The position numbers and the translations under genes are program-made. From positions 1 to 64,000 of the forward strand of contig NZ_PYWI01000012.1 in assembly GCF_003049575.1 (NCBI RefSeq): DNA of 64,000 nucleotides. Direction: 5' to 3'. Under the pieces are notes generated by a model, which worked only from the letters and a program-made list of their open reading frames with translations, searched no databases and had not been told where the DNA came from. This document shows, in pieces, positions 1-64,000 of the stretch; position 1 is the first letter of the stretch; every line of letters begins with the position of its first letter. Source of the DNA: Lysinibacillus parviboronicapiens. Its GTDB lineage: Bacteria > Bacillota > Bacilli > Bacillales_A > Planococcaceae.

Positions 1-67
1 CTCGACTTGCATGTATTAGGCACGCCGCCAGCGTTCGTCCTGAGCCAGGATCAAACTCTCCATAAAA
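1..67 (-). rRNA. 16S ribosomal RNA, 5' end (partial)
   Basis: The reverse complement contains the universal 16S 5' region, including GAGAGTTTGATCCTGGCTCA (the site of primer 27F) and the following conserved GACGAACGCTGGCGGC block. Only about the first 67 bases are present; the rest lies beyond the left edge. The mature 5' end is placed near 66-67 by analogy with the B. subtilis start; the exact base is inferred. Confidence 0.97.
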
Positions 68-180
68 GAAATTTGATTAGCTCAAATTGTTTTGCTGGCA
101 TCAATTTTGATGTCCAAAATTTTGTTTTGTTCACTAACCGAAGTTCGTTACTAAAAACGTTATTGATTACGTTTTGCTTG

Positions 181-352
181 TTCAGTTTTCAAGGTTCATA
201 TAAAGTCGTTTTACAGCGACTTCTTTATATTAACATTTCACTCAGTTTGTGTCAACTACTTTTTATAAAAAGTTTTTTCTGTTTCTCTAAGTGGATTACT
301 TTATGTCTTAGCGACAATTAATATAATACAATAGCAATGTACTTGGCGTCAA
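181..352 (-). promoter_or_regulatory. Tandem rrn promoters P1 and P2 with leader motif
   Basis: Two sigma-A type promoters point at the 16S gene. P1: -35 TTGACG (347-352), 18-bp spacer, -10 TATTAT (323-328). P2: -35 TTGACA (250-255), 17-bp spacer, -10 TAATAT (227-232). Downstream, near 181-198, the minus strand reads CCTTGAAAACTGAAC, a motif common just before Bacillales 16S genes and resembling rRNA antitermination box A. Otherwise 68-400 is AT-rich and holds no gene. Confidence 0.75.
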
Positions 353-363
353 TACTTTTTTAT

Positions 364-395
364 AAAAAAATATCGAGGTATTTTCTATACCTCGA
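364..395 (-). terminator. Rho-independent terminator of ygxA
   Basis: TCGAGGTA (373-380) pairs with TACCTCGA (388-395). On the minus strand the stem is followed by a T-run (A-run at 364-370). It lies just after the ygxA stop codon. Confidence 0.8.
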
Positions 396-406
396 TTACT
401 AGCATA

Positions 407-1300
407 CTACAGACTTGATTCCAATTCTAGAGATTCTTTATTTACCTTATAATGTCGGTGGAATATCATTTCACTCTTAGCAACTACAGGATCTATAAGA
501 ACATAACCTTTGTCTACTAAATACTCAACGAATACTTCTAGATCAACAGAGTAGTTAACCAGTTCTTTATGATCGTGCAATTCTTGAATTGTCCATGACT
601 CTTTCGCTTGCATTACTTCTAATATATGTTGCGCACCGTCCTGTGTGCGAGAGTGAATTAGGAATTCGCTCGCTAAAAATAAAAGCTCTAATCGCTTTTC
701 AATCGGTTCATTACTCATAACAAGTTCTTCATATAACTTATAAATTGCTGGTTCAATTTTTTTTACTTGCGCCCAAACCGTTACTTCTGGATAGAGCCCA
801 CTATCGATAATTGATAGGCGCCCTAAATGATGTAATGAGTCTACTACATGATTATAAGCATCCAGATAGCTTCCCTTATCAAAATATTCTTTTCCTTCTA
901 AGTAACGTCGAATTAGTTTGGAAAATTGAATGCCGGTTTTAATTTTACGACCATTGAACGGAAACTCCTGTAACTCAATTTTTAATTTATGAAGAAATTC
1001 ATTGCGATCAAATAACACTTTGCCAAAGAAAATCCAATCGACCACCTTTTTGTTAGAGCCGATTAACAACCATTTGCGTAATAATTGCTCTGTAACAGTA
1101 TGTAGGGCTACCTTATTTCCTTCATATAAGTAGTGTTTTGTATAAACAGGCTTCGCTGCTTCCTTCACGATTATTAGTAAGACCGTATCAAATGTATCGG
1201 TAACATTACTTTGCTCCTCGCGCTTTTCCACTAAAATAACGCCTAATGTATTCGACTGACTCGCACGTTCTTGGTATATTGGACGCAAAACTTGCTCCAT
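407..1300 (-). CDS. ygxA: YgxA-like nucleotidyltransferase-fold protein
   Basis: 297 aa, close to the B. subtilis YgxA length (about 292 aa). The family is annotated as nucleotidyltransferase-like with a C-terminal winged-helix-like region; the substrate is unknown. The strongest support is position: in B. subtilis ygxA also lies beside an rrn operon and next to ygzB and perR, as here. The ATG start has an AGGAGG seven bases upstream. The protein is soluble, with no signal peptide or membrane segment. Its own terminator lies at 364-395, so it is probably monocistronic. Family assignment is from memory of sequence and synteny; no catalytic residues were verified. Confidence 0.8.
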   Translation of the reverse strand: MEQVLRPIYQERASQSNTLGVILVEKREEQSNVTDTFDTVLLIIVKEAAKPVYTKHYLYEGNKVALHTVTEQLLRKWLLIGSNKKVVDWIFFGKVLFDRNEFLHKLKIELQEFPFNGRKIKTGIQFSKLIRRYLEGKEYFDKGSYLDAYNHVVDSLHHLGRLSIIDSGLYPEVTVWAQVKKIEPAIYKLYEELVMSNEPIEKRLELLFLASEFLIHSRTQDGAQHILEVMQAKESWTIQELHDHKELVNYSVDLEVFVEYLVDKGYVLIDPVVAKSEMIFHRHYKVNKESLELESSL

Positions 1301-1450
1301 GTTCAGTCCTCCTCTGTTCGTTTTGTGACCTCTTATTTCGTTAAAAATTCGACATACTCTAGAAGTATTCCTTCTTTCCTTATACTCAAAGCTAAAATAC
1401 TTTGTCCTTATATGTTATAGTAGATTTTAGATTGGGAGGCAAGATGTTAT

Positions 1451-1804
1451 ATGAAACCTTATAAAAGTAAAATTAATAAAATTCGTTCATTCGCATTGGC
1501 ACTTATTTTTATCGGCTTTGTAGTCATGTATGGGGCCATCTTCTTTAAAAATAATCCCGTGCTTGTACTAATCTTCATGACACTTGGCTTACTTTGTATA
1601 ATCGGTAGTACAGTCGTTTACGCTTGGATCGGTCTTCTCTCAACACGTGCAGTCCAAGTACAGTGCCCAAATTGTCACAAATATACAAAAGTATTAGGTC
1701 GTGTGGATATGTGTATGTATTGCAATGAACCGTTAACATTGGATCCAACACTTGAAGGAAAAGAATTCGATCAATCTTATAATAATAAGACAAAAAAATC
1801 CTAG
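1451..1804 (+). CDS. ygzB: YgzB family membrane protein (UPF0295)
   Basis: 117 aa, the same size as B. subtilis YgzB. Two hydrophobic segments (about residues 13-32 and 37-60) are followed by a cytoplasmic tail with two CxxC pairs (Cys72/75 and Cys88/91), suggesting a small zinc ribbon attached to a two-helix membrane anchor. No function is known for the family. It is divergent from ygxA and convergent with perR, and the shared terminator overlaps its stop codon. The order ygxA-ygzB-perR matches B. subtilis. A GGGAGG lies about 11 bases before the ATG. Confidence 0.88.
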   Translation: MKPYKSKINKIRSFALALIFIGFVVMYGAIFFKNNPVLVLIFMTLGLLCIIGSTVVYAWIGLLSTRAVQVQCPNCHKYTKVLGRVDMCMYCNEPLTLDPTLEGKEFDQSYNNKTKKS

Positions 1805-1829
1805 CCCTTAATTAGAGCTAGGATTTTTT
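1793..1829. terminator. Bidirectional terminator between ygzB and perR
   Basis: AATCCTAGC (1797-1805) pairs with GCTAGGATT (1816-1824), flanked by an A-run on the left and a T-run on the right, so it can end transcripts from both convergent genes. It overlaps the last codons of ygzB and the stop of perR. Confidence 0.85.
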
Positions 1830-2277
1830 ATTGTACTTTTGCAGAAACAACTTTACATGATGGACATGTACCGTATATTTCTAGACGGTGTGAGTGCACA
1901 TCAAAGCCAGTTACTTGTGAAGCAAAATGCTCAATTTCATCAAGACCAGGGTAATGGAAATCCACAATTTTACCACAACATTCACAAATCATATGATAAT
2001 GATCGTTCGTTACGAAATCAAAACGACTTGAAGCATCTCCATAAGTCAGTTCCTTTACTAAGCCAACTTCACGGAATACTCGTAAGTTATTATAAACAGT
2101 AGCTACACTCATATTTGGGAATCTCCCTTCAAGTGCTTTATAAATTTCATCGGCCGTTGGATGTGCCATCGATTGTATTAAATATTCCAAAATAGCATGA
2201 CGCTGAGGAGTAATACGTACACCAGTTGTTTTTAACGTGTCAAGTGCATCTTGTAAATGCGTTGTAGACATCGTCAT
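1828..2277 (-). CDS. perR: Peroxide-sensing Fur-family repressor PerR
   Basis: 149 aa. Every metal ligand known from B. subtilis PerR is present with a constant +2 offset: His39, Asp87, His93, His95 and Asp106 form the regulatory Fe/Mn site, whose histidines are oxidised by peroxide. The structural zinc site is the two CxxC pairs at Cys98/101 and Cys138/141. The N-terminal half is a winged helix with the typical [10 protein letters not shown] recognition region. PerR represses oxidative-stress and metal-homeostasis genes. A PerR box lies just upstream (2305-2319), indicating autoregulation. The start ATG follows an AGAGGTG. Confidence 0.95.
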
Positions 2278-2304
2278 GCACCTCTTCTCATAAGTATTAT
2301 TAAT

Positions 2305-2319
2305 TTATAATTGTTATAA
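2305..2319. promoter_or_regulatory. PerR box upstream of perR
   Basis: TTATAATTGTTATAA matches the PerR consensus TTATAATNATTATAA at 14 of 15 positions, the only change being G for A at position 9. It lies 28 bases upstream of the perR start codon, consistent with autorepression. Confidence 0.75.
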
Positions 2320-2384
2320 ATAGTGTATCGAATGAAACTAACATCTGTCAACAATTGCCCATTCTACTTATGAAAAATTACAAC

Positions 2385-3329
2385 TCAATACCCTCTTGAC
2401 AGATCCATCACATTTTCTAAATCCGTTTCCCCGTCAAGCCATTTTACCAAGCTTGGCTTAAATATATTTAAGCTACGTTCTACATAACGAGATGAATGAC
2501 TTGATACATGTGGTGATACGATAACATTCGGTAATGTCCATAACGGACTATTCTCAGCAAGTGGTTCTTGTTCAAATACATCAAGTACTGCATAGCCAAT
2601 CTCGTTGGCTTTAATTGCTCGGATTAGCACCTGTTCATCCACCAAGTTGCCACGTCCAAAATTCATGAAAATAGAATTGTTTTTCATCACTTTAAAATGT
2701 TCTTCTTTCAATAAATGCGTAGTCTCCCTTGTTTTAGGTAACACAGAAAGTACAATATCCGCTTTAGGTAAAGCTTCTAAAAGTTTATCGAAGCTCACCA
2801 TAACATCCATATGCGGAGCTTTTTGGCCAGAACGGTTGCAGCCAATTGTTTGCACGCCAAAAGCGTGAAGTAAACGACCTACTTCCGATCCAATTGCACC
2901 TGGTCCTAAAATTAAGGCCGTGCTATCACATAATTCGGTTTGTTTCACTTTTTTTGACCATTCACATTTCTTTTGTTGCTCATACATCCACGGCAATGCA
3001 CGCTTGATGGCTAAAATATGAGCAAGCATCGACTCTGCCATAGGTGTTTTATGAATTCCTCGAACATTTGATACTAAAATCCCTCGCTCAATGATTGCTT
3101 GAGCAGGCATTTTTTCCACACCTGCTGAAGCAACAAAAATCCATTTGAGTTTAGTTGCATATTGTAAATTTTCTTCATTTAAATCTTCACCATATGTAAC
3201 CACCACATCTGCCTTTTGAAGTTCTTCTGTTGTTAGACCACTTTGAAAAACAAAATCAACTTGCGGAAACTCCTCTACTAATGGTTCACGTAAATCTTGT
3301 CGTGGCTCAAACGTAAAATAAATTCTCAT
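2385..3329 (-). CDS. NAD-dependent D-2-hydroxyacid dehydrogenase
   Basis: 314 aa, the normal size for this family. It has the Rossmann motif GPGAIG in the middle of the chain, then the catalytic triad in typical contexts: Arg in FGRGNLVDE, Glu in FEQEPL and His in SPHVSSHS. Members interconvert 2-oxoacids and D-2-hydroxyacids (glyoxylate, hydroxypyruvate and others); the substrate cannot be read from the sequence. The ATG overlaps the end of bcp by four bases, so the two genes are probably translationally coupled. In B. subtilis no such gene separates the bcp homologue ygaF from perR, so this is a local insertion relative to that order. Confidence 0.85.
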   Translation of the reverse strand: MRIYFTFEPRQDLREPLVEEFPQVDFVFQSGLTTEELQKADVVVTYGEDLNEENLQYATKLKWIFVASAGVEKMPAQAIIERGILVSNVRGIHKTPMAESMLAHILAIKRALPWMYEQQKKCEWSKKVKQTELCDSTALILGPGAIGSEVGRLLHAFGVQTIGCNRSGQKAPHMDVMVSFDKLLEALPKADIVLSVLPKTRETTHLLKEEHFKVMKNNSIFMNFGRGNLVDEQVLIRAIKANEIGYAVLDVFEQEPLAENSPLWTLPNVIVSPHVSSHSSRYVERSLNIFKPSLVKWLDGETDLENVMDLSRGY

Positions 3330-3802
3330 TTCGTTGCCTCCTGCTCTGCTAAAAATGCATACACTTCTTCAATATGGTTTTTCACGCGTACTTTACGCCA
3401 TGCCTTCACAAGATTGCCTTCCGTGTCGATTAAAAATGTTGAACGCTCAATACCCATATATTCTCGTCCATACATTTTCTTTAGTACCCATACACCATAA
3501 GCCTCTGCTACTGCATGATCTTCGTCCACTAGGAGGGAGAAAGGCAACCCATGCTTGTCGATAAACTTTGTATGCTTCTTTACATCATCTGGACTAACGC
3601 CCAACACAATTGCATTTAACTGACTAAAATCTTCATGCTTATCGCGGAAGTCACAAGCTTGTGTCGTACAACCTGGCGTCATATCTTTTGGATAAAAATA
3701 CAAGATAACATTGTGCCCTTTAAAATCTGTTAAATGCACCTTTTGTCCTTTCTCATTTATGAGTGAAAAACCAGGTGCTTTTTTTCCTTCTATTAATGTC
3801 AT
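3326..3802 (-). CDS. bcp: Thioredoxin-dependent thiol peroxidase Bcp (peroxiredoxin)
   Basis: 158 aa, full length for the Bcp/PrxQ family (B. subtilis YgaF). The peroxidatic cysteine is Cys45 in MTPGCTTQAC, and Cys50 is placed as in PrxQ-type resolving cysteines. It reduces peroxides and lipid hydroperoxides using thioredoxin and is cytoplasmic. It is the first gene of a pair with the hydroxyacid dehydrogenase. Proximity to perR fits an oxidative-stress cluster, but no PerR box was seen immediately upstream. The start has AGGAGGAG before the ATG. Confidence 0.93.
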   Translation of the reverse strand: MTLIEGKKAPGFSLINEKGQKVHLTDFKGHNVILYFYPKDMTPGCTTQACDFRDKHEDFSQLNAIVLGVSPDDVKKHTKFIDKHGLPFSLLVDEDHAVAEAYGVWVLKKMYGREYMGIERSTFLIDTEGNLVKAWRKVRVKNHIEEVYAFLAEQEATK

Positions 3803-3928
3803 ACAATCTCCTCCTCTGCACTTCTTATTTTACTCTAACTAACAAATCAAGTCATATTCCTGATTTTCTTTGGATTTCTTACACTGATAGGTCTACAATA
3901 GATTAAGTATAATTACTTAGGAGGCAAT

Positions 3929-5218
3929 ATGATGAATCACTCAAAATCTGAAACAGTACACGCAGAAGCGCTACAGCACATAGTTGGTGGTGTAAATAGC
4001 CCTTCACGTTCTTATAAAGCAGTTGGTGGGGGTTCCCCTGTCTCTATGGCTCGTGGAAAAGGCGCTTATTTCTGGGACGTGGATGGTAACCGATATATCG
4101 ACTATCTAGCAGCATACGGACCACTCGTGACAGGTCATGGTCACCCACATATCGCTAAAGCCATTACACATGCAGCTGAAAACGGCACATTATTCGGTAC
4201 CCCTACTGAATATGAAGTAACATTTGCTAAAATGCTAAAAGAAGCAATTCCTTCAATGGATAAAGTACGCTTTAACAACTCTGGAACAGAAGCTGTGATG
4301 ACAACAATTCGTGTTGCGCGCGCTTACACAGGTCGTACAAAAATTATGAAATTCGCTGGCTGCTATCACGGTCACTTTGATTTAGTATTAGTGGCTGCCG
4401 GCTCTGGACCTGCTACACTTGGTACACCTGATTCAGCAGGTGTTACTACTGCAACGGCTGAAGAAGTGATTACTGTGCCATTTAATAATCCGCAAGCATT
4501 TACGGATGCTATGGACAAATGGGGCGACCAGATTGCTGGTATATTAATCGAACCAATCGTGGGGAATTTCGGAATTGTAGAGCCAAATCCAGGCTTCTTA
4601 GAATTAGTACATGCAACGGCAACAGCAAAAGGTGCTTTAACAATTTACGATGAAGTTATTACTGCCTTCCGCTTCCATTACGGCGGCGCACAAAATCTTC
4701 TTGGCTTAACGCCTGACCTTACTGCATTAGGAAAAGTAATAGGTGGCGGTTTACCTATCGGCGCTTACGGTGGCCGCAAAGAAATTATGGATACAGTCGC
4801 TCCACTCGGTCCGGCCTATCAAGCGGGTACAATGGCGGGTAATCCCGCATCAATGCAAGCAGGAATTGCTTGTTTAGAAGTATTGGCTACACCAGGAATT
4901 TATGATGAAATGGACCGCCTAGGTGCAATTTTAGAAGAAGGTATTTTAGCTGCTGCTAAAAAGCATGATGTAACAATTACGTTAAATCGTTTAAAAGGTG
5001 CGCTTACGATTTACTTCACAGATGTCAAAGTAGAAAACTATGACCAGGCTGAAAACTCTGATGGGGAAATTTTCGGACGTTTCTTTAAATTAATGTTAGA
5101 ACAAGGCATTAACTTAGCACCGTCTAAATATGAAGCATGGTTCTTAACAACAGAGCATACAGAGGCAGATATTCGTGAAACAGTAAAAGCTGTAGACTAT
5201 GCATTTTCAAAATTATAA
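3929..5218 (+). CDS. hemL: Glutamate-1-semialdehyde 2,1-aminomutase (second-copy type, GsaB)
   Basis: 429 aa class III PLP aminotransferase. The PLP-binding lysine is in ALGKVIGGG, with the typical YDEVITAFR segment before it. It converts glutamate-1-semialdehyde to 5-aminolevulinate for haem synthesis. Its position between ygaE and bcp corresponds to B. subtilis gsaB, the paralogue outside the hem operon, so a canonical hemL probably exists elsewhere in this genome. An AGGAGG lies before two consecutive ATG codons. An interrupted palindrome, TAAGTATAATTACTTA, lies at 3904-3919 immediately before the ribosome site. A terminator follows. Confidence 0.93.
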
Positions 5219-5234
5219 TTAAATGACAATACAG

Positions 5235-5264
5235 AGGCGACTTTCTATAGAGAGTCGCCTTTTT
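5235..5264 (+). terminator. Terminator of hemL
   Basis: AGGCGACT (5235-5242) pairs with AGTCGCCT (5253-5260), followed by TTTT. Confidence 0.85.
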
Positions 5265-5360
5265 CGTTCAGCAAAACACAAATCTATGTATTTTATAAGC
5301 ACTTCCTTCTATAATGTAAAGAAGCTTAAAAATTTTAGACAGAAAGGACATCCATTTTCT

Positions 5361-6449
5361 ATGAAATTAGGTGCCCGTGTATTTAAAACAGGTGTTGCAA
5401 TTGTCTTTGCATTGTTTATTGCAGAATTGTTACATTTACCTTCACCAGTATTTGCTGGAATTGCTGCAATTTTTGCGATTCAGCCTTCCATTTATCGTTC
5501 CTATCAAACCATTGTCGAGCAAGTACAGGCAAATATAATTGGTGCAACGATTGCTGTTATTTTTGGTTTACTATTTGGCCACCATATTGTAGCTATCGGA
5601 ATTGCCGTCGTCATTACAATTGGTTTAATGTTGAAATTTAAACTTGAAAAATCATTGTCTTTAGCTCTGGTGACAGTAGTAGCGATTATGGAGATACAAG
5701 GCGATGATTTCATTACTTTTGGTATCATTCGCTTTTCAACTATTTTAGTCGGAGTATTGGCAGCTTTTGTCGTCAATTTATTTTTCTTACCACCTAAATA
5801 TGAAGTGAAGTTGTTCCGAAAAATTTATTTTTTACAAGATGATATTATTCGATGGACACGACTCGCTGTTCGTCAGGCTTCCGAACATACATCTACTAAA
5901 ACAGCCATAAATAAATTCAGAGACCGTATGTTACGTGTCGATACATTGTATGATTTTTATAAAGAAGAGCGCAATTACATTAAAAATAAAAAGTTCGTCA
6001 AGGTGAGAAAACTTGTTGTGTATCGCCAAATGATTACAACGTCGAAGAAAAGTTTGGAGCTCTTACATCGTTTGCATAAACATGAAAATGAATTGGCCCA
6101 TCTACCAACACAGTTCCATTTAATGATTCAGGAGCGATTAGATTTTCTCCTCACCTATCATGAACAGCTATTATTAAAGTACACTGGCAAATTAAAACCC
6201 GAGCATTCTGAATGGAGCAAGCATATTGATTATGTCCAACGCAATGAATTGATGGAGATTTTCATTAAACAAGTTTCATACGCTCATGAAGAAGGAGATA
6301 CTGAATTTTCAAGCTATCACCTCCTGTACATTTTATCGCGCATTTTAGATTACGAGGAAAACTTAGAGCACTTAGATACATTGATTGTGTCGTATCAAAA
6401 CTACCATGGTCAGGAAATTAATCTAGAAATAGAAGAAGAGTTTATTTAA
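5361..6449 (+). CDS. ygaE: YgaE-like aromatic acid exporter family membrane protein
   Basis: 362 aa from the preferred ATG at 5361. An upstream in-frame extension would add 46 poorly conserved residues and run through the hemL terminator, so it was rejected; AGAAAGGA lies about 12 bases before the chosen ATG. The first 150 residues form several transmembrane helices (for example LGARVFKTGVAIVFALFIAE and a later FSTILVGVLAAFVV), and the C-terminal half is a soluble helical domain. This is the FUSC-like architecture. Substrate unknown. The position matches B. subtilis ygaE. After it the B. subtilis gene order is interrupted until ygaD at 23274. Confidence 0.82.
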   Translation: MKLGARVFKTGVAIVFALFIAELLHLPSPVFAGIAAIFAIQPSIYRSYQTIVEQVQANIIGATIAVIFGLLFGHHIVAIGIAVVITIGLMLKFKLEKSLSLALVTVVAIMEIQGDDFITFGIIRFSTILVGVLAAFVVNLFFLPPKYEVKLFRKIYFLQDDIIRWTRLAVRQASEHTSTKTAINKFRDRMLRVDTLYDFYKEERNYIKNKKFVKVRKLVVYRQMITTSKKSLELLHRLHKHENELAHLPTQFHLMIQERLDFLLTYHEQLLLKYTGKLKPEHSEWSKHIDYVQRNELMEIFIKQVSYAHEEGDTEFSSYHLLYILSRILDYEENLEHLDTLIVSYQNYHGQEINLEIEEEFI

Positions 6450-6454
6450 TGTTT

Positions 6455-6492
6455 AGAACGACAAACGAAGGTAATTCTGTTTGTCGTTCTTT
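6455..6492 (+). terminator. Terminator of ygaE
   Basis: AGAACGACAAAC (6455-6466) pairs perfectly with GTTTGTCGTTCT (6479-6490), followed by a short T-rich tail. Confidence 0.85.
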
Positions 6493-6510
6493 CGTTCTTC
6501 TTCCATTAAT

Positions 6511-6547
6511 TTGTAAATATTTTGATAATAAAGTATAATTATCATAA
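6511..6547 (+). promoter_or_regulatory. Promoter with overlapping Fur-family-like operator
   Basis: -35 TTGTAA (6511-6516), 17-bp spacer, -10 TATAAT (6534-6539). Across the -10 lies GTATAATTATCATAA (6533-6547), matching the PerR/Fur-type 7-1-7 pattern TTATAATNATTATAA at 13 of 15 positions. Which regulator (Fur, PerR or Zur) would bind cannot be told from the sequence. The promoter is seen; the operator is inferred. Confidence 0.5.
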
Positions 6548-6572
6548 ATTTTATGTTGGAGGGGGTTAATAA

Positions 6573-7205
6573 ATGGTAAATTTAAGCAAAATTGAATTAA
6601 CAAAAAAAGGCCAATCCATCAACTTAACGAAATCTCAACATCAAGGAATTGGAGAGATTCTAGTCAACTTAAACTGGAATCAACAATCTGTTAAACCTTC
6701 GGGCGGTTTTTTATCATCTTTGTTTGGTACTAAAGCACGCAGCGGAATTGACTTAGACTTAGGTTGTTTATATGAATTAACAGATGGTTCAAAAAGTTGC
6801 GTCCAAGCTCTTGGAAATGCATTTGGACAGTTGCACTCTCCACCCTTTGTAGAACTAGATGGTGATGATCGCACGGGTATGGTAAGCGGGGGCGAAAACT
6901 TACGTATTAATGGAGATAAGGTAAAGGATATTAAACGGGTGCTAGTATATGCCTTTATTTATGAAGGCGTAGCTAATTGGTCTGAAGCAGATGGAATCGT
7001 GACGATTAATTACGAAACAGGACCAAGTGTAGAAGTTCGTTTAAATGAACATCGTAATGGGAAAAACATGTGTGCAATTGCCATGATAGAAAATGTAAAT
7101 AACGAAACATTTAAAGTTGAGCGCCTTGTTGAATATTTTAACGGCCATCAAGATATGGATGACGCCTATCATTGGGGTCTCTCTTGGCGTACAGGAAGAA
7201 AATAG
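6573..7205 (+). CDS. TerA-like tellurium/stress-resistance protein (TerD fold)
   Basis: 210 aa. It resembles the TerA branch of the TerD superfamily rather than the TerD paralogues at 14833-16736: it carries GIDLDLGCLYEL, VQALGNAFG and ELDGDDRTG, the acidic patches expected to bind calcium. An insert of about 12 residues, SGGFLSSLF, precedes the first acidic motif and recurs in the third TerD. TerA proteins are usually longer (about 385 aa in the Serratia plasmid operon); this is a single-domain form. It stands alone on the plus strand, facing the rest of the ter operon, with its own promoter. GGAGGGGG precedes the ATG. The metal or stress sensed is unknown. Confidence 0.75.
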   Translation: MVNLSKIELTKKGQSINLTKSQHQGIGEILVNLNWNQQSVKPSGGFLSSLFGTKARSGIDLDLGCLYELTDGSKSCVQALGNAFGQLHSPPFVELDGDDRTGMVSGGENLRINGDKVKDIKRVLVYAFIYEGVANWSEADGIVTINYETGPSVEVRLNEHRNGKNMCAIAMIENVNNETFKVERLVEYFNGHQDMDDAYHWGLSWRTGRK

Positions 7206-7299
7206 ATTAATTACTAAAATGCGTTTACTTCCAACAAAATATTTGCTAGCGTAGTCATCCAACTGCCCTTTGTAGTAAGTTCAATAAGTATCTCATATA

Positions 7300-7340
7300 A
7301 AAGCTGACACCATTTTACTTTCTAAAAGGTGTCAGCTTTC
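7300..7340. terminator. Bidirectional terminator between terA-like and telA
   Basis: AAAGCTGACACC (7300-7311) pairs perfectly with GGTGTCAGCTTT (7328-7339). It lies between convergent genes; the right arm ends in CTTTCTTT and the minus-strand side has TTT plus an AT-rich tail. Confidence 0.8.
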
Positions 7341-7341
7341 T

Positions 7342-8382
7342 TTAGGTTTCATTGCGCAATGCCATGAGTTGTTGCTCTGCTTTCATGCGCTGTTCCGTAT
7401 GTTCTTCACGTAGCTTACGATAATTAGAAATTCCAGAAACAATTGTATCCCACATTTCTTCAAGTGTCTGTGGCTTTTCAGGTTGTTTTGCCATCATCGT
7501 GCTTAATTGCACTACATCGTTATGGGCTCCCCCAAATTGTTTCATGCGATTTTCAAAAGCCGCTGCGGAATCATTCTGTAGTTTTTGACGTTTCTCATTG
7601 ACTGCATTCATAATACTCATTTTAAAGACAGGTATTGTTGTTATAAATGCACTATTAATTTGTTCTATTAACGCACTATTACCATTCCGAATCATCTCTA
7701 TTTGAGGAGCCGCTAAAATTGCAACCATACGGGATTTCTCTAGTTCATCTATTTTTTGTGTCAGCATATCGGTAATCGTTTGCAATGTATTTAACTCCAT
7801 TTTTGCAATTTGATTGCCTGCCTCACTCTGCTTTTTATACATCGGCATTAACGTTGTTGTCACTTCGTTTAATTTCATTTCTGTTGCTACAATATATTTT
7901 TCAATTTCTAGATAATAAGTCAAATCTTCACGATATAGGCGCGCAAGCATACGATTATCATTTGCTAACGCTTCCTCCATTAGCACAAATTGATAATGGA
8001 TTTTCTCAATATCTCTACCAAGCAAATTATACTTCTCAAACAAGTCCTCATCTTTCTTGGGCGCACGCTTAAACAACTTACTAAAAAAACTTTGCTGCTC
8101 GATAACTTCCTTTTTATCAAATTTGATCATTAATGCTTCCAGTTGCTTCAGCAAATCACCTGATTCATTTACTTTTGATTTCGCCATCATATTTAAAATT
8201 TGGTCTGAAAAACGTGATAGCTTCGTTGAAGGTTCCTTACCAAGTGCCATTAAATCTAGTTGATTCTTGATATTAATACGATTTGCTATTTGCTGTACTT
8301 CGGCATGTTGACGTAATTGTAGCTTTGTCACTTCCGCTGTTTCTGGTGTCAGTTGATCAAGCGCAATGGGTACATTTGACAT
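7342..8382 (-). CDS. TelA/KlaA family toxic anion resistance protein
   Basis: 346 aa, almost entirely charged helix with long heptad-like stretches, as expected for the TelA family (B. subtilis YceH; plasmid KlaA/TelA). No signal peptide or membrane helix is seen. The family is linked to resistance to tellurite and some cell-wall antimicrobials, but the mechanism is unknown. It is the last gene of the minus-strand ter operon, 22 bases after the YceG-like gene, with AAAGGAGG before the ATG. The assignment rests on overall character and on the conserved YceG-TelA neighbourhood. Confidence 0.85.
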   Translation of the reverse strand: MSNVPIALDQLTPETAEVTKLQLRQHAEVQQIANRINIKNQLDLMALGKEPSTKLSRFSDQILNMMAKSKVNESGDLLKQLEALMIKFDKKEVIEQQSFFSKLFKRAPKKDEDLFEKYNLLGRDIEKIHYQFVLMEEALANDNRMLARLYREDLTYYLEIEKYIVATEMKLNEVTTTLMPMYKKQSEAGNQIAKMELNTLQTITDMLTQKIDELEKSRMVAILAAPQIEMIRNGNSALIEQINSAFITTIPVFKMSIMNAVNEKRQKLQNDSAAAFENRMKQFGGAHNDVVQLSTMMAKQPEKPQTLEEMWDTIVSGISNYRKLREEHTEQRMKAEQQLMALRNET

Positions 8383-8404
8383 GGTGCGCCTCCTTTCCTA
8401 ATCA

Positions 8405-10036
8405 TCAAAAAAAGCGATTAAACAATTTTTTAATCATCTTATCTGGCGCAGGCTTTTGCTGCTTTGGTTCTTCGTATTGTAAATCAAATACCATATGTTC
8501 TAAACGATGCCCATCAAAAGTATCTTCTAGCAAATGCTTTTCCATATCTAACTTGCCTGTAGGGTTATAAAACACAATATCAATACCAAATCGATTTAAA
8601 AACGCTAGTAAAGCAACGTCTTCACGGGCTAATGCAGGCTGTTGAGGCGCTTGATAGAGCACAAGTTTAGGTACTTCCTGTGCATAATCAAAGCTTTGCA
8701 ATAGACGTAGGATTTCTTTTGGAATCATGGCCATCTGTTTAAATAAAAATAACTGTAAATCATACTTTGATTCGTTTGGTAGTTGTTTCAGGAGTGGCTG
8801 TTCACAAGATGTTTTGATGGTATGTGCAATTGCTTGTTGAAGTTCTAATGACAATTCATCATACTGCCACCAGTCACTTTGCAAAATACGCTCTGTGGAT
8901 AATTCTCCATTCACTAGACAGTGCTTATAATGGAAATGGAAATTGGCTCTACTCGCTTTCACATATGGAAACTCCTGCACAAATACGGTTTGCGGACTGG
9001 CAAGTAGCTTATGCATATAATGCCAATACTCTTCACGTCTACTCGCTACACCGCTAATTTTTGCAAAAATAACAGGAATCACCACTTCGTTCCCTATGAC
9101 TTCAAATTTCGGACGTACCATCGCCTTTTCATTTGCATAAATAAAAATATCGTCATATGTCATTCGTAATGTTAAAGAACGGGGCATAAAATCTTTAAAT
9201 TGCCATGGTCGATATACACCGGATTGTTGATCGTGCATTAACTGCTCAAAATGTTGACTGGAGCGATAGCCGACAGTTGCTTGACGGTCACGAAGCTTAT
9301 CGGGGAATGGCTGTAATGTTGTTTGGCTGCCATAGACGTGTGTAATAGAAAACATATTCGTGATATCCACTTCTGCAAATTCATCGATAGCAGCCGGGTG
9401 GAAGATTAACACATCACATCCTAGTTCCATTAACAATAACAAGAAATATCGCTGACTAATCGTCGTTTCGCCATACCAAACAACCTTTGGAAAGTCATCC
9501 GTCGGCTTCATTGTCTGCGTCCATTGTATCCAATGGTTTTTTAGCCACTTCACCATATCAATTAAAAAGCGACGAAAATCATTTGCTAGTAAACCAAGTG
9601 ATTGCTGGTCACGAAAACGCTCCACTACGCGAATGGTTGCCAACTGTAAATGCCGGTTCATTGTAACGTCATCATGCTTTGGAATAAGCTGATGGCCATA
9701 CATCATTGCAATTAGTCGATTAATTGACAATCCTTTGGGTGTTTGTTGGTGTTGCTCTAAAATACTTTGTAATGCCTGAAAATCCTTTTGTTCAATATGT
9801 TTATTTAATTCCTCGCTTAAAATATGCACGTTTGGATTTTGAGACAATGTATATAATGAGTTAAAATAATCATCTTCTTCTATTGGTACACCTAATACTC
9901 GAACGGCAATGCGACTAAAACGAATTTGTTGCTCTGTCACCTCATAAAGTGCACGCAATTTCGGTGAATCTTGAAACGCTTGTAGCCAATCATAAGGATC
10001 CCGTTCCAACACTGATTCTATTGTGATTGATTGCAT
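8405..10036 (-). CDS. YceG family protein, component of the Ter biosynthetic module
   Basis: 543 aa from the ATG at 10036. A GTG 12 bases further upstream lies directly on the TAAGGAGG ribosome site and cannot be the start. This resembles the B. subtilis YceG family, described as a putative component of a Ter-linked biosynthetic module. No catalytic motif was recognised with confidence. Paired DxxxF/hydrophobic motifs recur in the N- and C-terminal halves (VLIFHPAAIDEF and IDIVFYNPTGKLD), suggesting an internal duplication of a Rossmann-like unit; that is an observation, not an established fact. It is tightly linked to telA and the HAD gene. Confidence 0.78.
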   Translation of the reverse strand: MQSITIESVLERDPYDWLQAFQDSPKLRALYEVTEQQIRFSRIAVRVLGVPIEEDDYFNSLYTLSQNPNVHILSEELNKHIEQKDFQALQSILEQHQQTPKGLSINRLIAMMYGHQLIPKHDDVTMNRHLQLATIRVVERFRDQQSLGLLANDFRRFLIDMVKWLKNHWIQWTQTMKPTDDFPKVVWYGETTISQRYFLLLLMELGCDVLIFHPAAIDEFAEVDITNMFSITHVYGSQTTLQPFPDKLRDRQATVGYRSSQHFEQLMHDQQSGVYRPWQFKDFMPRSLTLRMTYDDIFIYANEKAMVRPKFEVIGNEVVIPVIFAKISGVASRREEYWHYMHKLLASPQTVFVQEFPYVKASRANFHFHYKHCLVNGELSTERILQSDWWQYDELSLELQQAIAHTIKTSCEQPLLKQLPNESKYDLQLFLFKQMAMIPKEILRLLQSFDYAQEVPKLVLYQAPQQPALAREDVALLAFLNRFGIDIVFYNPTGKLDMEKHLLEDTFDGHRLEHMVFDLQYEEPKQQKPAPDKMIKKLFNRFF

Positions 10037-10062
10037 ACAATACGTCACCTCCTTACATGGTC

Positions 10063-10875
10063 TTAGACAGTTGGTTGTTTTGCTGCAAGTCGTAAAACAT
10101 CCTCCAGTAAACTTTGCGTAAACGCTTCACCACTATTAGCTGAATATATTGTATTCCCTAACACTTGAGGTTGTTTATCTTTTAAATCACCGTGTGCTGG
10201 TGTAAATCCAATATCTGCCATAGCGAGCATACCGTAGTCCATAATGGAATCGCCCGCTGCTACATGCACATCATATGTACAATGTTCTTTTAAATAGGCA
10301 ATCGCCGCTTCCTTCGTTAACACTTTCGGCAAAAAATATAATTTTCTTCCTTGTAAAAGTACATACCAACCCAGCACATCAAACTCCTGAATGATTGCCT
10401 GTACAACATCTTGTCTTAAAATTGATAGGTCAACATAATAAACATAAAAGAGTTCATCAACATAAAATGATTGTTGAAGCCAAGTGTCGGATCTTATCCC
10501 ATCAAAACGTTGCAACATATCAGCATCTGGAATCGAGGAATCTTCAATACGCTTACGTAAAGTTTTTGCCCATGCTTCATTTGGACGACCCTTTTCTAAT
10601 ATTGTACCCCCATTACTCGTAATTGCAAAAGTTGGACATAACTCATTTATTACATGAATGCGTTCATATTGATGCAAAGCACGAGTAGTTACCGGCACGA
10701 ATAACGTTTGATCATGTACCTGATGCAATAATTTCGTTGTCGCTTCCGTCATCATGCTCATCACTTCACCGTCTTTTCGTTCTGCTCCGACAGTTGGTGT
10801 TATTGGTGGGAAATTTGCCATCATCCGCTTTGAATAAATAAGGGTACGGTCTAAATCCGATGTAAATAGTAGCAT
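10063..10875 (-). CDS. HAD-superfamily phosphatase of the Ter module
   Basis: 270 aa. HAD motif I is FTSDLDRTL with Asp7 as nucleophile and Asp9 as general acid; motif IV is AAGDSIMDYGML near residue 215. The cap arrangement and length resemble sucrose-phosphate-phosphatase/Cof-type HADs. In Ter modules this enzyme is predicted to dephosphorylate an intermediate made with the phosphoribosyltransferases. It lies 12 bases after stiP and 14-26 bases before yceG, so it is clearly co-transcribed. AGAGGAGAG precedes the ATG. Substrate unknown. Confidence 0.82.
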   Translation of the reverse strand: MLLFTSDLDRTLIYSKRMMANFPPITPTVGAERKDGEVMSMMTEATTKLLHQVHDQTLFVPVTTRALHQYERIHVINELCPTFAITSNGGTILEKGRPNEAWAKTLRKRIEDSSIPDADMLQRFDGIRSDTWLQQSFYVDELFYVYYVDLSILRQDVVQAIIQEFDVLGWYVLLQGRKLYFLPKVLTKEAAIAYLKEHCTYDVHVAAGDSIMDYGMLAMADIGFTPAHGDLKDKQPQVLGNTIYSANSGEAFTQSLLEDVLRLAAKQPTV

Positions 10876-10887
10876 GTATTCTCTCCT

Positions 10888-11988
10888 CTATACTTCTTTT
10901 ATTAAGCCGCAGCATGCATACGACATATTCGGATATTCTTCAATAGGTACATTCTTTTCCTTAGCTAATAACAGGATGTGTTCAAGTTCGTTCATGTATT
11001 TAGGATTAATTAAAATTTTCCAAGGTATTCGGCGAAGTAGCACACGCGTCGTTTCACCAACGCCAGGCTTTACGAAATGAATATTGGTAATCCCTAAATC
11101 CTGTTGAATGGCCTGCACGGATTTCAAGCCTTGCCATGTAACAGGAGACTGTGATTGCTCACTAATTTGCTGCGTGACATCATGTTGAACTTGTTTGAAA
11201 TAAGCACTTACACGGTCGATATACACGTTTGATACATCAACATCCTCTAGCTCTTTATAATATTTAGCGCCATGAAAGTCATGTTCCTGCATAAACTGCA
11301 AATTCAATACGGTGCGACTCACTAACCCAGACACTGTGGAATTTAAACAAGCGGAGGGAATCAAAAAGTCTTCGCGTGTTCCATAAATTGACGTACAGTT
11401 CCCAGGATCAGCTAAAACAGCTAATGTAGAATCCAATTGTTGTACATTGTTTGCATTGAAAAGCTCACAGGATTGTTGCAATTCCTTTGTGATAGCTCCT
11501 TTTCCAGTCCAGCCATCAATAAATTGAATGGCTGCCAAAGGATGCTCTGAAAAGATATAACGAATGGCTGTCTCATCAATACCACGGCCACGCAGTATTG
11601 AAATCGTGTAATGGGGCACTCCGACGTTATAACGCATTTTAATATACCGCTTAATCAAAATACCGATTGGTGTACCTGCTCTTGCTAAACTAACGAGCAC
11701 TAAATGCTCTAATCCTTGGCGCGCTACAATTTGTTCCGCCACAATCCCAACAGCTATTGCAATGCGTTGTGCATAATCATCTAACGTTTTATAAAAAAGT
11801 GCCATATAAGCATCTGATGGGTGATATTCAACTGGCAGCATTTCAGAATAATGTGTGCCCGATTGAATCAGACGCTCACGTTTTTCATTATTTAACTCGA
11901 GTTTGATATTACTAATATCTCGTAGTAAAAAAACAACATCCTCAGATGAATAACTCCCCATTTTATCGGGTTGCATGACTAATCGCAT
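10888..11988 (-). CDS. StiP family protein of the Ter module (PRTase-like motifs)
   Basis: 366 aa. The family is usually named cysteine protease StiP, an older PRTase_1 label also exists. The sequence here contains LVLVSLARAGTPIG (residues 97-110) and IQFIDGWTGKGAI (154-166), which look like the substrate and PRPP-loop regions of type I phosphoribosyltransferases; no clear Cys-His protease pair was recognised. The ATG overlaps the stop of the upstream phosphoribosyltransferase gene (TAATG), so the two products are probably made in a fixed ratio. GGAGGGGG is the ribosome site. Family identity is fairly sure, the biochemical role is not. Confidence 0.75.
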   Translation of the reverse strand: MRLVMQPDKMGSYSSEDVVFLLRDISNIKLELNNEKRERLIQSGTHYSEMLPVEYHPSDAYMALFYKTLDDYAQRIAIAVGIVAEQIVARQGLEHLVLVSLARAGTPIGILIKRYIKMRYNVGVPHYTISILRGRGIDETAIRYIFSEHPLAAIQFIDGWTGKGAITKELQQSCELFNANNVQQLDSTLAVLADPGNCTSIYGTREDFLIPSACLNSTVSGLVSRTVLNLQFMQEHDFHGAKYYKELEDVDVSNVYIDRVSAYFKQVQHDVTQQISEQSQSPVTWQGLKSVQAIQQDLGITNIHFVKPGVGETTRVLLRRIPWKILINPKYMNELEHILLLAKEKNVPIEEYPNMSYACCGLIKEV

Positions 11989-13349
11989 TATTCCCCCTCC
12001 AATTCATGCATACAGATCACATAAATGTTTGCGTCACTTACAGATTGCAGTGCATGTACAACTCGTGCAATTACTTCTTTATTTGCTATACGTTCTACGA
12101 CAAGAAAAAGTTCCGAATAAGGATGACTTTGTACATTGTATAAATAGTTTTCAACTCCATTATTTTCAGGACATTCAAATGCTATTTTCTCAGTAATTGT
12201 ATAGCCTGTATCATGTGCACAATAAATCGGGCTACGAGTTGTCGATTGAATATAGACGTCCTCGCCTAAGTAACTAGCTATTTGCATCGGAACATACATA
12301 AATTCACCTGTACCAATAACAAGTGCTGGACCACCTGATCTAAGTTTTTTTAACTGCTGGGCAATCCTCTTTATTGTATTCTTTTGTACTGCCTGCTGTT
12401 CAGTTGTTAACATAAATCTTCCTGTTGCTAGCATATAGGGCGCTTTATTATCAATTCCGTTTTCCGCAATTGAACGATAATATTTTTGTTCAATACAATC
12501 CTTTGGTGATAGGATAGTCAGATCTTGAACCTCTTGTGTAGTGATCCCAACTTGTTTGCTAGATAAATACGGTTCTCCACTACAACTAAATTGTCCGCCC
12601 ATCATTGCTACAAAATCAATCGTTACATCCCACTTCTTTTCCATTTGTTGAAAGACTTCATGCTGCTGGGCTGAACGCCAATCTAAAATAGATAACACTG
12701 AATAATGCTTAACATCCGGAAATTTTTGTCGCAGTGTTTCAATTATATTGACCACTGTATTTCCAGTTGTAATCTCATCATCTATTAACACGATACGTTT
12801 GGCTTGAAGTAACTTATCTGGTTGCTCACAATAAACGCGATGACTCGTTGCATGTGAATGCTCTTCTTCAAAAGTTACAAATGGTTCAAGTTCAGGTAAA
12901 AATTCACGTGTAGTATGAATATACATCGCCCTTGACCCAAAAGCATTAAATACGGCATGACCAAGCGCTGTAGCTGTTTCTGCGAAACCTATAAACAATG
13001 TTTCCTCTAAGAGCTCAAGGGGTTTTGCTTCTACTTGTTGTAATATTTCTTGCACATGTTGCTGTTTCTTAAGTGCCTGTACAATAGTTGGCAGTAATAA
13101 TGCTTCCTCACCAACAAGCTTCTCATGATACATCATTGCCAGCAATGTTCCAGTAAGAATTGGTACTTGCGGTCGCACTGCTAAATGTTTGCCAAGAACG
13201 GTACTAACAAATAAAAATTGTCTTTTTTTATTAATACGCGTTGCCATTTTAAACAAATCTGTTATGGCAAAATCATACGGATTATTCGTAATCGAAATTT
13301 CAATTTCATAGTCCTGAAAAATATTCAACTTGCTCTTCAGTTGTGGCAT
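11988..13349 (-). CDS. Two-domain phosphoribosyltransferase (PRTase_2 plus TRSP domain)
   Basis: 453 aa. The PRPP-binding loop VLIDDEITTGNT is at residues 187-198, with the upstream segment GFAETATALG (121-130) lining the typical PRTase pocket. The C-terminal part (about 230-450) matches the TRSP-type extension found with this PRTase in Ter operons. Predicted role: attaching ribose-5-phosphate to an unknown base in a nucleoside-like metabolite pathway. It overlaps the end of the HpcH-like gene by 44 bases; the start is supported by a GGGGG about ten bases upstream. Confidence 0.82.
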   Translation of the reverse strand: MPQLKSKLNIFQDYEIEISITNNPYDFAITDLFKMATRINKKRQFLFVSTVLGKHLAVRPQVPILTGTLLAMMYHEKLVGEEALLLPTIVQALKKQQHVQEILQQVEAKPLELLEETLFIGFAETATALGHAVFNAFGSRAMYIHTTREFLPELEPFVTFEEEHSHATSHRVYCEQPDKLLQAKRIVLIDDEITTGNTVVNIIETLRQKFPDVKHYSVLSILDWRSAQQHEVFQQMEKKWDVTIDFVAMMGGQFSCSGEPYLSSKQVGITTQEVQDLTILSPKDCIEQKYYRSIAENGIDNKAPYMLATGRFMLTTEQQAVQKNTIKRIAQQLKKLRSGGPALVIGTGEFMYVPMQIASYLGEDVYIQSTTRSPIYCAHDTGYTITEKIAFECPENNGVENYLYNVQSHPYSELFLVVERIANKEVIARVVHALQSVSDANIYVICMHELEGE

Positions 13350-14523
13350 CCATACTTCCCCCTGCTTCAGTATTCAATAAAAGGGACGCGAAATCTACAG
13401 ATTCGTTGTATACACCATACACATGTGCTTGGCGTAAAATTTGTTGCGCCCACCTCGTATGAGGCTTCATTTCATTCATTTTATTAGCATAATGACTTTT
13501 TATCACACCTTTTTGACCATCATTTTGCTCTACAATGCTCAGTGCATCTAAATATTCTTCGTACGAAACTACATAAAGCGCATGGACAACACGTATATGA
13601 CTAGGATGAATAATCGTTTTACCTAAAATTCCATTTTGTCTGTCCATTAAGACTTCCTTAATCAAACCATCTAAATAATCATCGAGTAATGCCTGTCGTG
13701 CGTGTAGTGCTCCTTTTTCACTAAACGGTGTCACTCTCAAAGCTGGCTTCAACACACGCTGATTACTGAAATATTCCCATACAGGCCCAGAAATAACAAA
13801 ACCGTCTTCCTCGCGACCTAACACATTGACAATGTCTGCAATGCAATCTCGAATAACCGCTATATCGTAAATCGTCGAGTCTACACGCCGACGTATACCG
13901 TAAATCCCACAAAAATCAGTCGCACCAATGCGAACATTTAATACGCGTTCTCTGTATTGATGAAGCACTTCCTTAATTGCAAACAATGCATCCATACGGG
14001 ATTCCTTATACAAAATATCACGACTTTCCAAAATCGGCATGCCAAATAGCTTAAGTTGATGCTGTTGAATCGTTTGTTCAAGCAAATTAAAATAAGCAGC
14101 TCCTTGCACAGCAGAAAATTTAGGAAATACATAGCCTGTTAGTACTTCTTGATATTTTCCTAAGACAGATGTTAAAAATGAAAATTGCTCGACACTGCGT
14201 ACACGAATAAATATAAGCGGTAATTGTTGAAGTTGGATTTCATTATTTTCATAAAGTGTATAGAGCGTGCGAATATCCTCTATTAATTTTTCTTCACATT
14301 GCACTAACTCCGCATCTCCAACAGCATCTTCTAAATCGATGACAAACGAAGTCAAATCTTTATATTTCTGAGATTGCACCATATCTGAAATATTAGGCAT
14401 CGATGCCGGCATATATAAAGTAGCACCTAATGTGTAGGATAAAATATTTGGGTTATCCAATTTTGTAAAAGGTTGTGGCTTTTTATAAAAAATAGTCTCC
14501 GTCTCCGTTGCAAAATGTTGCAT
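13306..14523 (-). CDS. HpcH/HpaI aldolase (CitE-like) C-C bond lyase of the Ter module
   Basis: 405 aa, longer than a typical CitE (about 290 aa). It has the TIM-barrel signatures of the family: VIDLEDAVGD, where the acidic residues bind the metal, and FVISGPVWEYF later in the barrel. In Ter operons this lyase is paired with the phosphoribosyltransferase, and here the reading frames overlap by 44 bases. It is the first enzyme gene after the TerD cluster. Immediately upstream lies a terminator-like hairpin (14566-14607), so its expression may depend on read-through. AAGGAGAG precedes the ATG. Substrate unknown. Confidence 0.82.
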   Translation of the reverse strand: MQHFATETETIFYKKPQPFTKLDNPNILSYTLGATLYMPASMPNISDMVQSQKYKDLTSFVIDLEDAVGDAELVQCEEKLIEDIRTLYTLYENNEIQLQQLPLIFIRVRSVEQFSFLTSVLGKYQEVLTGYVFPKFSAVQGAAYFNLLEQTIQQHQLKLFGMPILESRDILYKESRMDALFAIKEVLHQYRERVLNVRIGATDFCGIYGIRRRVDSTIYDIAVIRDCIADIVNVLGREEDGFVISGPVWEYFSNQRVLKPALRVTPFSEKGALHARQALLDDYLDGLIKEVLMDRQNGILGKTIIHPSHIRVVHALYVVSYEEYLDALSIVEQNDGQKGVIKSHYANKMNEMKPHTRWAQQILRQAHVYGVYNESVDFASLLLNTEAGGSMDATTEEQVEYFSGL

Positions 14524-14561
14524 CTACTTCTCTCCTTCATCAAAAGAATTATCATTGCGGA

Positions 14562-14607
14562 AAAAGGCACTGGATTAGCCTGCTTTTTACAGACCAATAC
14601 AGTGCCT
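14562..14607 (-). terminator. Terminator/attenuator between the terD cluster and the lyase gene
   Basis: GGCACTG (14566-14572) pairs with CAGTGCC (about 14599-14605). On the minus strand the stem ends CAGTGCCTTTTTCC, a terminator-like T-run. It lies 43 bases before the lyase start codon and right after the stop of the small reading frame at 14612-14794. It could end the terD transcript or set the level of the downstream enzymes. Confidence 0.6.
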
Positions 14608-14611
14608 TTAG

Positions 14612-14794
14612 TTACGTTGCTTTCTTATTCAACTTATGTAGAACAAAAGTTAGTAAAAATGCTACGATTAAAATAACGAAGAAAACTTCGTGTAGTAAGC
14701 AGAAACCCAAAGCGCCAGCAAATATTTCTAGGTATCTCGCTACGCCTTTTAACAGGTTAAGGACAGTATAGATTTTGAATGATTCATGCCCCAT
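14612..14794 (-). CDS. Possible small membrane protein inside the ter operon
   Basis: 60 aa, not recognised. The C-terminal half is strongly hydrophobic (about residues 25-52, with FFVILIVAFLLTFVL) and ends in a basic tail HKLNKK, which looks like a single membrane helix with a positive-inside end. Against it: no good ribosome site, and the ATG lies inside a 15-bp hairpin (14767-14806). For it: same strand as the operon, and its stop codon is immediately followed by a terminator. Alternatively this is spacer sequence that happens to be open. Confidence 0.3.
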   Translation of the reverse strand: MGHESFKIYTVLNLLKGVARYLEIFAGALGFCLLHEVFFVILIVAFLLTFVLHKLNKKAT

Positions 14795-14806
14795 TCAAAA
14801 TCTATA
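14767..14806 (-). repeat. 15-bp inverted repeat in the ter operon spacer
   Basis: TATAGATTTTGAATG (14767-14781) and CATTCAAAATCTATA (14792-14806) are perfect complements with a 10-base loop. No T-run follows on either strand, so it is not a simple terminator. It lies 27 bases after the last terD stop codon and could protect the 3' end of the terD message or mask the start of the small reading frame. Confidence 0.7.
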
Positions 14807-14832
14807 CATTTGCCAAAATTCTTTACTATATT

Positions 14833-15408
14833 TTATTGTAAGCCGTATGCACTCACTAACGCACCAAGTCCACCTTGATAACCTGAGCCAACTGCTGCAA
14901 ATTTCCACTCGCCGTTGTGACGGTATAATTCACAGAATACGACCGCTGTTTCAATGCTGAAATCTTCCCCTAAATCATAGCGCAGGACTTCTGAACCTGA
15001 TTCTTCATTCGTTAAACGCACATAAGCATTTAATACTTGCCCGAAGTTTTGATGGCGCCCTTCCGCATCATAAATTGTCACGGTCACTACTATTTTATCA
15101 ATTTGAGGAGATACTTGTTTTAAGTTTACAAGAATTTTTTCGTCATCCCCATCACCCACACCCGTACGGTTATCACCTGTGTGCACGACAGATTGGTCTG
15201 AACTTGTTAAATTATTGTAGAAGATAAAATCTTGCTCATTACGACATTTTCCAGATGCATCAAGTAAAAATACAGAGGCATCTAAGTCAAAGTCATTTCC
15301 ACCATCAAATTGTTTCACATCCCAACCTAAACCGATACCTACATTATTTAAGCCTGGATCTTGCTTCATTAAATCAATGCGTTGCCCTTTACTTAACTGA
15401 ATACCCAA
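14833..15408 (-). CDS. TerD family calcium-binding stress protein (copy 1)
   Basis: 191 aa, the standard TerD length. Conserved motifs: [26 protein letters not shown] (the acidic residues bind Ca2+), QNFGQVLNAYVR and [11 protein letters not shown] near the end. The start is a TTG with AAGGGAG upstream; the MGIQL start agrees with the two paralogues. TerD proteins are cytoplasmic and induced by tellurite, oxidative and envelope stress; the molecular role is unknown. It is the last of three tandem copies, 24 bases from copy 2, and corresponds to the B. subtilis yceCDE group. Confidence 0.9.
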   Translation of the reverse strand: MGIQLSKGQRIDLMKQDPGLNNVGIGLGWDVKQFDGGNDFDLDASVFLLDASGKCRNEQDFIFYNNLTSSDQSVVHTGDNRTGVGDGDDEKILVNLKQVSPQIDKIVVTVTIYDAEGRHQNFGQVLNAYVRLTNEESGSEVLRYDLGEDFSIETAVVFCELYRHNGEWKFAAVGSGYQGGLGALVSAYGLQ

Positions 15409-15432
15409 TTAGAAAATCTCCCTTCCATTGTA

Positions 15433-16014
15433 TTAATTTACGTTTAATCCGTAGTCACTGCAAAGTGCAGCTAAACCACCTTGATAACCTGCTCCAACTG
15501 CGTTGAATTTCCATTCTCCATTATGACGATATAACTCGCCTACTACTACAGCTGTTTCAATACTGAAATCTTCTCCTAAATCATAGCGGATGACTTCTTC
15601 ATTTGTTGCCGCATTGACAATACGAATAAAGGCATTAGAGACCATACCAAAGTTTTGGTTACGTGCATCTGCATCATGGATTGTCACAGTAAAGGCAAGT
15701 CGTTGAACATGTGCAGGAATTTGTGTCAATGCAACCTTCACAACCTCATCATCGCCGTCACCAACGCCTGTTAAATTATCTCCTGAATGTTCAACAGAGC
15801 CGTTACCACCAATAGTATTGTTATAGAAGATAAAATCATTTTGGTCTGCTACTTTCCCTGTATCAGCAAGTAAAAACACAGATGAATCAAGGTCAAAATC
15901 ATTGCCGCCATCATATTTATTTGTGTCCCAACCTAAACCTACAATAACATTTGTTAACCCTGGATTAGTTTTTGTTAAATCAACTTTTTGACCTTTTTGT
16001 AATGAAATACCCAT
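15433..16014 (-). CDS. TerD family calcium-binding stress protein (copy 2)
   Basis: 193 aa, full length. Motifs: [25 protein letters not shown] and [12 protein letters not shown], followed by the C-terminal [13 protein letters not shown]. It is closer to copy 1 than to copy 3 and probably arose by tandem duplication. The ATG has AGGAGG upstream. It is co-transcribed with copies 1 and 3. Confidence 0.9.
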
Positions 16015-16115
16015 TTTTATAGTCCTCCTAGTTTTTAGTGTTCATTGCTATTTCAATGCATAACTATATCTGTCATTTCGCTTTCGCAATAAAAACTTGC
16101 GGAATGAAGATGAAA

Positions 16116-16736
16116 TTATTGATATCTACGAGCTACGTCGCCAAGTTTCATATCATTCGTACCACTACCAACAGCCGCAAACTTCCACTCATTGCCATGG
16201 CGATAAATTTCACCACACACTAACGTCGTTAAGTTCGAATAGTTATCAGTTAAATTATAACGAATTAGTTCGGCTCCTGTCTTGTCATCATACACGCGAA
16301 TATATGCATTTTGAATCATACCAAAATGTTGGTTGCGCCCAGCTGCATCATATATATTAACGACAAATACCATTTTATCGTATTGTGCTGGTATTGCTCC
16401 TAGCTCGATTGTAATAACTTCATCATCACCATCGCCATCACCTGTTAAATTATCACCTGAATGTCGGATAGAACCGCAATTACTTGATAATTTGCCAAAA
16501 TAAATTACATCATCGTTTCCTACTAATTTATCATTTTGGAGCATTAATACAGAGGCATCACAGTCCACATTTTTACCGCTACCGCCGCTGCCTCCACTAG
16601 AAAATAAACCCCCTAGGAATCCACCACTTTTTGTTTGGCTTACTGGATCCCAGCCCAAACCAACTTTAATTTTATTTAAACCAGCATTACCTTTTGTTAA
16701 ATCGACACGTTGTCCTTTTTGCAAATTAATTCCCAC
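16116..16736 (-). CDS. TerD family stress protein with glycine-rich insert (copy 3)
   Basis: 206 aa from the GTG at 16736. An ATG nine bases upstream sits directly against AGGAGG and is too close; the GTG gives MGINLQKGQ, matching the paralogues. An insert of about 25 residues not present in copies 1 and 2 reads SGGFLGGLF and then a Gly/Ser linker, just before the acidic motif VDCDASVLML. The Ca-binding GDNLTGDGDGDDE is intact. It is the first gene of the operon and the most divergent copy. The SGGFL insert is shared with the TerA-like protein at 6573. Confidence 0.88.
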   Translation of the reverse strand: MGINLQKGQRVDLTKGNAGLNKIKVGLGWDPVSQTKSGGFLGGLFSSGGSGGSGKNVDCDASVLMLQNDKLVGNDDVIYFGKLSSNCGSIRHSGDNLTGDGDGDDEVITIELGAIPAQYDKMVFVVNIYDAAGRNQHFGMIQNAYIRVYDDKTGAELIRYNLTDNYSNLTTLVCGEIYRHGNEWKFAAVGSGTNDMKLGDVARRYQ

Positions 16737-17055
16737 TATCAACATCCTCCTATACCTTGAATGCGTTTCCAGCTGAAAACGTATGTAAATTCTTATTTAG
16801 CATGAAGCGCAAACTCTATACGTTTATAAAAGTACCATCCAAATTTACACTACTCCTATAAAGGTAAATTCAGCCTATCTCAAGTCTAAAATAACATGAC
16901 AAAAAATTCAATTAATGGCCCCAAAAAGGTTTAATTCATTTAATATTATTAACAATTATTGTAAAAAATAACAGTATACTAACTAAATCGTTCTATTCAT
17001 AACATAAAAAAAGCCTTCTATTTTTTATAAAATAAGAAGACTTCTTTCACTTTTG
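16737..17055 (-). promoter_or_regulatory. Ter operon upstream region with candidate promoter
   Basis: This 320-base stretch holds no gene. On the minus strand a candidate sigma-A promoter reads TTGAGA (16878-16883), 17-bp spacer, TATAGG (16855-16860), giving a leader of about 110 bases. No clear sigma-B, sigma-W or sigma-M site was found, although B. subtilis yce genes are under such control. The right part carries the terminator of the peptide-transporter operon. Confidence 0.35.
17005..17044 (-). terminator. Terminator of the oligopeptide transporter operon
   Basis: AAGCCTTCTATTTT (17011-17024) pairs with AAAATAAGAAGACTT (17029-17043) with minor mismatches. On the minus strand the stem is followed by seven T residues. 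It lies just after the stop of the last permease gene. Confidence 0.8.
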
Positions 17056-17943
17056 TTAGCTTTTCATCTTCGGATCGAGTGCATCACGTAATCCATCGCC
17101 CATTAGGTTAAAGCCTAGTACCGTTAACATAATAGCGAGACCTGGGAAAATCATCGTCCACGGGGCATTCAATAAATAGATACGTGCATCCGCTAGCATT
17201 TTTCCCCACTCTGGTGCTGGTGCTTGGGCACCTAACCCAAGAAAACCTAATGCTGCTGCTTCAATAATAGCTGTTGCAATGGCCAGCGTACCTTGCACGA
17301 TAACAGGCGTCATCGAGTTTGGTAAAATATGCGAAAATAGAATGCGTATATCACGCATGCCAATTGCTTTTGCAGCGACAATATACTCCTCTTCTTTTAC
17401 ACTTAGTACTTTCGAGCGGATTAAACGTCCAAAGTTTGGAATGTTTATAATCGCAATCGCTATCAATGCATTTTGTAGTGACGGCCCAAGTACAGCTACG
17501 ACAGCGATAGCAAGTAAAATACTAGGAAATGCTAGCATAATATCAAAAACGCGTGAAATAATAGTATCAATCCATTTCCCATAATAGCCTGCAATAATTC
17601 CAAGTAAACTCCCTACGACAACTGATAGAATAACTGAAAAAAAGCCAACCCACAATGAAATACGTGCACCGTGGATAATACGAGAAAAAATATCACGTCC
17701 AAAATCATCTGTCCCAAACCAATGTTCACTTGATGGCGCTAGTAATCTTTTCGTTAAATCCTGCTCATTAATGCCTTGCGGAGCAATCAGTGGACCAAAT
17801 ACTGCAAGCACAATAAAAAATATGACAATGCCCGCGCCTGCTAGGGAGATTTTACTCTTTTTAAAGCTACGCCAGCCTTCTTTCCAAGGACCTACCGCAC
17901 GATTTTGTGCTGCTTCTTTTCTTATATCTGCTGTTCCAGCCAT
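17056..17943 (-). CDS. Oligopeptide/dipeptide ABC transporter permease (AppC/DppC type)
   Basis: 295 aa with about six membrane helices and the N-terminal OppC-type extension. The EAA loop, which contacts the ATPase, is in EYIVAAKAIGMRDIRIL. The substrate may be di- or oligopeptides; it cannot be settled by sequence. It is last in a five-gene operon ordered ATPase, ATPase, binding protein, permease, permease, the same order as B. subtilis appDFABC. GGGAGGAG precedes the ATG and the gap to the upstream permease is 15 bases. Confidence 0.93.
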   Translation of the reverse strand: MAGTADIRKEAAQNRAVGPWKEGWRSFKKSKISLAGAGIVIFFIVLAVFGPLIAPQGINEQDLTKRLLAPSSEHWFGTDDFGRDIFSRIIHGARISLWVGFFSVILSVVVGSLLGIIAGYYGKWIDTIISRVFDIMLAFPSILLAIAVVAVLGPSLQNALIAIAIINIPNFGRLIRSKVLSVKEEEYIVAAKAIGMRDIRILFSHILPNSMTPVIVQGTLAIATAIIEAAALGFLGLGAQAPAPEWGKMLADARIYLLNAPWTMIFPGLAIMLTVLGFNLMGDGLRDALDPKMKS

Positions 17944-17958
17944 AACCGCAGCTCCTCC

Positions 17959-18972
17959 CTATTTATATTTAATCCGCGGATCGATTACTGTGTACAATAA
18001 ATCCACGATTAAGTTAATCATGATGAAAATAAAAGCGATGACTAAAATTCCTGATTGAATAACAGGATAATCACGGAAGCCAATTGCTTCATAAATATAA
18101 CGTCCGATTCCTGGCCAACTGAAAATTGTTTCTGTTAAAATGGCACCTCCTAGGAGTAAACCAGTTTGCAAACCGATGACCGTTAACACTGGAATAATAG
18201 CATTCTTCAGTGCATGTTTATAGACAACAATAAACATCTTTTGTCCCTTTGCTCTAGCCGTACGTACATAATCAGAGCGCATGACTTCAAGCATAGATGA
18301 ACGAGTCATACGGGCAATAATAGCCATTGGTATTGTTGCGAGCGCCAACCCAGGTAATACTAGTCGCTTTAATACCTCAATAAATTGATCGAAACGTCCT
18401 TGAATGAGTGTATCAAGTAAATAAAAATGGGTGATGGCGGTGATAGGATCTCGAACATCTTCACGCCCGGAAGTCGGAAACCAGCCTAACTTAATGCTAA
18501 ATGCCCATTGTTCCATCAGGCCTAGCCAAAACACCGGTACAGATACACCGATTAACGCGATTACCATTGCCAGATAGTCAAACCACGAATTTTGGAACCA
18601 CGCAGAAATAATACCGGCATTCACTCCAACAATGACTGCAATGATTATCGCAAATAAGGCTAGCTCCGCTGTTGCTGCTAAATACGGAAAGATTTCCTCA
18701 GATACCGGAAGTTTCGTACGCAATGAGACACCTAAATCTCCCTGCAAAACGCCACCCAAATAGCTAAAATATTGCGTATACCATGGTTTATCTAATCCTA
18801 AACTTGCGTTTAATGCTTCGACCGCCTCTTTCGTCGCCTGTTGTCCTAATATGACTTGTGCTGGATTACCAGGAATTGCGCGAATTAACATGAAGACGAT
18901 AAAAGACATTCCAAGCAAAACTGGGATTAATTGAAATAAACGTCTCCCCATATAGTGAAGCATCTTCTTCAC
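17959..18972 (-). CDS. Oligopeptide/dipeptide ABC transporter permease (AppB/DppB type)
   Basis: 337 aa, full length for DppB/AppB. The first helix is in RRLFQLIPVLLGMSFIVFML, followed by the family signature around RAIPGNPAQVILG. The EAA motif is in DYVRTARAKGQ. It forms the membrane channel with the downstream permease. A strong terminator-like hairpin (19092-19131) lies in the 240-base gap between the binding-protein gene and this one, so permeases are probably made at lower levels than the binding protein. Confidence 0.93.
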   Translation of the reverse strand: MKKMLHYMGRRLFQLIPVLLGMSFIVFMLIRAIPGNPAQVILGQQATKEAVEALNASLGLDKPWYTQYFSYLGGVLQGDLGVSLRTKLPVSEEIFPYLAATAELALFAIIIAVIVGVNAGIISAWFQNSWFDYLAMVIALIGVSVPVFWLGLMEQWAFSIKLGWFPTSGREDVRDPITAITHFYLLDTLIQGRFDQFIEVLKRLVLPGLALATIPMAIIARMTRSSMLEVMRSDYVRTARAKGQKMFIVVYKHALKNAIIPVLTVIGLQTGLLLGGAILTETIFSWPGIGRYIYEAIGFRDYPVIQSGILVIAFIFIMINLIVDLLYTVIDPRIKYK

Positions 18973-19091
18973 CTCTCTATTATTTTCTAATTATACTTTT
19001 GCCATGAAAAGCATCGAAGTCTATACACATACTGTAGAAAGGGCCTGCCTTCACCAAACGGTTATGACGTTTAGATGATTGATCTTTCATA

Positions 19092-19131
19092 CAGAAAAAC
19101 GGGTTGTGACAAACATAGTCACAACCCGTTT
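19092..19131 (-). terminator. Intra-operon terminator between binding protein and permeases
   Basis: AAACGGGTTGTGAC (19097-19110) and GTCACAACCCGTTT (19118-19131) form a perfect 14-bp stem with a 7-base loop. On the minus strand it continues TTTTTC. Because the permease genes follow, partial read-through is expected. Confidence 0.8.
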
Positions 19132-19212
19132 CTACAACGATAGACAAAGCCTACAGCTGTAAAAAGCTTGTTATGTCACTATGATTAAGCGACATCCTAA
19201 ATCCTACTACGT

Positions 19213-20826
19213 TTATTTTATATCTACTGCGTCTAAACGGTCAGAACCTGTTGGATGTGCAATGTAGTTCGTCACTTTTGTATTTGCAGCTAAAATAGGA
19301 GTTGAGTGCGCTAGTGGAACCCAAGGTGCATCTGCAAAAATCATTTCTTGTGCTTGCTTGTAGAGCTCATTACGCTTGTCTTCATCGATCTCTGTTTGAG
19401 CAGCTACAAACACTTCATGAAGTTTTGGATTGTCGTAGAATGTATAGTTATTAGAGCCAATATTGTCCCCATCTAATAATGTGTAAAGGAAGTTATCTGC
19501 ATCTCCGTTATCACCTGTCCAACCAAGTAAAAACGCATCTGCCTCTCCGTTTTGAGCTTTCTCTAAATAAGTAGCCCATTCAAATGTAACGATTTTCGAT
19601 GGAATGCCTACATCTGCTAAATTCTTTTGAATTGCCTCTGCCACTTTTTGACCATCTGGCATGTATGGACGTGGTACAGGCATAGCCCATAGTTCAATTT
19701 CCTTGCCATCATAGCCAGCTTCAGCTAATAATGCTTTTGCTTTTTCTGGATCATATTCATAACCAGTAATACCATCGTTATAGCCTGAGATAACTGGAGG
19801 CATTGGGTTTTTCGCTGGCTCAGCTAATCCTTCATAGAATGCATCTACTAAAGCTTGCTTATCAATTGCGTGATTGACTGCTTGACGCACTTTCACATTA
19901 TCAAATGGTGCACGAGTTACAGTTAATCCAAGATAACCAACATTCATCGATGGGCGTTCAATTAATTGTAAATCTGCATTTGCTTCGATTGATGCTTTAT
20001 CAGATGGGCTTAAGCCGTCCGCTACATCAATTCCCCCTGTATTTAAATCATTTAAACGTGCAGAGTTATCGGGAATTGAACGGTAAATCACTTTATCTAA
20101 CTTCGGAAAACCAGCAATATAATAATCGGGGTTTTTCTCGATTGTAATCGATTCATTACGCTTCCATTCTACAAATTTGAATGGACCTGTACCTATAGGG
20201 TCTGTAGATAATCCTTCTTCATTTGCTTCAAATGCTGTTGGAGAAGCAATTGCAAATGGAGACATTGCTAAGTTTTTTAGGAATGGTGCCTGTGGTTGGC
20301 TTAACTTGAAAACAACTGTGTAATCACCCTCAGCAGTTACTGAGTCTATTATTTGCTTGTCACCCACCACAAATTGAGAGCTAAAGTAAGGGTGCTTATC
20401 GCCGCCAGCCTTCCAACGCTCTACATTTTTCACAACTGCTTCTGCGTTAAAGTCCGTACCATCATGGAATTTTACACCTTCCTGTAATTGGAATGTGTAT
20501 GTTAAACCGTCTTCTGATGGCTCCCACGATTTTGCTAAACCTGGATGAATCGTTACATCTTGCTCACCAAAGTTAACAAGTGTTTCATATATGTTGGCCG
20601 TAACTGTGAATGATTCACCATCAGTTACTACAGCTGGATCTAGAGCGACAGAGTCACCTCCACGTCCGTATACTAATGTTTTAGCCCCGCCACTGTCGGC
20701 TGAGTCTCCACCTGCTGGCGTATCTTTAGAACCCGTATCCTTGTTATCTGCGCCACATGCAGCTAAGATTGTCGAGAGAACCAGGATCAGCATTACGCCT
20801 AATGACCAAAGCTTCTTTTTATTCAT
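19213..20826 (-). CDS. Peptide-binding lipoprotein of the ABC transporter
   Basis: 537 aa, family 5 solute-binding protein. The lipoprotein signal is MNKKKLWSLGVMLIL followed by the lipobox LAAC (lipidated Cys about residue 24), then a Ser/Gly/Asp-rich linker before the folded domain. The family signature region reads ESFTVTANIYETLVNF. The YGRGGDSVALDP start of the mature domain is nearer to dipeptide-type (DppE/DppA) proteins than to OppA; substrate specificity is inferred only. It is attached outside the membrane and delivers peptide to the permeases encoded downstream. GGGGGAAA precedes the ATG. Confidence 0.93.
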   Translation of the reverse strand: MNKKKLWSLGVMLILVLSTILAACGADNKDTGSKDTPAGGDSADSGGAKTLVYGRGGDSVALDPAVVTDGESFTVTANIYETLVNFGEQDVTIHPGLAKSWEPSEDGLTYTFQLQEGVKFHDGTDFNAEAVVKNVERWKAGGDKHPYFSSQFVVGDKQIIDSVTAEGDYTVVFKLSQPQAPFLKNLAMSPFAIASPTAFEANEEGLSTDPIGTGPFKFVEWKRNESITIEKNPDYYIAGFPKLDKVIYRSIPDNSARLNDLNTGGIDVADGLSPSDKASIEANADLQLIERPSMNVGYLGLTVTRAPFDNVKVRQAVNHAIDKQALVDAFYEGLAEPAKNPMPPVISGYNDGITGYEYDPEKAKALLAEAGYDGKEIELWAMPVPRPYMPDGQKVAEAIQKNLADVGIPSKIVTFEWATYLEKAQNGEADAFLLGWTGDNGDADNFLYTLLDGDNIGSNNYTFYDNPKLHEVFVAAQTEIDEDKRNELYKQAQEMIFADAPWVPLAHSTPILAANTKVTNYIAHPTGSDRLDAVDIK

Positions 20827-20856
20827 TAAATTTCCCCCTAATGTTTTTTATATCAT

Positions 20857-21837
20857 TTAATGTTGCAGCGCATCATAAAGATGACAGGCAACATAATGAC
20901 CCGATTTTACTTCTTGCATTTTAGGAACAACCTGTGAACACTCCTCCATTTTAAAAGGACATCTTGTATGGAAAGTACAGCCACTTGGTGGATTCGATGC
21001 GCTTGGAATATCTCCAGAAAGTATAAGCTGCTCGCGTTCAAACGTAGGGTCTGGCACAGGAACAGATGATAATAAGGCTTGCGTATAGGGATGAAGCGGC
21101 TCCGCATATAAATTCTCACTAGCTGTCAGTTCTACTAACTTCCCTAGATACATCACCCCTACACGATTACTAATATGACGAACTACCCCTAAATCATGTG
21201 AGATAAAAATATAAGTAAGTTTTAATTCCTTTTGCAATGTCTGCATAAGATTTAAAACTTGAGCTTGAATCGATACATCCAGAGCAGAGACAGGCTCATC
21301 CGCAATTATTAAGCGGGGATTTGTCATGAGCGCGCGAGCAATTCCAATACGTTGCCTTTGCCCTCCGCTAAACTGGTGCGGATAGCGTTTAATGTGATAC
21401 TCATTTAATCCAACGATTTGAAGTAGCTCTAATACTTTTTGCTTTCTTTCCTTCGAATTCCCCATCCCATGAACAATGAGCGGCTCCTCTAAAATTTTGC
21501 CGATATTATGACGGGGATTGAGTGACGCGTAAGGATCTTGGAAAATCATTTGAATATCTCGACGTGCTTTGCGCATTTCGTTGTTTGATAATTCTGAAAT
21601 CATTTTACCTTCGAATTCAATGACTCCTTCTGTCGGCTCAAGTAAACGCATTAATAATCGACCTGTTGTCGATTTACCGCATCCTGACTCACCCACAATA
21701 CCTAATGTTTCACCTTCAAATACTTCAAAGGAAACATCATCAACAGCTTTCACATCGCCCACTTGGCTATTAAGAATGCCTTTCCGTATAGGAAAATACT
21801 TTTTTAACCCATCAACTTTCAATAACACTTTCGTCAT
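20857..21837 (-). CDS. Oligopeptide ABC transporter ATPase (AppF/DppF type)
   Basis: 326 aa from the ATG at 21837, which has AGGAGG nine bases upstream; a longer frame starting seven codons earlier lacks a ribosome site. Walker A is GESGCGKST, the signature is [15 protein letters not shown], Walker B is [12 protein letters not shown]. The C-terminal oligopeptide-type extension has a Cys-rich segment ([14 protein letters not shown]) that in relatives can hold an iron-sulfur cluster. The start overlaps the upstream ATPase gene by 26 bases, so translation is coupled and the two ATPases probably form a heterodimer. Confidence 0.93.
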
Positions 21838-22825
21838 GGTGCACCACCTCCTGTTCATCCACTAAAAAGCATCTCGATTTATGTTGCCCTGACATTTCGA
21901 ATAATGGCGGTGTTTCCTGTAAACAACGCTCCATCGCAAATTCACAACGTGACGCAAAACGACAACCGACCTTAATGAAGCCAGGTTTCGGTACACTGCC
22001 TGGAATAGAATAAAGATTATCCTTTTTATAGCGCATATCTGGCACTGATTTAATGAGCCCCTGTGTATATGGATGCTTTGGATTCGTAAAGATATCATGA
22101 ATAGGTGCTTCTTCTACTATTTGCCCAGCGTACATCACAATGACGCGCTCGCATGTTTCTGCTACGACACCTAAATCATGCGTTATTAACAGGACAGCTG
22201 TATTCAAACGTTTATTCAAATCTTTCATGAGTTGCAAAATTTGCGCCTGAATCGTTACATCTAGTGCTGTTGTAGGTTCATCAGCTATTAATACCTTCGG
22301 ATCACAAACAAGAGCCATCGCAATCATGACTCGCTGGCGCATTCCACCTGATAATTGATGCGGATAATCTTTTAGTAATTCCTCTGCACGTGGTAATCCT
22401 ACAAGCTTCATAATTTCAATCGCTCGTGCAAATGCTTCTTTTTTCGACCATTTCGGATTATGAATTAATATTGCCTCTTTCAATTGATCACCAATTGTAA
22501 ATAAAGGATTTAAAGAGGTCATCGGCTCTTGGAAAATCATCGCTACATCTTTCCCGCGAATTTTCTGCATTTGCTTATCCGTAAATGCCGCTAAGTTTTT
22601 GCCATCTAATAGTATTTGTCCACCCGTTATTTTTCCAGGCGGTGATGGAATTAAGCCCATAATCGACAAGGATGTCACACTTTTTCCACTACCCGACTCC
22701 CCAACTATCCCTAAAATTTCGCCTTCATGAACCGAAAAATCAATATCTTCAACGGCAGGAATCTGTCCATCATCTGTGAAAAAGGTTGTCTTTAAACCTC
22801 TTATTTCTAACAGCTTTTTTCGCAT
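21812..22825 (-). CDS. Oligopeptide ABC transporter ATPase (AppD/DppD type)
   Basis: 337 aa from the ATG at 22825; a GTG 15 bases upstream is part of the ribosome site region (TGGAG) and is less likely. Walker A is [11 protein letters not shown], the signature is [15 protein letters not shown], Walker B is [12 protein letters not shown]. The Cys-containing C-terminal extension ([15 protein letters not shown]) is present. First gene of the operon. A CodY-like sequence lies about 80-95 bases upstream. Confidence 0.93.
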
Positions 22826-23204
22826 ATTCAATCGCTCCACCCTACCAATATTTTAATAAGATTCTAATTTATAGAATATAATACACTAACTTTCTTTAAA
22901 TTCCCTATTTTCAGATAATTCTAACTAATAATTCTCTCTCTTTCAATCATTATTATTCTGCAATTATCAATAAATTTCTACATTTTTTGCATACTGTTAA
23001 TTTTCTCTTATTTTAACGATAGTATTTTAGAAAATTAATAACAATTTGTTAAAGTTACATTGATTAAAATGCCACTAAAAAACCTATTTATTTAATCGTT
23101 TGACAAGAAATTTGAAATATTTTTTTGGGTTGATTCATCTAGTTGCTTTCTTCTAGATAAAGACACGCCAGAAATATTTTCTTTTAGGCAGTTAAATAGA
23201 CCAT
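22826..23204 (-). promoter_or_regulatory. AT-rich upstream region of the peptide transporter with CodY-like box
   Basis: No gene is seen in this AT-rich stretch. TATTTTCAGATAATT (22906-22920) matches the CodY consensus AATTTTCWGAAAATT at 13 of 15 positions; weaker 11/15 matches occur near 22999 and 23024. A minus-strand -10 TATTAT lies at 22878-22883 with a poor -35 overlapping the CodY-like box. CodY control of peptide transport is known in B. subtilis; here it is inferred from the site only. Confidence 0.4.
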
Positions 23205-23251
23205 AAAAAATACCCCATGAATGTTAGTTTATGTCTAACATTTACGGGGTA
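23205..23251 (-). terminator. Terminator of ygaD
   Basis: TACCCCATGAATGTTAG (23211-23227) pairs with CTAACATTTACGGGGTA (23235-23251) with one internal mismatch; six T residues follow on the minus strand. Confidence 0.85.
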
Positions 23252-23273
23252 GTTCTATTATCGCTTCTTCATT

Positions 23274-25019
23274 TTAATCTAAGTGTTGAACCTGAAATAA
23301 ATTATAATATGTGCCTTGCTCTTTCATCAGTTGCTCATGTGTACCTTTTTCAATAAGTTGTCCATGATCAATAACAAGAATTTTATCAGCATGGGTAATC
23401 GTAGAAAGTCGATGAGCAATAATAATGGTTGTGCGATCATGAGCAAGTCGATCAAGCGATTCTTGAATAAGTGCTTCACTTTCTAAATCAAGTGCCGATG
23501 TTGCTTCATCTAATATTAAAATTGGTGGATTTTTCAAGAATACACGGGCAATGGCAACACGTTGTTTTTGCCCACCTGATAATTTCACACCACGCTCACC
23601 GACTTTTGTATGATAGCCATCTGGCAAACTCATGATGAAGTCATGTGCATTAGCAGCTTTTGCTGCAGCCATCACTTCCTCATCCGTTGCACCCGGTTTT
23701 CCCATGAGTATATTTTCTTTTACTGAGTCACTGAATAAAATATTATCTTGAAGGACTATTCCAATCTGAGAGCGCAGTGAATGTAAAGTTACATCCTGTA
23801 CATTACAGCCATCCACATAAACTGATCCACCCGTTGTGTCGTAAAAACGAGGGATTAAACTGATAATCGTCGATTTCCCTCCGCCGCTCATGCCAACAAA
23901 TGCAACCGTCTCTCCAGGATTGATGGTGAAGTGGATATCATTTAGAATTGGCGAACCGTCTGCTTCATATTGAAACGACACATTTTTAAAGCGTACCTCA
24001 CCTCTTACACGCGGTAACTCCAAGGCATTTTCTTTGTTTTTCACTTCATAAGGCTCATCAATCAACTCAAACATTCGATCCATTGACGCAATAGATTGCG
24101 TTAAAGTTGTCGATGAACTGACCAATCGACGAAGTGGTCCATAAAGTCTTTCAATATAAGCAATAAAAGCTACCATAGTTCCAACCGAAAGATCCCCATT
24201 TATGACCTGATAGCCAGCGTAGGCAATAACAAGTAGTGGTGCAACGTCGGTTATTGTATTGACAACTGCAAAGGATTTAGCATTCCACTTTGTATGGTCT
24301 AATGCCTTTTCTAAAAAGTCACCATTTGCCTCATTAAATAATTTTTGTTCATGCTTCTCAAGCGTAAAACTCTTAATGATACTCATTCCAGCTACACGTT
24401 CATGTAAATAACTTTGTACGCCCGCAAGAGCCTGTGAACGTTTACGCGTTAACTCACGCAGTTTACCAAAGAAATATTTCACACTTAACGCATAGAAAGG
24501 AAAGGCAACCAGTGCTACTAGTGTAAGTTTAATATCCATTGCAAACATAATAGCGATCGCGATAACAATTGTCGCTAAATCTAGCCATACATTCATCAAA
24601 CCTGTCATAACAAATGTTTTAGTTTGCTCCACATCGTTAATGACACGTGAAATAACTTCGCCAGCTCTTGTGTTTGCATAATATCTCAAGCTTAGTCGCT
24701 GTAAATGTGCATAAATTTCCTTGCGAATATCAAAAAGTACTTTGTTACTTACATGCTGTGCAAAGTATTGACGATAATATTCTATTGGTGGACGAATGAT
24801 AAAGAACACAATAATCGTGCCGCCTAACCAGTAGAACAGTTCCTTCGTCTTTTCTGTATCCGTTAGATCCTCTGCATCGATAATATCATCTAGCACAATT
24901 TTTATGAGTAATGGAATAAATAACGGGATGGCAAATTTCACAATACCTATCAATACCGTTAAAATAATTTCCCATGTATAAGGTTTAACAAAACGCATAT
25001 AACGCTTCATGCTACCCAA
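23274..25019 (-). CDS. ygaD: ABC multidrug-type exporter, fused permease and ATPase (YgaD-like)
   Basis: 581 aa half-transporter. Residues about 1-310 form six membrane helices (exporter type I fold). The ATPase has Walker [10 protein letters not shown], signature [14 protein letters not shown] and Walker [13 protein letters not shown], followed by the H-loop in IIAHRLSTI. It should act as a homodimer exporting a lipid or drug-like compound. The chosen start is a TTG giving [10 protein letters not shown], with AAGGATG upstream, because Bacillus relatives begin MGS. Its place next to ygaC agrees with B. subtilis ygaD. The 5' leader is unusually structured. Confidence 0.87.
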
Positions 25020-25076
25020 TGTTCATCACATCCTTATTTGAAAAGCGCATTAATGCTAGTTCACGTACTCGTAGAC

Positions 25077-25123
25077 AAAACTGATGCATTACCAGCATGA
25101 ATGCATCGTTTTAGTCCATGCTG
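25077..25123 (-). promoter_or_regulatory. Structured leader of ygaD with competing hairpins
   Basis: A 13-bp stem (25077-25090 with 25100-25112, one bulged base) has the loop CATGCTGGT. Immediately upstream on the transcript, CAGCATG (25117-25123) is complementary to that loop (25093-25099), giving either a pseudoknot or an alternative hairpin. On the minus strand the main stem ends in GTTTTG. An extended -10 promoter (TGCTATAAT, 25230-25238) would start the transcript near 25220. The remaining 25113-25350 has no gene. Confidence 0.45.
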
Positions 25124-25350
25124 TTGAGGAGACCTAAATAGTTGTTTGAATAATAGAACCTCAAATTTATAGCTGAAATGTCTAGCACAAAAAAGAAAAT
25201 AGACATTCAACAGTGAATGCCTTTACGTATTATAGCAATATTTCGTATGAAGTACAGTTAATACAACTTTTACGTGAACTATTTAAAGACTTTGACTTCT
25301 GTTAATGTCCATGGACATCATCTTGCATCGAAAATTATGGATTGCCCATT

Positions 25351-25381
25351 AAAAAACCTATTAGGTAAACTAATAGGTTTT
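25351..25381 (-). terminator. Terminator of ygaC
   Basis: AAACCTATTAG (25354-25364) pairs perfectly with CTAATAGGTTT (25370-25380); T-run on the minus strand side. Confidence 0.85.
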
Positions 25382-25382
25382 A

Positions 25383-25931
25383 CTAATAATCATCTGCTTG
25401 CATATCGAGCTGAAACTTATAGCGATTCGTCCAAGCATCGATGAAATCCGGTGCAAAGGGTCCCCTTTTTTGTTGAATCCAGCTAATTAATTTATCAACA
25501 TTACGCTTTAAAATTTTGTCGATAACATCGGGATAAGACATTTCCTGACGATGTTGCTCATACTCATCTTCATCTAAAAGGGTATACGACATATCAGGAA
25601 AAACTTTAATATCTAAATCATAGTCGATGTATTTAATCGCATTATTATCGAAAACAAATGGTGAGCTTAGATTACAATAATAATACACACCGTCTTCACG
25701 CAGCATGCAGATGATGTTAAACCAGTGCTCCGCATGGAAATAACAAATAGAAGGCTCTCTCGTTAGCCAAGTACGACCATCGGATTCTGTCACAAGTGTT
25801 CGTTCATTCGCACCGATAATGATATTTTTGGTTCCCTTTAAAACCATTGTTTCTTGCCAAACACGGTGGATGCGGCCATTGTGCTTATAACTATGTATTT
25901 GTATCGTTTCTCCTTCTACCGGTATTGCCAT
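25383..25931 (-). CDS. ygaC: DUF402 nucleoside tri-/diphosphate phosphatase (YgaC/Ntdp type)
   Basis: 182 aa, close to B. subtilis YgaC (176 aa). The conserved core is [18 protein letters not shown], where the acidic residues would hold a metal, and the later DEDEYEQH. A staphylococcal homologue (Ntdp) hydrolyses nucleoside tri- and diphosphates. The role in Bacillales is unsettled. It is single-gene: terminator downstream, and 370 bases without a gene upstream. Position between ygaD and sspE follows B. subtilis. Confidence 0.85.
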
Positions 25932-26221
25932 TTTTGAAGCCCACCTTTTCGTCTATGCTACCTAAATCTAGCAGTCTCTAGTATATTATAGCAATCTGTA
26001 CGCGAAAGGTGTAGTTGAAAACCATAAATTTCATTGTGCCCTTTTGTTTATGTACAAATTTTCGTAATTTAAAAGCAAATTTCATCCTAATAACTTCTAG
26101 ATTGAATTTTTTTTACTAAAGCATAACTGGTAGACCCTTAAGGACCAGAAACGACATGTCGCTTGGCTACCTGGGCGCTTCTCTATGCGATGCATCTATG
26201 AGCGGATCCCCGCTTAATTAA
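25932..26221. other. Intergenic region with short palindromes, no gene
   Basis: Mostly AT-rich. A more GC-rich patch at about 26130-26215 contains palindromes such as CGACATGTCG and the pair GAGCGG...CCCCGCTT near 26200-26213, unlike its surroundings. No reading frame, tRNA or recognised riboswitch was found. Confidence 0.4.
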
Positions 26222-26269
26222 TTTAAAGGAGCTGTCTTTTCATCTTTTCGATTGTAAGACAGCTCCTTT
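26222..26269 (-). terminator. Terminator of sspE
   Basis: AAAGGAGCTGTCTT (26225-26238) pairs with AAGACAGCTCCTTT (26256-26269), 35 bases after the sspE stop; T-rich tail on the minus strand. Confidence 0.85.
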
Positions 26270-26303
26270 AGAAGGTAAATGCAATTATGCAGTTACAAAG
26301 TGA

Positions 26304-26489
26304 TTATTCGCTTGCATTTTGGTTGTTGTTGTTAGCGTAGTTGCCTGAAGCTTGTGATTTTTTTTGCTCAGCTTTAGCGTTTTGCTTTTGCACTTCAGTT
26401 ACGTCTGTTTCATAACCAAATTCTTCACTTTGACGTTGCATGTTTTTATTTGGTTGGAAATTCTGGTTGTTTTGATTTTTCTTCATCAT
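26304..26489 (-). CDS. sspE: Gamma-type small acid-soluble spore protein
   Basis: 61 aa. The core EFGYETDVTEVQKQNAKAEQ followed by KKSQASGNYA is the gamma-SASP repeat, here present once; B. subtilis SspE (84 aa) has two. The remainder is Asn/Gln-rich and low complexity. Gamma-SASPs are made in the forespore, do not bind DNA and serve as an amino-acid store degraded at germination. GGAGGTG lies seven bases before the first of two ATG codons. Sigma-G control is expected from the family but no clear site was verified. Confidence 0.92.
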   Translation of the reverse strand: MMKKNQNNQNFQPNKNMQRQSEEFGYETDVTEVQKQNAKAEQKKSQASGNYANNNNQNASE

Positions 26490-26550
26490 TGATTCACCTC
26501 CACGCTCATTATTGTGTACCGAGGTGATTAATTTTATGCTTATTAATTTT

Positions 26551-27582
26551 TTATTTTATTTTTTGCCAAATTTTCAGCATCGGAACAGGCATTGGTAATA
26601 ACTCAATTTGCTCGCGTGTCAGCCATTGACCATTTAATGTAGTCGTACACTTCATATAATAACTATTAATGTGCCATGTTAGATGGGAAAATATATGCTT
26701 AAACGTTAAAATCTCTTGTTGCTCTTGTGCTTGCACACCATAGAGTTTTGTAAAAGTTTCAATGCAATCCTCTCCTTGTTCAATCATCGGAAACTGCCAC
26801 ATATTAGCAAGCAAGCCTTCCTCAGGGCGTTGCTCCATTAATAATCGACCAGTGGAATCTTCACAAACAAAGACATTATAATAAATATGTTTCATTTTTG
26901 TCTTTTTTGATTTTACTGGTAGTTTTTCCGGAAATCCTTCATAAAAGGCCGTACAGTAATCTCGCACTGGGCATAATAAGCACTTTGGAGATGTTGGTGT
27001 ACAAATGAGTGCTCCCAACTCCATCAAGCCTTGATTGAAGGAAGATGAGTGCGCAGGATCTATCAATTCCTCAACTGCCGCTTCAAAAATTTTCTTCGTT
27101 TTCGGCACAGCAATATCATCATGAATATTAAGCACACGACTTAAAACACGCATAACATTGCCATCGACTGCATGTTCAGGCTTATTATAGGCAATACTTA
27201 ATATAGCACCAGCAGTATATGGACCAACGCCTTTAAGCTTCGATATGTCATGGCGATTGTCTGGGACAATACCACCGTAGTTTTCTAAAACTTCGCGTAC
27301 ACCTGCTTGTAAATTACGGGCGCGTGAATAATAGCCAAGGCCCTCCCAATGCTTCAATAAATATTCTTGTGGTGCTTCCGCCAATAATTGCAATGTTGGA
27401 AAACTTTCAATAAAACGATTGTAATAAGGAATAACTGTATCAACTCGTGTCTGCTGAAGCATAACTTCTGATACCCAAATTTTATAAGGGTCCTTAGTAT
27501 GCCGCCAGGGTAAATCTCGTTTCTCTTGTTCAAACCAATTGATTAAAGATTGTCGAAATTCTGTTACATATGGATAATTCAC
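26551..27582 (-). CDS. mutY: A/G-specific adenine DNA glycosylase MutY
   Basis: 343 aa. Helix-hairpin-helix glycosylase core with EVMLQQTRVDTV, where the catalytic Glu precedes the LQQT motif, GLGYYSRARNL and LKGVGPYTAGAI with VDGNVMRVLSR after it. The 4Fe-4S ligands are C-x6-C-x2-C-x5-C in ICTPTSPKCLLCPVRDYC. The C-terminal NUDIX-like domain recognises 8-oxoG. It removes adenine mispaired with 8-oxoguanine. Start is GTG with GGAGGT upstream. Neighbours yfhP (divergent) and sspE match B. subtilis. Confidence 0.96.
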   Translation of the reverse strand: MNYPYVTEFRQSLINWFEQEKRDLPWRHTKDPYKIWVSEVMLQQTRVDTVIPYYNRFIESFPTLQLLAEAPQEYLLKHWEGLGYYSRARNLQAGVREVLENYGGIVPDNRHDISKLKGVGPYTAGAILSIAYNKPEHAVDGNVMRVLSRVLNIHDDIAVPKTKKIFEAAVEELIDPAHSSSFNQGLMELGALICTPTSPKCLLCPVRDYCTAFYEGFPEKLPVKSKKTKMKHIYYNVFVCEDSTGRLLMEQRPEEGLLANMWQFPMIEQGEDCIETFTKLYGVQAQEQQEILTFKHIFSHLTWHINSYYMKCTTTLNGQWLTREQIELLPMPVPMLKIWQKIK

Positions 27583-27794
27583 AGTGACCTCCAGTATTTT
27601 TACGATTTAATTTATGACAGAAAGGGTATACAATTAAGAAAAGCCATTCGTGTGTGACGGCAATTTATGTGCCGCCGAGCATGTGGCATGAATGCCATGA
27701 CATCGATTACAAAATATAAAAAGCATTACCATTATTGAAATATACATGTATGCAAATTGTACTCTTTTTTAATGCATACTAGGAGTGGATATTT

Positions 27795-28781
27795 TTGGAT
27801 TCAGGCACACATTTCGTTATGGGTATAGCCCTTGGTGGCCTTGCCTTGGTTGACCCGGTGGTAGCCAACCATACAATGACCTTTACTGCTGTTATGGCAG
27901 GCACCATTATTGGTTCTCAAGCACCTGATGTCGATACCGTGTTGAAGCTGCGTAATAACGCTATTTATATTCGACACCACCGTGGCATCACACATTCATT
28001 ACCAGCTGTAGCTATATGGCCAATCTTAATTACATTGGTTTTAGCTTTTATTATTCAAGACGCAAATGTGTTTCATTTATGGCTTTGGACATTTTTAGCC
28101 GTAGCGCTACATGTTTTTGTCGATATTTTCAATGCATATGGAACGCAAGCTATTCGGCCATTCTCAAGAAAATGGGTGGCACTTGGTGTCATCAATACAT
28201 TTGATCCTATAATTTTTTCCCTACATTGTCTTGGCATATTACTTTGGGCATTTGGTGCAAACCCTGTTTGGACATTTAGCATCATGTATCTTATTATTGT
28301 GGGCTACTATATTTTACGCTTTGCAACACAAAGAGCCGTAAAAAAAGCCGTACACAATACCATCCAAGATGAAGATTATGTCATTGTAGCACCTACAATG
28401 CGTTTCTTCCATTGGCGTATCGCTGCTAAATCCAAAACCCATTATTATGTGGGACGTGCATATGGGCGAACTGTTAATATTTACGATAAATTCGAGATTA
28501 AACCGCTACCTAAAACAGCTACCGTTGAAGCTGCCATGAAAGACCCTAATCTCGATGCATTTATATCGTTCTCACCATTGTATCGTTGGGAAATTTCCGA
28601 GCTTGAAAATGGCTTAACAGAAGTACGATTAATTGATCTTCGATACCGTAGTGACAATCGCTATCCTTTCGTTGCTGTTGCTCACTTAGACGATGACAAC
28701 GAAATTATTACTTCTTATACAGGCTGGATTTTCACTGAGGATAAGCTGCAGAAAAAATTACAAATCGGCGCCAGCAATTAA
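27795..28781 (+). CDS. yfhP: YfhP-like membrane-bound metal-dependent hydrolase
   Basis: 328 aa, against 327 in B. subtilis YfhP. The N-terminal half is the LexA-binding/YdjM-type membrane domain: GTHFVMG at residues 4-10, SQAPDVD and RHHRGITHS supply His/Asp residues that probably bind a metal, with four hydrophobic segments to about residue 175. The C-terminal half is soluble. B. subtilis YfhP has been linked to repression of neighbouring genes; the reaction is unknown. Start is TTG with AGGAG upstream. Divergent from mutY; a terminator hairpin follows within the MITE-like element. Confidence 0.88.
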   Translation: MDSGTHFVMGIALGGLALVDPVVANHTMTFTAVMAGTIIGSQAPDVDTVLKLRNNAIYIRHHRGITHSLPAVAIWPILITLVLAFIIQDANVFHLWLWTFLAVALHVFVDIFNAYGTQAIRPFSRKWVALGVINTFDPIIFSLHCLGILLWAFGANPVWTFSIMYLIIVGYYILRFATQRAVKKAVHNTIQDEDYVIVAPTMRFFHWRIAAKSKTHYYVGRAYGRTVNIYDKFEIKPLPKTATVEAAMKDPNLDAFISFSPLYRWEISELENGLTEVRLIDLRYRSDNRYPFVAVAHLDDDNEIITSYTGWIFTEDKLQKKLQIGASN

Positions 28782-28785
28782 AAGG

Positions 28786-29090
28786 AAGAGGCTGGGACAA
28801 AAGAGAAAAAGTGTTAGATTGACTGATGTCTATCTAACACTTTTTTGCTGTGAACGTTGATGTCCACTACGGCGGACGCTTTCCGGGGGCGTGGCCTGAG
28901 CCTGTAGTCTCAGGCGTCACGCTAATCCCCCAGGAGTCGCCGCCTTCTCTACCATCAACTAGTGCTCTCTTCTAATTTTTATTTATGCCAAAAGGAAGAA
29001 CGTCTAAATTTTTCTTCATTTTAGATGGCAAAAATTTAATGATACCTTTGCTTCTCTTTCTTAAAATTTAAAGTTTTGTCCCAGCCTCTT
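28786..29090. mobile_element. MITE-like element with 17-bp terminal inverted repeats
   Basis: AAGAGGCTGGGACAAAA (28786-28802) and TTTTGTCCCAGCCTCTT (29074-29090) are perfect inverted repeats bounding 305 bp with no gene. Inside lie a hairpin (28806-28845) and a GC-rich core (about 28862-28955) with GGCGGACGCTTTCC, GCCTGAGCC, TCAGGCGTCACGC and AGGAGTCGCCGCC, which resembles REP/bcr-like repeats common in Bacillales. No transposase and no clear target duplication was seen. It fills the space between yfhP and yfhJ. Confidence 0.65.
28806..28846 (+). terminator. Terminator of yfhP inside the MITE-like element
   Basis: AAAAAGTGTTAGAT (28806-28819) pairs perfectly with ATCTAACACTTTTT (28832-28845), ending in six T residues. 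Confidence 0.85.
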
Positions 29091-29092
29091 AT

Positions 29093-29362
29093 TTATTGCA
29101 TCATATCATCACTTACATCAAGTAAATGTGCATATTTGGGATTACGGCCCGCAAATTCATGTAGCTTATCACCATAACTAGTAATTAATTGGCGCACTAA
29201 ATTTTCCGTGTAATCGGCACCTCTATAGTCATAGCCAGCCTTTGCAGCAGTAGATTCAAAATCGCTCCATAAAAGCTCTATCCAAACAAGCGCACGACCT
29301 GCTGACATTTGTGGGTTTTTTGTAAGTAACTCTGCTGTAAGCTGTTCTATTTTTTCCTGCAT
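29093..29362 (-). CDS. yfhJ: YfhJ family small protein (WVELL family)
   Basis: 89 aa, like B. subtilis YfhJ (88 aa). The family hallmark WVELLWSDFE appears here as WIELLWSDFE around residues 27-36. Function unknown. Its ATG follows the yfhH stop directly (stop TAA next to ATG), and the order recX-yfhH-yfhJ matches B. subtilis, so it is the last gene of that operon. Its stop lies only two bases from the MITE-like element end. Confidence 0.9.
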   Translation of the reverse strand: MQEKIEQLTAELLTKNPQMSAGRALVWIELLWSDFESTAAKAGYDYRGADYTENLVRQLITSYGDKLHEFAGRNPKYAHLLDVSDDMMQ

Positions 29363-29692
29363 TTACTTACCCACCTTTACTGGTGATAATATGGAAACTG
29401 GTAGAGCCTCCTGATACTTGTCTCCGCCTAAACGATGGCCCCAAGCAAAGCGTCCTTTTAAATAATCCACTTGGAAATAATCGTTATCAGAACCATCAAC
29501 ACGGTATAACTCACCAGGTACAATAGTAGCCAAATCCACTAAATAAGCAGCTGCCATTAATGCTTTACGCTCGTACACTGCAAATTCATTAATGATCCCT
29601 AACTGTTCTGCCTTACGTGCTTTTTCTTTTAACATTGCTACTTCTTCACGTAACTCATGCTCTGTCATTGCAGCATAGTTTTTTTCGTTCAT
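29363..29692 (-). CDS. yfhH: YfhH family protein (DUF1811)
   Basis: 109 aa, close to B. subtilis YfhH (104 aa). An N-terminal helix (residues 8-50) is followed by a small beta domain containing PGELYRVDGSDNDYFQVDYL and FAWGHRL, the most conserved parts of this family. Function unknown. The start overlaps the recX stop by four bases, indicating translational coupling. Confidence 0.9.
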   Translation of the reverse strand: MNEKNYAAMTEHELREEVAMLKEKARKAEQLGIINEFAVYERKALMAAAYLVDLATIVPGELYRVDGSDNDYFQVDYLKGRFAWGHRLGGDKYQEALPVSILSPVKVGK

Positions 29693-30492
29693 TCTTCATT
29701 CTCCTTCTCTGCTATAAAACGATCTATTACTTCAACAGGGAATCCCTTTTGATAGAGTGCCTGCTTCGTTTTCATTTTAAGTTCATAACCAGTATACTTC
29801 GATACATACTTTTTCCAAACTTTTTCGCCTTGCACATCGAGTAACTGCTGCCATTCATCTTCCGCTTGTTCAATTTCCACATGACTAAGCACCTCATCCA
29901 CAATATTAAATGAATAACCTTTTCGCATAAGAAAATCTTGAATTTTAGCCTTAATTTGCGTCGGCGTTTTCTTGTTTTCTGAGCGTATAACCTTTTCTGC
30001 CAGTTGAGTTGCGAGCTTCACCTGTTCCTCACGGCTATAAGTGTCTAGCACTTCATCTTGTAAGTTTTTATCAATTCCTTTTTTAATAAGATCTTGCCGA
30101 ATTGCTCGAGGCCCTTTTTTCATCGTGGCCTTTTTCGTATCAAGCAATGCCTTAGAATAGGTTTCATCATTTAAAAAACCATATGATTTTAACTTTTGGA
30201 TGGCTTCTAAAATAACTGCTTCCCCAAACTCTAAAGAGAGGAGTTTTTTCTTTACCTCATGCTCACTACGCATTTGATAGGAAAGGAAATTTAGCCCCTT
30301 ATTAAAAGCCTTTCGAATTTCATCTTCGTAGGCTATTTCTTGAATATCGAATTCTTCAAGTATCTTCCCTTTTGTCAGACCGAATTGAATAATAATCGCT
30401 TCATCTACAGGAAAAGCATATTCTTCATTTACGTATATATTATAGCGTTCTGGATTGTTTTTTTGACGCGCAATTTTTGTGATAACACGCAT
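29689..30492 (-). CDS. recX: RecX recombination regulator
   Basis: 267 aa from the ATG at 30492, which has AAAGGGGTG upstream; a longer frame adding nine residues overlaps this ribosome site. Three-helix RecX repeats are visible, e.g. FLSYQMRSEHEVKKKLLSLE, then the pattern AIQKLKSYGFLNDETYSKAL and IRQDLIKKGIDKN. RecX binds RecA filaments and modulates strand exchange. Divergent from yfhF with about 100 bases between them. B. subtilis has the same recX-yfhF arrangement. Confidence 0.92.
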   Translation of the reverse strand: MRVITKIARQKNNPERYNIYVNEEYAFPVDEAIIIQFGLTKGKILEEFDIQEIAYEDEIRKAFNKGLNFLSYQMRSEHEVKKKLLSLEFGEAVILEAIQKLKSYGFLNDETYSKALLDTKKATMKKGPRAIRQDLIKKGIDKNLQDEVLDTYSREEQVKLATQLAEKVIRSENKKTPTQIKAKIQDFLMRKGYSFNIVDEVLSHVEIEQAEDEWQQLLDVQGEKVWKKYVSKYTGYELKMKTKQALYQKGFPVEVIDRFIAEKENEE

Positions 30493-30591
30493 AATGAAAC
30501 ACCCCTTTATGTCATTCATTATAACATCTTTTTCTTTTTACTTAGGATTGTGTATAGTGTAGGTAGAATATTGGAAATAGGAGGAATTCAT

Positions 30592-31488
30592 TTGAATATC
30601 GCTATTTCAGGTGGTACAGGCTTTGTTGGGAAGTCACTTACAAAGCTGTTACAAGATAATGGACATCAAATATTTATTTTAACACGTAATAAATCCAGCT
30701 ACGAAAACAGCATTCATTATGTACAATGGTTAACAGAGGGAGCTAGACCAGAACTAGAGCTAGACAATATCGATGCAATTATCAATTTAGCTGGCACTTC
30801 TTTAAATAATGGACGTTGGACAAAAAAACAAAAGAAAGCCATATATACGAGCCGAATGGATGCTACGCTAGAAATTGTCCGTATAATGGAGGAGCTTCCG
30901 AAGAAACCTACTGTACTCGTAAATGCCAGTGCAGTCGGAATATACCCACCTTCTACCAGCGAATGCTATTCAGAGAACTTTAATGACTACGCGACAGATT
31001 TTTTAGGAAGGACCGTATATGATTGGGAGCGCCATGCTAAACGGGCAGAAAAATTAAATGTCCGAGTGGCACTTGCACGTTTCGGCGTTATTTTAGGACG
31101 TGATAATGGTGCACTTCCATCTATGCTACTACCCTATAAAATGCACGTTGGAGGCACAATTGGTTCAGGTGAAAAATGGCTTTCATGGATACATGTCGAG
31201 GATGTTGCACGAGCAATTTATTTTGCTATTACAAATAAAACCATTCACGGACCCTTTAATGTTACAGCGCCAAACGCTACAAACATGAAGGAATTTGGCA
31301 AAACAATTGCTGAAGTCATGGGCAGACGTCATTGGTTGCCTGTACCCAGCTTCGTGATGCGCCTCGCTCTTGGTGAGCAAAGTGTACTTGTCCTAGAAGG
31401 TCAGCGTGTGCTACCTTCTGTATTGGAAAAACAATATTTTGATTTTAAGTACCCTTTTTTGAAAGAGGCACTTGAAGATATATTATAA
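30592..31488 (+). CDS. yfhF: YfhF-like TIGR01777 family NAD(P)-dependent oxidoreductase
   Basis: 298 aa from the TTG at 30592, which has AGGAGG seven bases upstream; the reading frame is open further upstream but that part lies over recX and is not coding. The Rossmann motif is ISGGTGFVG at the N-terminus. AGTSLNNGRWTKKQK and LVNASAVGIYP are typical of this SDR-related family (SulA/YfhF). Substrate unknown. A terminator follows at once and overlaps the pdaA ribosome site. Confidence 0.88.
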   Translation: MNIAISGGTGFVGKSLTKLLQDNGHQIFILTRNKSSYENSIHYVQWLTEGARPELELDNIDAIINLAGTSLNNGRWTKKQKKAIYTSRMDATLEIVRIMEELPKKPTVLVNASAVGIYPPSTSECYSENFNDYATDFLGRTVYDWERHAKRAEKLNVRVALARFGVILGRDNGALPSMLLPYKMHVGGTIGSGEKWLSWIHVEDVARAIYFAITNKTIHGPFNVTAPNATNMKEFGKTIAEVMGRRHWLPVPSFVMRLALGEQSVLVLEGQRVLPSVLEKQYFDFKYPFLKEALEDIL

Positions 31489-31545
31489 AAAATCTATAAA
31501 GCAAGGTGTTTTGTTGTCCTTTGATTAGGATAATTTTTTGAAAGT

Positions 31546-31580
31546 AACGCATCCTAAGGAAAAAGAAAGGATGCGTTTTT
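31546..31580 (+). terminator. Terminator of yfhF overlapping the pdaA ribosome site
   Basis: AACGCATCC (31546-31554) pairs with GGATGCGTT (31569-31577), followed by TTT. The T-run ends directly at the pdaA ATG (31581). The GG of the presumed Shine-Dalgarno AAAGG (31566-31570) lies in the 3' arm, so the hairpin could also block translation of read-through transcripts. Confidence 0.75.
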
Positions 31581-32399
31581 ATGTGGAGACAACATATAGT
31601 AGGTGCAGTAATCGCAACTTTTATTATTGCCGCTGCAATTAGCTTCAATCCGTTTTTTGCTTCTGGTTCTGATGAATATCATTGGGGTTTTAAACGAGCG
31701 AAAGATGGTGAGCAAGCAGAGGCAGGAGCACAGTTAGATAAACTACTAAATCAGTATGGTGCTATCTATAAAGGAAAAGCTGACAAAAAAGTGGCCTATT
31801 TAACCTTTGATAATGGCTACGAGAATGGCTTTACAGAGAGTATATTGGATACATTGGAAAAAGAAAAAGTTCCTGCAACTTTCTTTTTAACTGGACATTA
31901 TTTAGAAAGCGCCAGCGATCTTGTAAAACGCATGGTGCAAGATGGACATACAATCGGCAACCATTCCTATGGTCATCCGAATATGGCGAGATTAACCCGA
32001 GATGGCATGCGTGCAGAATGGCGGAAATTTGATGGAAAACTGCGGGAATTAACAGGTATTGATCGTACAACATATACTCGCCCACCTGAAGGTATATTCA
32101 ATGCCAAAGTGTTAGAGGTCGGCAATGCCGAGGGCTATCGTCATATTTTTTGGTCGGTTGCCTTTAAGGATTGGTTAAAAGATGAACGCCGTGGAGCCGA
32201 TTATGCGTACAATGCGCTAATGGATCAACTTCACCCTGGTGCTGTTATTTTAATGCACACCGTGGCACAGGATAACGCCGAAGCTTTACCAATGTTTATT
32301 GCAGAAGCTAAGAAGCAAGGTTATACGTTTTTATCGCTCGACGATTTAGTATTAGAATATGAAGATTTCCCTGTCGCTTTGCAATCGTCCACTCCTTAG
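31581..32399 (+). CDS. PdaA-type polysaccharide deacetylase (spore cortex)
   Basis: 272 aa. N-terminal hydrophobic signal/anchor (residues 7-28, HIVGAVIATFIIAAAISF), then a NodB domain: motif 1 YLTFDNGYENG, with Asn in place of the second Asp as in PdaA, motif 2 HSYGHPN, then TRPPEG and the C-terminal LMHTVAQDN. PdaA removes the N-acetyl group from muramic acid so that muramic-delta-lactam can form in the spore cortex; it is needed for germination. Sigma-G control is expected from the family. The ATG is immediately preceded by a terminator stem. Confidence 0.85.
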   Translation: MWRQHIVGAVIATFIIAAAISFNPFFASGSDEYHWGFKRAKDGEQAEAGAQLDKLLNQYGAIYKGKADKKVAYLTFDNGYENGFTESILDTLEKEKVPATFFLTGHYLESASDLVKRMVQDGHTIGNHSYGHPNMARLTRDGMRAEWRKFDGKLRELTGIDRTTYTRPPEGIFNAKVLEVGNAEGYRHIFWSVAFKDWLKDERRGADYAYNALMDQLHPGAVILMHTVAQDNAEALPMFIAEAKKQGYTFLSLDDLVLEYEDFPVALQSSTP

Positions 32400-32429
32400 T
32401 TATAATGGGGAGATGACATTCAATCACAA

Positions 32430-32602
32430 ACGTCTTGACGTATTAACGTCCAGACTTTGAAATGACGATTTATCGATTTCAAAATCTGTGACATCCGCCG
32501 GAAGCTTAACTTTATTCAGCAGCTCTTTACCGGTAGTGAATTGAATACTGTGTGCAAAAATCTCTCTATACTAAGAGAGATTTTTGCTGAATAAGGTTAA
32601 AA
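32430..32602. repeat. Structured intergenic element of nested inverted repeats
   Basis: Successive hairpins: GTCTTGACGT/ACGTCCAGAC (32432-32455, one mismatch); TTTGAAAT/ATTTCAAA (about 32456-32484); TTAACTTTATTCAGC (32506-32520) with GCTGAATAAGGTTAA (32586-32600, one mismatch); and inside the last one GCAAAAATCTCTC/GAGAGATTTTTGC (32554-32587). The density of pairs suggests an RNA element or degenerate mobile repeat between pdaA and rlmCD. The last hairpin is terminator-like. Confidence 0.5.
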
Positions 32603-32615
32603 GGACGTGGAACGC

Positions 32616-33995
32616 TTGACGCAACAAACAGCAATAGAAGTGGGACAAAAATTCCCATTAACAATAAAAAGACTGGGCATTAATGGTGAAGGAGTCGGCT
32701 TTTACAAACGCAATGTCATTTTCGTAAAGGGCGCTATTCCTGGAGAAGAAATTACTGCCCAAGTTACAAAAACACAACGTAATTTCGCCGAAGCAGAAAT
32801 TCTTACGATTCGTAAAACTTCAAAGTATCGTCAGGAAGCACCTTGCTCTATTTATAATGAATGTGGAGGCTGCCAGCTTCAACATATGACTTATGAAAAA
32901 CAACTAATTGAAAAACGTGATATCGTTATCCAAGCATTGGAACGCTATGCAAAACCTTTAGCTGAGACTGTTGAAGTCCGCAAAACATTGGGTATGGATA
33001 ATCCATGGAACTATCGTAACAAAAGTCAATTCCAAGTACGAAAAGAAGGCAAACGTGTGTATGCAGGGCTTTTCGCAGAAGGTAGCAACAAACTACTCAA
33101 TATTAATGATTGTCTGGTTCAACACCCCATCACATCGAAAATTACAGTCGCAACACGTAAAATTTTGCAGAAGCTAAATATTACGATTTATGATGGTCGA
33201 ACGCTTGATGGGTTAGTGCGTACAATCGTTGTGCGTACAGGAGTCCGCACTGGAGAAACACAGGTCGTACTCGTGACGACACGTAAGGATATCCCGCATT
33301 TGGCTGAGCTTATTACACGTATTAAAAAAATTGATTCGAGCATCGTGTCAATTGCGCAAAATATTAACCGTGAGAAAACATCATTGATTTTTGGCGATGA
33401 AACAATTGTCCTCGATGGTAAAGAAACCATTCATGAGGAACTTGGCGAATTAGCATTTGATTTATCTGCTCGTGCTTTCTTCCAACTGAACCCATCTCAA
33501 ACCGTTCATTTATATGATGAAATCAAAAAAGCAGCGGTATTAACAGGCAATGAAACTGTTGTAGATGCTTACTGCGGCGTTGGTACAATCGGCTTATGGC
33601 TAGCGGATAAAGCGAAAGAGGTTCGTGGTATGGATGTCATTCCGGAAAGCATTCAAGATGCACGAAAAAATGCACGCAATCATGGCTTTAAACATACAAA
33701 ATACGAAGTCGGTACAGCAGAAAGCGTCTTAGCAAAGTGGCGTAAGGAAGGCTTCACACCTGATGTTATTACCGTTGATCCACCACGCACAGGCCTTGCA
33801 CCTGAATTTATACGTACTGTTCTTAAGCTAAAACCACAGCGCTTTGTATATACTTCGTGTAACCCTTCGACTTTGGCAAAGGATTTACAAGAATTATCGA
33901 AGCTGTATGATGTCGAATACATTCAACCGGTTGATATGTTTGCACAGACTGCACAGGTGGAATGTGTCACAAAGCTTGTGTTAAAGAGTAAGTAA
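32616..33995 (+). CDS. rlmD: 23S rRNA (uracil-5-)-methyltransferase RlmCD/RlmD
   Basis: 459 aa from the TTG at 32616 with AAGGA ten bases upstream; a GTG nine bases earlier is too near the ribosome site. N-terminal TRAM domain, then a 4Fe-4S cluster motif [17 protein letters not shown]-binding [14 protein letters not shown] and the catalytic cysteine in [12 protein letters not shown]. It methylates U747 and/or U1939 of 23S rRNA; B. subtilis RlmCD (YefA) does both. The gene stands alone between terminators. Confidence 0.93.
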
Positions 33996-34000
33996 TAAAA

Positions 34001-34033
34001 AAGGGCGTCTCAGATAATTTGAGATGCCCTTTT
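34001..34033 (+). terminator. Terminator of the rRNA methyltransferase gene
   Basis: AAGGGCGTCTCA (34001-34012) pairs with TGAGATGCCCTT (34020-34031, one G-T pair), ending in TTTT. Confidence 0.85.
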
Positions 34034-34243
34034 AATATTATTAATCAATAAGTAACTGATTCAATTGTGTTGAAAATTTGAGTGTAGATAGCTTGAATAT
34101 TATCTTTATTATCTTTCAGTTAGTACCTCCATGTCTGTTCTTTGTTCTCACCACCTACTCCTGTACCTAAAAATCCTGTTGCATAACTTTCCTGCACATC
34201 TGCAATACTATCATAGGTCGGATTGCATAAAAAATATTGGGAT

Positions 34244-34366
34244 TTGATTTCCGCTCAGCTTTTCTGTATAATAACTTCTTAGGTGCCAAACCTACGTGGC
34301 ATGGGATGAACATCCGTGTCACACCGAAAAACGCCATTACAGCACGGATTTGCTGGGCGTTTTTTG
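34244..34366 (+). ncRNA. Candidate small RNA or orphan leader with own promoter and terminator
   Basis: Promoter: -35 TTGATT (34244-34249), 17-bp spacer, -10 TATAAT (34267-34272). Predicted RNA about 34278-34366. It contains AGGT/ACCT (34281-34293), a 10-bp arm with wobble pairs around GTGGCATGGG and ATCCGTGTCAC (34296-34322), and a terminator AAAAACGCC (34327-34335) with GGCGTTTTT (34356-34364). No gene follows on the plus strand. I do not recognise the RNA family. Confidence 0.5.
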
Positions 34367-34373
34367 TTTTTAT

Positions 34374-34402
34374 GAGCGGGAGATGAGCCCCGCTCTTTTT
34401 AT
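34374..34402 (+). terminator. Second terminator after the candidate small RNA
   Basis: GAGCGGG (34374-34380) pairs with CCCGCTC (34389-34395), followed by TTTTT. Together with 34327-34366 it makes a double terminator facing the MFS gene. Confidence 0.75.
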
Positions 34403-34411
34403 TTTACATAC

Positions 34412-34450
34412 AAAAGCGACCCTGACATTAAACTGTCAAAGGTCGCTTAT
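34412..34450 (-). terminator. Terminator of the MFS gene, overlapping its last codons
   Basis: AAGCGACC (34414-34421) pairs with GGTCGCTT (34441-34448), with TGACA/TGTCA extending the stem. On the minus strand it is followed by TTTG. The 5' arm is made by the last codons of the MFS reading frame. Confidence 0.8.
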
Positions 34451-35609
34451 TTTTATGTCTCCCGAATACGAATAAAACAAGTGCAACTGTGAACAATAAC
34501 AGTGCCACCAGTAAAAGGAAGCTATAATCTTTTACGAATTCCAAATAAATGCCGCCTAAAAATGGCCCTGTTAAACTACCAATACTTAAGGCAATTCCAC
34601 AAAGAAGGTTTCCGGTTGGTAGCAGTTCCTTCGGTGTTAAATCAGCCATATATGTAATGCCCAGTGAAAACATCGAACCGACAAGTGTCCCCGCGCAGAA
34701 AAATGCGATAGCCACTGCCATCTGTGAATGTTCTAAAAAACTTGCAATAGCAAATAGAATGGCTCCCCCAAATGATCCTGTCATCAGAACATAGCGCCGT
34801 CCGATTTTATCACCTAGTGCGCCAAGTGGCACTTGCGTTAAAATACCACCAAACGTAAAGACCGATAAAATTATCAGAATCATATCGACTTCAAAACCTT
34901 TACGCAATGCATATACAGGGAATAAGGCGTTCAATGAAGATTCTAAAAATCCATAAACAAATGGCCCTAAAAATGCAATCCATCCAAATAAAATTGCGGA
35001 TTTATAGCGATTCCATCCCCTTGCATTCATGTCACCAGTTAAACGCTCTGGTTTTTCATTGCGTAACAAGAAGACAAATGACCATGCCAATAAACACAGA
35101 ATAGATGACACAATGAATGGTGTAGCTTCTGCAATTTGGATAAGACGTACCATCAATGGTCCAACTGCAAAGCCCATACTAAAGGACAAACCATAAATCG
35201 CCATACCCTTTCCTAGGCTTTTATGATCAGTAGTGCTAGTAATCCACGTTTGGGTCGCATAGTGCAAGGCATGATCCCCTACGCCAATCAGTAAACGTAG
35301 AATAAACCAGAAAGTCACACTTTTCCATAAAGGAAACACAATGAGTGAGACGAAAACAAATGCCCCTCCAATTAAAATAATTGGCTTATAGCCCCATTTT
35401 CGTAAAGGTTGTTCGATAAACGGTGAAATCAATAAAGTTCCTATGTATAGACCTGTCGCATTTAAACCGTTTAATGCGGAGGATACACCATCACGCTCAA
35501 AAATAATCGAAATAAGTGGTAAAAGCATGCCTTGCGAAAAACCTGAAATAGATACAATTAACACTAAAATAGCAAATCTTTTTCTGCTGTAATCTGTGAA
35601 GTACGTCAT
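34428..35609 (-). CDS. MFS transporter, drug-efflux type
   Basis: 393 aa from the ATG at 35609, with GGAGG five to six bases upstream; a longer frame adds 15 unlikely residues. Twelve hydrophobic segments. The loop 2-3 region reads FIEQPLRKWGYKP, and GDKIGRRYVLMTGS in the second half is the MFS signature repeat. Sugar or drug substrate unknown; YfkF/YttB-like drug exporters are the closest memory. The 215-base leader has promoter, mini reading frame and terminator, which suggests induced expression by attenuation. Confidence 0.82.
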   Translation of the reverse strand: MTYFTDYSRKRFAILVLIVSISGFSQGMLLPLISIIFERDGVSSALNGLNATGLYIGTLLISPFIEQPLRKWGYKPIILIGGAFVFVSLIVFPLWKSVTFWFILRLLIGVGDHALHYATQTWITSTTDHKSLGKGMAIYGLSFSMGFAVGPLMVRLIQIAEATPFIVSSILCLLAWSFVFLLRNEKPERLTGDMNARGWNRYKSAILFGWIAFLGPFVYGFLESSLNALFPVYALRKGFEVDMILIILSVFTFGGILTQVPLGALGDKIGRRYVLMTGSFGGAILFAIASFLEHSQMAVAIAFFCAGTLVGSMFSLGITYMADLTPKELLPTGNLLCGIALSIGSLTGPFLGGIYLEFVKDYSFLLLVALLLFTVALVLFVFGRHKNKRPLTV

Positions 35610-35656
35610 TTTTTCCTCCAACATCAATTCATCTTCCACATAACAGCATACCAAAA

Positions 35657-35697
35657 AGCCTTAGCGCTCACCACATGTGATTTTACGCTAAGGCTTA
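35657..35697 (-). terminator. Terminator/attenuator in the MFS leader
   Basis: AAGCCTTAGCG (about 35657-35667) pairs perfectly with CGCTAAGGCTT (35686-35696). On the minus strand the stem ends AAGGCTTTTTGG, a T-run, 48 bases before the MFS start codon and downstream of the promoter at 35831-35858. Confidence 0.7.
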
Positions 35698-35715
35698 ACT
35701 AACACTTATCTCCAT

Positions 35716-35751
35716 TCAACTTGTATAAACACGAATTTCGGTTCTTTTCAC
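35716..35751 (-). CDS. Possible leader peptide of the MFS gene
   Basis: GTG-started 11-codon frame, MKRTEIRVYTS, between the promoter and the leader terminator. A strong AAAGGAGGG lies about 25 bases upstream, too far for a normal start, and a small hairpin AACTC/GAGTT surrounds it. Translation is therefore doubtful; the arrangement resembles ribosome-mediated attenuation upstream of resistance genes. Confidence 0.25.
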   Translation of the reverse strand: MKRTEIRVYTS

Positions 35752-35830
35752 ATCACCGATTACTTGTTTAAACTCCCTCCTTTTCGAGTTAGAGTTCACC
35801 GTTTTCTTTAATCAGCCCCTTTACTATTTC

Positions 35831-35858
35831 TTAATACAAATTTAACACAGCATCTCAA
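35831..35858 (-). promoter_or_regulatory. Candidate promoter of the MFS gene
   Basis: -35 TTGAGA (35853-35858), 16-bp spacer, -10 TATTAA (35831-35836) on the minus strand. Transcription would begin near 35824, giving a leader of about 215 bases. The rest of 35859-35978 is AT-rich and shared with the divergent small gene at 35979. Confidence 0.5.
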
Positions 35859-35978
35859 TATTGTAAATATTCTGTTTAATTATTTTTCAAAATAATTACT
35901 AAGTCCTAGGTGCCCGCCTAAGCATTGAAATTTAGCATAAAATCGGCTACTATGGAATGGATGAAATGAGGTGTATGC

Positions 35979-36164
35979 ATGTCAAAGCCAATCACTGATA
36001 AAGAACAACAAGTGACCTATTTAAAAGAACGTCTTGAAATTTTCTTAGAAGTTTTAGATGCCATCGATCCTGAAACAACTGAGTTAGAGGATATTGATCG
36101 TTTAATTCAAATGATGGATGATTTAGAAGACAAAATGGAGCAATTCAACGCTCGTGAAAAATAA
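35979..36164 (+). CDS. SE1561 family small protein
   Basis: 61 aa, acidic and fully helical: VTYLKERLEIFLEVLDAIDP then LEDIDRLIQMMDDLEDKM. Matches the SE1561 family of Firmicutes small proteins; function unknown. The two amphipathic halves suggest a helical hairpin or dimer. Ribosome site GAGGTG upstream of the ATG. It shares a bidirectional terminator with the convergent ywqG-like gene. Confidence 0.8.
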   Translation: MSKPITDKEQQVTYLKERLEIFLEVLDAIDPETTELEDIDRLIQMMDDLEDKMEQFNAREK

Positions 36165-36169
36165 TGCTA

Positions 36170-36202
36170 AAAAGCAAGCGGGTGTTATAGCCCGCTTGCT
36201 TT
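36170..36202. terminator. Bidirectional terminator
   Basis: AAGCAAGCGGG (36172-36182) pairs perfectly with CCCGCTTGCTT (36191-36201) between convergent genes. Confidence 0.85.
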
Positions 36203-36203
36203 G

Positions 36204-37001
36204 TTAATGGCAGTCCCAGTTGTAGAGAACATTGCTAAAATCTTTTCGTTTCAGCTCATCTTCTGTAATAAAAAAGTTACCTACACCGACATCTCCCCAC
36301 ATAATGTGGTCTCCTTCACTATCCACCTGTAATAGTAAAATCAAAGAATCTGTATAATCCCCATATGCTCTTGGGTCTTCTTGTGTGAAAAATGGATACC
36401 CTCCGATTTTATGACCTGTACTATCCAACGTTTCATAAAACTCGTCTTCTACATCATCATTGTCTTCTATATCATTTACTATCGTTGCATACTGCGTATT
36501 GCTTCGGAAATCATTTGCAGATAATGGCTCATAGCCTGTTTCAAAAGACAAAGCCATTTCTTTTTCCACTGGGAAATACATGTCCTCTTTGTTCAAATCG
36601 ACAAATGAGAAGTCTTGTATAAGTTGTGACTCCTCTTCCACAATTTGTTCGTGGAAGATGACACGAAAACCTTGTTGATTTTGGCCATTATCAAAATCCA
36701 TTCCTAAAACATCATCATGTGCATCGATATAAAATTGTAAAATACCCTCTGTCGGAAAGTTTGGTACATGTTTCGGTACATCTGCGAAATTAATTTGCGC
36801 TAACAATTTTAACGGTTGCCCTTCAGCATTTTTCGGATATGCCATTGTCAGCGGGAAATAAGGCTCCCCTTCAAATTTACTTTCAAAGAAAGATGTTTTC
36901 CGTTGTTCCGTTTCTATATTTATAAATGGTTGAATCGTTTCTTCGATTACTTCTCTAAATTTTTCAAATGCTACAGGTAATTCAAGTTTCTTTACAGACA
37001 T
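36204..37001 (-). CDS. YwqG family protein (DUF1963)
   Basis: 265 aa. Typical DUF1963 pattern: FGGEPYFP-like FEGEPYFPLTMAYP in the N-terminal quarter, LLAQINFADVP, GILQFYID, and the C-terminal LLLQVDSEGDHIMWGDVGVGNFFI. Function unknown; the family often occurs with toxin-immunity or stress genes and B. subtilis YwqG lies near the yeeF/ywqJ toxin region. No toxin partner is seen here. Single-gene unit. Confidence 0.85.
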   Translation of the reverse strand: MSVKKLELPVAFEKFREVIEETIQPFINIETEQRKTSFFESKFEGEPYFPLTMAYPKNAEGQPLKLLAQINFADVPKHVPNFPTEGILQFYIDAHDDVLGMDFDNGQNQQGFRVIFHEQIVEEESQLIQDFSFVDLNKEDMYFPVEKEMALSFETGYEPLSANDFRSNTQYATIVNDIEDNDDVEDEFYETLDSTGHKIGGYPFFTQEDPRAYGDYTDSLILLLQVDSEGDHIMWGDVGVGNFFITEDELKRKDFSNVLYNWDCH

Positions 37002-37183
37002 ACACGTACCCCCTAAAGTAGATTTAATACCATTTTAGAACAAACGTTCTTTTTCAGCAAGTATCTTTTCTATGAATCCTGCTTATTTCCTAGTACTATT
37101 AGAAGTACTCTTTTTTTCATTAGTTTAAAAGAGTATAATGTAATGTGGAAATAATCAATTTTTTCTATGGGGGGCAATACCAA

Positions 37184-38722
37184 ATGAATCTACAAACTTT
37201 GGAGAAAAGTCTTTATGATTTAATTACAGAAACGTCTACGAACTTACCTAAAGACGTGCGTCGTGCTATTAAAAAGGCCAAAGAAGCCGAAAATGCTGGC
37301 ACACGCGCAGCAATGAGTTTAGACACAATTTCAAATAATATTATTATGGCAGAAGATAATGTATCACCAATCTGTCAAGATACTGGGCTACCAACATTCA
37401 AAATTTACACGCCTGTTGGGGTAAACCAATTAGAAATTAAAGAAGCCATTAAAAAAGCTATTAATGACACAACTGCTGACGCTAAATTACGTCCAAATGC
37501 TGTTGATTCATTAACTGGTGCAAACAGTGGTAATAATCTGGGTGATGGTCTACCTGTTATGAAGTTCGAACAGTGGGAAAAAGACTATATTACAATTAAA
37601 TTAATTCTTAAAGGTGGCGGCTGTGAAAATAAAAACATTCAGTACAGCTTACCATGTGAGATTGATGGCTTAGGCCGTGCTGGTCGCGACTTAGATGGAA
37701 TCCGCAAATGTATCCTTCACTCTGTATACCAAGCACAAGGCCAAGGTTGCTCAGCAGGATTCATCGGTGTTGGAATCGGTGGTGACCGTTCTTCAGGATA
37801 TGATCTTGCAAAAGAACAATTGTTCCGTCATGTAGAAGATACAAACCCAAATCCAGATCTTGCAAAACTAGAAGAGTATGTAGTAAAAACTGCAAATACA
37901 TTCGGTATCGGTACAATGGGCTTCGGCGGTGAAGCAACATTACTAGGCTGTAAAATCGGCGTTATGCACCGTATCCCTGCTTCTTTCTACGTATCAGTAG
38001 CGTATAACTGTTGGGCATACCGTCGTATGGCAATCGACATTAATCCTGAAACAGCTGAAATCATTAACTGGCACTACCAAGATGGTGAAAAAATTACATT
38101 TAAAGAAAATGAAGTTGCTGCAACAACAGAAGAAACTTCAACAGATGTAATTGAACTAACTGCTCCTATTACTGAAGAACAAATTCGTGCATTAAAAGTG
38201 GGTGACGTTGTTTCTATTACCGGTCGCATGTATACTGGCCGTGACGCAATTCACCATCACTTAATGAGTCATGATGCACCAGTTGATCTAAACGGACAAG
38301 TTATTTATCACTGTGGCCCAGTAATGGCAAAAGACGGAGAAGGCAACTGGACAGTTAAGGCTGCTGGTCCAACTACTTCTATCCGTGAGGAGCCATACCA
38401 AGGAGATATCATGAAAAAATTTGGTATCCGTGCTGTCATTGGTAAAGGCGGTATGGGACCAAAAACATTAAAAGCTCTTGGCGAACACGGTGGCGTTTAC
38501 TTAAATGCAATCGGTGGTGCTGCTCAGTACTACGCAGACTGCATTAAAGGTGTAGATGGCGTTGACTTAATGGAATTTGGTATTCCAGAAGCTATGTGGC
38601 ACTTAAATGTTGAAGGCTTCACAGCAGTTGTGACAATGGATTCTCACGGCAACTCTTTACATGCTGATGTGGACAAATCTTCTTTAGAAAAACTAGCGCT
38701 TCACGCTGAACGTATTTTCTAA
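37184..38722 (+). CDS. Class I fumarate hydratase (Fe-S, fused alpha/beta)
   Basis: 512 aa from the ATG at 37184; a GTG 39 bases earlier would add a non-conserved extension. Residues 1-280 are the alpha part, with likely Fe-S cysteines in SPICQDTGLP and in the later GGCENKN and TLLGCKIG, and the C-terminal part is the beta domain with TGRDAIHHHLM and AGPTTSIREEPY, then GKGGMGPKTL. It hydrates fumarate to malate in the TCA cycle. B. subtilis relies on class II CitG, so this oxygen-sensitive type is a difference. GGGGGG lies upstream. Confidence 0.9.
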   Translation: MNLQTLEKSLYDLITETSTNLPKDVRRAIKKAKEAENAGTRAAMSLDTISNNIIMAEDNVSPICQDTGLPTFKIYTPVGVNQLEIKEAIKKAINDTTADAKLRPNAVDSLTGANSGNNLGDGLPVMKFEQWEKDYITIKLILKGGGCENKNIQYSLPCEIDGLGRAGRDLDGIRKCILHSVYQAQGQGCSAGFIGVGIGGDRSSGYDLAKEQLFRHVEDTNPNPDLAKLEEYVVKTANTFGIGTMGFGGEATLLGCKIGVMHRIPASFYVSVAYNCWAYRRMAIDINPETAEIINWHYQDGEKITFKENEVAATTEETSTDVIELTAPITEEQIRALKVGDVVSITGRMYTGRDAIHHHLMSHDAPVDLNGQVIYHCGPVMAKDGEGNWTVKAAGPTTSIREEPYQGDIMKKFGIRAVIGKGGMGPKTLKALGEHGGVYLNAIGGAAQYYADCIKGVDGVDLMEFGIPEAMWHLNVEGFTAVVTMDSHGNSLHADVDKSSLEKLALHAERIF

Positions 38723-38795
38723 CTTTTAAATAAGCGATACTTTTTTATTCTTTTTTTCACAAATAGCTAATTGCTATTTATACACAAAATTTATA

Positions 38796-38833
38796 GGCAC
38801 AGAATATTCCTAGTGAATACTCTGTGCCTTTTT
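38796..38833 (+). terminator. Terminator of the fumarase gene
   Basis: GGCACAGAATATTC (38796-38809) pairs with GAATACTCTGTGCC (38815-38828, one mismatch), followed by TTTTT. Confidence 0.85.
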
Positions 38834-39103
38834 CTATGCTGGACAAATTACAAAGATGGCTTTTCTATTTAATGAAAAAGCTGTTAGAAAAACAATGAGT
38901 AAATTACCTAACGATAATGTATGGATTGAGACGGAGAAATGCCCTCTAAGTTTAAGGCTGACTCCGGATGGCACCGTCGCAAAGCCTCAGCTGGAACAGA
39001 AAGCATCTCTATAGTTGTGGTAATGAATTAAATAAATGAATGTTTCATCACCAGCTTTTACAATACTTTCGAACTTCTTACTTTCTTTTTCCAATTCCCT
39101 TTG

Positions 39104-39118
39104 TTATAATAATTCTAA
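39104..39118. promoter_or_regulatory. PerR box upstream of the metal P-type ATPase
   Basis: TTATAATAATTCTAA matches the PerR consensus TTATAATNATTATAA at 14 of 15 positions, 104 bases before the start codon. The site supports PerR control of the ATPase, as known for B. subtilis pfeT/zosA. Confidence 0.7.
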
Positions 39119-39221
39119 ATTAAATAAAAGAAATTTAAATTGAATTCTGACCATAAACAAGCATGTTATCTTTGTTTAATAAGGTTTTTGATATTGATTT
39201 TCATTATCAGGAGGGATAAAG

Positions 39222-41126
39222 ATGGAATATACTAATCGAGAAAATATTACTCTAATTGAGAAAACAAAAGAACATGCTGAACTAATTGCTGCTATCGTAG
39301 CTGGATTATTCATTTTACTTGCATGGCGTTTAGATACGAACAACCAAACAACCGCTTCTGTTCTTTTATATATTATTGCATTTGCTGTTGGGGGTTTTGC
39401 AAAAGCAAAAGAAGGCATTGAAGAAACGCTCGCAGAGAAAAAGTTGAATGTTGAACTACTTATGGTGTTAGCGGCAATCGGCTCAGCAGCAATTGGATAC
39501 TGGACAGAAGGAGCAATACTGATTTTTATCTTTGCTGTAAGTGGCGCATTAGAAACATATGCCATGAATAAAAGTCACCGTGAAATCTCTGCACTGATGA
39601 ATTTGCAACCTGAGGAAGCTTGGCTAGTACGTGGTGGCTTTGAACCAATGAAAGTTGCTGTAACTACATTAACGATCGGTGACCATCTCCTTATTAAACC
39701 TGGCGAACGTGTACCAGCAGATGGTGTGATTTTCAAAGGGCAGTCTTCTATAGATGAGTCTGCTATTAGCGGTGAGCCTCTCCCAGTTGCTAAACGTGAA
39801 GGCGATGAGGTATTTGCAGGAACAGTCAACTTAAACGGTGCCATTACAATGGAAATGACAAAGCCAAATTCTGAAACATTGTTCCAAAAAATTATTAGCC
39901 TTGTACAAAGTGCACAAAGTGAAAAATCACCTTCTCAGCAATTCATTGAAAAGTTTGAAGGTACTTATGTAAAATTCGTCTTACTGACTGTTGCACTTAT
40001 GATGTTTGTTCCGCACTTTTTACTCGCTTGGGACTGGACAACAACATTTTACCGAGCAATGGTTCTCTTAGTAGTCGCCTCTCCTTGTGCACTTGTCGCA
40101 TCAATAATGCCAGCAACACTAGCGACTATTTCAAATGGTGCAAAAAATGGTGTGCTATTTAAAGGTGGTTTACATTTAGAGCATTTAAGTGTTTTACGTG
40201 CATTAGCAGTTGATAAAACCGGTACTTTAACACAAGGAAAACCAGTCGTAACAGATTTCATCGTTCGTGAAGGATTGGATAGAAATACGACAATGAGCAT
40301 CCTTGCGAGTATCGAAGCACAGTCGAATCACCCATTAGCACAAGCAATCACTTCATATGCAAAAGCACAAGGTATTACGCATTATGCACAGACCACTATT
40401 GAAGACATTCCTGGTTGGGGAATAAAGGGCTTTGTCAATGACACGGAATATTTAGTGGGCAAACCAGATTTTGTAGGCATAGAAGAAGCCCACGCATTTG
40501 CAAATGGTGCTGCCGCGTTACTCGCCGCAGAGGGAAAAACAGTTATTTTCATCCGCGACAGCGAAGGCATCGTTGCACTCACAGCTTTAAAGGATACTGT
40601 TCGTAATGAAGCTAAAAAAGCCGTTACATTGCTAAAAGAGTTAGGCATTAATGTAGTGATGCTCACAGGAGACAATGAAAAAACAGCGAAGGTCATTGCG
40701 AAAGAAGCCGGTGTGAATGATTATGTAGCAGAATGTCTCCCTGAAACAAAAGTTACTGAAATGAAAAATCTTCTTCGTCAACATAAATATGTGGGCATGG
40801 TTGGAGATGGTATTAATGATGCACCAGCATTAGCCACTGCGACTACTGGCATCGCAATGGGAGAAGGTACAGATGTCGCTTTAGAAACTGCTGATGTAGT
40901 TTTAATGAAAAATAACTTATCTAAAATTGCCTACGCTGTTCGCCTATCGCGTAAAATGCAACGTATTGTAAAACAAAATATCATTTTCTCTATCGGTATC
41001 ATTATCCTGTTAATAGCCTCAAACTTTTTACAAGTTGTTGATTTACCACTAGGTGTGATTGGACATGAAGGTAGTACAATTCTTGTTATATTAAATGGCT
41101 TACGTATGCTCAATAAAAATGTGTAA
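39222..41126 (+). CDS. Metal-exporting P1B-type ATPase (PfeT/ZosA-like)
   Basis: 634 aa. No N-terminal metal-binding domain. Phosphorylation site DKTGTLTQG with Asp331; TGES-type ISGEPLP; metal-site motif SPCALVAS in membrane helix; nucleotide-binding SNHPLAQAI; hinge GDGINDAPALA. Membrane helices lie at about 18-110, 245-300 and 590-630. Length and lack of a metal domain match B. subtilis PfeT (YkvW/ZosA), an Fe(II) exporter under PerR. The metal here is inferred from that and from the PerR box; CadA-like zinc/cadmium export remains possible. CAGGAGGG precedes the ATG. Confidence 0.88.
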   Translation: MEYTNRENITLIEKTKEHAELIAAIVAGLFILLAWRLDTNNQTTASVLLYIIAFAVGGFAKAKEGIEETLAEKKLNVELLMVLAAIGSAAIGYWTEGAILIFIFAVSGALETYAMNKSHREISALMNLQPEEAWLVRGGFEPMKVAVTTLTIGDHLLIKPGERVPADGVIFKGQSSIDESAISGEPLPVAKREGDEVFAGTVNLNGAITMEMTKPNSETLFQKIISLVQSAQSEKSPSQQFIEKFEGTYVKFVLLTVALMMFVPHFLLAWDWTTTFYRAMVLLVVASPCALVASIMPATLATISNGAKNGVLFKGGLHLEHLSVLRALAVDKTGTLTQGKPVVTDFIVREGLDRNTTMSILASIEAQSNHPLAQAITSYAKAQGITHYAQTTIEDIPGWGIKGFVNDTEYLVGKPDFVGIEEAHAFANGAAALLAAEGKTVIFIRDSEGIVALTALKDTVRNEAKKAVTLLKELGINVVMLTGDNEKTAKVIAKEAGVNDYVAECLPETKVTEMKNLLRQHKYVGMVGDGINDAPALATATTGIAMGEGTDVALETADVVLMKNNLSKIAYAVRLSRKMQRIVKQNIIFSIGIIILLIASNFLQVVDLPLGVIGHEGSTILVILNGLRMLNKNV

Positions 41127-41170
41127 TCGGAGCGTTTCCTGAACTCTAGTAATAGTATTCCTTTTACAAA

Positions 41171-41211
41171 AAACAGCCTCACATCACAGAACTGTGATAG
41201 TGAGGCTGTTA
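41171..41211. terminator. Bidirectional terminator after the P-type ATPase gene
   Basis: AACAGCCTCAC (41172-41182) pairs with GTGAGGCTGTT (41200-41210); the stem continues ATCACAG/CTGTGAT inside. It separates two convergent genes. Confidence 0.85.
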
Positions 41212-41233
41212 ATATTTTTTGCCATGTACGTTA

Positions 41234-42148
41234 CTAATCATGTTGTTTTTGCAATGCTCTTTTTTGCATTGAGGCATTTAAAACACCACCGAAAATCAAA
41301 ATCATACCAGTAAAATACAACCAAAGCATTAAAATAATGACACCGCCAATACTACCGTATGTAGCAGAATAATTTCCAAAATTACTAATATAAAAAGAAA
41401 AACCGTATGTTAATGCCAACCAGGCAAGTGTAGAGAACAAGGCCCCCGGCCACACGCCCATTATTTTCAAGCGCGGACTTGTATTCGGCACAAACCAGTA
41501 AATCCCCATTAATACCACAAAGATGAGTAATGGTGGCATGAACAAGCGTATATTATGCCAAAGTGATTGAAATTCTTCTTCTATTCCAACTATCGAAAAC
41601 AGAAAATGACCGATTTGTTGTCCAAAAACCGGTAATAGAAGGGCAACAACTATGACGATTACAAAGGCAATTGTAAAGACAAGCGATAACCCTCGCTCTA
41701 AGATGCCTACCCTACCTTCCGTATCATAGGCTTTATTTAAAGCCCTGATCAATGCATTAATTCCCTTCGAGGCAGACCATATTGTACCAAGAACACCAAT
41801 GGATAATAAACTGCTATTGCGATTTGTTAATACCTCATTTAATGTACTTTCAATTAAATTGTATACTTCATCTGGCACTATATTCACTAAAAAAGAATAG
41901 ACTTGCGTCGTTTCTAAATTTAGATATGGTAACAGTGTAACGAGGAAAATAAGTAGTGGGAAGAATGATAGTAAAAAGAAATAAGCGAGTTGTGCGGCAA
42001 GGGCCGATATTTCCACGCGTTGTATACGTAAGAGTAAATCTTGTACAAAGCCCTTTGACGTCATGATATCTACAGAATCAACATTTGGAGAGACAAACGA
42101 TTTCACAAAACCAAATGCTGTATTCGCTGATACTTTTTTCTTTTCCAT
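41234..42148 (-). CDS. YihY/BrkB family membrane protein (YfkH-like)
   Basis: 304 aa with six predicted membrane helices. Typical family features: ALAAQLAYFFLLSFFPLLIF, NRNSSLLSIGVLGTIWSASK with the later LNKAYDTEGRVGI, and GGVIILMLWLYFTG near the end. Often misnamed RNase BN; it is probably a membrane transporter or channel, function unknown. B. subtilis yfkH is near yfkK, and the yfkK homologue lies just across at 42677. It forms an operon with the upstream 108-aa gene (23-base gap). Confidence 0.87.
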   Translation of the reverse strand: MEKKKVSANTAFGFVKSFVSPNVDSVDIMTSKGFVQDLLLRIQRVEISALAAQLAYFFLLSFFPLLIFLVTLLPYLNLETTQVYSFLVNIVPDEVYNLIESTLNEVLTNRNSSLLSIGVLGTIWSASKGINALIRALNKAYDTEGRVGILERGLSLVFTIAFVIVIVVALLLPVFGQQIGHFLFSIVGIEEEFQSLWHNIRLFMPPLLIFVVLMGIYWFVPNTSPRLKIMGVWPGALFSTLAWLALTYGFSFYISNFGNYSATYGSIGGVIILMLWLYFTGMILIFGGVLNASMQKRALQKQHD

Positions 42149-42171
42149 GCAAATCCCTCCTTAACTACAAC

Positions 42172-42498
42172 TTATTCTTTATTTGGTGAAGAGAAGGCAG
42201 ATTTTGTATCACTAATCATACCCTGAATAGTGGAAGGTAATTCTTTAAATTCATCAACTTTTTCTGCTACCATGTTGACGTTTTCTGTAACACTTTCACA
42301 GAGCACTTGAGCAGCTAACACTTTTTCCTCAATTAAATCCTGTAATTCGCCACGATTCGTAGCGTAATACGATACTGCTGCAGTCACCTTTTTTGTAGTA
42401 GCTACTGTTTTTTCACGTGTTGCGCGATCAAACATGCTTAGTGCTGCACCGACTGTGGCACCGATAACGATAGATGCTAATAATTTACTTTGTCCCAT
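42172..42498 (-). CDS. YtxH-like small membrane-associated protein
   Basis: 108 aa. An N-terminal glycine/alanine-rich hydrophobic segment (LLASIVIGATVGAALSMF) typical of YtxH-like proteins is followed by long amphipathic helices. Function unknown; family members are general-stress linked in some Bacilli. Start ATG with GGGGG-containing leader. Assignment by N-terminal motif and helical character only. Confidence 0.6.
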   Translation of the reverse strand: MGQSKLLASIVIGATVGAALSMFDRATREKTVATTKKVTAAVSYYATNRGELQDLIEEKVLAAQVLCESVTENVNMVAEKVDEFKELPSTIQGMISDTKSAFSSPNKE

Positions 42499-42676
42499 AT
42501 TAATAACCCCCTACTTGTGTACATGTATTCCCTTATAAATGACAAATAAACAACTTGCTACCTTTATTCTACCCAACAACAACATATTTTTAAAGCAATG
42601 CCCAAATACAGTGTTGACAATTTTTTTATTCAATGAAATGATATTTGCGAGGACTACGAAAGGTAGGTTTAAATGA

Positions 42677-42898
42677 ATGGATTTATCAATAGCATCAAAA
42701 GAAAACGTTATTTATATGGTTGATCAAATGAAAGATAAACTTCGCATGGTAAATGTCGATGCGATGAAATCAGAGAATTTCGATGAAGCAAATTATGAAG
42801 ATTTAGTCTATCTCTACGAAATGGTTATGAAACGTGACACATTTAGCCCAAGTGAAATGCAAGCAATTGTTGCAGAACTAGGCTCATTACGTAAATAA
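42677..42898 (+). CDS. yfkK: YfkK family protein (UPF0435, DUF1128)
   Basis: 73 aa, like B. subtilis YfkK (71 aa). Helical, with [20 protein letters not shown] as the family core and [14 protein letters not shown] at the end. Function unknown. Divergent from the ytxH-like/yfkH pair. An ATG four bases upstream is out of frame; AAGGTAGG is the ribosome site. Confidence 0.88.
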
Positions 42899-42905
42899 TT
42901 TAGAA

Positions 42906-42951
42906 AAAAGCTATTAGTTATGAGCGCAAAGCGTTTCACTAATAGCTTTTC
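42906..42951. terminator. Bidirectional terminator between yfkK and motB
   Basis: AAAGCTATTAGT (42907-42918) pairs perfectly with ACTAATAGCTTT (42938-42949), T-run on the right and A-run on the left. Confidence 0.8.
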
Positions 42952-42958
42952 TTATTAC

Positions 42959-43735
42959 TTATTGTGTATTTTTCGTAGCTGATCCATCTTCTGCAACAAG
43001 TGGTTGAATCAACACTTCTACACGACGGTTTTTCGCACGACCCTCAGCAGTGTCATTCGGAGCAATGGCTTTGTATTCGCCTTCCCCTTTTGCACTAAAA
43101 TATCTTGGGTCTAAATTCGCATTACTCCCCACTATAATTTTCAGGAAGTTCACTGCACGCATAACTGACAATTCCCAGTTTGAAGCAAATTCAAAACTTG
43201 ATTGCGGTACATTATCAGTATGCCCCGTAATTAAAATACTACGCGCAGGATCTGATACTAGTACGTCTGCAAGTTCTTTAGCAATCGGTTTATATTCTGG
43301 TTTAATCGTTGCTTTCCCTGAATCGAATAGTATACTATCACGAATTGTTACTAACAAACCTTCATCTGTCATTTCGGTAGCAAACTGACCTTCCATCTCG
43401 TTAACCGCGATGAAATTATCAACACTGTCCTTGATTTCCGCTAACTCTTGCTGATCCTTTAGATAAGCTGAGTTCTGCTGTGTTTGCTGTGGTGTTTCAT
43501 CATTTTGGGCATCAGGCGTTTGAATCGGTGAAGGTTGTTCTAGAAAACTCGTTCCACCATCAAATACCTGACTGAATACTGCTGACATTTTTTCTAACTT
43601 CTCTTGATCGACCGAACTTGATGCAAATAATATTATGAATACCGCTAATAACAGCGTTAAAATATCAGCGTAAGGAACTAACCAAGACTCATCAATATGT
43701 TCATCATGCTTTTTTTTCTTAGCTTTCTTTGCCAA
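42959..43735 (-). CDS. motB: Flagellar stator protein MotB
   Basis: 258 aa from a TTG start giving MAKKAKKKKHDEH. This places the proton-binding aspartate at Asp24 (LVPYADILTLL), the same number as in B. subtilis MotB, which favours it over a GTG seven codons upstream. One membrane helix (about 20-42), then a linker and the OmpA-like peptidoglycan-binding domain with ITGHTDNVPQ and NRRVEVLI. With MotA it forms the stator that drives the flagellum. It overlaps the motA end by 17 bases. Confidence 0.93.
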   Translation of the reverse strand: MAKKAKKKKHDEHIDESWLVPYADILTLLLAVFIILFASSSVDQEKLEKMSAVFSQVFDGGTSFLEQPSPIQTPDAQNDETPQQTQQNSAYLKDQQELAEIKDSVDNFIAVNEMEGQFATEMTDEGLLVTIRDSILFDSGKATIKPEYKPIAKELADVLVSDPARSILITGHTDNVPQSSFEFASNWELSVMRAVNFLKIIVGSNANLDPRYFSAKGEGEYKAIAPNDTAEGRAKNRRVEVLIQPLVAEDGSATKNTQ

Positions 43736-44522
43736 GGCCGCCCGCCCCGCTTTCACCAGAAATTTGACGACGCTCTTCCATCGTTAAATAAGAAGATAAT
43801 TTTTGTTCAATAACACGTGGCGCTTCTCCTTCTAATACAGAAAGAATGCCTTCAATCATCATGCGTTTTTGCTTCACTTCAATGGCAGATTTACGTTTTA
43901 GCTTATTAGCAAAAGGATGCCAAAGTACGTAACCGGTAAAGATACCTAATAATGTTGCCATGAAGGCAGCTGAAATCGCATGTCCTAGTTTTTCTATATC
44001 ATTCATATCTGCCAATGCGGCGATTAACCCTACAACCGCACCAAGTACCCCTAATGTTGGGGCATATGTACCTGCTTGCGTAAAAATTGCAGAACCACTT
44101 GCATGACGTTCTTCCATAGCTTCTACTTCTTCAGTTAATACGTCACGTATATAATCTGCATTCTGACCGTCAATAGCTAATGTAAGACCATTTTTAAGAA
44201 ACGGGTCTTCAATTTCTGATGCCTTACTTTCAAGAGCTAATAACCCTTCACGACGAGCTAAGTCAGCCCATTGTGAGAACATTTTAATAATCTCAATATC
44301 ATCTGCTAATTTAGTTTCTTTGAAAAGAATTTTAAATAGCTTAGGTACACGCTTTAACTCCTTCATAGGGAAGGCAATTGTTACAGCAGAGATTGTACCG
44401 AAGATGATGATTAAGATAGCCGCAGGGTTATAAAAAGCACTTAAGCTTACACCCTTCATGACCATCCCTACTAATAGCGCTATAAACGCTATAATTAACC
44501 CTACTACTGACGATATATCCAT
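43719..44522 (-). CDS. motA: Flagellar stator protein MotA
   Basis: 267 aa with four membrane helices and the large cytoplasmic loop between helices 2 and 3 (REGLLALESKASE with the family LALE motif). The second half has GTYAPTLGVLGAVVGLIAAL. First gene of motAB; GGAGG precedes the ATG. No flagellar genes other than the stator are in the window, as in B. subtilis, where motAB is separate from the fla/che operon. Confidence 0.94.
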   Translation of the reverse strand: MDISSVVGLIIAFIALLVGMVMKGVSLSAFYNPAAILIIIFGTISAVTIAFPMKELKRVPKLFKILFKETKLADDIEIIKMFSQWADLARREGLLALESKASEIEDPFLKNGLTLAIDGQNADYIRDVLTEEVEAMEERHASGSAIFTQAGTYAPTLGVLGAVVGLIAALADMNDIEKLGHAISAAFMATLLGIFTGYVLWHPFANKLKRKSAIEVKQKRMMIEGILSVLEGEAPRVIEQKLSSYLTMEERRQISGESGAGGLGKES

Positions 44523-44721
44523 TCCAGAACCTCCAAATCTTCTAACACTCTTATTGTCGTCTATTTTTCCATATTTTTAAATAAAGATATAATATAGTAT
44601 AAATGTAATTCACTAATTTTTCGATGTAATAAATGCTTTTTATTCACATTTCGACCATATTTGATTATATTGAATTAAGAATAGTACACTAAATTGTCCA
44701 TATTCGAAAGGAGCTAAGAAT

Positions 44722-45957
44722 TTGTTATTATCATTTGACACAAATTTACTACGTTATGCCGAATTAGCCGTAAAAGTAGGAGTAAATATCCAGAAAAATC
44801 AATATCTCTATATGAGTTGTTCGACGGATAACATAAAACTAGCACAAAAAATTACTAAAACCGCTTATGAAAATGGTGCAAAACAGGTTTTTGTCGATAT
44901 ATCTGATGACGAGCTTGTTCGTACACGTTATGAATCAGCACCAAAAGACTCATTCGATTTCTTTCCACCTTGGAAAGTTCAAGAACGTGAATGGTTAGCA
45001 GAGAATGGGGCTGCGTTTATAAGTATCGTGTCGCAAAACCCCGACCTATTAAAAGGCATTGATCGCGAGAAAATTATGACCTTCCAAAAAACATCTAGCC
45101 AGGCTCTTGCAAAGTACCGTAGCTTACTGCAATCAGATAAATTTAGCTGGTCAGTTATTGCTGCCCCTTCAAAAAATTGGGCAGCAAAGGTCTTTCCTAA
45201 TCTTCCTGAAGATCAACAAATGGATGCATTATGGGAAGCAATATTTGCCGCGACTCGTACCAATCTAGAAAATCCAATAGATGCTTGGCGAGCACATGAC
45301 CATCTATTACACGACAAAGCTGATCATTTAAATAACAAACAATACAAAACACTTCACTACACTGCAACAGGGACTGATTTAACTATCACATTACCAGCGA
45401 AGCATATATGGACAGGTGGTAGTAGTATCAATACGCAAGGGCAATCATTTATGGCAAATATGCCGACTGAAGAAGTCTTTACAGCTCCGTTAAAAACAGG
45501 AGTAAATGGTTATGTATCTAGCACTAAGCCTTTAAGCTATGGTGGCAATATTATTGATCAATTTACATTAACATTTAAAGAAGGCCGAATTATTGAGGTA
45601 CAGGCAAAGCAGGGACAAGAAATCTTAGAAGCACTTATCGCAACAGATGAGGGTGCTCACTATCTCGGGGAAGTAGCACTTGTCCCACATCAATCACCTA
45701 TTTCTCAATCAGGTTTATTATTTTACAATACATTATTTGATGAAAATGCCTCGAATCATCTAGCTCTTGGTAGCGCTTATGCATTTTGTATTGAGGGTGG
45801 CAAAGACATGTCTTCAGATGACTTACTTGCACACGGCCTCAATCAAAGCTTAACACATGTTGACTTTATGATTGGCTCTGCTAATATGAATATTGATGGT
45901 ATCATGGAAGATGGTCAAATTGAACCAATTTTCCGTAATGGCAATTGGGCTTTCTAG
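44722..45957 (+). CDS. M29 family aminopeptidase (copy 1)
   Basis: 411 aa. Family M29 (AmpS/AmpT, PepS) metal-ligand motifs: ANMPTEEVF, DEGAHYLGEVALVPH, LFDENASNHLALG and THVDFMIGS. Start is TTG with AAAGGAG upstream. It removes N-terminal residues from peptides in the cytoplasm. A closely similar paralogue is at 57845-59074. Preceded and followed by non-coding DNA; no operon partner. Confidence 0.92.
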   Translation: MLLSFDTNLLRYAELAVKVGVNIQKNQYLYMSCSTDNIKLAQKITKTAYENGAKQVFVDISDDELVRTRYESAPKDSFDFFPPWKVQEREWLAENGAAFISIVSQNPDLLKGIDREKIMTFQKTSSQALAKYRSLLQSDKFSWSVIAAPSKNWAAKVFPNLPEDQQMDALWEAIFAATRTNLENPIDAWRAHDHLLHDKADHLNNKQYKTLHYTATGTDLTITLPAKHIWTGGSSINTQGQSFMANMPTEEVFTAPLKTGVNGYVSSTKPLSYGGNIIDQFTLTFKEGRIIEVQAKQGQEILEALIATDEGAHYLGEVALVPHQSPISQSGLLFYNTLFDENASNHLALGSAYAFCIEGGKDMSSDDLLAHGLNQSLTHVDFMIGSANMNIDGIMEDGQIEPIFRNGNWAF

Positions 45958-46095
45958 AGAAATAGACACCGTTTTATAGTATTCTAGCCAAGGTATGTTA
46001 TGGATGTCATAAATTATCCTTAGATTTTCATAGCAACCTATTGTATAATAAAAGTAAACAATTTAGTAGATTAATTAGTAGAGAGGAGCTTTTCA

Positions 46096-46230
46096 ATGTT
46101 CATCACAACTGTACTTGGCTTTTCAGTCGTTTTATTAATTTCTGTAGCATTCTTCATCCACTACCTACAAGTTGGTTTAGATTCTAAATCTTCAGTAACT
46201 GTAGATCCAAAGCCAAGCGAAAAATTCTAA
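46096..46230 (+). CDS. Small single-helix membrane protein
   Basis: 44 aa, not recognised. GAGAGGAG lies about eight bases before the ATG. Residues 4-24 (TTVLGFSVVLLISVAFFIHYL) form one membrane helix, with a short charged tail ending PKPSEKF outside or inside. A terminator follows ten bases after the stop. Ribosome site, membrane helix and terminator together support a real gene. Confidence 0.65.
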   Translation: MFITTVLGFSVVLLISVAFFIHYLQVGLDSKSSVTVDPKPSEKF

Positions 46231-46239
46231 GCCTATTCA

Positions 46240-46266
46240 AAACAGCTACTTACCGTAGCTGTTTTT
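46240..46266 (+). terminator. Terminator of the small membrane protein gene
   Basis: AAACAGCTAC (46240-46249) pairs with GTAGCTGTTT (46255-46264), followed by TTTT. Confidence 0.85.
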
Positions 46267-46416
46267 TCACATTTTTGTAACATCTTTATTTCGATTCGCT
46301 AAATAAATTACTAAACTCCTTTTTTTTATCATAAAATTGCGCGAATATTGTCATTATTATTTGCATATTTATATTTTTGCTCTAAAATATTTCTGTAGGG
46401 AAGGGAGCAATCTTTC

Positions 46417-46980
46417 ATGACAATGTTAAAAGATATTCTAGAGTTTAATGGAGATTTCGTTCAAGAGAAAAAATATGAGCCTTTTATTACAACAAAGTAC
46501 CCTGATAAGCGAATCGTTGTTTTATCTTGTATGGATACTCGACTTGTAGAACTGTTACCTAAAGCTATGAATTTACGCAATGGTGACGTTAAGATCGTTA
46601 AAAGTGCTGGTGCTTTAGTTAGTCACCCCTTTGGTGCAGTTATGCGTAGTTTACTTGTAGCTGTCTATGAACTACAAGCAGATGAAGTCTATGTTGTAGG
46701 ACATTATGACTGTGGTATGAGTGCAGTAGATCCTGAAGCAATGCTAAGCAAAATGGTGAATCGCGGTATTAGCACAGAAACAATTAAAATGATGGAATAT
46801 TCCGGTATAGATTTAAAAGAGTTTTTACGTGGTTTCGGTGACGTAGCAACAAGTGTGAAGAAAAGTGTCGATACAATTCGTAATCATCCACTTATGGTGA
46901 AAAGTGTGCCTGTTCACGGCTTAGTAATCGATCCAAATACAGGTCGCCTTGATTTAATAGAAGACGGCACGAATCAATAA
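46417..46980 (+). CDS. Beta-class carbonic anhydrase (YtiB-like)
   Basis: 187 aa, equal to B. subtilis YtiB. Zinc ligands Cys38, His96 and Cys99, with the Asp40-Arg42 dyad in SCMDTR, and HYDCGM around the third ligand. It interconverts CO2 and bicarbonate. GGGAG precedes the ATG; a second in-frame ATG two codons later is possible. Single-gene unit with terminator at 47094-47140. Confidence 0.93.
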   Translation: MTMLKDILEFNGDFVQEKKYEPFITTKYPDKRIVVLSCMDTRLVELLPKAMNLRNGDVKIVKSAGALVSHPFGAVMRSLLVAVYELQADEVYVVGHYDCGMSAVDPEAMLSKMVNRGISTETIKMMEYSGIDLKEFLRGFGDVATSVKKSVDTIRNHPLMVKSVPVHGLVIDPNTGRLDLIEDGTNQ

Positions 46981-47093
46981 AAATTTCTATGTCTGTGCAA
47001 CATGGTGACTGACACTATTTTCGTCATATAAGAAATTTAATGTGCATAGTGGTAGGATTTACAGTCGCGTAGTCGTACACGTATAAAAATTTA

Positions 47094-47140
47094 AAAGATG
47101 TGTCTATCCGTCGAGATCTCGAATGATAGACACATCTTTT
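47094..47140. terminator. Bidirectional terminator between carbonic anhydrase and acetyltransferase genes
   Basis: AAAGATGTGTCTATC (47094-47108) pairs with GATAGACACATCTTT (47125-47139), flanked by A- and T-runs. Confidence 0.85.
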
Positions 47141-47150
47141 TCAATTTTCG

Positions 47151-47693
47151 TTAGGATTCATCTAAGCAGGCATACATATAGTGATCTACCCATTCCCCAT
47201 TAATATACAGAAGCTTTCTTAAAAGTCCTTCTCGTTGAAATCCTGATTTTTCTAAAACACGGATAGACGCATTATTTTGTGTCGAAACATACGCCTCCAC
47301 TCGGTGCAAGCCTATTTGTTCAAACGCAAAGCGCACGACCAATTCCACTGCTTCTGTTACGATCCCTTTCCCTACATAAATCTCATCCATCGCATAGCCA
47401 ACAAATGCACTTGAATACGGTAAACGTTTTACAGCATAAAGCGCAATATGCCCTATTAGGTTATTTGTACCTAGCTCAAAAATACCGAAAGAAAATTCTC
47501 GTTTTGAATCCATTAAATACAAACTTTCTTGAATTTTTTTATATTGAGCATCTACTGTATAGTATTCAGGTCGTTGTAATGGTTCATATGTAGACCAAAA
47601 GTATTTATTGCGACTTACGAGACCAGTTAAATTTTGTGCATCTTGTTCTTGGAATGTGCGAACGTAGCATTTTCCCCCTTGAATCGATACCAC
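47151..47693 (-). CDS. GNAT acetyltransferase, RimJ/RimL type
   Basis: About 180 aa from the GTG at 47693, with AAGGGTGGAAAT upstream; an ATG 45 bases earlier (195 aa) is also possible but adds a basic segment before the conserved start. Acetyl-CoA-binding motif region VGYAMDEIYVGKGIVTEAV, where Q/RxxGxG/A appears as YVGKGI, and LHRVEAYVSTQNNASIRVLE, the RimJ/RimL hallmark. Protein N-terminal or small-molecule acetylation; substrate unknown. Confidence 0.85.
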   Translation of the reverse strand: MVSIQGGKCYVRTFQEQDAQNLTGLVSRNKYFWSTYEPLQRPEYYTVDAQYKKIQESLYLMDSKREFSFGIFELGTNNLIGHIALYAVKRLPYSSAFVGYAMDEIYVGKGIVTEAVELVVRFAFEQIGLHRVEAYVSTQNNASIRVLEKSGFQREGLLRKLLYINGEWVDHYMYACLDES

Positions 47694-47893
47694 ATTTCCA
47701 CCCTTTTTCCTCAATAGATTCCAAATTTTAAGCACCATATCTCCACACTAGCCTTCCAATAATAGTCAGTATATGTTCATCCCGCATCAACGGTCAATAT
47801 GAGTCAGTTAGGTGAGCGATTAACTGACAAAAAACCGATGCTTCCACTACAATCAGTGGGGATGAAAGATCCCCGTTTTACTTTATTGTATGT

Positions 47894-47948
47894 AAAAAAA
47901 GATGCTGCTACAACTAAAATTGTTCATGTCTTGTTATCACAGCATCTA
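47894..47948 (-). terminator. Terminator of the PPK2 gene
   Basis: GATGCTG (47901-47907) pairs with CAGCATC (47940-47946), with TTGT/ACAA contributions inside; seven T residues follow on the minus strand. Confidence 0.7.
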
Positions 47949-47957
47949 TCCGATTAT

Positions 47958-48782
47958 TTAATTTTTTTCCTCTTTATCCGATTGCACTTGCAACATTTCC
48001 ATACTAGAGGATTCAGTATCTTCTAAATAGGTTTTATCTAAAACATTTGTTAAATGTAAACCACGTTTTTGTGCTTCACGCTCAATATGTGCAATGGTTT
48101 CTTGTAAAACTTGAACCCTCGCATGTTTCTTATCATTGCCTGCCACTAAAATCCATGGGGCGTTCTTTTTATCTGTTTTATCGAACATATCATTTGCAGC
48201 ATCTATATACTGTGGTGTTTTTTCACGATTTCGCCAGTCTTCATCTGTCAATTTCCACGCTTTATAAGGATCCTGTTCTCGTTCTTTAAAACGATTTAGC
48301 TGCTCTTCATCTGACACATGAAGCCAGAATTTCACGATAATATAATCACCATCTGTTAGAAGCTTTTCAAAGTGGTTAATCTCCTCGTATGCACGAGTCC
48401 ACTCGTTGTTTGTTGCGAATCCTTCAATACGCTCTACTAACACACGACCATACCAGGAACGGTCGAAAATTGCGATTTGCCCATGCTGAGGTAGTTTTCT
48501 CCAGAAACGTTGTAAATAGTTGTAGCGAAGTTCATGTGGCTGAGGTGCTGAAATAGGGTGCACGACATAGCCACGAGGATCTACGCGTTCGATTAGACGT
48601 TTTATAGCACCGCCCTTCCCTGCAGCATCCATACCTTCAAATACTAAAATAAGCCCGATTTTATTGTTTAGTAAAAACTGCTGGGCATTTAACATTTCAT
48701 ATTGGAGTACTTTTAATTTCTTTTTATACATTTTTTTATCTAGTTCAATCGATAGGTCTAGATTTTTTAGATTTTGAGTCAT
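47958..48782 (-). CDS. Polyphosphate kinase 2 family protein (PPK2)
   Basis: 274 aa. Walker A GMDAAGKGGAIK, the following ERVDPRG, and lid/Walker B elements IFDRSWYGRVLVER and WLHVSDEEQLNRF are typical of PPK2. It transfers phosphate between polyphosphate and nucleotides; class I PPK2 phosphorylates NDPs, class II NMPs. The class cannot be settled here without alignment. Not next to a ppk1 or ppx gene. GGAGTG precedes the ATG. Confidence 0.9.
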   Translation of the reverse strand: MTQNLKNLDLSIELDKKMYKKKLKVLQYEMLNAQQFLLNNKIGLILVFEGMDAAGKGGAIKRLIERVDPRGYVVHPISAPQPHELRYNYLQRFWRKLPQHGQIAIFDRSWYGRVLVERIEGFATNNEWTRAYEEINHFEKLLTDGDYIIVKFWLHVSDEEQLNRFKEREQDPYKAWKLTDEDWRNREKTPQYIDAANDMFDKTDKKNAPWILVAGNDKKHARVQVLQETIAHIEREAQKRGLHLTNVLDKTYLEDTESSSMEMLQVQSDKEEKN

Positions 48783-48989
48783 TAAAACTTCACTCCTTTA
48801 ATTTAGCTATTCATATTGTACTAAAGAAATATATGGATGCCTATCCAAATGGTAAATTGTAGATAAATTTGGCGAAACAAGACGATACATTATTGGCAAT
48901 TTCCGCTATAATGAAAATAGAAAATTTGTGACAGTCCTATACTTATTTGTCTTTTCCCTATACAATTTAACAGGAAGGGAGAGGAAACC

Positions 48990-49703
48990 ATGCCTCAATT
49001 TATTTTGATGACAATTTCTTATATTGTCGCACTCATCCTAACCTTTTCATCCTATTTCATAAAAATAAATGGTCAATCTACGTTAGAAATCTCTAATCGT
49101 TTTCCCGTTATGTTTGCGCCTTTTAATGTTAGTTATGTAATTTGGATTGTGGTTTACTTTTTACTCGGCTATTGGTTAGTTATGAATTTCAAAAAGACAA
49201 CTATTAAACAGACTGTTCTCTTTAGTAGCATTTGTATATTGCAGGCGTTTGCCATTGTGTTTTGGCATCACGAATTATTTATCGTGTCACTTTGCAGTAC
49301 GTTAATATTAGTAATTTATTTATTTTTACTGTACAATACGTATTCACTTAGCAATAATGCGCTAACAGGTCGAGTGCCATTTTCTATCTATCTCGCTTGG
49401 GCGACTTTTACTCTTATGACAAATGCAAGTTTTACATTAACATCGTATGAATGGAACGGCTTCGGTCTTAGCAATCCACTTTGGGCAGTTATTTTACTGA
49501 CTATTGGAGTTGCCATAGCACTACATATTCGCTTTCATCACTTCGATATTGTGTATCCGAGTGTTTTTATCTGGGCCTATATAGGTATTGCGTTACATAA
49601 TGGCTTTGATGAATTACTCGTGACAACAGCTGCCTTATTTTTATGCGGTGTGCTCCTTGTTGGTATACAATTTATTAAAAAAAATCCTGCCTACCAAAAA
49701 TAA
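48990..49703 (+). CDS. TspO/MBR-like membrane protein
   Basis: 237 aa, about six or seven hydrophobic segments. FAPFNVSYVIWIVVYFLLGY and the later RVPFSIYLAWATFTLMTN resemble the conserved regions of tryptophan-rich sensory proteins (TspO), which bind porphyrins and other ligands. It is longer than TspO itself (about 160 aa), like other Bacillales relatives. Tentative; another polytopic membrane family remains possible. AAGGGAGAGG precedes the ATG. Confidence 0.6.
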   Translation: MPQFILMTISYIVALILTFSSYFIKINGQSTLEISNRFPVMFAPFNVSYVIWIVVYFLLGYWLVMNFKKTTIKQTVLFSSICILQAFAIVFWHHELFIVSLCSTLILVIYLFLLYNTYSLSNNALTGRVPFSIYLAWATFTLMTNASFTLTSYEWNGFGLSNPLWAVILLTIGVAIALHIRFHHFDIVYPSVFIWAYIGIALHNGFDELLVTTAALFLCGVLLVGIQFIKKNPAYQK

Positions 49704-49724
49704 CATGGTAAGCAGGATTTTTTT
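49681..49724. terminator. Bidirectional terminator overlapping the TspO-like gene end
   Basis: AAATCCTGCCTACC (49682-49695) pairs with GGTAAGCAGGATTT (49707-49720), followed by TTTT. The left arm is in the last codons of the TspO-like gene. Confidence 0.85.
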
Positions 49725-49731
49725 CTATTGA

Positions 49732-50505
<774 letters not shown>

Positions 50506-50571
50506 CTAATATCTACACTCTAATATATCACAACCACAAACCAATGATGAACAATACGCGCTAATTAGCTT

Positions 50572-50608
50572 AGAAAAGCCGCCTGTACCCTATAGGAACA
50601 GACGGCTT
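50572..50608 (-). terminator. Terminator of thiT
   Basis: AAGCCGCCTGT (50576-50586) pairs with ACAGACGGCTT (50598-50608, one mismatch); TTTTC follows on the minus strand. Confidence 0.8.
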
Positions 50609-50613
50609 ACACG

Positions 50614-51174
50614 TTAAGATTTTCGTTGCATTAACTGTGGTGCTGCTGTGAATAAAAGAACACCTGCAATAGCAGTTAAGATTGTTGCTGGTAGCATATA
50701 TGTTCCATTATAAATAATGGAATAAATCCAAGCGTTTTGATCGCCAGCATACTCTGCGAAGAATACAGCTCCTGCAACCGTATGCGACAAGTAGCGTAAA
50801 AATCCAGCTAAAACAGTGCCTATGATTATAAAAATAGCCATCTTCTTTTTGTTTACGTTCGCTGCAGCTTCGAGTACAGGCTTACGCACAAGCGCCGCTA
50901 CACCAACTACTGTGAAAGCAACCCCATAATCCAATAAACCTTGAAGCCAGTGTACAATGTACGCACCGAACATCGTTTGCATAACGCCAATAAGTAGTCC
51001 TGTTGTCAGCCCTGCAAAAAGCCCCCAACGAAATGCCATTAAAATAATGGGAACCATCACGAGACTAACCGAGCCGCCTTGTGCCCATACTTTAAAAGAA
51101 ACTTGATCGAGTACAAGACCCACTGCTGCGAAAATCGCAATCTCCACCAGCATTAATAGTCTTTTTTTGTCCAT
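50614..51174 (-). CDS. thiT: Thiamine ECF transporter substrate-binding component ThiT
   Basis: 186 aa, six membrane helices. ThiT signatures: VSFKVWAQGGSVSLVMVPI near the start and LQGLLDYGVAFTVVG in the middle, followed by RYLSHTVAGAVFFAEYA. It binds thiamine and works with the shared ECF energy module encoded elsewhere. A TPP riboswitch lies upstream. AAAGGAGAG precedes the ATG. Confidence 0.93.
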   Translation of the reverse strand: MDKKRLLMLVEIAIFAAVGLVLDQVSFKVWAQGGSVSLVMVPIILMAFRWGLFAGLTTGLLIGVMQTMFGAYIVHWLQGLLDYGVAFTVVGVAALVRKPVLEAAANVNKKKMAIFIIIGTVLAGFLRYLSHTVAGAVFFAEYAGDQNAWIYSIIYNGTYMLPATILTAIAGVLLFTAAPQLMQRKS

Positions 51175-51493
51175 AATATTATTCTCTCCTTTGTTCCGAT
51201 GTAGGATACAAGAGCAGGAATAGAAATCAGTTATTTAAATATGATGTGCTCAATCTGGCAATCCATTATGCCTCTGTTAATAGGTGTACAAATTTTGAAA
51301 TATGCTTATACAACAATACCTTAGGCCGTAGCATCTTTACCAATGTAGCTACATTGCTACATCTCCTACGTTAAGATACCATCTTTAATTCCTTTCAAAA
51401 TCCATAACACCCCTAGAGACTTTAGCTTCATTCTGTTGGCCTGTGAGCACCTACTAAAAAAGGGTACTCCTCTTTTCTTCGCTAACCTAATTG
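51175..51493 (-). other. Long spacer between riboswitch terminator and thiT
   Basis: 320 bases without a gene. A hairpin GTAGC...GCTAC with ATGTAGC/GCTACAT lies at about 51335-51365. Around 51410-51485 the minus strand has AAGAGGAGTACCC followed by GGTGCTCACAG, faintly like a T-box stem I, but no T-box core was recognised. The spacer is unusually long for a simple riboswitch-gene arrangement. Confidence 0.4.
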
Positions 51494-51531
51494 AAGATAA
51501 AAAAACGATGCCAGGACAGAGCCTCACATCG
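51494..51531 (-). terminator. Riboswitch-controlled terminator of thiT
   Basis: CGATG (51506-51510) with CATCG (51527-51531) and inner AGG/CCT pairs; on the minus strand followed by seven T residues. It lies directly after the TPP aptamer and is the expected expression platform. Confidence 0.7.
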
Positions 51532-51550
51532 TAAAAGTGTCGGTTTCTAT

Positions 51551-51641
51551 CCACATCCCTACGCAAGCTTTAACTTACAGGTTCGAAGAGTAAAGGCATT
51601 ACGTGCCCAGTCTCAGCTGACATCATCAGCTCCCCTTGTGG
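51551..51641 (-). promoter_or_regulatory. TPP (thi-box) riboswitch upstream of thiT
   Basis: On the minus strand the conserved parts occur in order: CCACAAGGGGAGC, GTCAGCTGAGACTGG, CTTCGAACCTG, AGTTAA, GCTTGCGTAGGGA, closing with TGTGG. P1 pairs CCACA with TGTGG (51551-51555 and 51637-51641). Binding of thiamine pyrophosphate should switch off thiT by the following terminator. Confidence 0.93.
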
Positions 51642-51773
51642 TCGTTACATCTTAATTTTGCTTGAACATCCTCATTGTACGCAAACACTTTTGTGATTAC
51701 AACCATTTCTTCATTAATTTTTTTGAAACTTTTGAGTTTTTCATGCGTAAATTTTAAATAAGGAGGGACAACT

Positions 51774-52106
51774 ATGGAGAATCAAAAAATATTATCTGCC
51801 TTTAGTTATCTCAGTATATTTTTCGCACCTTTTATTGTGCCGTTAATTGTTTATTTCGTGTCAAAGGATAGTGAAGTGAAGCGCCATTCAATCCGAGCGC
51901 TTATATCGCATTTAATTCCTTTTCTGTTCGGCATCATTTTCTTTATCGTCTTCCTGTTTTCGTCAATGTCATTCAATACGTTTGAACCTGATGCAACTGG
52001 CAATACATTCATTATCATTTGGTTGGCTGCTTTTGCGATTTACTTACTCGTATCTCTTGGCATTATCATCTGGAATATTGTTCAGGCTGTACGCGTTATC
52101 CGTTAG
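51774..52106 (+). CDS. DUF4870 domain membrane protein
   Basis: 110 aa with three hydrophobic segments (about 11-30, 44-66, 81-106). The opening YLSIFFAPFIVPLIVYFV and the short basic loop SEVKRHSIRALISH are typical of DUF4870. Function unknown. GGAGGG precedes the ATG. The small basic protein gene at 52168 follows on the same strand and is probably in the same transcript. Confidence 0.82.
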   Translation: MENQKILSAFSYLSIFFAPFIVPLIVYFVSKDSEVKRHSIRALISHLIPFLFGIIFFIVFLFSSMSFNTFEPDATGNTFIIIWLAAFAIYLLVSLGIIIWNIVQAVRVIR

Positions 52107-52167
52107 TAATTATGTTTCATCCTCGAGTTAAACAGGTAGAACTAATAGTAAAAGGGAGCTGATATTC

Positions 52168-52290
52168 ATGAAAGTATCTAAAATCGTAAAAACTGCTGTC
52201 AAATTAGCGCCTATAGTGATTCCAATTGTCAAGAAAGTGGTAGCTGCAAAAAAGGGAACAACTCCTAACCCAATGACTCGAAGAAAATAA
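52168..52290 (+). CDS. Small basic amphipathic protein
   Basis: 40 aa, not recognised. MKVSKIVKTAVKLAPIVIPI then VKKVVAAKKGTTPNPMTRRK: lysines recur every three or four residues between Val/Ile/Ala faces, giving a cationic amphipathic helix broken by prolines. AAGGGAG lies upstream of the ATG and a terminator starts four bases after the stop, so the gene looks real. It might associate with membrane or nucleic acid; function is unknown. Confidence 0.6.
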   Translation: MKVSKIVKTAVKLAPIVIPIVKKVVAAKKGTTPNPMTRRK

Positions 52291-52293
52291 AGA

Positions 52294-52327
52294 AAAGGCG
52301 TATCCTTGCTATAAGGGAACGCCTTTT
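52294..52327. terminator. Bidirectional terminator between the small basic protein gene and sbcC
   Basis: AAAAGGCGT (52294-52302) pairs with ACGCCTTTT (52319-52327), with TCCTT/AAGGG inside the stem. T-run in both directions. Confidence 0.8.
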
Positions 52328-52329
52328 CT

Positions 52330-55300
52330 TTATTTCACTTCAAACCGTGTTCTGCTATGTCCACTTAAGGTTTTCTCAACATGTAAAACAGCGGGCATAG
52401 AGGCCTTTAGTTCTGCAACATGGGAAATAACGCCAATCATACGACCCGATTCTTGTAGATCAATGAGTGCATCAATGGCTTTATTCAATGCCTCCTCATC
52501 AAGCGAGCCAAAACCTTCGTCAATAAACATTGTATCGATTCGAATATTCCCTTGAAAACTTTGAATGACATCTGCCATGCCCAGCGCCAGACTTAAAGAG
52601 GCATTAAATTTCTCCCCACCTGACAATGTTTTGACATCCCGAATTTGATCAGTATAGGCATCATATACATCAAGACCAAGTCCACTTTGTTTTGCATGCT
52701 TTTCCAATCGATCTGATCGTCGAAGCTCAAACTGCCCATTAGATAAATGGTACAGACGAATATTTGCGGCTGCTGTGATTTTGTCTAAGCAGTTTATTTG
52801 AATATAACGCTCAAAGGAAAGCTTTTTCACATTTTGCCCATTCAATAAAGCATGGAGCTCCTTCACACGCCCCGCCTCTTTTTCAAGTAATTGTATTTCT
52901 TTAGCCGTTTCTTCTACTTTCACGATAAAATCTCCACAAGCTGCAGCAAAAGCTTTTGTCCGTTGCAATGTATTAAATGCTACCTCGTATGTCTCACGTA
53001 GTTGTGCTAGTGATTCTTCTAATAGAGCTAAATTCTTTTTCTCTTTCCCTTCAAGCTGCTTAGCTCCTTCGGCAATTTGAATTTGTAATGTGTGTAGTTG
53101 CAAAGTGTAATCATTACAATCTTTCCGTAAAGTGTCCAATTGCATAATGCTACGCTTTGCCGTTTCATACGCCTGATAGCTTTCAAAACCCACTTCTTTC
53201 ATACTTACTGAAAATTGCTCACGTTTTTCGTTTAGACTAGCGTGAATCTCTTCATAAGCTTTTTTAGCTAGTTCCTCCGCCATTACTGCGTTGCTCACAG
53301 CTTCCTTAGCAGATTGTAAATTTTGTTGACTAGCCTGCCAAGCTGTTTGTAGCGCTTTTTTTTGTACACCTACCTCAGCAATTTTTTGTTGTAAAGCTTG
53401 TAATGTTTGAATGTTTTCAGGTATATGCCTTTGTTGCTCTTCCACAATTATCTGCTGTTTTGTTAACACCTTTTGCTGTTCAGCAAAATACTGCTCTAAC
53501 TGTGTTTGTTTCTCTTGTAGCTGCTGTGTTCTTTCACGCTGACTCTTTTGCTGAGTTCGTGAGACAGCTAATTGATCATTAACCACTTTTAACAGTGCCA
53601 CTTGCTCCTCAACATATCGTAGTGAAGAGTTTAGTTGTGTTTGATTTACTTGTGAAATATCATTGGCTTCCACTTGCTCAATTGCCTCTTGAAGAAGTAT
53701 TTTAGCCGATTTTAAAGTTGCCTCTTTTTCAAAATAAGTGCGTTCATCTGACTGAGACTTCGCTCTTAATATTTCTAATTGTGCATCATTAATAGACTCT
53801 ATTTGCTCAGTATGTGTAATTTGATGTGTCGTACTCCCACACACTGGGCACGGATCGCCTTCAATAAGTTGCGCTGCTAAAATACTTGCCTGATTTGCAA
53901 TCCATTGTTGTTCTAACTGTTGTAATTCCTGTTTATTTTCCTGATATCGCTGCTGCGTTGTATTAACAGCCAGTTCTGCCGAGGCAACCGCTCGCTCATA
54001 TTTCTCAACTTTTGTTAATAATGCAACTTGTTCACGGAGTTTCGGTAGCTGTTCTAAGTAGTCTGCAAAAGGCTGCACTTGTTCTTCGTATTGCTCGATT
54101 TTTTCGGTCACATACTGTAGCTGGACTTGTTCCTGTTGTAAAATTGCAAGATTATCCGCAACCGCTTGCTTTGCAGTTCCAACACCATGCTCGTATATTT
54201 GTAATTGTTGGCGATTCCCTTCAAACGCTTCAAACGTCGGCAGAAGTGCTTGTAGCGTTAATTCTTGCTGTAAGACTTGCTGACGCTCAGGTTCTTTGGC
54301 TTCTACTTCATTGAATAATGCTTGAGCAACCTTATATTGTGTCTCTGTTTGTTGTATCGTTATTTTTGCTTGCTGATAGGTCTGTTCTTTACGATTTTGC
54401 TCGGCACGAAGGTCCATACACTGTTGTTCGAACATAACAAGGCGGTCTGCTTGCTCAGCAAGTTTAATTTCCTGTACCTTTGCATCATAAATATTATGCT
54501 GTTGCTCTAATATTTTCAGCCTTTCTTGACGGTTAGCATGCTCTTCAAATTGTTCATTGAGGGCCTTGGCCATACTATAATGCTCTTGCTCCTTTTGATG
54601 GTGACCATAGGCCTCATCATAACGATGTTGCTCAACTTGAATACTTTCTATATAGTAAGCTTGCTCCTCCTCAAGCGCAGTCATTAATTGGTGCATGTTT
54701 TCCGTGTTATTTGCAATGCAAGTAAACAATCCAGATGATCGTTGTGGCAGTGCCCCAGCAATTTGACCCAGTAAATGCTCTTTTAATTGCTTCGCGCGTT
54801 CTAAATCTTTTTCGGCTTCCTTACGTTTTGCATCCAGTTTTTTTGTCATGTCTCCAAAGCGATCCGTTTTAAAAATTTTGCGTAAAATAGCCTCTTTGTT
54901 CGTAGAATCTGAGGTTAAAAGCTTGCGAAATTCACCCTGAGGAAGCATGACAATTTGGCTAAACTGATCCTTCGTCAAACCTACAATTTCCTGTAACTTT
55001 TTATCAACTTCATTGGTCTGTTGTTTCTCTACGATACTAAAGTCAAGTTTTCCCTCTTTAAATTGGGCCAACTCGACTTTCCTACCAGTAACACTTTTGT
55101 TTTTCGCTTTAATATGACCGGGTTGACGTGAGATTTGATAAGTTTTACCATGCATTTCAAAAATGAGTTCTACTGCTGTATACACATCATCTTCGGCAAA
55201 GCCGCTTCTGAGCATAGCTGTATCTTGACGATCTTCGCCACTGCCTGAACCATAAAGTGCATAACAAATAGCATCAAAAATTGTCGTTTTCCCAGCACCT

Positions 55301-55410
55301 GTCTTCCCAGATATTGCAAATAATCGGTGATCACCAAGTTCTTGAAAATCAATGATTTCTGTATTTTTGTAGGGGCCAAAGGCAGTAATGGTTAACTTTA
55401 AAGGTTTCAT
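52330..55410 (-). CDS. sbcC: Exonuclease SbcCD subunit SbcC
   Basis: 1026 aa SMC-like ATPase. N-terminal Walker A GKTGAGKTTIFDAI; long coiled coils on both sides of a central zinc hook (GDPCPVCGSTTH); C-terminal signature TLSGGEKFNASLSLALGMAD and Walker B MFIDEGFGSLDEE. With SbcD it processes hairpins and protein-blocked DNA ends. The start overlaps sbcD by four bases. Gln-rich coiled-coil arms are normal for the family. Confidence 0.96.
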   Translation of the reverse strand: MKPLKLTITAFGPYKNTEIIDFQELGDHRLFAISGKTGAGKTTIFDAICYALYGSGSGEDRQDTAMLRSGFAEDDVYTAVELIFEMHGKTYQISRQPGHIKAKNKSVTGRKVELAQFKEGKLDFSIVEKQQTNEVDKKLQEIVGLTKDQFSQIVMLPQGEFRKLLTSDSTNKEAILRKIFKTDRFGDMTKKLDAKRKEAEKDLERAKQLKEHLLGQIAGALPQRSSGLFTCIANNTENMHQLMTALEEEQAYYIESIQVEQHRYDEAYGHHQKEQEHYSMAKALNEQFEEHANRQERLKILEQQHNIYDAKVQEIKLAEQADRLVMFEQQCMDLRAEQNRKEQTYQQAKITIQQTETQYKVAQALFNEVEAKEPERQQVLQQELTLQALLPTFEAFEGNRQQLQIYEHGVGTAKQAVADNLAILQQEQVQLQYVTEKIEQYEEQVQPFADYLEQLPKLREQVALLTKVEKYERAVASAELAVNTTQQRYQENKQELQQLEQQWIANQASILAAQLIEGDPCPVCGSTTHQITHTEQIESINDAQLEILRAKSQSDERTYFEKEATLKSAKILLQEAIEQVEANDISQVNQTQLNSSLRYVEEQVALLKVVNDQLAVSRTQQKSQRERTQQLQEKQTQLEQYFAEQQKVLTKQQIIVEEQQRHIPENIQTLQALQQKIAEVGVQKKALQTAWQASQQNLQSAKEAVSNAVMAEELAKKAYEEIHASLNEKREQFSVSMKEVGFESYQAYETAKRSIMQLDTLRKDCNDYTLQLHTLQIQIAEGAKQLEGKEKKNLALLEESLAQLRETYEVAFNTLQRTKAFAAACGDFIVKVEETAKEIQLLEKEAGRVKELHALLNGQNVKKLSFERYIQINCLDKITAAANIRLYHLSNGQFELRRSDRLEKHAKQSGLGLDVYDAYTDQIRDVKTLSGGEKFNASLSLALGMADVIQSFQGNIRIDTMFIDEGFGSLDEEALNKAIDALIDLQESGRMIGVISHVAELKASMPAVLHVEKTLSGHSRTRFEVK

Positions 55411-56564
55411 TTTACTGCCTCCCGTTCCTCATCAAGTATTTCTTGTAGCATGTCGGTAAATAGACGCTCGGTCTCTCGATTCGGTTGTTCACTATATAAA
55501 TCCGCATAAAATGCTCTAAATAAGTCGATGTCTTCTACTTGCTCCGTTTCAATCGCTTGAATTTCTTTGGATAATTCCTGGCGTACCGCCTTGCGTTCGA
55601 TATGCAATGCATGTGGGAACACAGTACGAATACGTTCCATTGGTGAAGCGACGGGCGTATCATCAGTTAGGCGTACAAAAACATAATCCTCACTAGGCGT
55701 TAATTTTAATAAATCATCCATCAAGCCCTCCACCACACGCAAATCACGTCTTGGCATAAGTTTTCGCTTTTCTACTGTTACTAGTCCTGTCTCATCTAAC
55801 TCAACAATTAAATAGCCCTTTACATGCAAGTGCTCCGACAGTGAATACTTCAATGGTGAGCCGGCATATCGAATCGTTTCATTACGTACAAAATGTGCCT
55901 TATGTAAATGGCCCAATGCCGTATAGTTAAACTGTTCAAATAGTGATGCATCCACACAATCCGATCCACCTATTGATAGTGGACGCTCCGAATCACTTGT
56001 GTTCTCTTCCTCATGGCCATATTTGGTTACAAAAGCATGTCCAATGAAAACATTTCGTTGTGTTGTATCCATCGTTGGTGTGATGTGTTCAATGATTTTT
56101 TGCATCGCATCTTGATGGGAGTGGATCGTATCATCTGCTAAAATGGTACGCACAGCTGCAGGCTCTGCAAACGGTACAAGATGAAAATGCACCTCACCAA
56201 ATTGATCTGTCAACACAATTGGCGCCTGATCTTTCCTAAATTGCCCCATTATGTGTAACCCACTATCACGCATTAAACGACTTCCGAAATTTAAGCGACC
56301 TGCACTATCGTGGTTCCCAGCAACCGCTAACACAGGAATTTTTTTATCAAGTACAATCTCTGCAAAAACATCATTTAGCAAATTAACGGCCTCTACAGGT
56401 GGCATAGAACGGTCATATAAATCACCCGCTATGATGATTGCATCAGGCTTTTCTTCATCAATGGCCTGCATAAATTGCTGTAAAATATAGCGTTGGTCCT
56501 CCGTCATGTACACACCTTGTACAAGCTTCCCTAAATGCCAATCTGCTGTATGGAATAGTTTCAT
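55407..56564 (-). CDS. sbcD: Exonuclease SbcCD subunit SbcD (Mre11-like)
   Basis: 385 aa. Metallophosphatase motifs in order: DWHLGK, GDLYDR, GNHDSAGR, GHAFVTKYG and ALGHLHKAH. It is the nuclease partner of SbcC and first gene of the pair; AGGAGG lies upstream. The upstream region contains a 21-bp tandem repeat and the GDSL gene terminator. Confidence 0.96.
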   Translation of the reverse strand: MKLFHTADWHLGKLVQGVYMTEDQRYILQQFMQAIDEEKPDAIIIAGDLYDRSMPPVEAVNLLNDVFAEIVLDKKIPVLAVAGNHDSAGRLNFGSRLMRDSGLHIMGQFRKDQAPIVLTDQFGEVHFHLVPFAEPAAVRTILADDTIHSHQDAMQKIIEHITPTMDTTQRNVFIGHAFVTKYGHEEENTSDSERPLSIGGSDCVDASLFEQFNYTALGHLHKAHFVRNETIRYAGSPLKYSLSEHLHVKGYLIVELDETGLVTVEKRKLMPRRDLRVVEGLMDDLLKLTPSEDYVFVRLTDDTPVASPMERIRTVFPHALHIERKAVRQELSKEIQAIETEQVEDIDLFRAFYADLYSEQPNRETERLFTDMLQEILDEEREAVK

Positions 56565-56658
56565 TCGTTGCGCCTCCTGTCTGCTTTTTATTCTATCATG
56601 CCTTTTAGTGGAACGTACATTCTTGTTTTAGTAGGAAGTCCGCAGGTTGCACTCACTT

Positions 56659-56765
56659 CCCTGGGCGGTTCGCGCTTCTACCTGAGAGATACTCGTCTTC
56701 ACCTGAGCGGTTCGCTTCTCTACCTGAGGGATACTTCTTCTTCACCTGCTCGGTGCACGCGAAGT
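56659..56765. repeat. Degenerate 21-22 bp tandem repeat
   Basis: Five units start with CCTG at about 56660, 56681, 56703, 56723 and 56745. They alternate between CCTGAGCGGTTCGC-type and CCTGAGAGATAC-type, giving a higher-order period of 42-43 bp. Units 1-4 are well conserved, unit 5 is degenerate. The repeat lies between divergently placed ends of sbcD (5' side) and the GDSL gene terminator and has no gene. Confidence 0.7.
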
Positions 56766-56798
56766 ATTCTTTTCCCCCTGTTGTGGGCCATTGCGCAG

Positions 56799-56834
56799 AA
56801 AGGAGTTGTCTCAATGGTGAGACAACTCCTTTTC
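56799..56834 (-). terminator. Terminator of the GDSL hydrolase gene
   Basis: AAAGGAGTTGTCTC (56799-56812) pairs perfectly with GAGACAACTCCTTT (56119+700=56819-56832); strong 14-bp stem, functional in either direction. Confidence 0.8.
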
Positions 56835-56867
56835 CAACGATATTTTCTCTAACGTAAAGTGAACCCC

Positions 56868-57785
56868 TTAGCTATACTGAATCTCTCTTGCTTGTTCGAG
56901 AAATGCTACATATCCGTTAAAGCCTTGAATACGGTGTACGATGGCAACTGACTCTTGCGTTGGTACAACTGGACTCTGTTTGGCTTTTGCTTGCTTTTTT
57001 ACGATTTCCTCAAAGGTCATTGGGTTAGGTTTGGGTAGTTCTACAGATGATATCGCTAAAGCATCACTACCACTATAAGCTTTCAAAAAAGCATTCGCCA
57101 TTTGACGATAACCTTCGAAATTCGGATGTACGTCTGAGCTATTTGGCAAGTAGTTCATTGCCTGTAATCCAAAAGCATCATACACATTAATATAAGTCGC
57201 TCCAGCTTGCTGTGCTTGCTGCTGTAAAATGGTATTTAATTTTACCAGTTGTTCATTCGTTCCTTCTTTTTGAGAGGCATGCACATTCGGATAGGCAAAA
57301 TAGTAACCCATCACATAGACTTTTGCATGTGGTGCACGTGTTTTCAACTCAGCCAAAATCTCCCCCATATTTATCCGAGCAACATTTAATGCGTAATCTG
57401 TCTGTAGCTGAGAAAATGTTAATGTGCCTGCGCTTGGATTCACTTGCACAAGACGTAGTAAGTCATTGGCACCTGCTGAAATGGTAATAAGCGTTGCATT
57501 TGCTAATAACTCACTTGCCTCGGTTGACTTTACGCGCTGCAATACATCAATTGTTGTAAAGCCTGGGAACGCAAGCTCTTTTGTATAATGACCTATTTGA
57601 CCAATCAATCCAAGTCTCATGGCAATTAAATCACTGTAGCCTGTATCAATTTCCTGATAGGGCGTTTGACCCGCTGCTAAAGAATCTCCGATAGCCACAT
57701 AATTCTCAGTCTGTGCAAACGCAGATGAAACACCTATTGTGGCTGTCAGTACCGTTACACTTATTAAGTTCAATAGTCGTTTCAT
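56868..57785 (-). CDS. Secreted SGNH/GDSL hydrolase
   Basis: 305 aa from the ATG at 57785 with GGAAGGTGAG upstream; a GTG 15 bases earlier lies on that ribosome site. Signal peptide MKRLLNLISVTVLTATIGVS with likely cleavage after AFA. GDSL block I VAIGDSLAAG, Gly block around GQIGHY, Asn in SAGANDLL and the catalytic Asp-His in DVHPNFEGY. It is an exported esterase or lipase; substrate unknown. Confidence 0.9.
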   Translation of the reverse strand: MKRLLNLISVTVLTATIGVSSAFAQTENYVAIGDSLAAGQTPYQEIDTGYSDLIAMRLGLIGQIGHYTKELAFPGFTTIDVLQRVKSTEASELLANATLITISAGANDLLRLVQVNPSAGTLTFSQLQTDYALNVARINMGEILAELKTRAPHAKVYVMGYYFAYPNVHASQKEGTNEQLVKLNTILQQQAQQAGATYINVYDAFGLQAMNYLPNSSDVHPNFEGYRQMANAFLKAYSGSDALAISSVELPKPNPMTFEEIVKKQAKAKQSPVVPTQESVAIVHRIQGFNGYVAFLEQAREIQYS

Positions 57786-57844
57786 CCGCTCACCTTCCAC
57801 TCATTGACTATCATATATAAATTATAGGTAAAATGCTATTTAGC

Positions 57845-59074
57845 TTAAAACGCCCAGCTACCTTTACGGAAAATCGGCTCCACAGTCCCATCAGGTAAAA
57901 TACCATCAATATCCATGTCACCGCTACCAATCATAAAGTCCTCATGTGTCACTGAAATATTTGCACCAAGTGCTTCAAGTTGACCGTTTTCTAAATCTCT
58001 ACCGCCCTCTAGGCAAGTTGGGTATGCTTCACCAATCGCTAGATGGTTTGAGGCATTTTCATCGAACAACGTATTGAAATATAAAATCTCTGATGCTGAA
58101 ATCGGTGATCCATGTGGTACAAGTGCTACTTCACCTAAATAGCAGGAACCTTCATCCACTGTAATGAGCTCTTGCAATAAATCATGGCCCATTTGTGCTT
58201 CCGCCTTAATAATTTTTCCATCTTCAAAAGTAAGCTTAAAGCCATCAATTATATTACCCTGATAGACCAATGGCTTAGTATTGCTGACAACCCCACTAAC
58301 ACCTTGCTTCATTGGTAATGTATATACCTCTTCTGTCGGCATATTGGCAATGAATACAGTACCATCAGGTGTTTTACTTCCACCAGTAAGCCATTTATGC
58401 TGAGGTGCTAACGCAATCGTTAAATCTGTACCCGGTGCTGTATAATGAAGCTTTGCATATTTTTTACTGTTCAATAAAGTTGCTCGGGACTCTAAATTCG
58501 CCACATGTGAATGCCAATTTTCAACTGCGTTGCCTTCTCCGATGTGCACTGTTTTAAAAATAGCTTCCCACAGTGCAGGGACTTGCTCTTCTACAACTAA
58601 ATTTGGGAATACCTTTGCTGCCCATTTTGGAGATGGTACTGCTACGATAGACCATGCGATTAAATCTTTCATCACAGCATTTCGATAATTTTTCAGTGCA
58701 GCACCCGCGACTTTTTGATGTGTTGCCAAGCGATCTGTTGGAACACCTGTTAAAAGATCTGGATCAGCTGCGTCTATCCATAAAAGTGCGCCTTTACGCT
58801 CGATTAGCTCATCGCGCATTTTGACAATCCACTCTGGATAACGATTGAACTCTTCATCAGAAGCATGTTCGAAATAGGCACGCTCCATTTCACCATCCGA
58901 AAAATTAACATGCACACGGCCTGCTCCAGCTTTATAGGCTTCTTTTACTACCAAACGAGCAAAGTCTAATGCATCCACAGACGTGTTTACTAACAGATAT
59001 TGACCAGGCTGAATATTGACGCCAACTTTTACAGCAAGCTCTGCATATGCTTGTAATTTCTCTTCAAAAGTCAT
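57845..59074 (-). CDS. M29 family aminopeptidase (copy 2)
   Basis: 409 aa from the ATG at 59074, with GAGGGA upstream. Metal-site motifs as in copy 1: NMPTEEVYT, DEGSCYLGEVALVPH, LFDENASNHLAIG and THEDFMIGSGDMDIDG. Its ATG lies one base after the stop of the helicase gene (TAATATG), so it is translated as the second gene of that transcript. It shares nearly all family blocks with the 44722 gene. Confidence 0.93.
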   Translation of the reverse strand: MTFEEKLQAYAELAVKVGVNIQPGQYLLVNTSVDALDFARLVVKEAYKAGAGRVHVNFSDGEMERAYFEHASDEEFNRYPEWIVKMRDELIERKGALLWIDAADPDLLTGVPTDRLATHQKVAGAALKNYRNAVMKDLIAWSIVAVPSPKWAAKVFPNLVVEEQVPALWEAIFKTVHIGEGNAVENWHSHVANLESRATLLNSKKYAKLHYTAPGTDLTIALAPQHKWLTGGSKTPDGTVFIANMPTEEVYTLPMKQGVSGVVSNTKPLVYQGNIIDGFKLTFEDGKIIKAEAQMGHDLLQELITVDEGSCYLGEVALVPHGSPISASEILYFNTLFDENASNHLAIGEAYPTCLEGGRDLENGQLEALGANISVTHEDFMIGSGDMDIDGILPDGTVEPIFRKGSWAF

Positions 59075-59075
59075 A

Positions 59076-60224
59076 TTATTTCCCTCGCTTTTGTCCAATT
59101 GTTTTTGAATTACCTTCTACTAGTTCTCCGTCATGCCATACTTTTTGAACTGGCTTGCCAGCAATTTCGCGTGTCCACTTTTTATAGGTTTTTTCATCGT
59201 GGTACGATAATAATGTTAAGACTTCACCATCTGCACCTGCACGTCCTGTACGACCTGAACGATGTAAATATTGCTCAATCGTGCGCGGTACGTCAACATG
59301 AATAACATGTGTTAAACCTGCGATATCTAAACCGCGTGCCGCAATATCAGTGGCAATTAAAATACGGGCATCACCTTTACGGAATGCATCTAATGCCTTT
59401 TTACGTTCCTCTTTTTTCATGTCAGAATGTAGGGTTACAATCGGTGCAGCACGATATTGCAATTTCGTTTCCTTCATAAGTAACTGGTCAATATTGTTGA
59501 CAAAGGCTAGTGCACGTAAGCCATCCGTATGTGATAAGCGGCGCAGGAAATCCGTTTTATCACGTTCTTCTACTTTTACAAAGGAATGTACAACTTTGCC
59601 AAACTTCACCATATCCTCAGGTTTAATTTTGAAACGTAATGGCTCAAACATCATACGACTTGCCACTAGTTCAATTTCTTCGGTAATTGTGGCAGAAACG
59701 ACCACTACTTGACGACCGTAGGCTGAGCTTTCGATAAAGGATTTTACTACGACGCGATATTCTCGGCTTAATAACTGATCACATTCGTCTAAAATAACTG
59801 TTTCAATTTCTTTCAGTTTTAATTTGCCCGAACGTGCTAATTCATTTAGACGACCTGGTGTCCCTACAACAATTGTCGGCTTTTTCTTTAACTTCTCGAT
59901 TTGACGTGCAGAGTTTGCACCACCTATTAGTTGCTGAACAGTAATATCAGTACCAGCTGTCCATTCGCGAATAACCTCCACGATTTGCATTGCTAATTCC
60001 TGAGATGGGGCAACAATGAGTCCTTGTGTTTGTTTTTTCGATCCATTTACTTTGTTCAATAAAGGCAATACATAGGCTAATGTTTTCCCTGAGCCTGTTG
60101 GCGATTCTGCTACAATATCTTTGCCCTCAAGCATTGCTGGAATCATTTCATCTTGAATTTTCATTGGCTCTTCGAAATTCCATTTTTCTTGTAGACCTTC
60201 ATTTAATAAATTTATTACTGACAT
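59076..60224 (-). CDS. DEAD-box RNA helicase (YfmL-like)
   Basis: 382 aa from the ATG at 60224 with AAAGGTGG upstream; a GTG four codons earlier lies next to that site. Motifs: Q-motif MKIQDEMIP, I AESPTGSGKT, Ib TPGRL, II LDECD (Asp-Glu-Cys-Asp instead of DEAD), III SAT, V ARGLDIAGL, VI HRSGRTGR. Short C-terminal tail. Resembles B. subtilis YfmL (376 aa), involved in ribosome biogenesis and cold growth. The DECD box is a known variant. Confidence 0.9.
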   Translation of the reverse strand: MSVINLLNEGLQEKWNFEEPMKIQDEMIPAMLEGKDIVAESPTGSGKTLAYVLPLLNKVNGSKKQTQGLIVAPSQELAMQIVEVIREWTAGTDITVQQLIGGANSARQIEKLKKKPTIVVGTPGRLNELARSGKLKLKEIETVILDECDQLLSREYRVVVKSFIESSAYGRQVVVVSATITEEIELVASRMMFEPLRFKIKPEDMVKFGKVVHSFVKVEERDKTDFLRRLSHTDGLRALAFVNNIDQLLMKETKLQYRAAPIVTLHSDMKKEERKKALDAFRKGDARILIATDIAARGLDIAGLTHVIHVDVPRTIEQYLHRSGRTGRAGADGEVLTLLSYHDEKTYKKWTREIAGKPVQKVWHDGELVEGNSKTIGQKRGK

Positions 60225-60440
60225 GTCAATTCCCACCTTTTATCCTGCTTGACACTAGTTTAACATACTAGCTCTGGACAAGCATTTTCCTTCTGTCTAT
60301 CAATTATTGCTCGATATCATTGTACCTGACGCTAAGCGTGTACAACATTCAATACATTGTTGCCGCTCCACTTTTGTAGCTTAAAACGACCTTCGCTGAC
60401 ACAATTTACACACCTTACGAGTCGCAGTGTCGATGTGAAA

Positions 60441-60467
60441 GGCTCACCTATTGCAAACAGGTGAGCC
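60441..60467 (-). terminator. Terminator of the D-aspartate operon
   Basis: GGCTCACCT (60441-60449) pairs with AGGTGAGCC (60459-60467). On the minus strand the tail is TTTCAC, a weak T-run. Confidence 0.65.
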
Positions 60468-60472
60468 AAATG

Positions 60473-61174
60473 TTACTCCACTAATTCATAGCCACATGCT
60501 AATATAGCACACTCAGCTAAAACAATTAGTGAATCGATATATTTGTCTTTTAATTTTAAATCTCGATTGACGATAGATAGCTCTGTACACCCTAAAACAA
60601 TTCGGTCACAATCAAGTGCAAGCATCGCTTCTTCTATTGGCTGCCACTCTTCTTGCGTGACATCCTTACCAGCCTTTACATAATCGTAAATAATCGCCAT
60701 GACTTTTTCCTTCATAGCTTCATCTGGTACAACCGGTGTAATGCCATAGTTCTCTAACGCATCCTGATACATATGCGATGTTAACGTACCTGTTGTCGCT
60801 AAAATACCAACACGCTTCGCCCCTAAATCATGCGCACGCTTGGCCGTTTCACGAATCATATGTAGCACGGGCACTGGAGAGCCTTCAGCTAATTCATCAT
60901 AAAAAGTATGCGCTGTATTGCATGGGATGGCAATCATGTCTGCACCAACAGAAGCTAGTTTTTTCGCATCTTCAATTAAAATTGGCACAGGATTTTTCTT
61001 TGTATTATCTAAAATAAATGCAGTTCGATCAGGAATATTTGTATCATTATCTATAATTGTATGTACATGCTCCTGATCTTTTATAGCCTTCGTACGTCTT
61101 ACAATCATTTCACCGATAAACATTGTTGCAAGTGGACCAACGCCACCAATAATACCTAAAGTTTGTTTTTTCAT
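60473..61174 (-). CDS. Aspartate racemase family protein
   Basis: 233 aa, the usual size for Asp/Glu racemases. The two catalytic cysteines appear as AIPCNTAH and LGCTELS, about 110 residues apart, and the N-terminal GIIGGVGPLATM is the family substrate loop. The gene overlaps the upstream ATP-grasp ligase by four bases. With that ligase it most likely supplies D-Asp for the peptidoglycan bridge; substrate is inferred from the neighbour. Relatives include broad amino-acid racemases. Confidence 0.85.
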   Translation of the reverse strand: MKKQTLGIIGGVGPLATMFIGEMIVRRTKAIKDQEHVHTIIDNDTNIPDRTAFILDNTKKNPVPILIEDAKKLASVGADMIAIPCNTAHTFYDELAEGSPVPVLHMIRETAKRAHDLGAKRVGILATTGTLTSHMYQDALENYGITPVVPDEAMKEKVMAIIYDYVKAGKDVTQEEWQPIEEAMLALDCDRIVLGCTELSIVNRDLKLKDKYIDSLIVLAECAILACGYELVE

Positions 61175-62403
61175 GAGTTCGACAGACCTTTGTTGTTAAA
61201 ATATTTCTTATACTTTCGATAAAAGTTTAAATTTTCGAGCGTCACATTCAACCAGCGTTTTGCATTCATATCTTTATAATTAAAAATAGAATCTGTCGCG
61301 AAGCCTTGGCGAATAAGACTCTTTGCTTCCATCACTAGTTGTTCATTTAATACGTATTTAAATAATACACCGTTTGGCACAATCGTCCATAGATGCTTAT
61401 TTTGAACGTATGTTAGCTGTTGTTTACTGCCACGAATGAAATCATCCGCTACATATTGCATTAAATTATAGCCACTTGCTGTCACATAATAATTTGAAAG
61501 TTCATTATGTAATTCAATACTTAATAACTTGTATTGACCATCGCGTTCATCATATTTCATATCGAACGTCGCAAAGCCTTGGAATTGTATTGTTTCCAGA
61601 AATACCTTCACAAGATCCATCAATGCTTTGTCATAGGCTGTTATAATGGCAACATAGCGACCGATACCATCGGGAGAATGTTCTTCTAAAATAGGGTTTC
61701 CTACAGATAGTAATTTAACTTCATGATCTTGTCCAACATAAGCATTTACAACACGCATATTGGCATCCTCGCCTGGAATATACTGCTGAATCATTAAATC
61801 ATCACGATATGCAGACTCTTTATAAATTGCGTGGAAAATTGCATCCTTTTCTTCTTTATCATGTGCAATATATACTTTTTTCTTACCTGGAAAAATACAT
61901 GTAGCGTATTTCATCATATTCATGGGCTTTATCACAACTGGATATTCAAAGGGTATATTAAATTGCTCATAGTCATTCACTGTGCATATATGCATAGCGG
62001 GAAAATCGAAGCCATATTCCGCACAAAGCTGGTACATACTTTCACGTGTCAGAAGCTGATCTGCAAGTGTAGCATCAACATACGGGATTATAAAAAATTT
62101 GGACAGTTCTTCTTGATGATGCACAATTTTCTTCACATAAAATTCATCGCAGGCAAGCAATAGCAGTTTTTTTCCCGGGAATTCCTCCGCTATCGCTTGT
62201 AAAGCAACAACAAAACGTTCTTCGATATGTAGTCTTGGTACTTCACGAAACGTTAGTAAATCACTCTGTTGAATTTTGGCTGTGTTCGTATGATTTACAG
62301 CGAGTGGTTTCACGCCATAGGACTCGTAAAATGCTCTTGCCATGCCGTAAGCATTCATCTCGTCGCCCAATAAAATCGGTAAAAAAGTGTGCTCAATGGC
62401 CAT
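61171..62403 (-). CDS. ATP-grasp ligase, probable D-aspartate ligase of peptidoglycan (Aslfm-like)
   Basis: 410 aa. ATP-grasp elements: FEYPVVIKPMNM, DLMIQQYIPGED and the later GFATFDMKYD with LSIELHNELSN near the active site. The opening FLPILLGDEMNAYGMARAF strongly recalls Enterococcus faecium Aslfm, which adds D-Asp to the lysine of peptidoglycan precursors. The adjacent racemase supports this, as in E. faecium, and Lysinibacillus wall contains D-Asp bridges. Motif recall and context, not alignment. AAAGGGAG precedes the ATG. Confidence 0.8.
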   Translation of the reverse strand: MAIEHTFLPILLGDEMNAYGMARAFYESYGVKPLAVNHTNTAKIQQSDLLTFREVPRLHIEERFVVALQAIAEEFPGKKLLLLACDEFYVKKIVHHQEELSKFFIIPYVDATLADQLLTRESMYQLCAEYGFDFPAMHICTVNDYEQFNIPFEYPVVIKPMNMMKYATCIFPGKKKVYIAHDKEEKDAIFHAIYKESAYRDDLMIQQYIPGEDANMRVVNAYVGQDHEVKLLSVGNPILEEHSPDGIGRYVAIITAYDKALMDLVKVFLETIQFQGFATFDMKYDERDGQYKLLSIELHNELSNYYVTASGYNLMQYVADDFIRGSKQQLTYVQNKHLWTIVPNGVLFKYVLNEQLVMEAKSLIRQGFATDSIFNYKDMNAKRWLNVTLENLNFYRKYKKYFNNKGLSNS

Positions 62404-62518
62404 TCTACTCAGCTCCCTTTAGCTATTTATAGTAGTGTAACATACTTCATCTTTTTTCTTGGATAGGCCTTTATATGGTGCAATTATATCCTTTTGGGAT
62501 AGCTTTACGCTCTAAAAC

Positions 62519-63505
62519 TCATTTATGAACTGCTACTGCTTGTGACCCTAACTCTTGATAGCTTTTAAAAAATTGATCGACATTATATGTAACAAAGCCT
62601 TTTAATGGGTCCATTACAACTACTTTATCGCCTAAATGCCCAGTTAAAACAACAGCATGCAAGTTCATATACGCGGCACGCGAGGCTGCCTCACCTTCAT
62701 AGATCCAGCCCCTATCATTATTTGTTTTAGGAGTTGATAAATCCAATGTAACCCATGTCACAACTGGTACACCTTCACGGACAAGCTGTAAAATGTCATC
62801 CTGTGAAGCACCACTCATATTTTTGACACGTAAATCTGCTTGTTTATCTGCTATTACTGATTCCGCCGCTTTTACAATCGGAGCTGCAAAGACATACATA
62901 CCTTCCGCTTTGTCACGCGGATTTCCAGCAAATGCATATGCTGGATCTGGTCCAAATCTTTGCCCACCGATTGTTTTAAAATTTTGCTTCGGTAAATACG
63001 TATCAGCCATTTCAAGCTTCGTAACATTCATACCATAATAATTTAATACAGCTGTCAACGATGTAATTTCACAGCCATGTGGTAGTTCAGGATTTTGCAT
63101 AACAACAGGCACATCTAACTCTTGTTCATCCCTTGAAAAATGAGTTTGCAGTCGATAATAGGGCTTTGACGTATCGTAGATAAACGTATCAATTGTTGTA
63201 TAGCCATCGCCCCCCATACTATTTTCAAGTGTGGTTGCAGCAATTGTATATGTTTTACCCTCTACAAGTTTGGAGAATGTCGCCTCGCCCTCTTCAGAAC
63301 CAAGTGCATCCTCAATTTCTTCACCAGTCTCCAAATCTGTCACTTTTATATAGAGATTTGGAATAGGTGCTCCACTATTAAATTCCACCGTTAACACGGT
63401 TAAGTGATTTTTAGATTTATCTTGCTGCACAAGCTGATTACAACCTGAAAGTAGCATTATTATCATCAGACCTATTATAAAAAGGCGTTTATACCCCGTC
63501 CTCAA
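62519..63505 (-). CDS. Lipoprotein with C39-like cysteine peptidase domain
   Basis: 328 aa. Lipobox LLSGC at residues 18-22 after a hydrophobic signal. Residues about 35-110 look like a prealbumin/Cna-B-like domain (IPNLYIKVTDLETGEEIEDA). The C-terminal part is a peptidase_C39_2-like domain: catalytic Cys in HGCEITSLTA and His in LHAVVLTGH followed by VVVMDPLKGF. Probably a membrane-anchored papain-fold peptidase; substrate unknown. Start is TTG with GGAG about 12 bases upstream; less certain than the domain calls. Confidence 0.8.
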   Translation of the reverse strand: MRTGYKRLFIIGLMIIMLLSGCNQLVQQDKSKNHLTVLTVEFNSGAPIPNLYIKVTDLETGEEIEDALGSEEGEATFSKLVEGKTYTIAATTLENSMGGDGYTTIDTFIYDTSKPYYRLQTHFSRDEQELDVPVVMQNPELPHGCEITSLTAVLNYYGMNVTKLEMADTYLPKQNFKTIGGQRFGPDPAYAFAGNPRDKAEGMYVFAAPIVKAAESVIADKQADLRVKNMSGASQDDILQLVREGVPVVTWVTLDLSTPKTNNDRGWIYEGEAASRAAYMNLHAVVLTGHLGDKVVVMDPLKGFVTYNVDQFFKSYQELGSQAVAVHK

Positions 63506-63660
63506 GGCAAAATTCCGCTCCTATCTTGTTCGAAGACAATGAGGCTATCTTCAATTCTATTATTACAATTAATTGTAGTCTCTATTATACGCTAATTTTA
63601 TAGGTGTTCCTATTCTATCATGCTACTTTTTAATGAACTTACTCTTGTTCTCACAATATA

Positions 63661-64000
63661 TTAAGTTGTTTTCACAGTAGGGCGTAATGTATGTTTCAGC
63701 ACCTTGCCAGATGCATTACGTGGTAACTCTACTAAAAATTCAATTTCATGAGGCATTTTATATTTCGCAAGTTGTGTACGGCAATATGCTAGAATTGTCT
63801 CTTCATTTAAAGATTTCCCTTCCTTCAAAACAACAAACGCCTTTGGTACCTCACCATAAACTTCATGCGGTAAACCTACAACTGCGGCTTCTAAAATATC
63901 TGGCAATTGGTATAAAACTTCTTCCACTTCAATTGGATAAATATTTTCACCGCCACGAATAATCATATCTTTTTTACGGTCTACAATATATAAATAACCT
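63661..64000 (-). CDS. Acyl-CoA synthetase/AMP-dependent ligase, C-terminal part (partial)
   Basis: Open to the right edge; 113 codons present. The visible end is the AMP-forming C-terminal domain: GYLYIVDRKKDMIIRGGENI leads into the catalytic-lysine region LPRNASGKVLKHTLR near the end. The 5' part lies beyond the window. It activates a carboxylic or fatty acid as acyl-AMP and then acyl-CoA; chain length unknown. Stop codon at 63661. Confidence 0.92.
   Translation of the reverse strand, partial: GYLYIVDRKKDMIIRGGENIYPIEVEEVLYQLPDILEAAVVGLPHEVYGEVPKAFVVLKEGKSLNEETILAYCRTQLAKYKMPHEIEFLVELPRNASGKVLKHTLRPTVKTT

Follow-up and report, generated by a model that had tools for sequence, protein, structure and literature searches.

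The window analysed here, a 64,000-nucleotide stretch of the Lysinibacillus parviboronicapiens genome (assembly GCF_003049575.1, contig NZ_PYWI01000012.1), carries two overlapping genes on the minus strand, one encoding a racemase and the other an ATP-grasp protein that we refer to as copy A. Together with their neighbours, the features of the locus are as follows:

57845-59098, minus strand: M29 aminopeptidase, a conserved downstream neighbour (PF02073; synteny)
59076-60236, minus strand: DEAD-box helicase, a conserved downstream neighbour (9 of 11 copy A loci of at least 8 kb)
60473-61174, minus strand: racemase of the Asp/Glu-racemase family, putative aspartate racemase (open reading frame of 233 aa; PF01177 and TIGR00035; C85 and C196)
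61171-61174, minus strand: ATGA, the 4-bp overlap of the copy A stop and the racemase start, read from the sequence
61171-62403, minus strand: copy A, an ATP-grasp protein of 410 aa, homologous to D-aspartate ligases and altered in its catalytic loop (open reading frame, homology and AlphaFold model)
61486-61530, minus strand: codons of copy A residues 292-306, KLLSIELHNELSNYY (in copy B, KLFEINLRNGRSSYY), with S295/E297/H299 at the places of CarB E299/N301/R303
62434-62444, minus strand: TATGTTACACT, a sequence resembling an extended -10 element, upstream of copy A, with a like element also upstream of copy B
62519-63505, minus strand: C39-like peptidase-family protein, a conserved upstream neighbour (PF13529; 11 of 11 copy A loci of at least 8 kb)

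The racemase and copy A reading frames have exactly these ends and share 4 bp; a preliminary description of this DNA had stated that the two genes overlap. The end of copy A overlaps the start of the racemase gene in all 32 genomes of the genus that were examined (by 4 bp in 24 and by 1 bp in eight), against 12 of the 65 loci of related genera, among the matches listed, at which a ligase is linked to a racemase; because the overlap is present in every one of the 32 genomes, the linkage of the two genes is not a matter of chance, and a racemase gene accompanies copy A at 42 of 42 loci. Related genera often have the DEAD-box gene as well: it is present at 28 of the 36 loci that bear a genus name and have a linked racemase, within the best 80 of 588 confirmed stretches, the named genera being a sample. 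A promoter-like pattern, TATGNTACACT, written after the sequences had been viewed and describing an element predicted from sequence, lies upstream of 35 of 42 copy A and 44 of 44 copy B genes, five of the 65 related racemase-linked loci and none of 77 other loci. A promoter scan of positions 60200-62800 returned 14 sites against 10.2 expected, a terminator scan of the same interval returned none against 2.0 expected, and an Rfam scan of 56000-64000 gave no match.

The racemase scores above the curated cut-offs of both family models (156 bits against 31 for PF01177 and 227 bits against 93 for TIGR00035), and among solved structures it matches best, at E 1.2e-49, the P. horikoshii aspartate racemase 1jfl. 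Alignment with 1jfl identifies both catalytic cysteines, C85 (IPCNTAH) and C196 (LGCTELS), in agreement with what had been claimed for this gene. From its family and its linkage to a ligase gene, we infer that its substrate would be aspartate. The NCBIfam equivalog model for the cysteate racemase CuyB also passes its cut-off here (212.6 against 190); because the same model passes for the Asl-linked racemases of Kurthia, Viridibacillus, L. odysseyi, Planococcus and Anaeromassilibacillus, we set the cysteate-racemase identity aside. The CuyB name is likely a misnomer when attached to Asl-linked racemases. Two racemases of other Bacilli families fall below the cut-off of 190, at 168 and 166.

Copy A is predicted to adopt the ATP-grasp fold, since its AlphaFold model (pLDDT 90) matches solved ATP-grasp enzymes. 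Its PF13535 score of 11.5 bits lies below the curated cut-off of 27, which says little, because among ten relatives scanned (eight intact and two of copy A) just one, at locus L036, passed any ATP-grasp model (CPSase_L_D2, 22.4 against 19.8). The protein shows full-length homology to Asl-type ligases, at 30-37% identity to those of other Bacilli families, of which 16 were compared (13 genomic, six of them with an adjacent racemase, and three from plasmid records), at 54-58% to seven racemase-linked ligases of related genera and at 57% to its nearest counterpart among ligases of other genera. The preliminary description had likened the start of the protein strongly to the D-aspartate ligase of Enterococcus faecium; the start does resemble homologues from other Bacilli families, lactobacilli included, but the likeness fails in the catalytic loop at residues 294-304. 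The warning that such genes are easily misannotated is borne out by relatives labelled 'carboxylate--amine ligase' or 'hypothetical protein'. The plasmid records (L243-L245) place Asl-like ligases in Latilactobacillus curvatus, with a racemase and aspS alongside, in Lactobacillus crispatus, with asnB alongside, and in Limosilactobacillus fermentum, with neither. A search of viral contigs for relatives of the ligase matched 30 stretches, none of which was confirmed.

To place the catalytic loop, we relied on profiles. The single copy A sequence had no match in the PDB and a 12-row profile gave only chance-level matches to Ras, while a 10-row profile reached VanA at E 0.0012, which puts the E-x-N of the loop on VanA positions 305/307 (counted by hand). 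In a single-target comparison, a profile of 12 intact relatives aligned with E. coli CarB (probability 90, E 1.4e-6), with the loop at E299/N301/R303. These CarB residues, and the E-x-N of Ddl and VanA, bind metal and phosphate. The intact E/D-x-N-x-R loop of an Asl enzyme is absent from copy A in all 32 genomes of the genus, where S-x-E-x-H takes its place, and is present as E-x-N-x-R in a second homologue, copy B, again in all 32. When 228 loci were sorted by best match (42 of copy A, 44 of copy B, 65 from related genera with a linked racemase, 14 of a third paralogue, copy C, and 63 others, some genomes being counted in two collections), S-E-H was found at 42 of 42 A-like loci and E-N-R at 186 of 186 others; for nonredundant sequences the figures are 31 and 145. 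One count had defined the copy A group by S295 itself, and the recount by best match had the same outcome. Three duplicates (L002, L032 and L049) and four distant ATP-grasp proteins (L133, L138, L157 and L158), all four with E-x-N-x-R, were dropped before counting. In three named lactobacillar homologues the first loop residue is E, D and D, respectively, and N and R are retained.

Across 68 near-invariant alignment columns (two of them gap columns), copy A deviates at 14, six of which fall within residues 294-304. At 29 sites copy A is fixed one way and copy B together with the racemase-linked ligases of related genera another; many of these sites lie in other loops, and A-specific changes also cluster in loops 35-49, 80-94, 110-124 and 155-169. 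S295, E297 and H299 are themselves invariant in 31 of 31 nonredundant copy A sequences. Since copy A retains K159, K176 and D281 and has gained a carboxylate at position 297, metal binding may have been rearranged rather than lost.

Copy B lies at C43:88125-89348 of the same genome (4.75 Mb in 117 contigs) and is 56% identical to copy A. It adjoins a ytnP-like gene and has no racemase gene within the 17 kb read; a racemase is likewise found beside none of the 13 copy B loci of at least 8 kb, the other copy B loci having too little flank. All 32 genomes of the genus have both copy A (80-92% identical to that of the window) and copy B (55-57%). Named genomes with such copies, in the matches listed, are those of Lysinibacillus strains and species (sphaericus 2362, boronitolerans, capsici, macroides, mangiferihumi, piscis and others). 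Copy B is a better Asl homologue than copy A: in a first comparison 16 of 16 ligases of other Bacilli families scored higher against copy B, as did 131 of 131 outside-genus ligases among the matches listed, although a fast-evolving copy loses to any outsider, so that this result reports divergence and not lost function. A better homologue of Aslfm elsewhere in the genome, which the preliminary description had named as speaking against its assignment of copy A, is thereby found by proxy, the 131 outside ligases standing in for Aslfm. Copy C, a third Asl-like paralogue at 43-45% identity, is present in 14 of the 32 genomes (L035, L045, L047, L048 and L107-L116); copy A compared with copy C of another genome gave 44%. 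Copy C retains E-N-R in the loop, has GRSS changed to G[AS]SS, forms a separate long branch in the tree and perhaps has another amino-acid specificity; in L035 a mutS-like gene, recognised by eye, stands at a distance of about 3 kb.

In related genera the ligase next to the racemase resembles copy B. Among the matches listed, a B-like ligase with an intact loop accompanies the racemase in Viridibacillus, Ureibacillus, Kurthia, Rummeliibacillus, Metasolibacillus and Paenisporosarcina, and ligases beside a racemase in related genera are 70-88% identical to copy B, with the loop intact in all 65 racemase-linked loci. Because these genera, often at the same locus, pair a racemase with a ligase, as does Lactococcus lactis, whose racD and aslA lie in one operon according to an excerpt of PMC4155827, we read the racemase-ligase operon as the classical one, whose ligase has been rewritten in Lysinibacillus, with an intact copy residing elsewhere. 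The proposal that the pair in the window makes the bridge residue holds in part: the locus is of the racemase/D-Asp-ligase type, but its ligase, unlike copy B and those of the 65 related loci, lacks E-x-N-x-R.

Further afield, at least 23 loci, mostly from gut Clostridia (Anaeromassilibacillus, Acutalibacter and their kin; L211-L214, L216, L219, L223-L229, L231-L237, L239, L241 and L242), encode ligases that are intact and share 51-55% identity with copy B. At 20 of the 23 the locus also includes a racemase, which suggests that those gut Clostridia may have D-Asp bridges. At L041, L174, L204, L206-L210, L119, L121, L125, L244, L212 and further clostridial loci, the neighbourhood of the ligase includes an asparagine-synthase-like gene, as would be expected of an AsnH amidating the D-Asp bridge. 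A clade of ligases with the motif FEVNIRQGRSS and no racemase in the locus (L036, L037, L038, L040, L132, L136 and L137) comprises candidate D-Glu ligases for Lys-D-Glu walls.

Excerpts of three papers describe the wall of Lysinibacillus as Lys-Asp or Lys-D-Asp (PMC6971209, PMC10257616, PMC10434897), in keeping with the L-Lys-D-Asp wall that the preliminary description gave for the genus, and the first of them derives the name of the genus from its Lys-Asp wall (PMC6971209). For Paenisporosarcina, where the ligase is intact and racemase-linked (L169 and L170), an excerpt of PMC5786688 gives L-Lys-D-Asp; the same excerpt gives L-Lys-D-Glu for Planococcus and L-Lys-Gly-D-Glu for Sporosarcina. 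Despite such walls, ligases are racemase-linked at three Planococcus-labelled loci (L163, L166 and L167) and in two Sporosarcina metagenome bins (L172 and L173). Planococcus antioxidans Y74 likewise has a racemase and an intact B-like ligase (L165) together with a wall given as L-Lys-D-Glu in an excerpt of PMC7294307, a mismatch by which either the wall type or the rule that a racemase means D-Asp needs another look. Since D-Glu walls are reported in Planococcus and Sporosarcina with a linked racemase, linkage alone is no proof of a D-Asp wall. Solibacillus is given an L-Lys-D-Glu wall in an excerpt of PMC5578834, and there was no Solibacillus locus among the named loci from the best 80 of 588 stretches.

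Across the 32 genomes, median dN/dS values (Nei-Gojobori, three dS bins) were 0.059-0.080 for copy A, 0.022-0.033 for copy B and 0.064-0.068 for the racemase. With a median this low, copy A is a maintained protein that is not decaying, yet it is less constrained than copy B. In copy A, 219 of 395 positions are invariant across 31 sequences, which, with the low dN/dS, indicates that the protein itself is under selection; copy A thus combines replaced catalytic residues with purifying selection, a combination expected of a pseudoenzyme. Its stem branch measures 0.91 in a 58-row tree or 1.52 in a 32-row tree, 11-17 times that of copy B (0.08 or 0.09). Forcing A and B into one clade costs 10.3 log units (AU p 0.0405), and forcing A, B and the kin of L. 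odysseyi together gives an AU p of 0.0217. Because the tree fails to seat copy A firmly with copy B, a duplication within this genus is not established as the origin of the pair; long-branch effects could be a cause of the poor fit. The racemase stem, at 0.12, is within the range of other genera, and since this is ordinary we rejected the idea that the racemase had changed along with copy A.

We consider it probable that copy B, and not copy A, is the bridge ligase and that copy A has been catalytically rewritten, the role of copy B being deduced from its homology and intact loop; copy A is most likely no longer an ordinary ATP-grasp ligase. The racemase would convert L-Asp to D-Asp, and copy B would activate D-Asp with ATP and join it to the L-Lys side chain of the peptidoglycan precursor. 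The loop of copy A would have passed from E-x-N-x-R to S-x-E-x-H, along with changes in other loops, and then become fixed throughout the genus; keeping its ATP-grasp fold, K159, K176, D281 and promoter-like element, copy A could take part in the D-Asp branch without catalysis, as a partner or regulator of copy B or of the racemase, the role that we favour for it. As a counterpoint, copy A holds the classical overlapping operon and copy B has no racemase neighbour. The role of partner or regulator is speculative, and we advance only tentatively, as a possibility, that copy A is a genus-wide pseudo-ligase that sets the amount of D-Asp in the wall, by sensing D-Asp or a wall precursor or by docking on the racemase or copy B, and that the real ligase is encoded elsewhere in the genome.

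Copy A might instead be a neofunctionalised enzyme, still dependent on ATP, whose metal site has been rearranged (E297 with D281) and which ligates another substrate pair, leaving the D-Asp bridge to copy B. The strict invariance of S295, E297 and H299 is what one would expect of a new active site, and the clustering of changes in the four further loops and the purifying selection would fit as well; but every examined homologue outside copy A has an acidic residue, N and R at the loop, no neighbouring gene hints at a new substrate and the racemase has undergone no rate shift, so that we regard this as a rather doubtful possibility. The view first put forward, by which copy A is itself the D-Asp ligase or shares that job with copy B while tolerating its loop changes, would account for the overlap with the racemase in 32 of 32 genomes, for a position shared with the ligase gene of related genera, and for full-length homology and fixation in the genus. 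It is nevertheless unlikely, given the loss of E-x-N-x-R and given that copy B evolves more slowly and is the better homologue of every one of the 131 outside ligases.

That each copy has its own promoter-like element might point to a division of labour by growth phase, with copy A serving one stage, such as sporulation with a shift in wall chemistry, and copy B vegetative growth. Related genera, several of which form spores, nonetheless have an intact ligase at the copy A locus, and the altered loop speaks against ordinary catalysis by copy A; such a division thus appears very unlikely. The constancy of the overlap (32 of 32 genomes, by 4 bp in 24 and 1 bp in eight, against 12 of 65 related racemase-linked loci) could also be explained if copy A were a relic, kept for no other reason than that translating it drives the start of the overlapping racemase gene, an explanation that its median dN/dS of 0.059-0.080 and 219 of 395 invariant positions render extremely improbable.

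If copy B is indeed the bridge ligase, an annotator guided by operon context would choose the wrong copy, and because Lysinibacillus is named after its Lys-Asp wall (PMC6971209, in excerpt), the bridge enzyme is worth naming correctly. Among the open-access papers listed, titles and the openings of abstracts contain no account of a D-aspartate ligase for Lysinibacillus, nor of a pair of intact and rewritten ligases. Sister proteins with and without the catalytic loop, both kept genus-wide, offer a clean system for studying how an ATP-grasp ligase converts to another role, and the same pair allows one to ask whether a pseudo-ligase regulates bridge synthesis.

The copy A locus belongs to a known family and is not a new kind of system. 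Copies A and B have the ATP-grasp family in common with Aslfm of Enterococcus faecium and AslA of Lactococcus lactis; compared with these enzymes, which the 131 outside ligases represent here, copy B has the intact loop of the racemase-linked relatives but no racemase neighbour, and copy A is without E-x-N-x-R and ranks below copy B as a homologue within the same genome. PylC (4ffl), an active enzyme that ligates L-lysine and D-ornithine, differs from copy A in pathway and substrates. E. coli CarB, with whose E-x-N-x-R loop the profile of 12 intact relatives aligned, differs in having 1073 residues and in keeping both E299/N301/R303 and E841/N843/R845. By description, copy A may be likened to TTLL12, a pseudoenzyme of the ATP-grasp/TTL kind and a conserved human protein reported in an excerpt of PMC3520985 not to catalyse the expected reaction, the corresponding loss in copy A being a predicted one.
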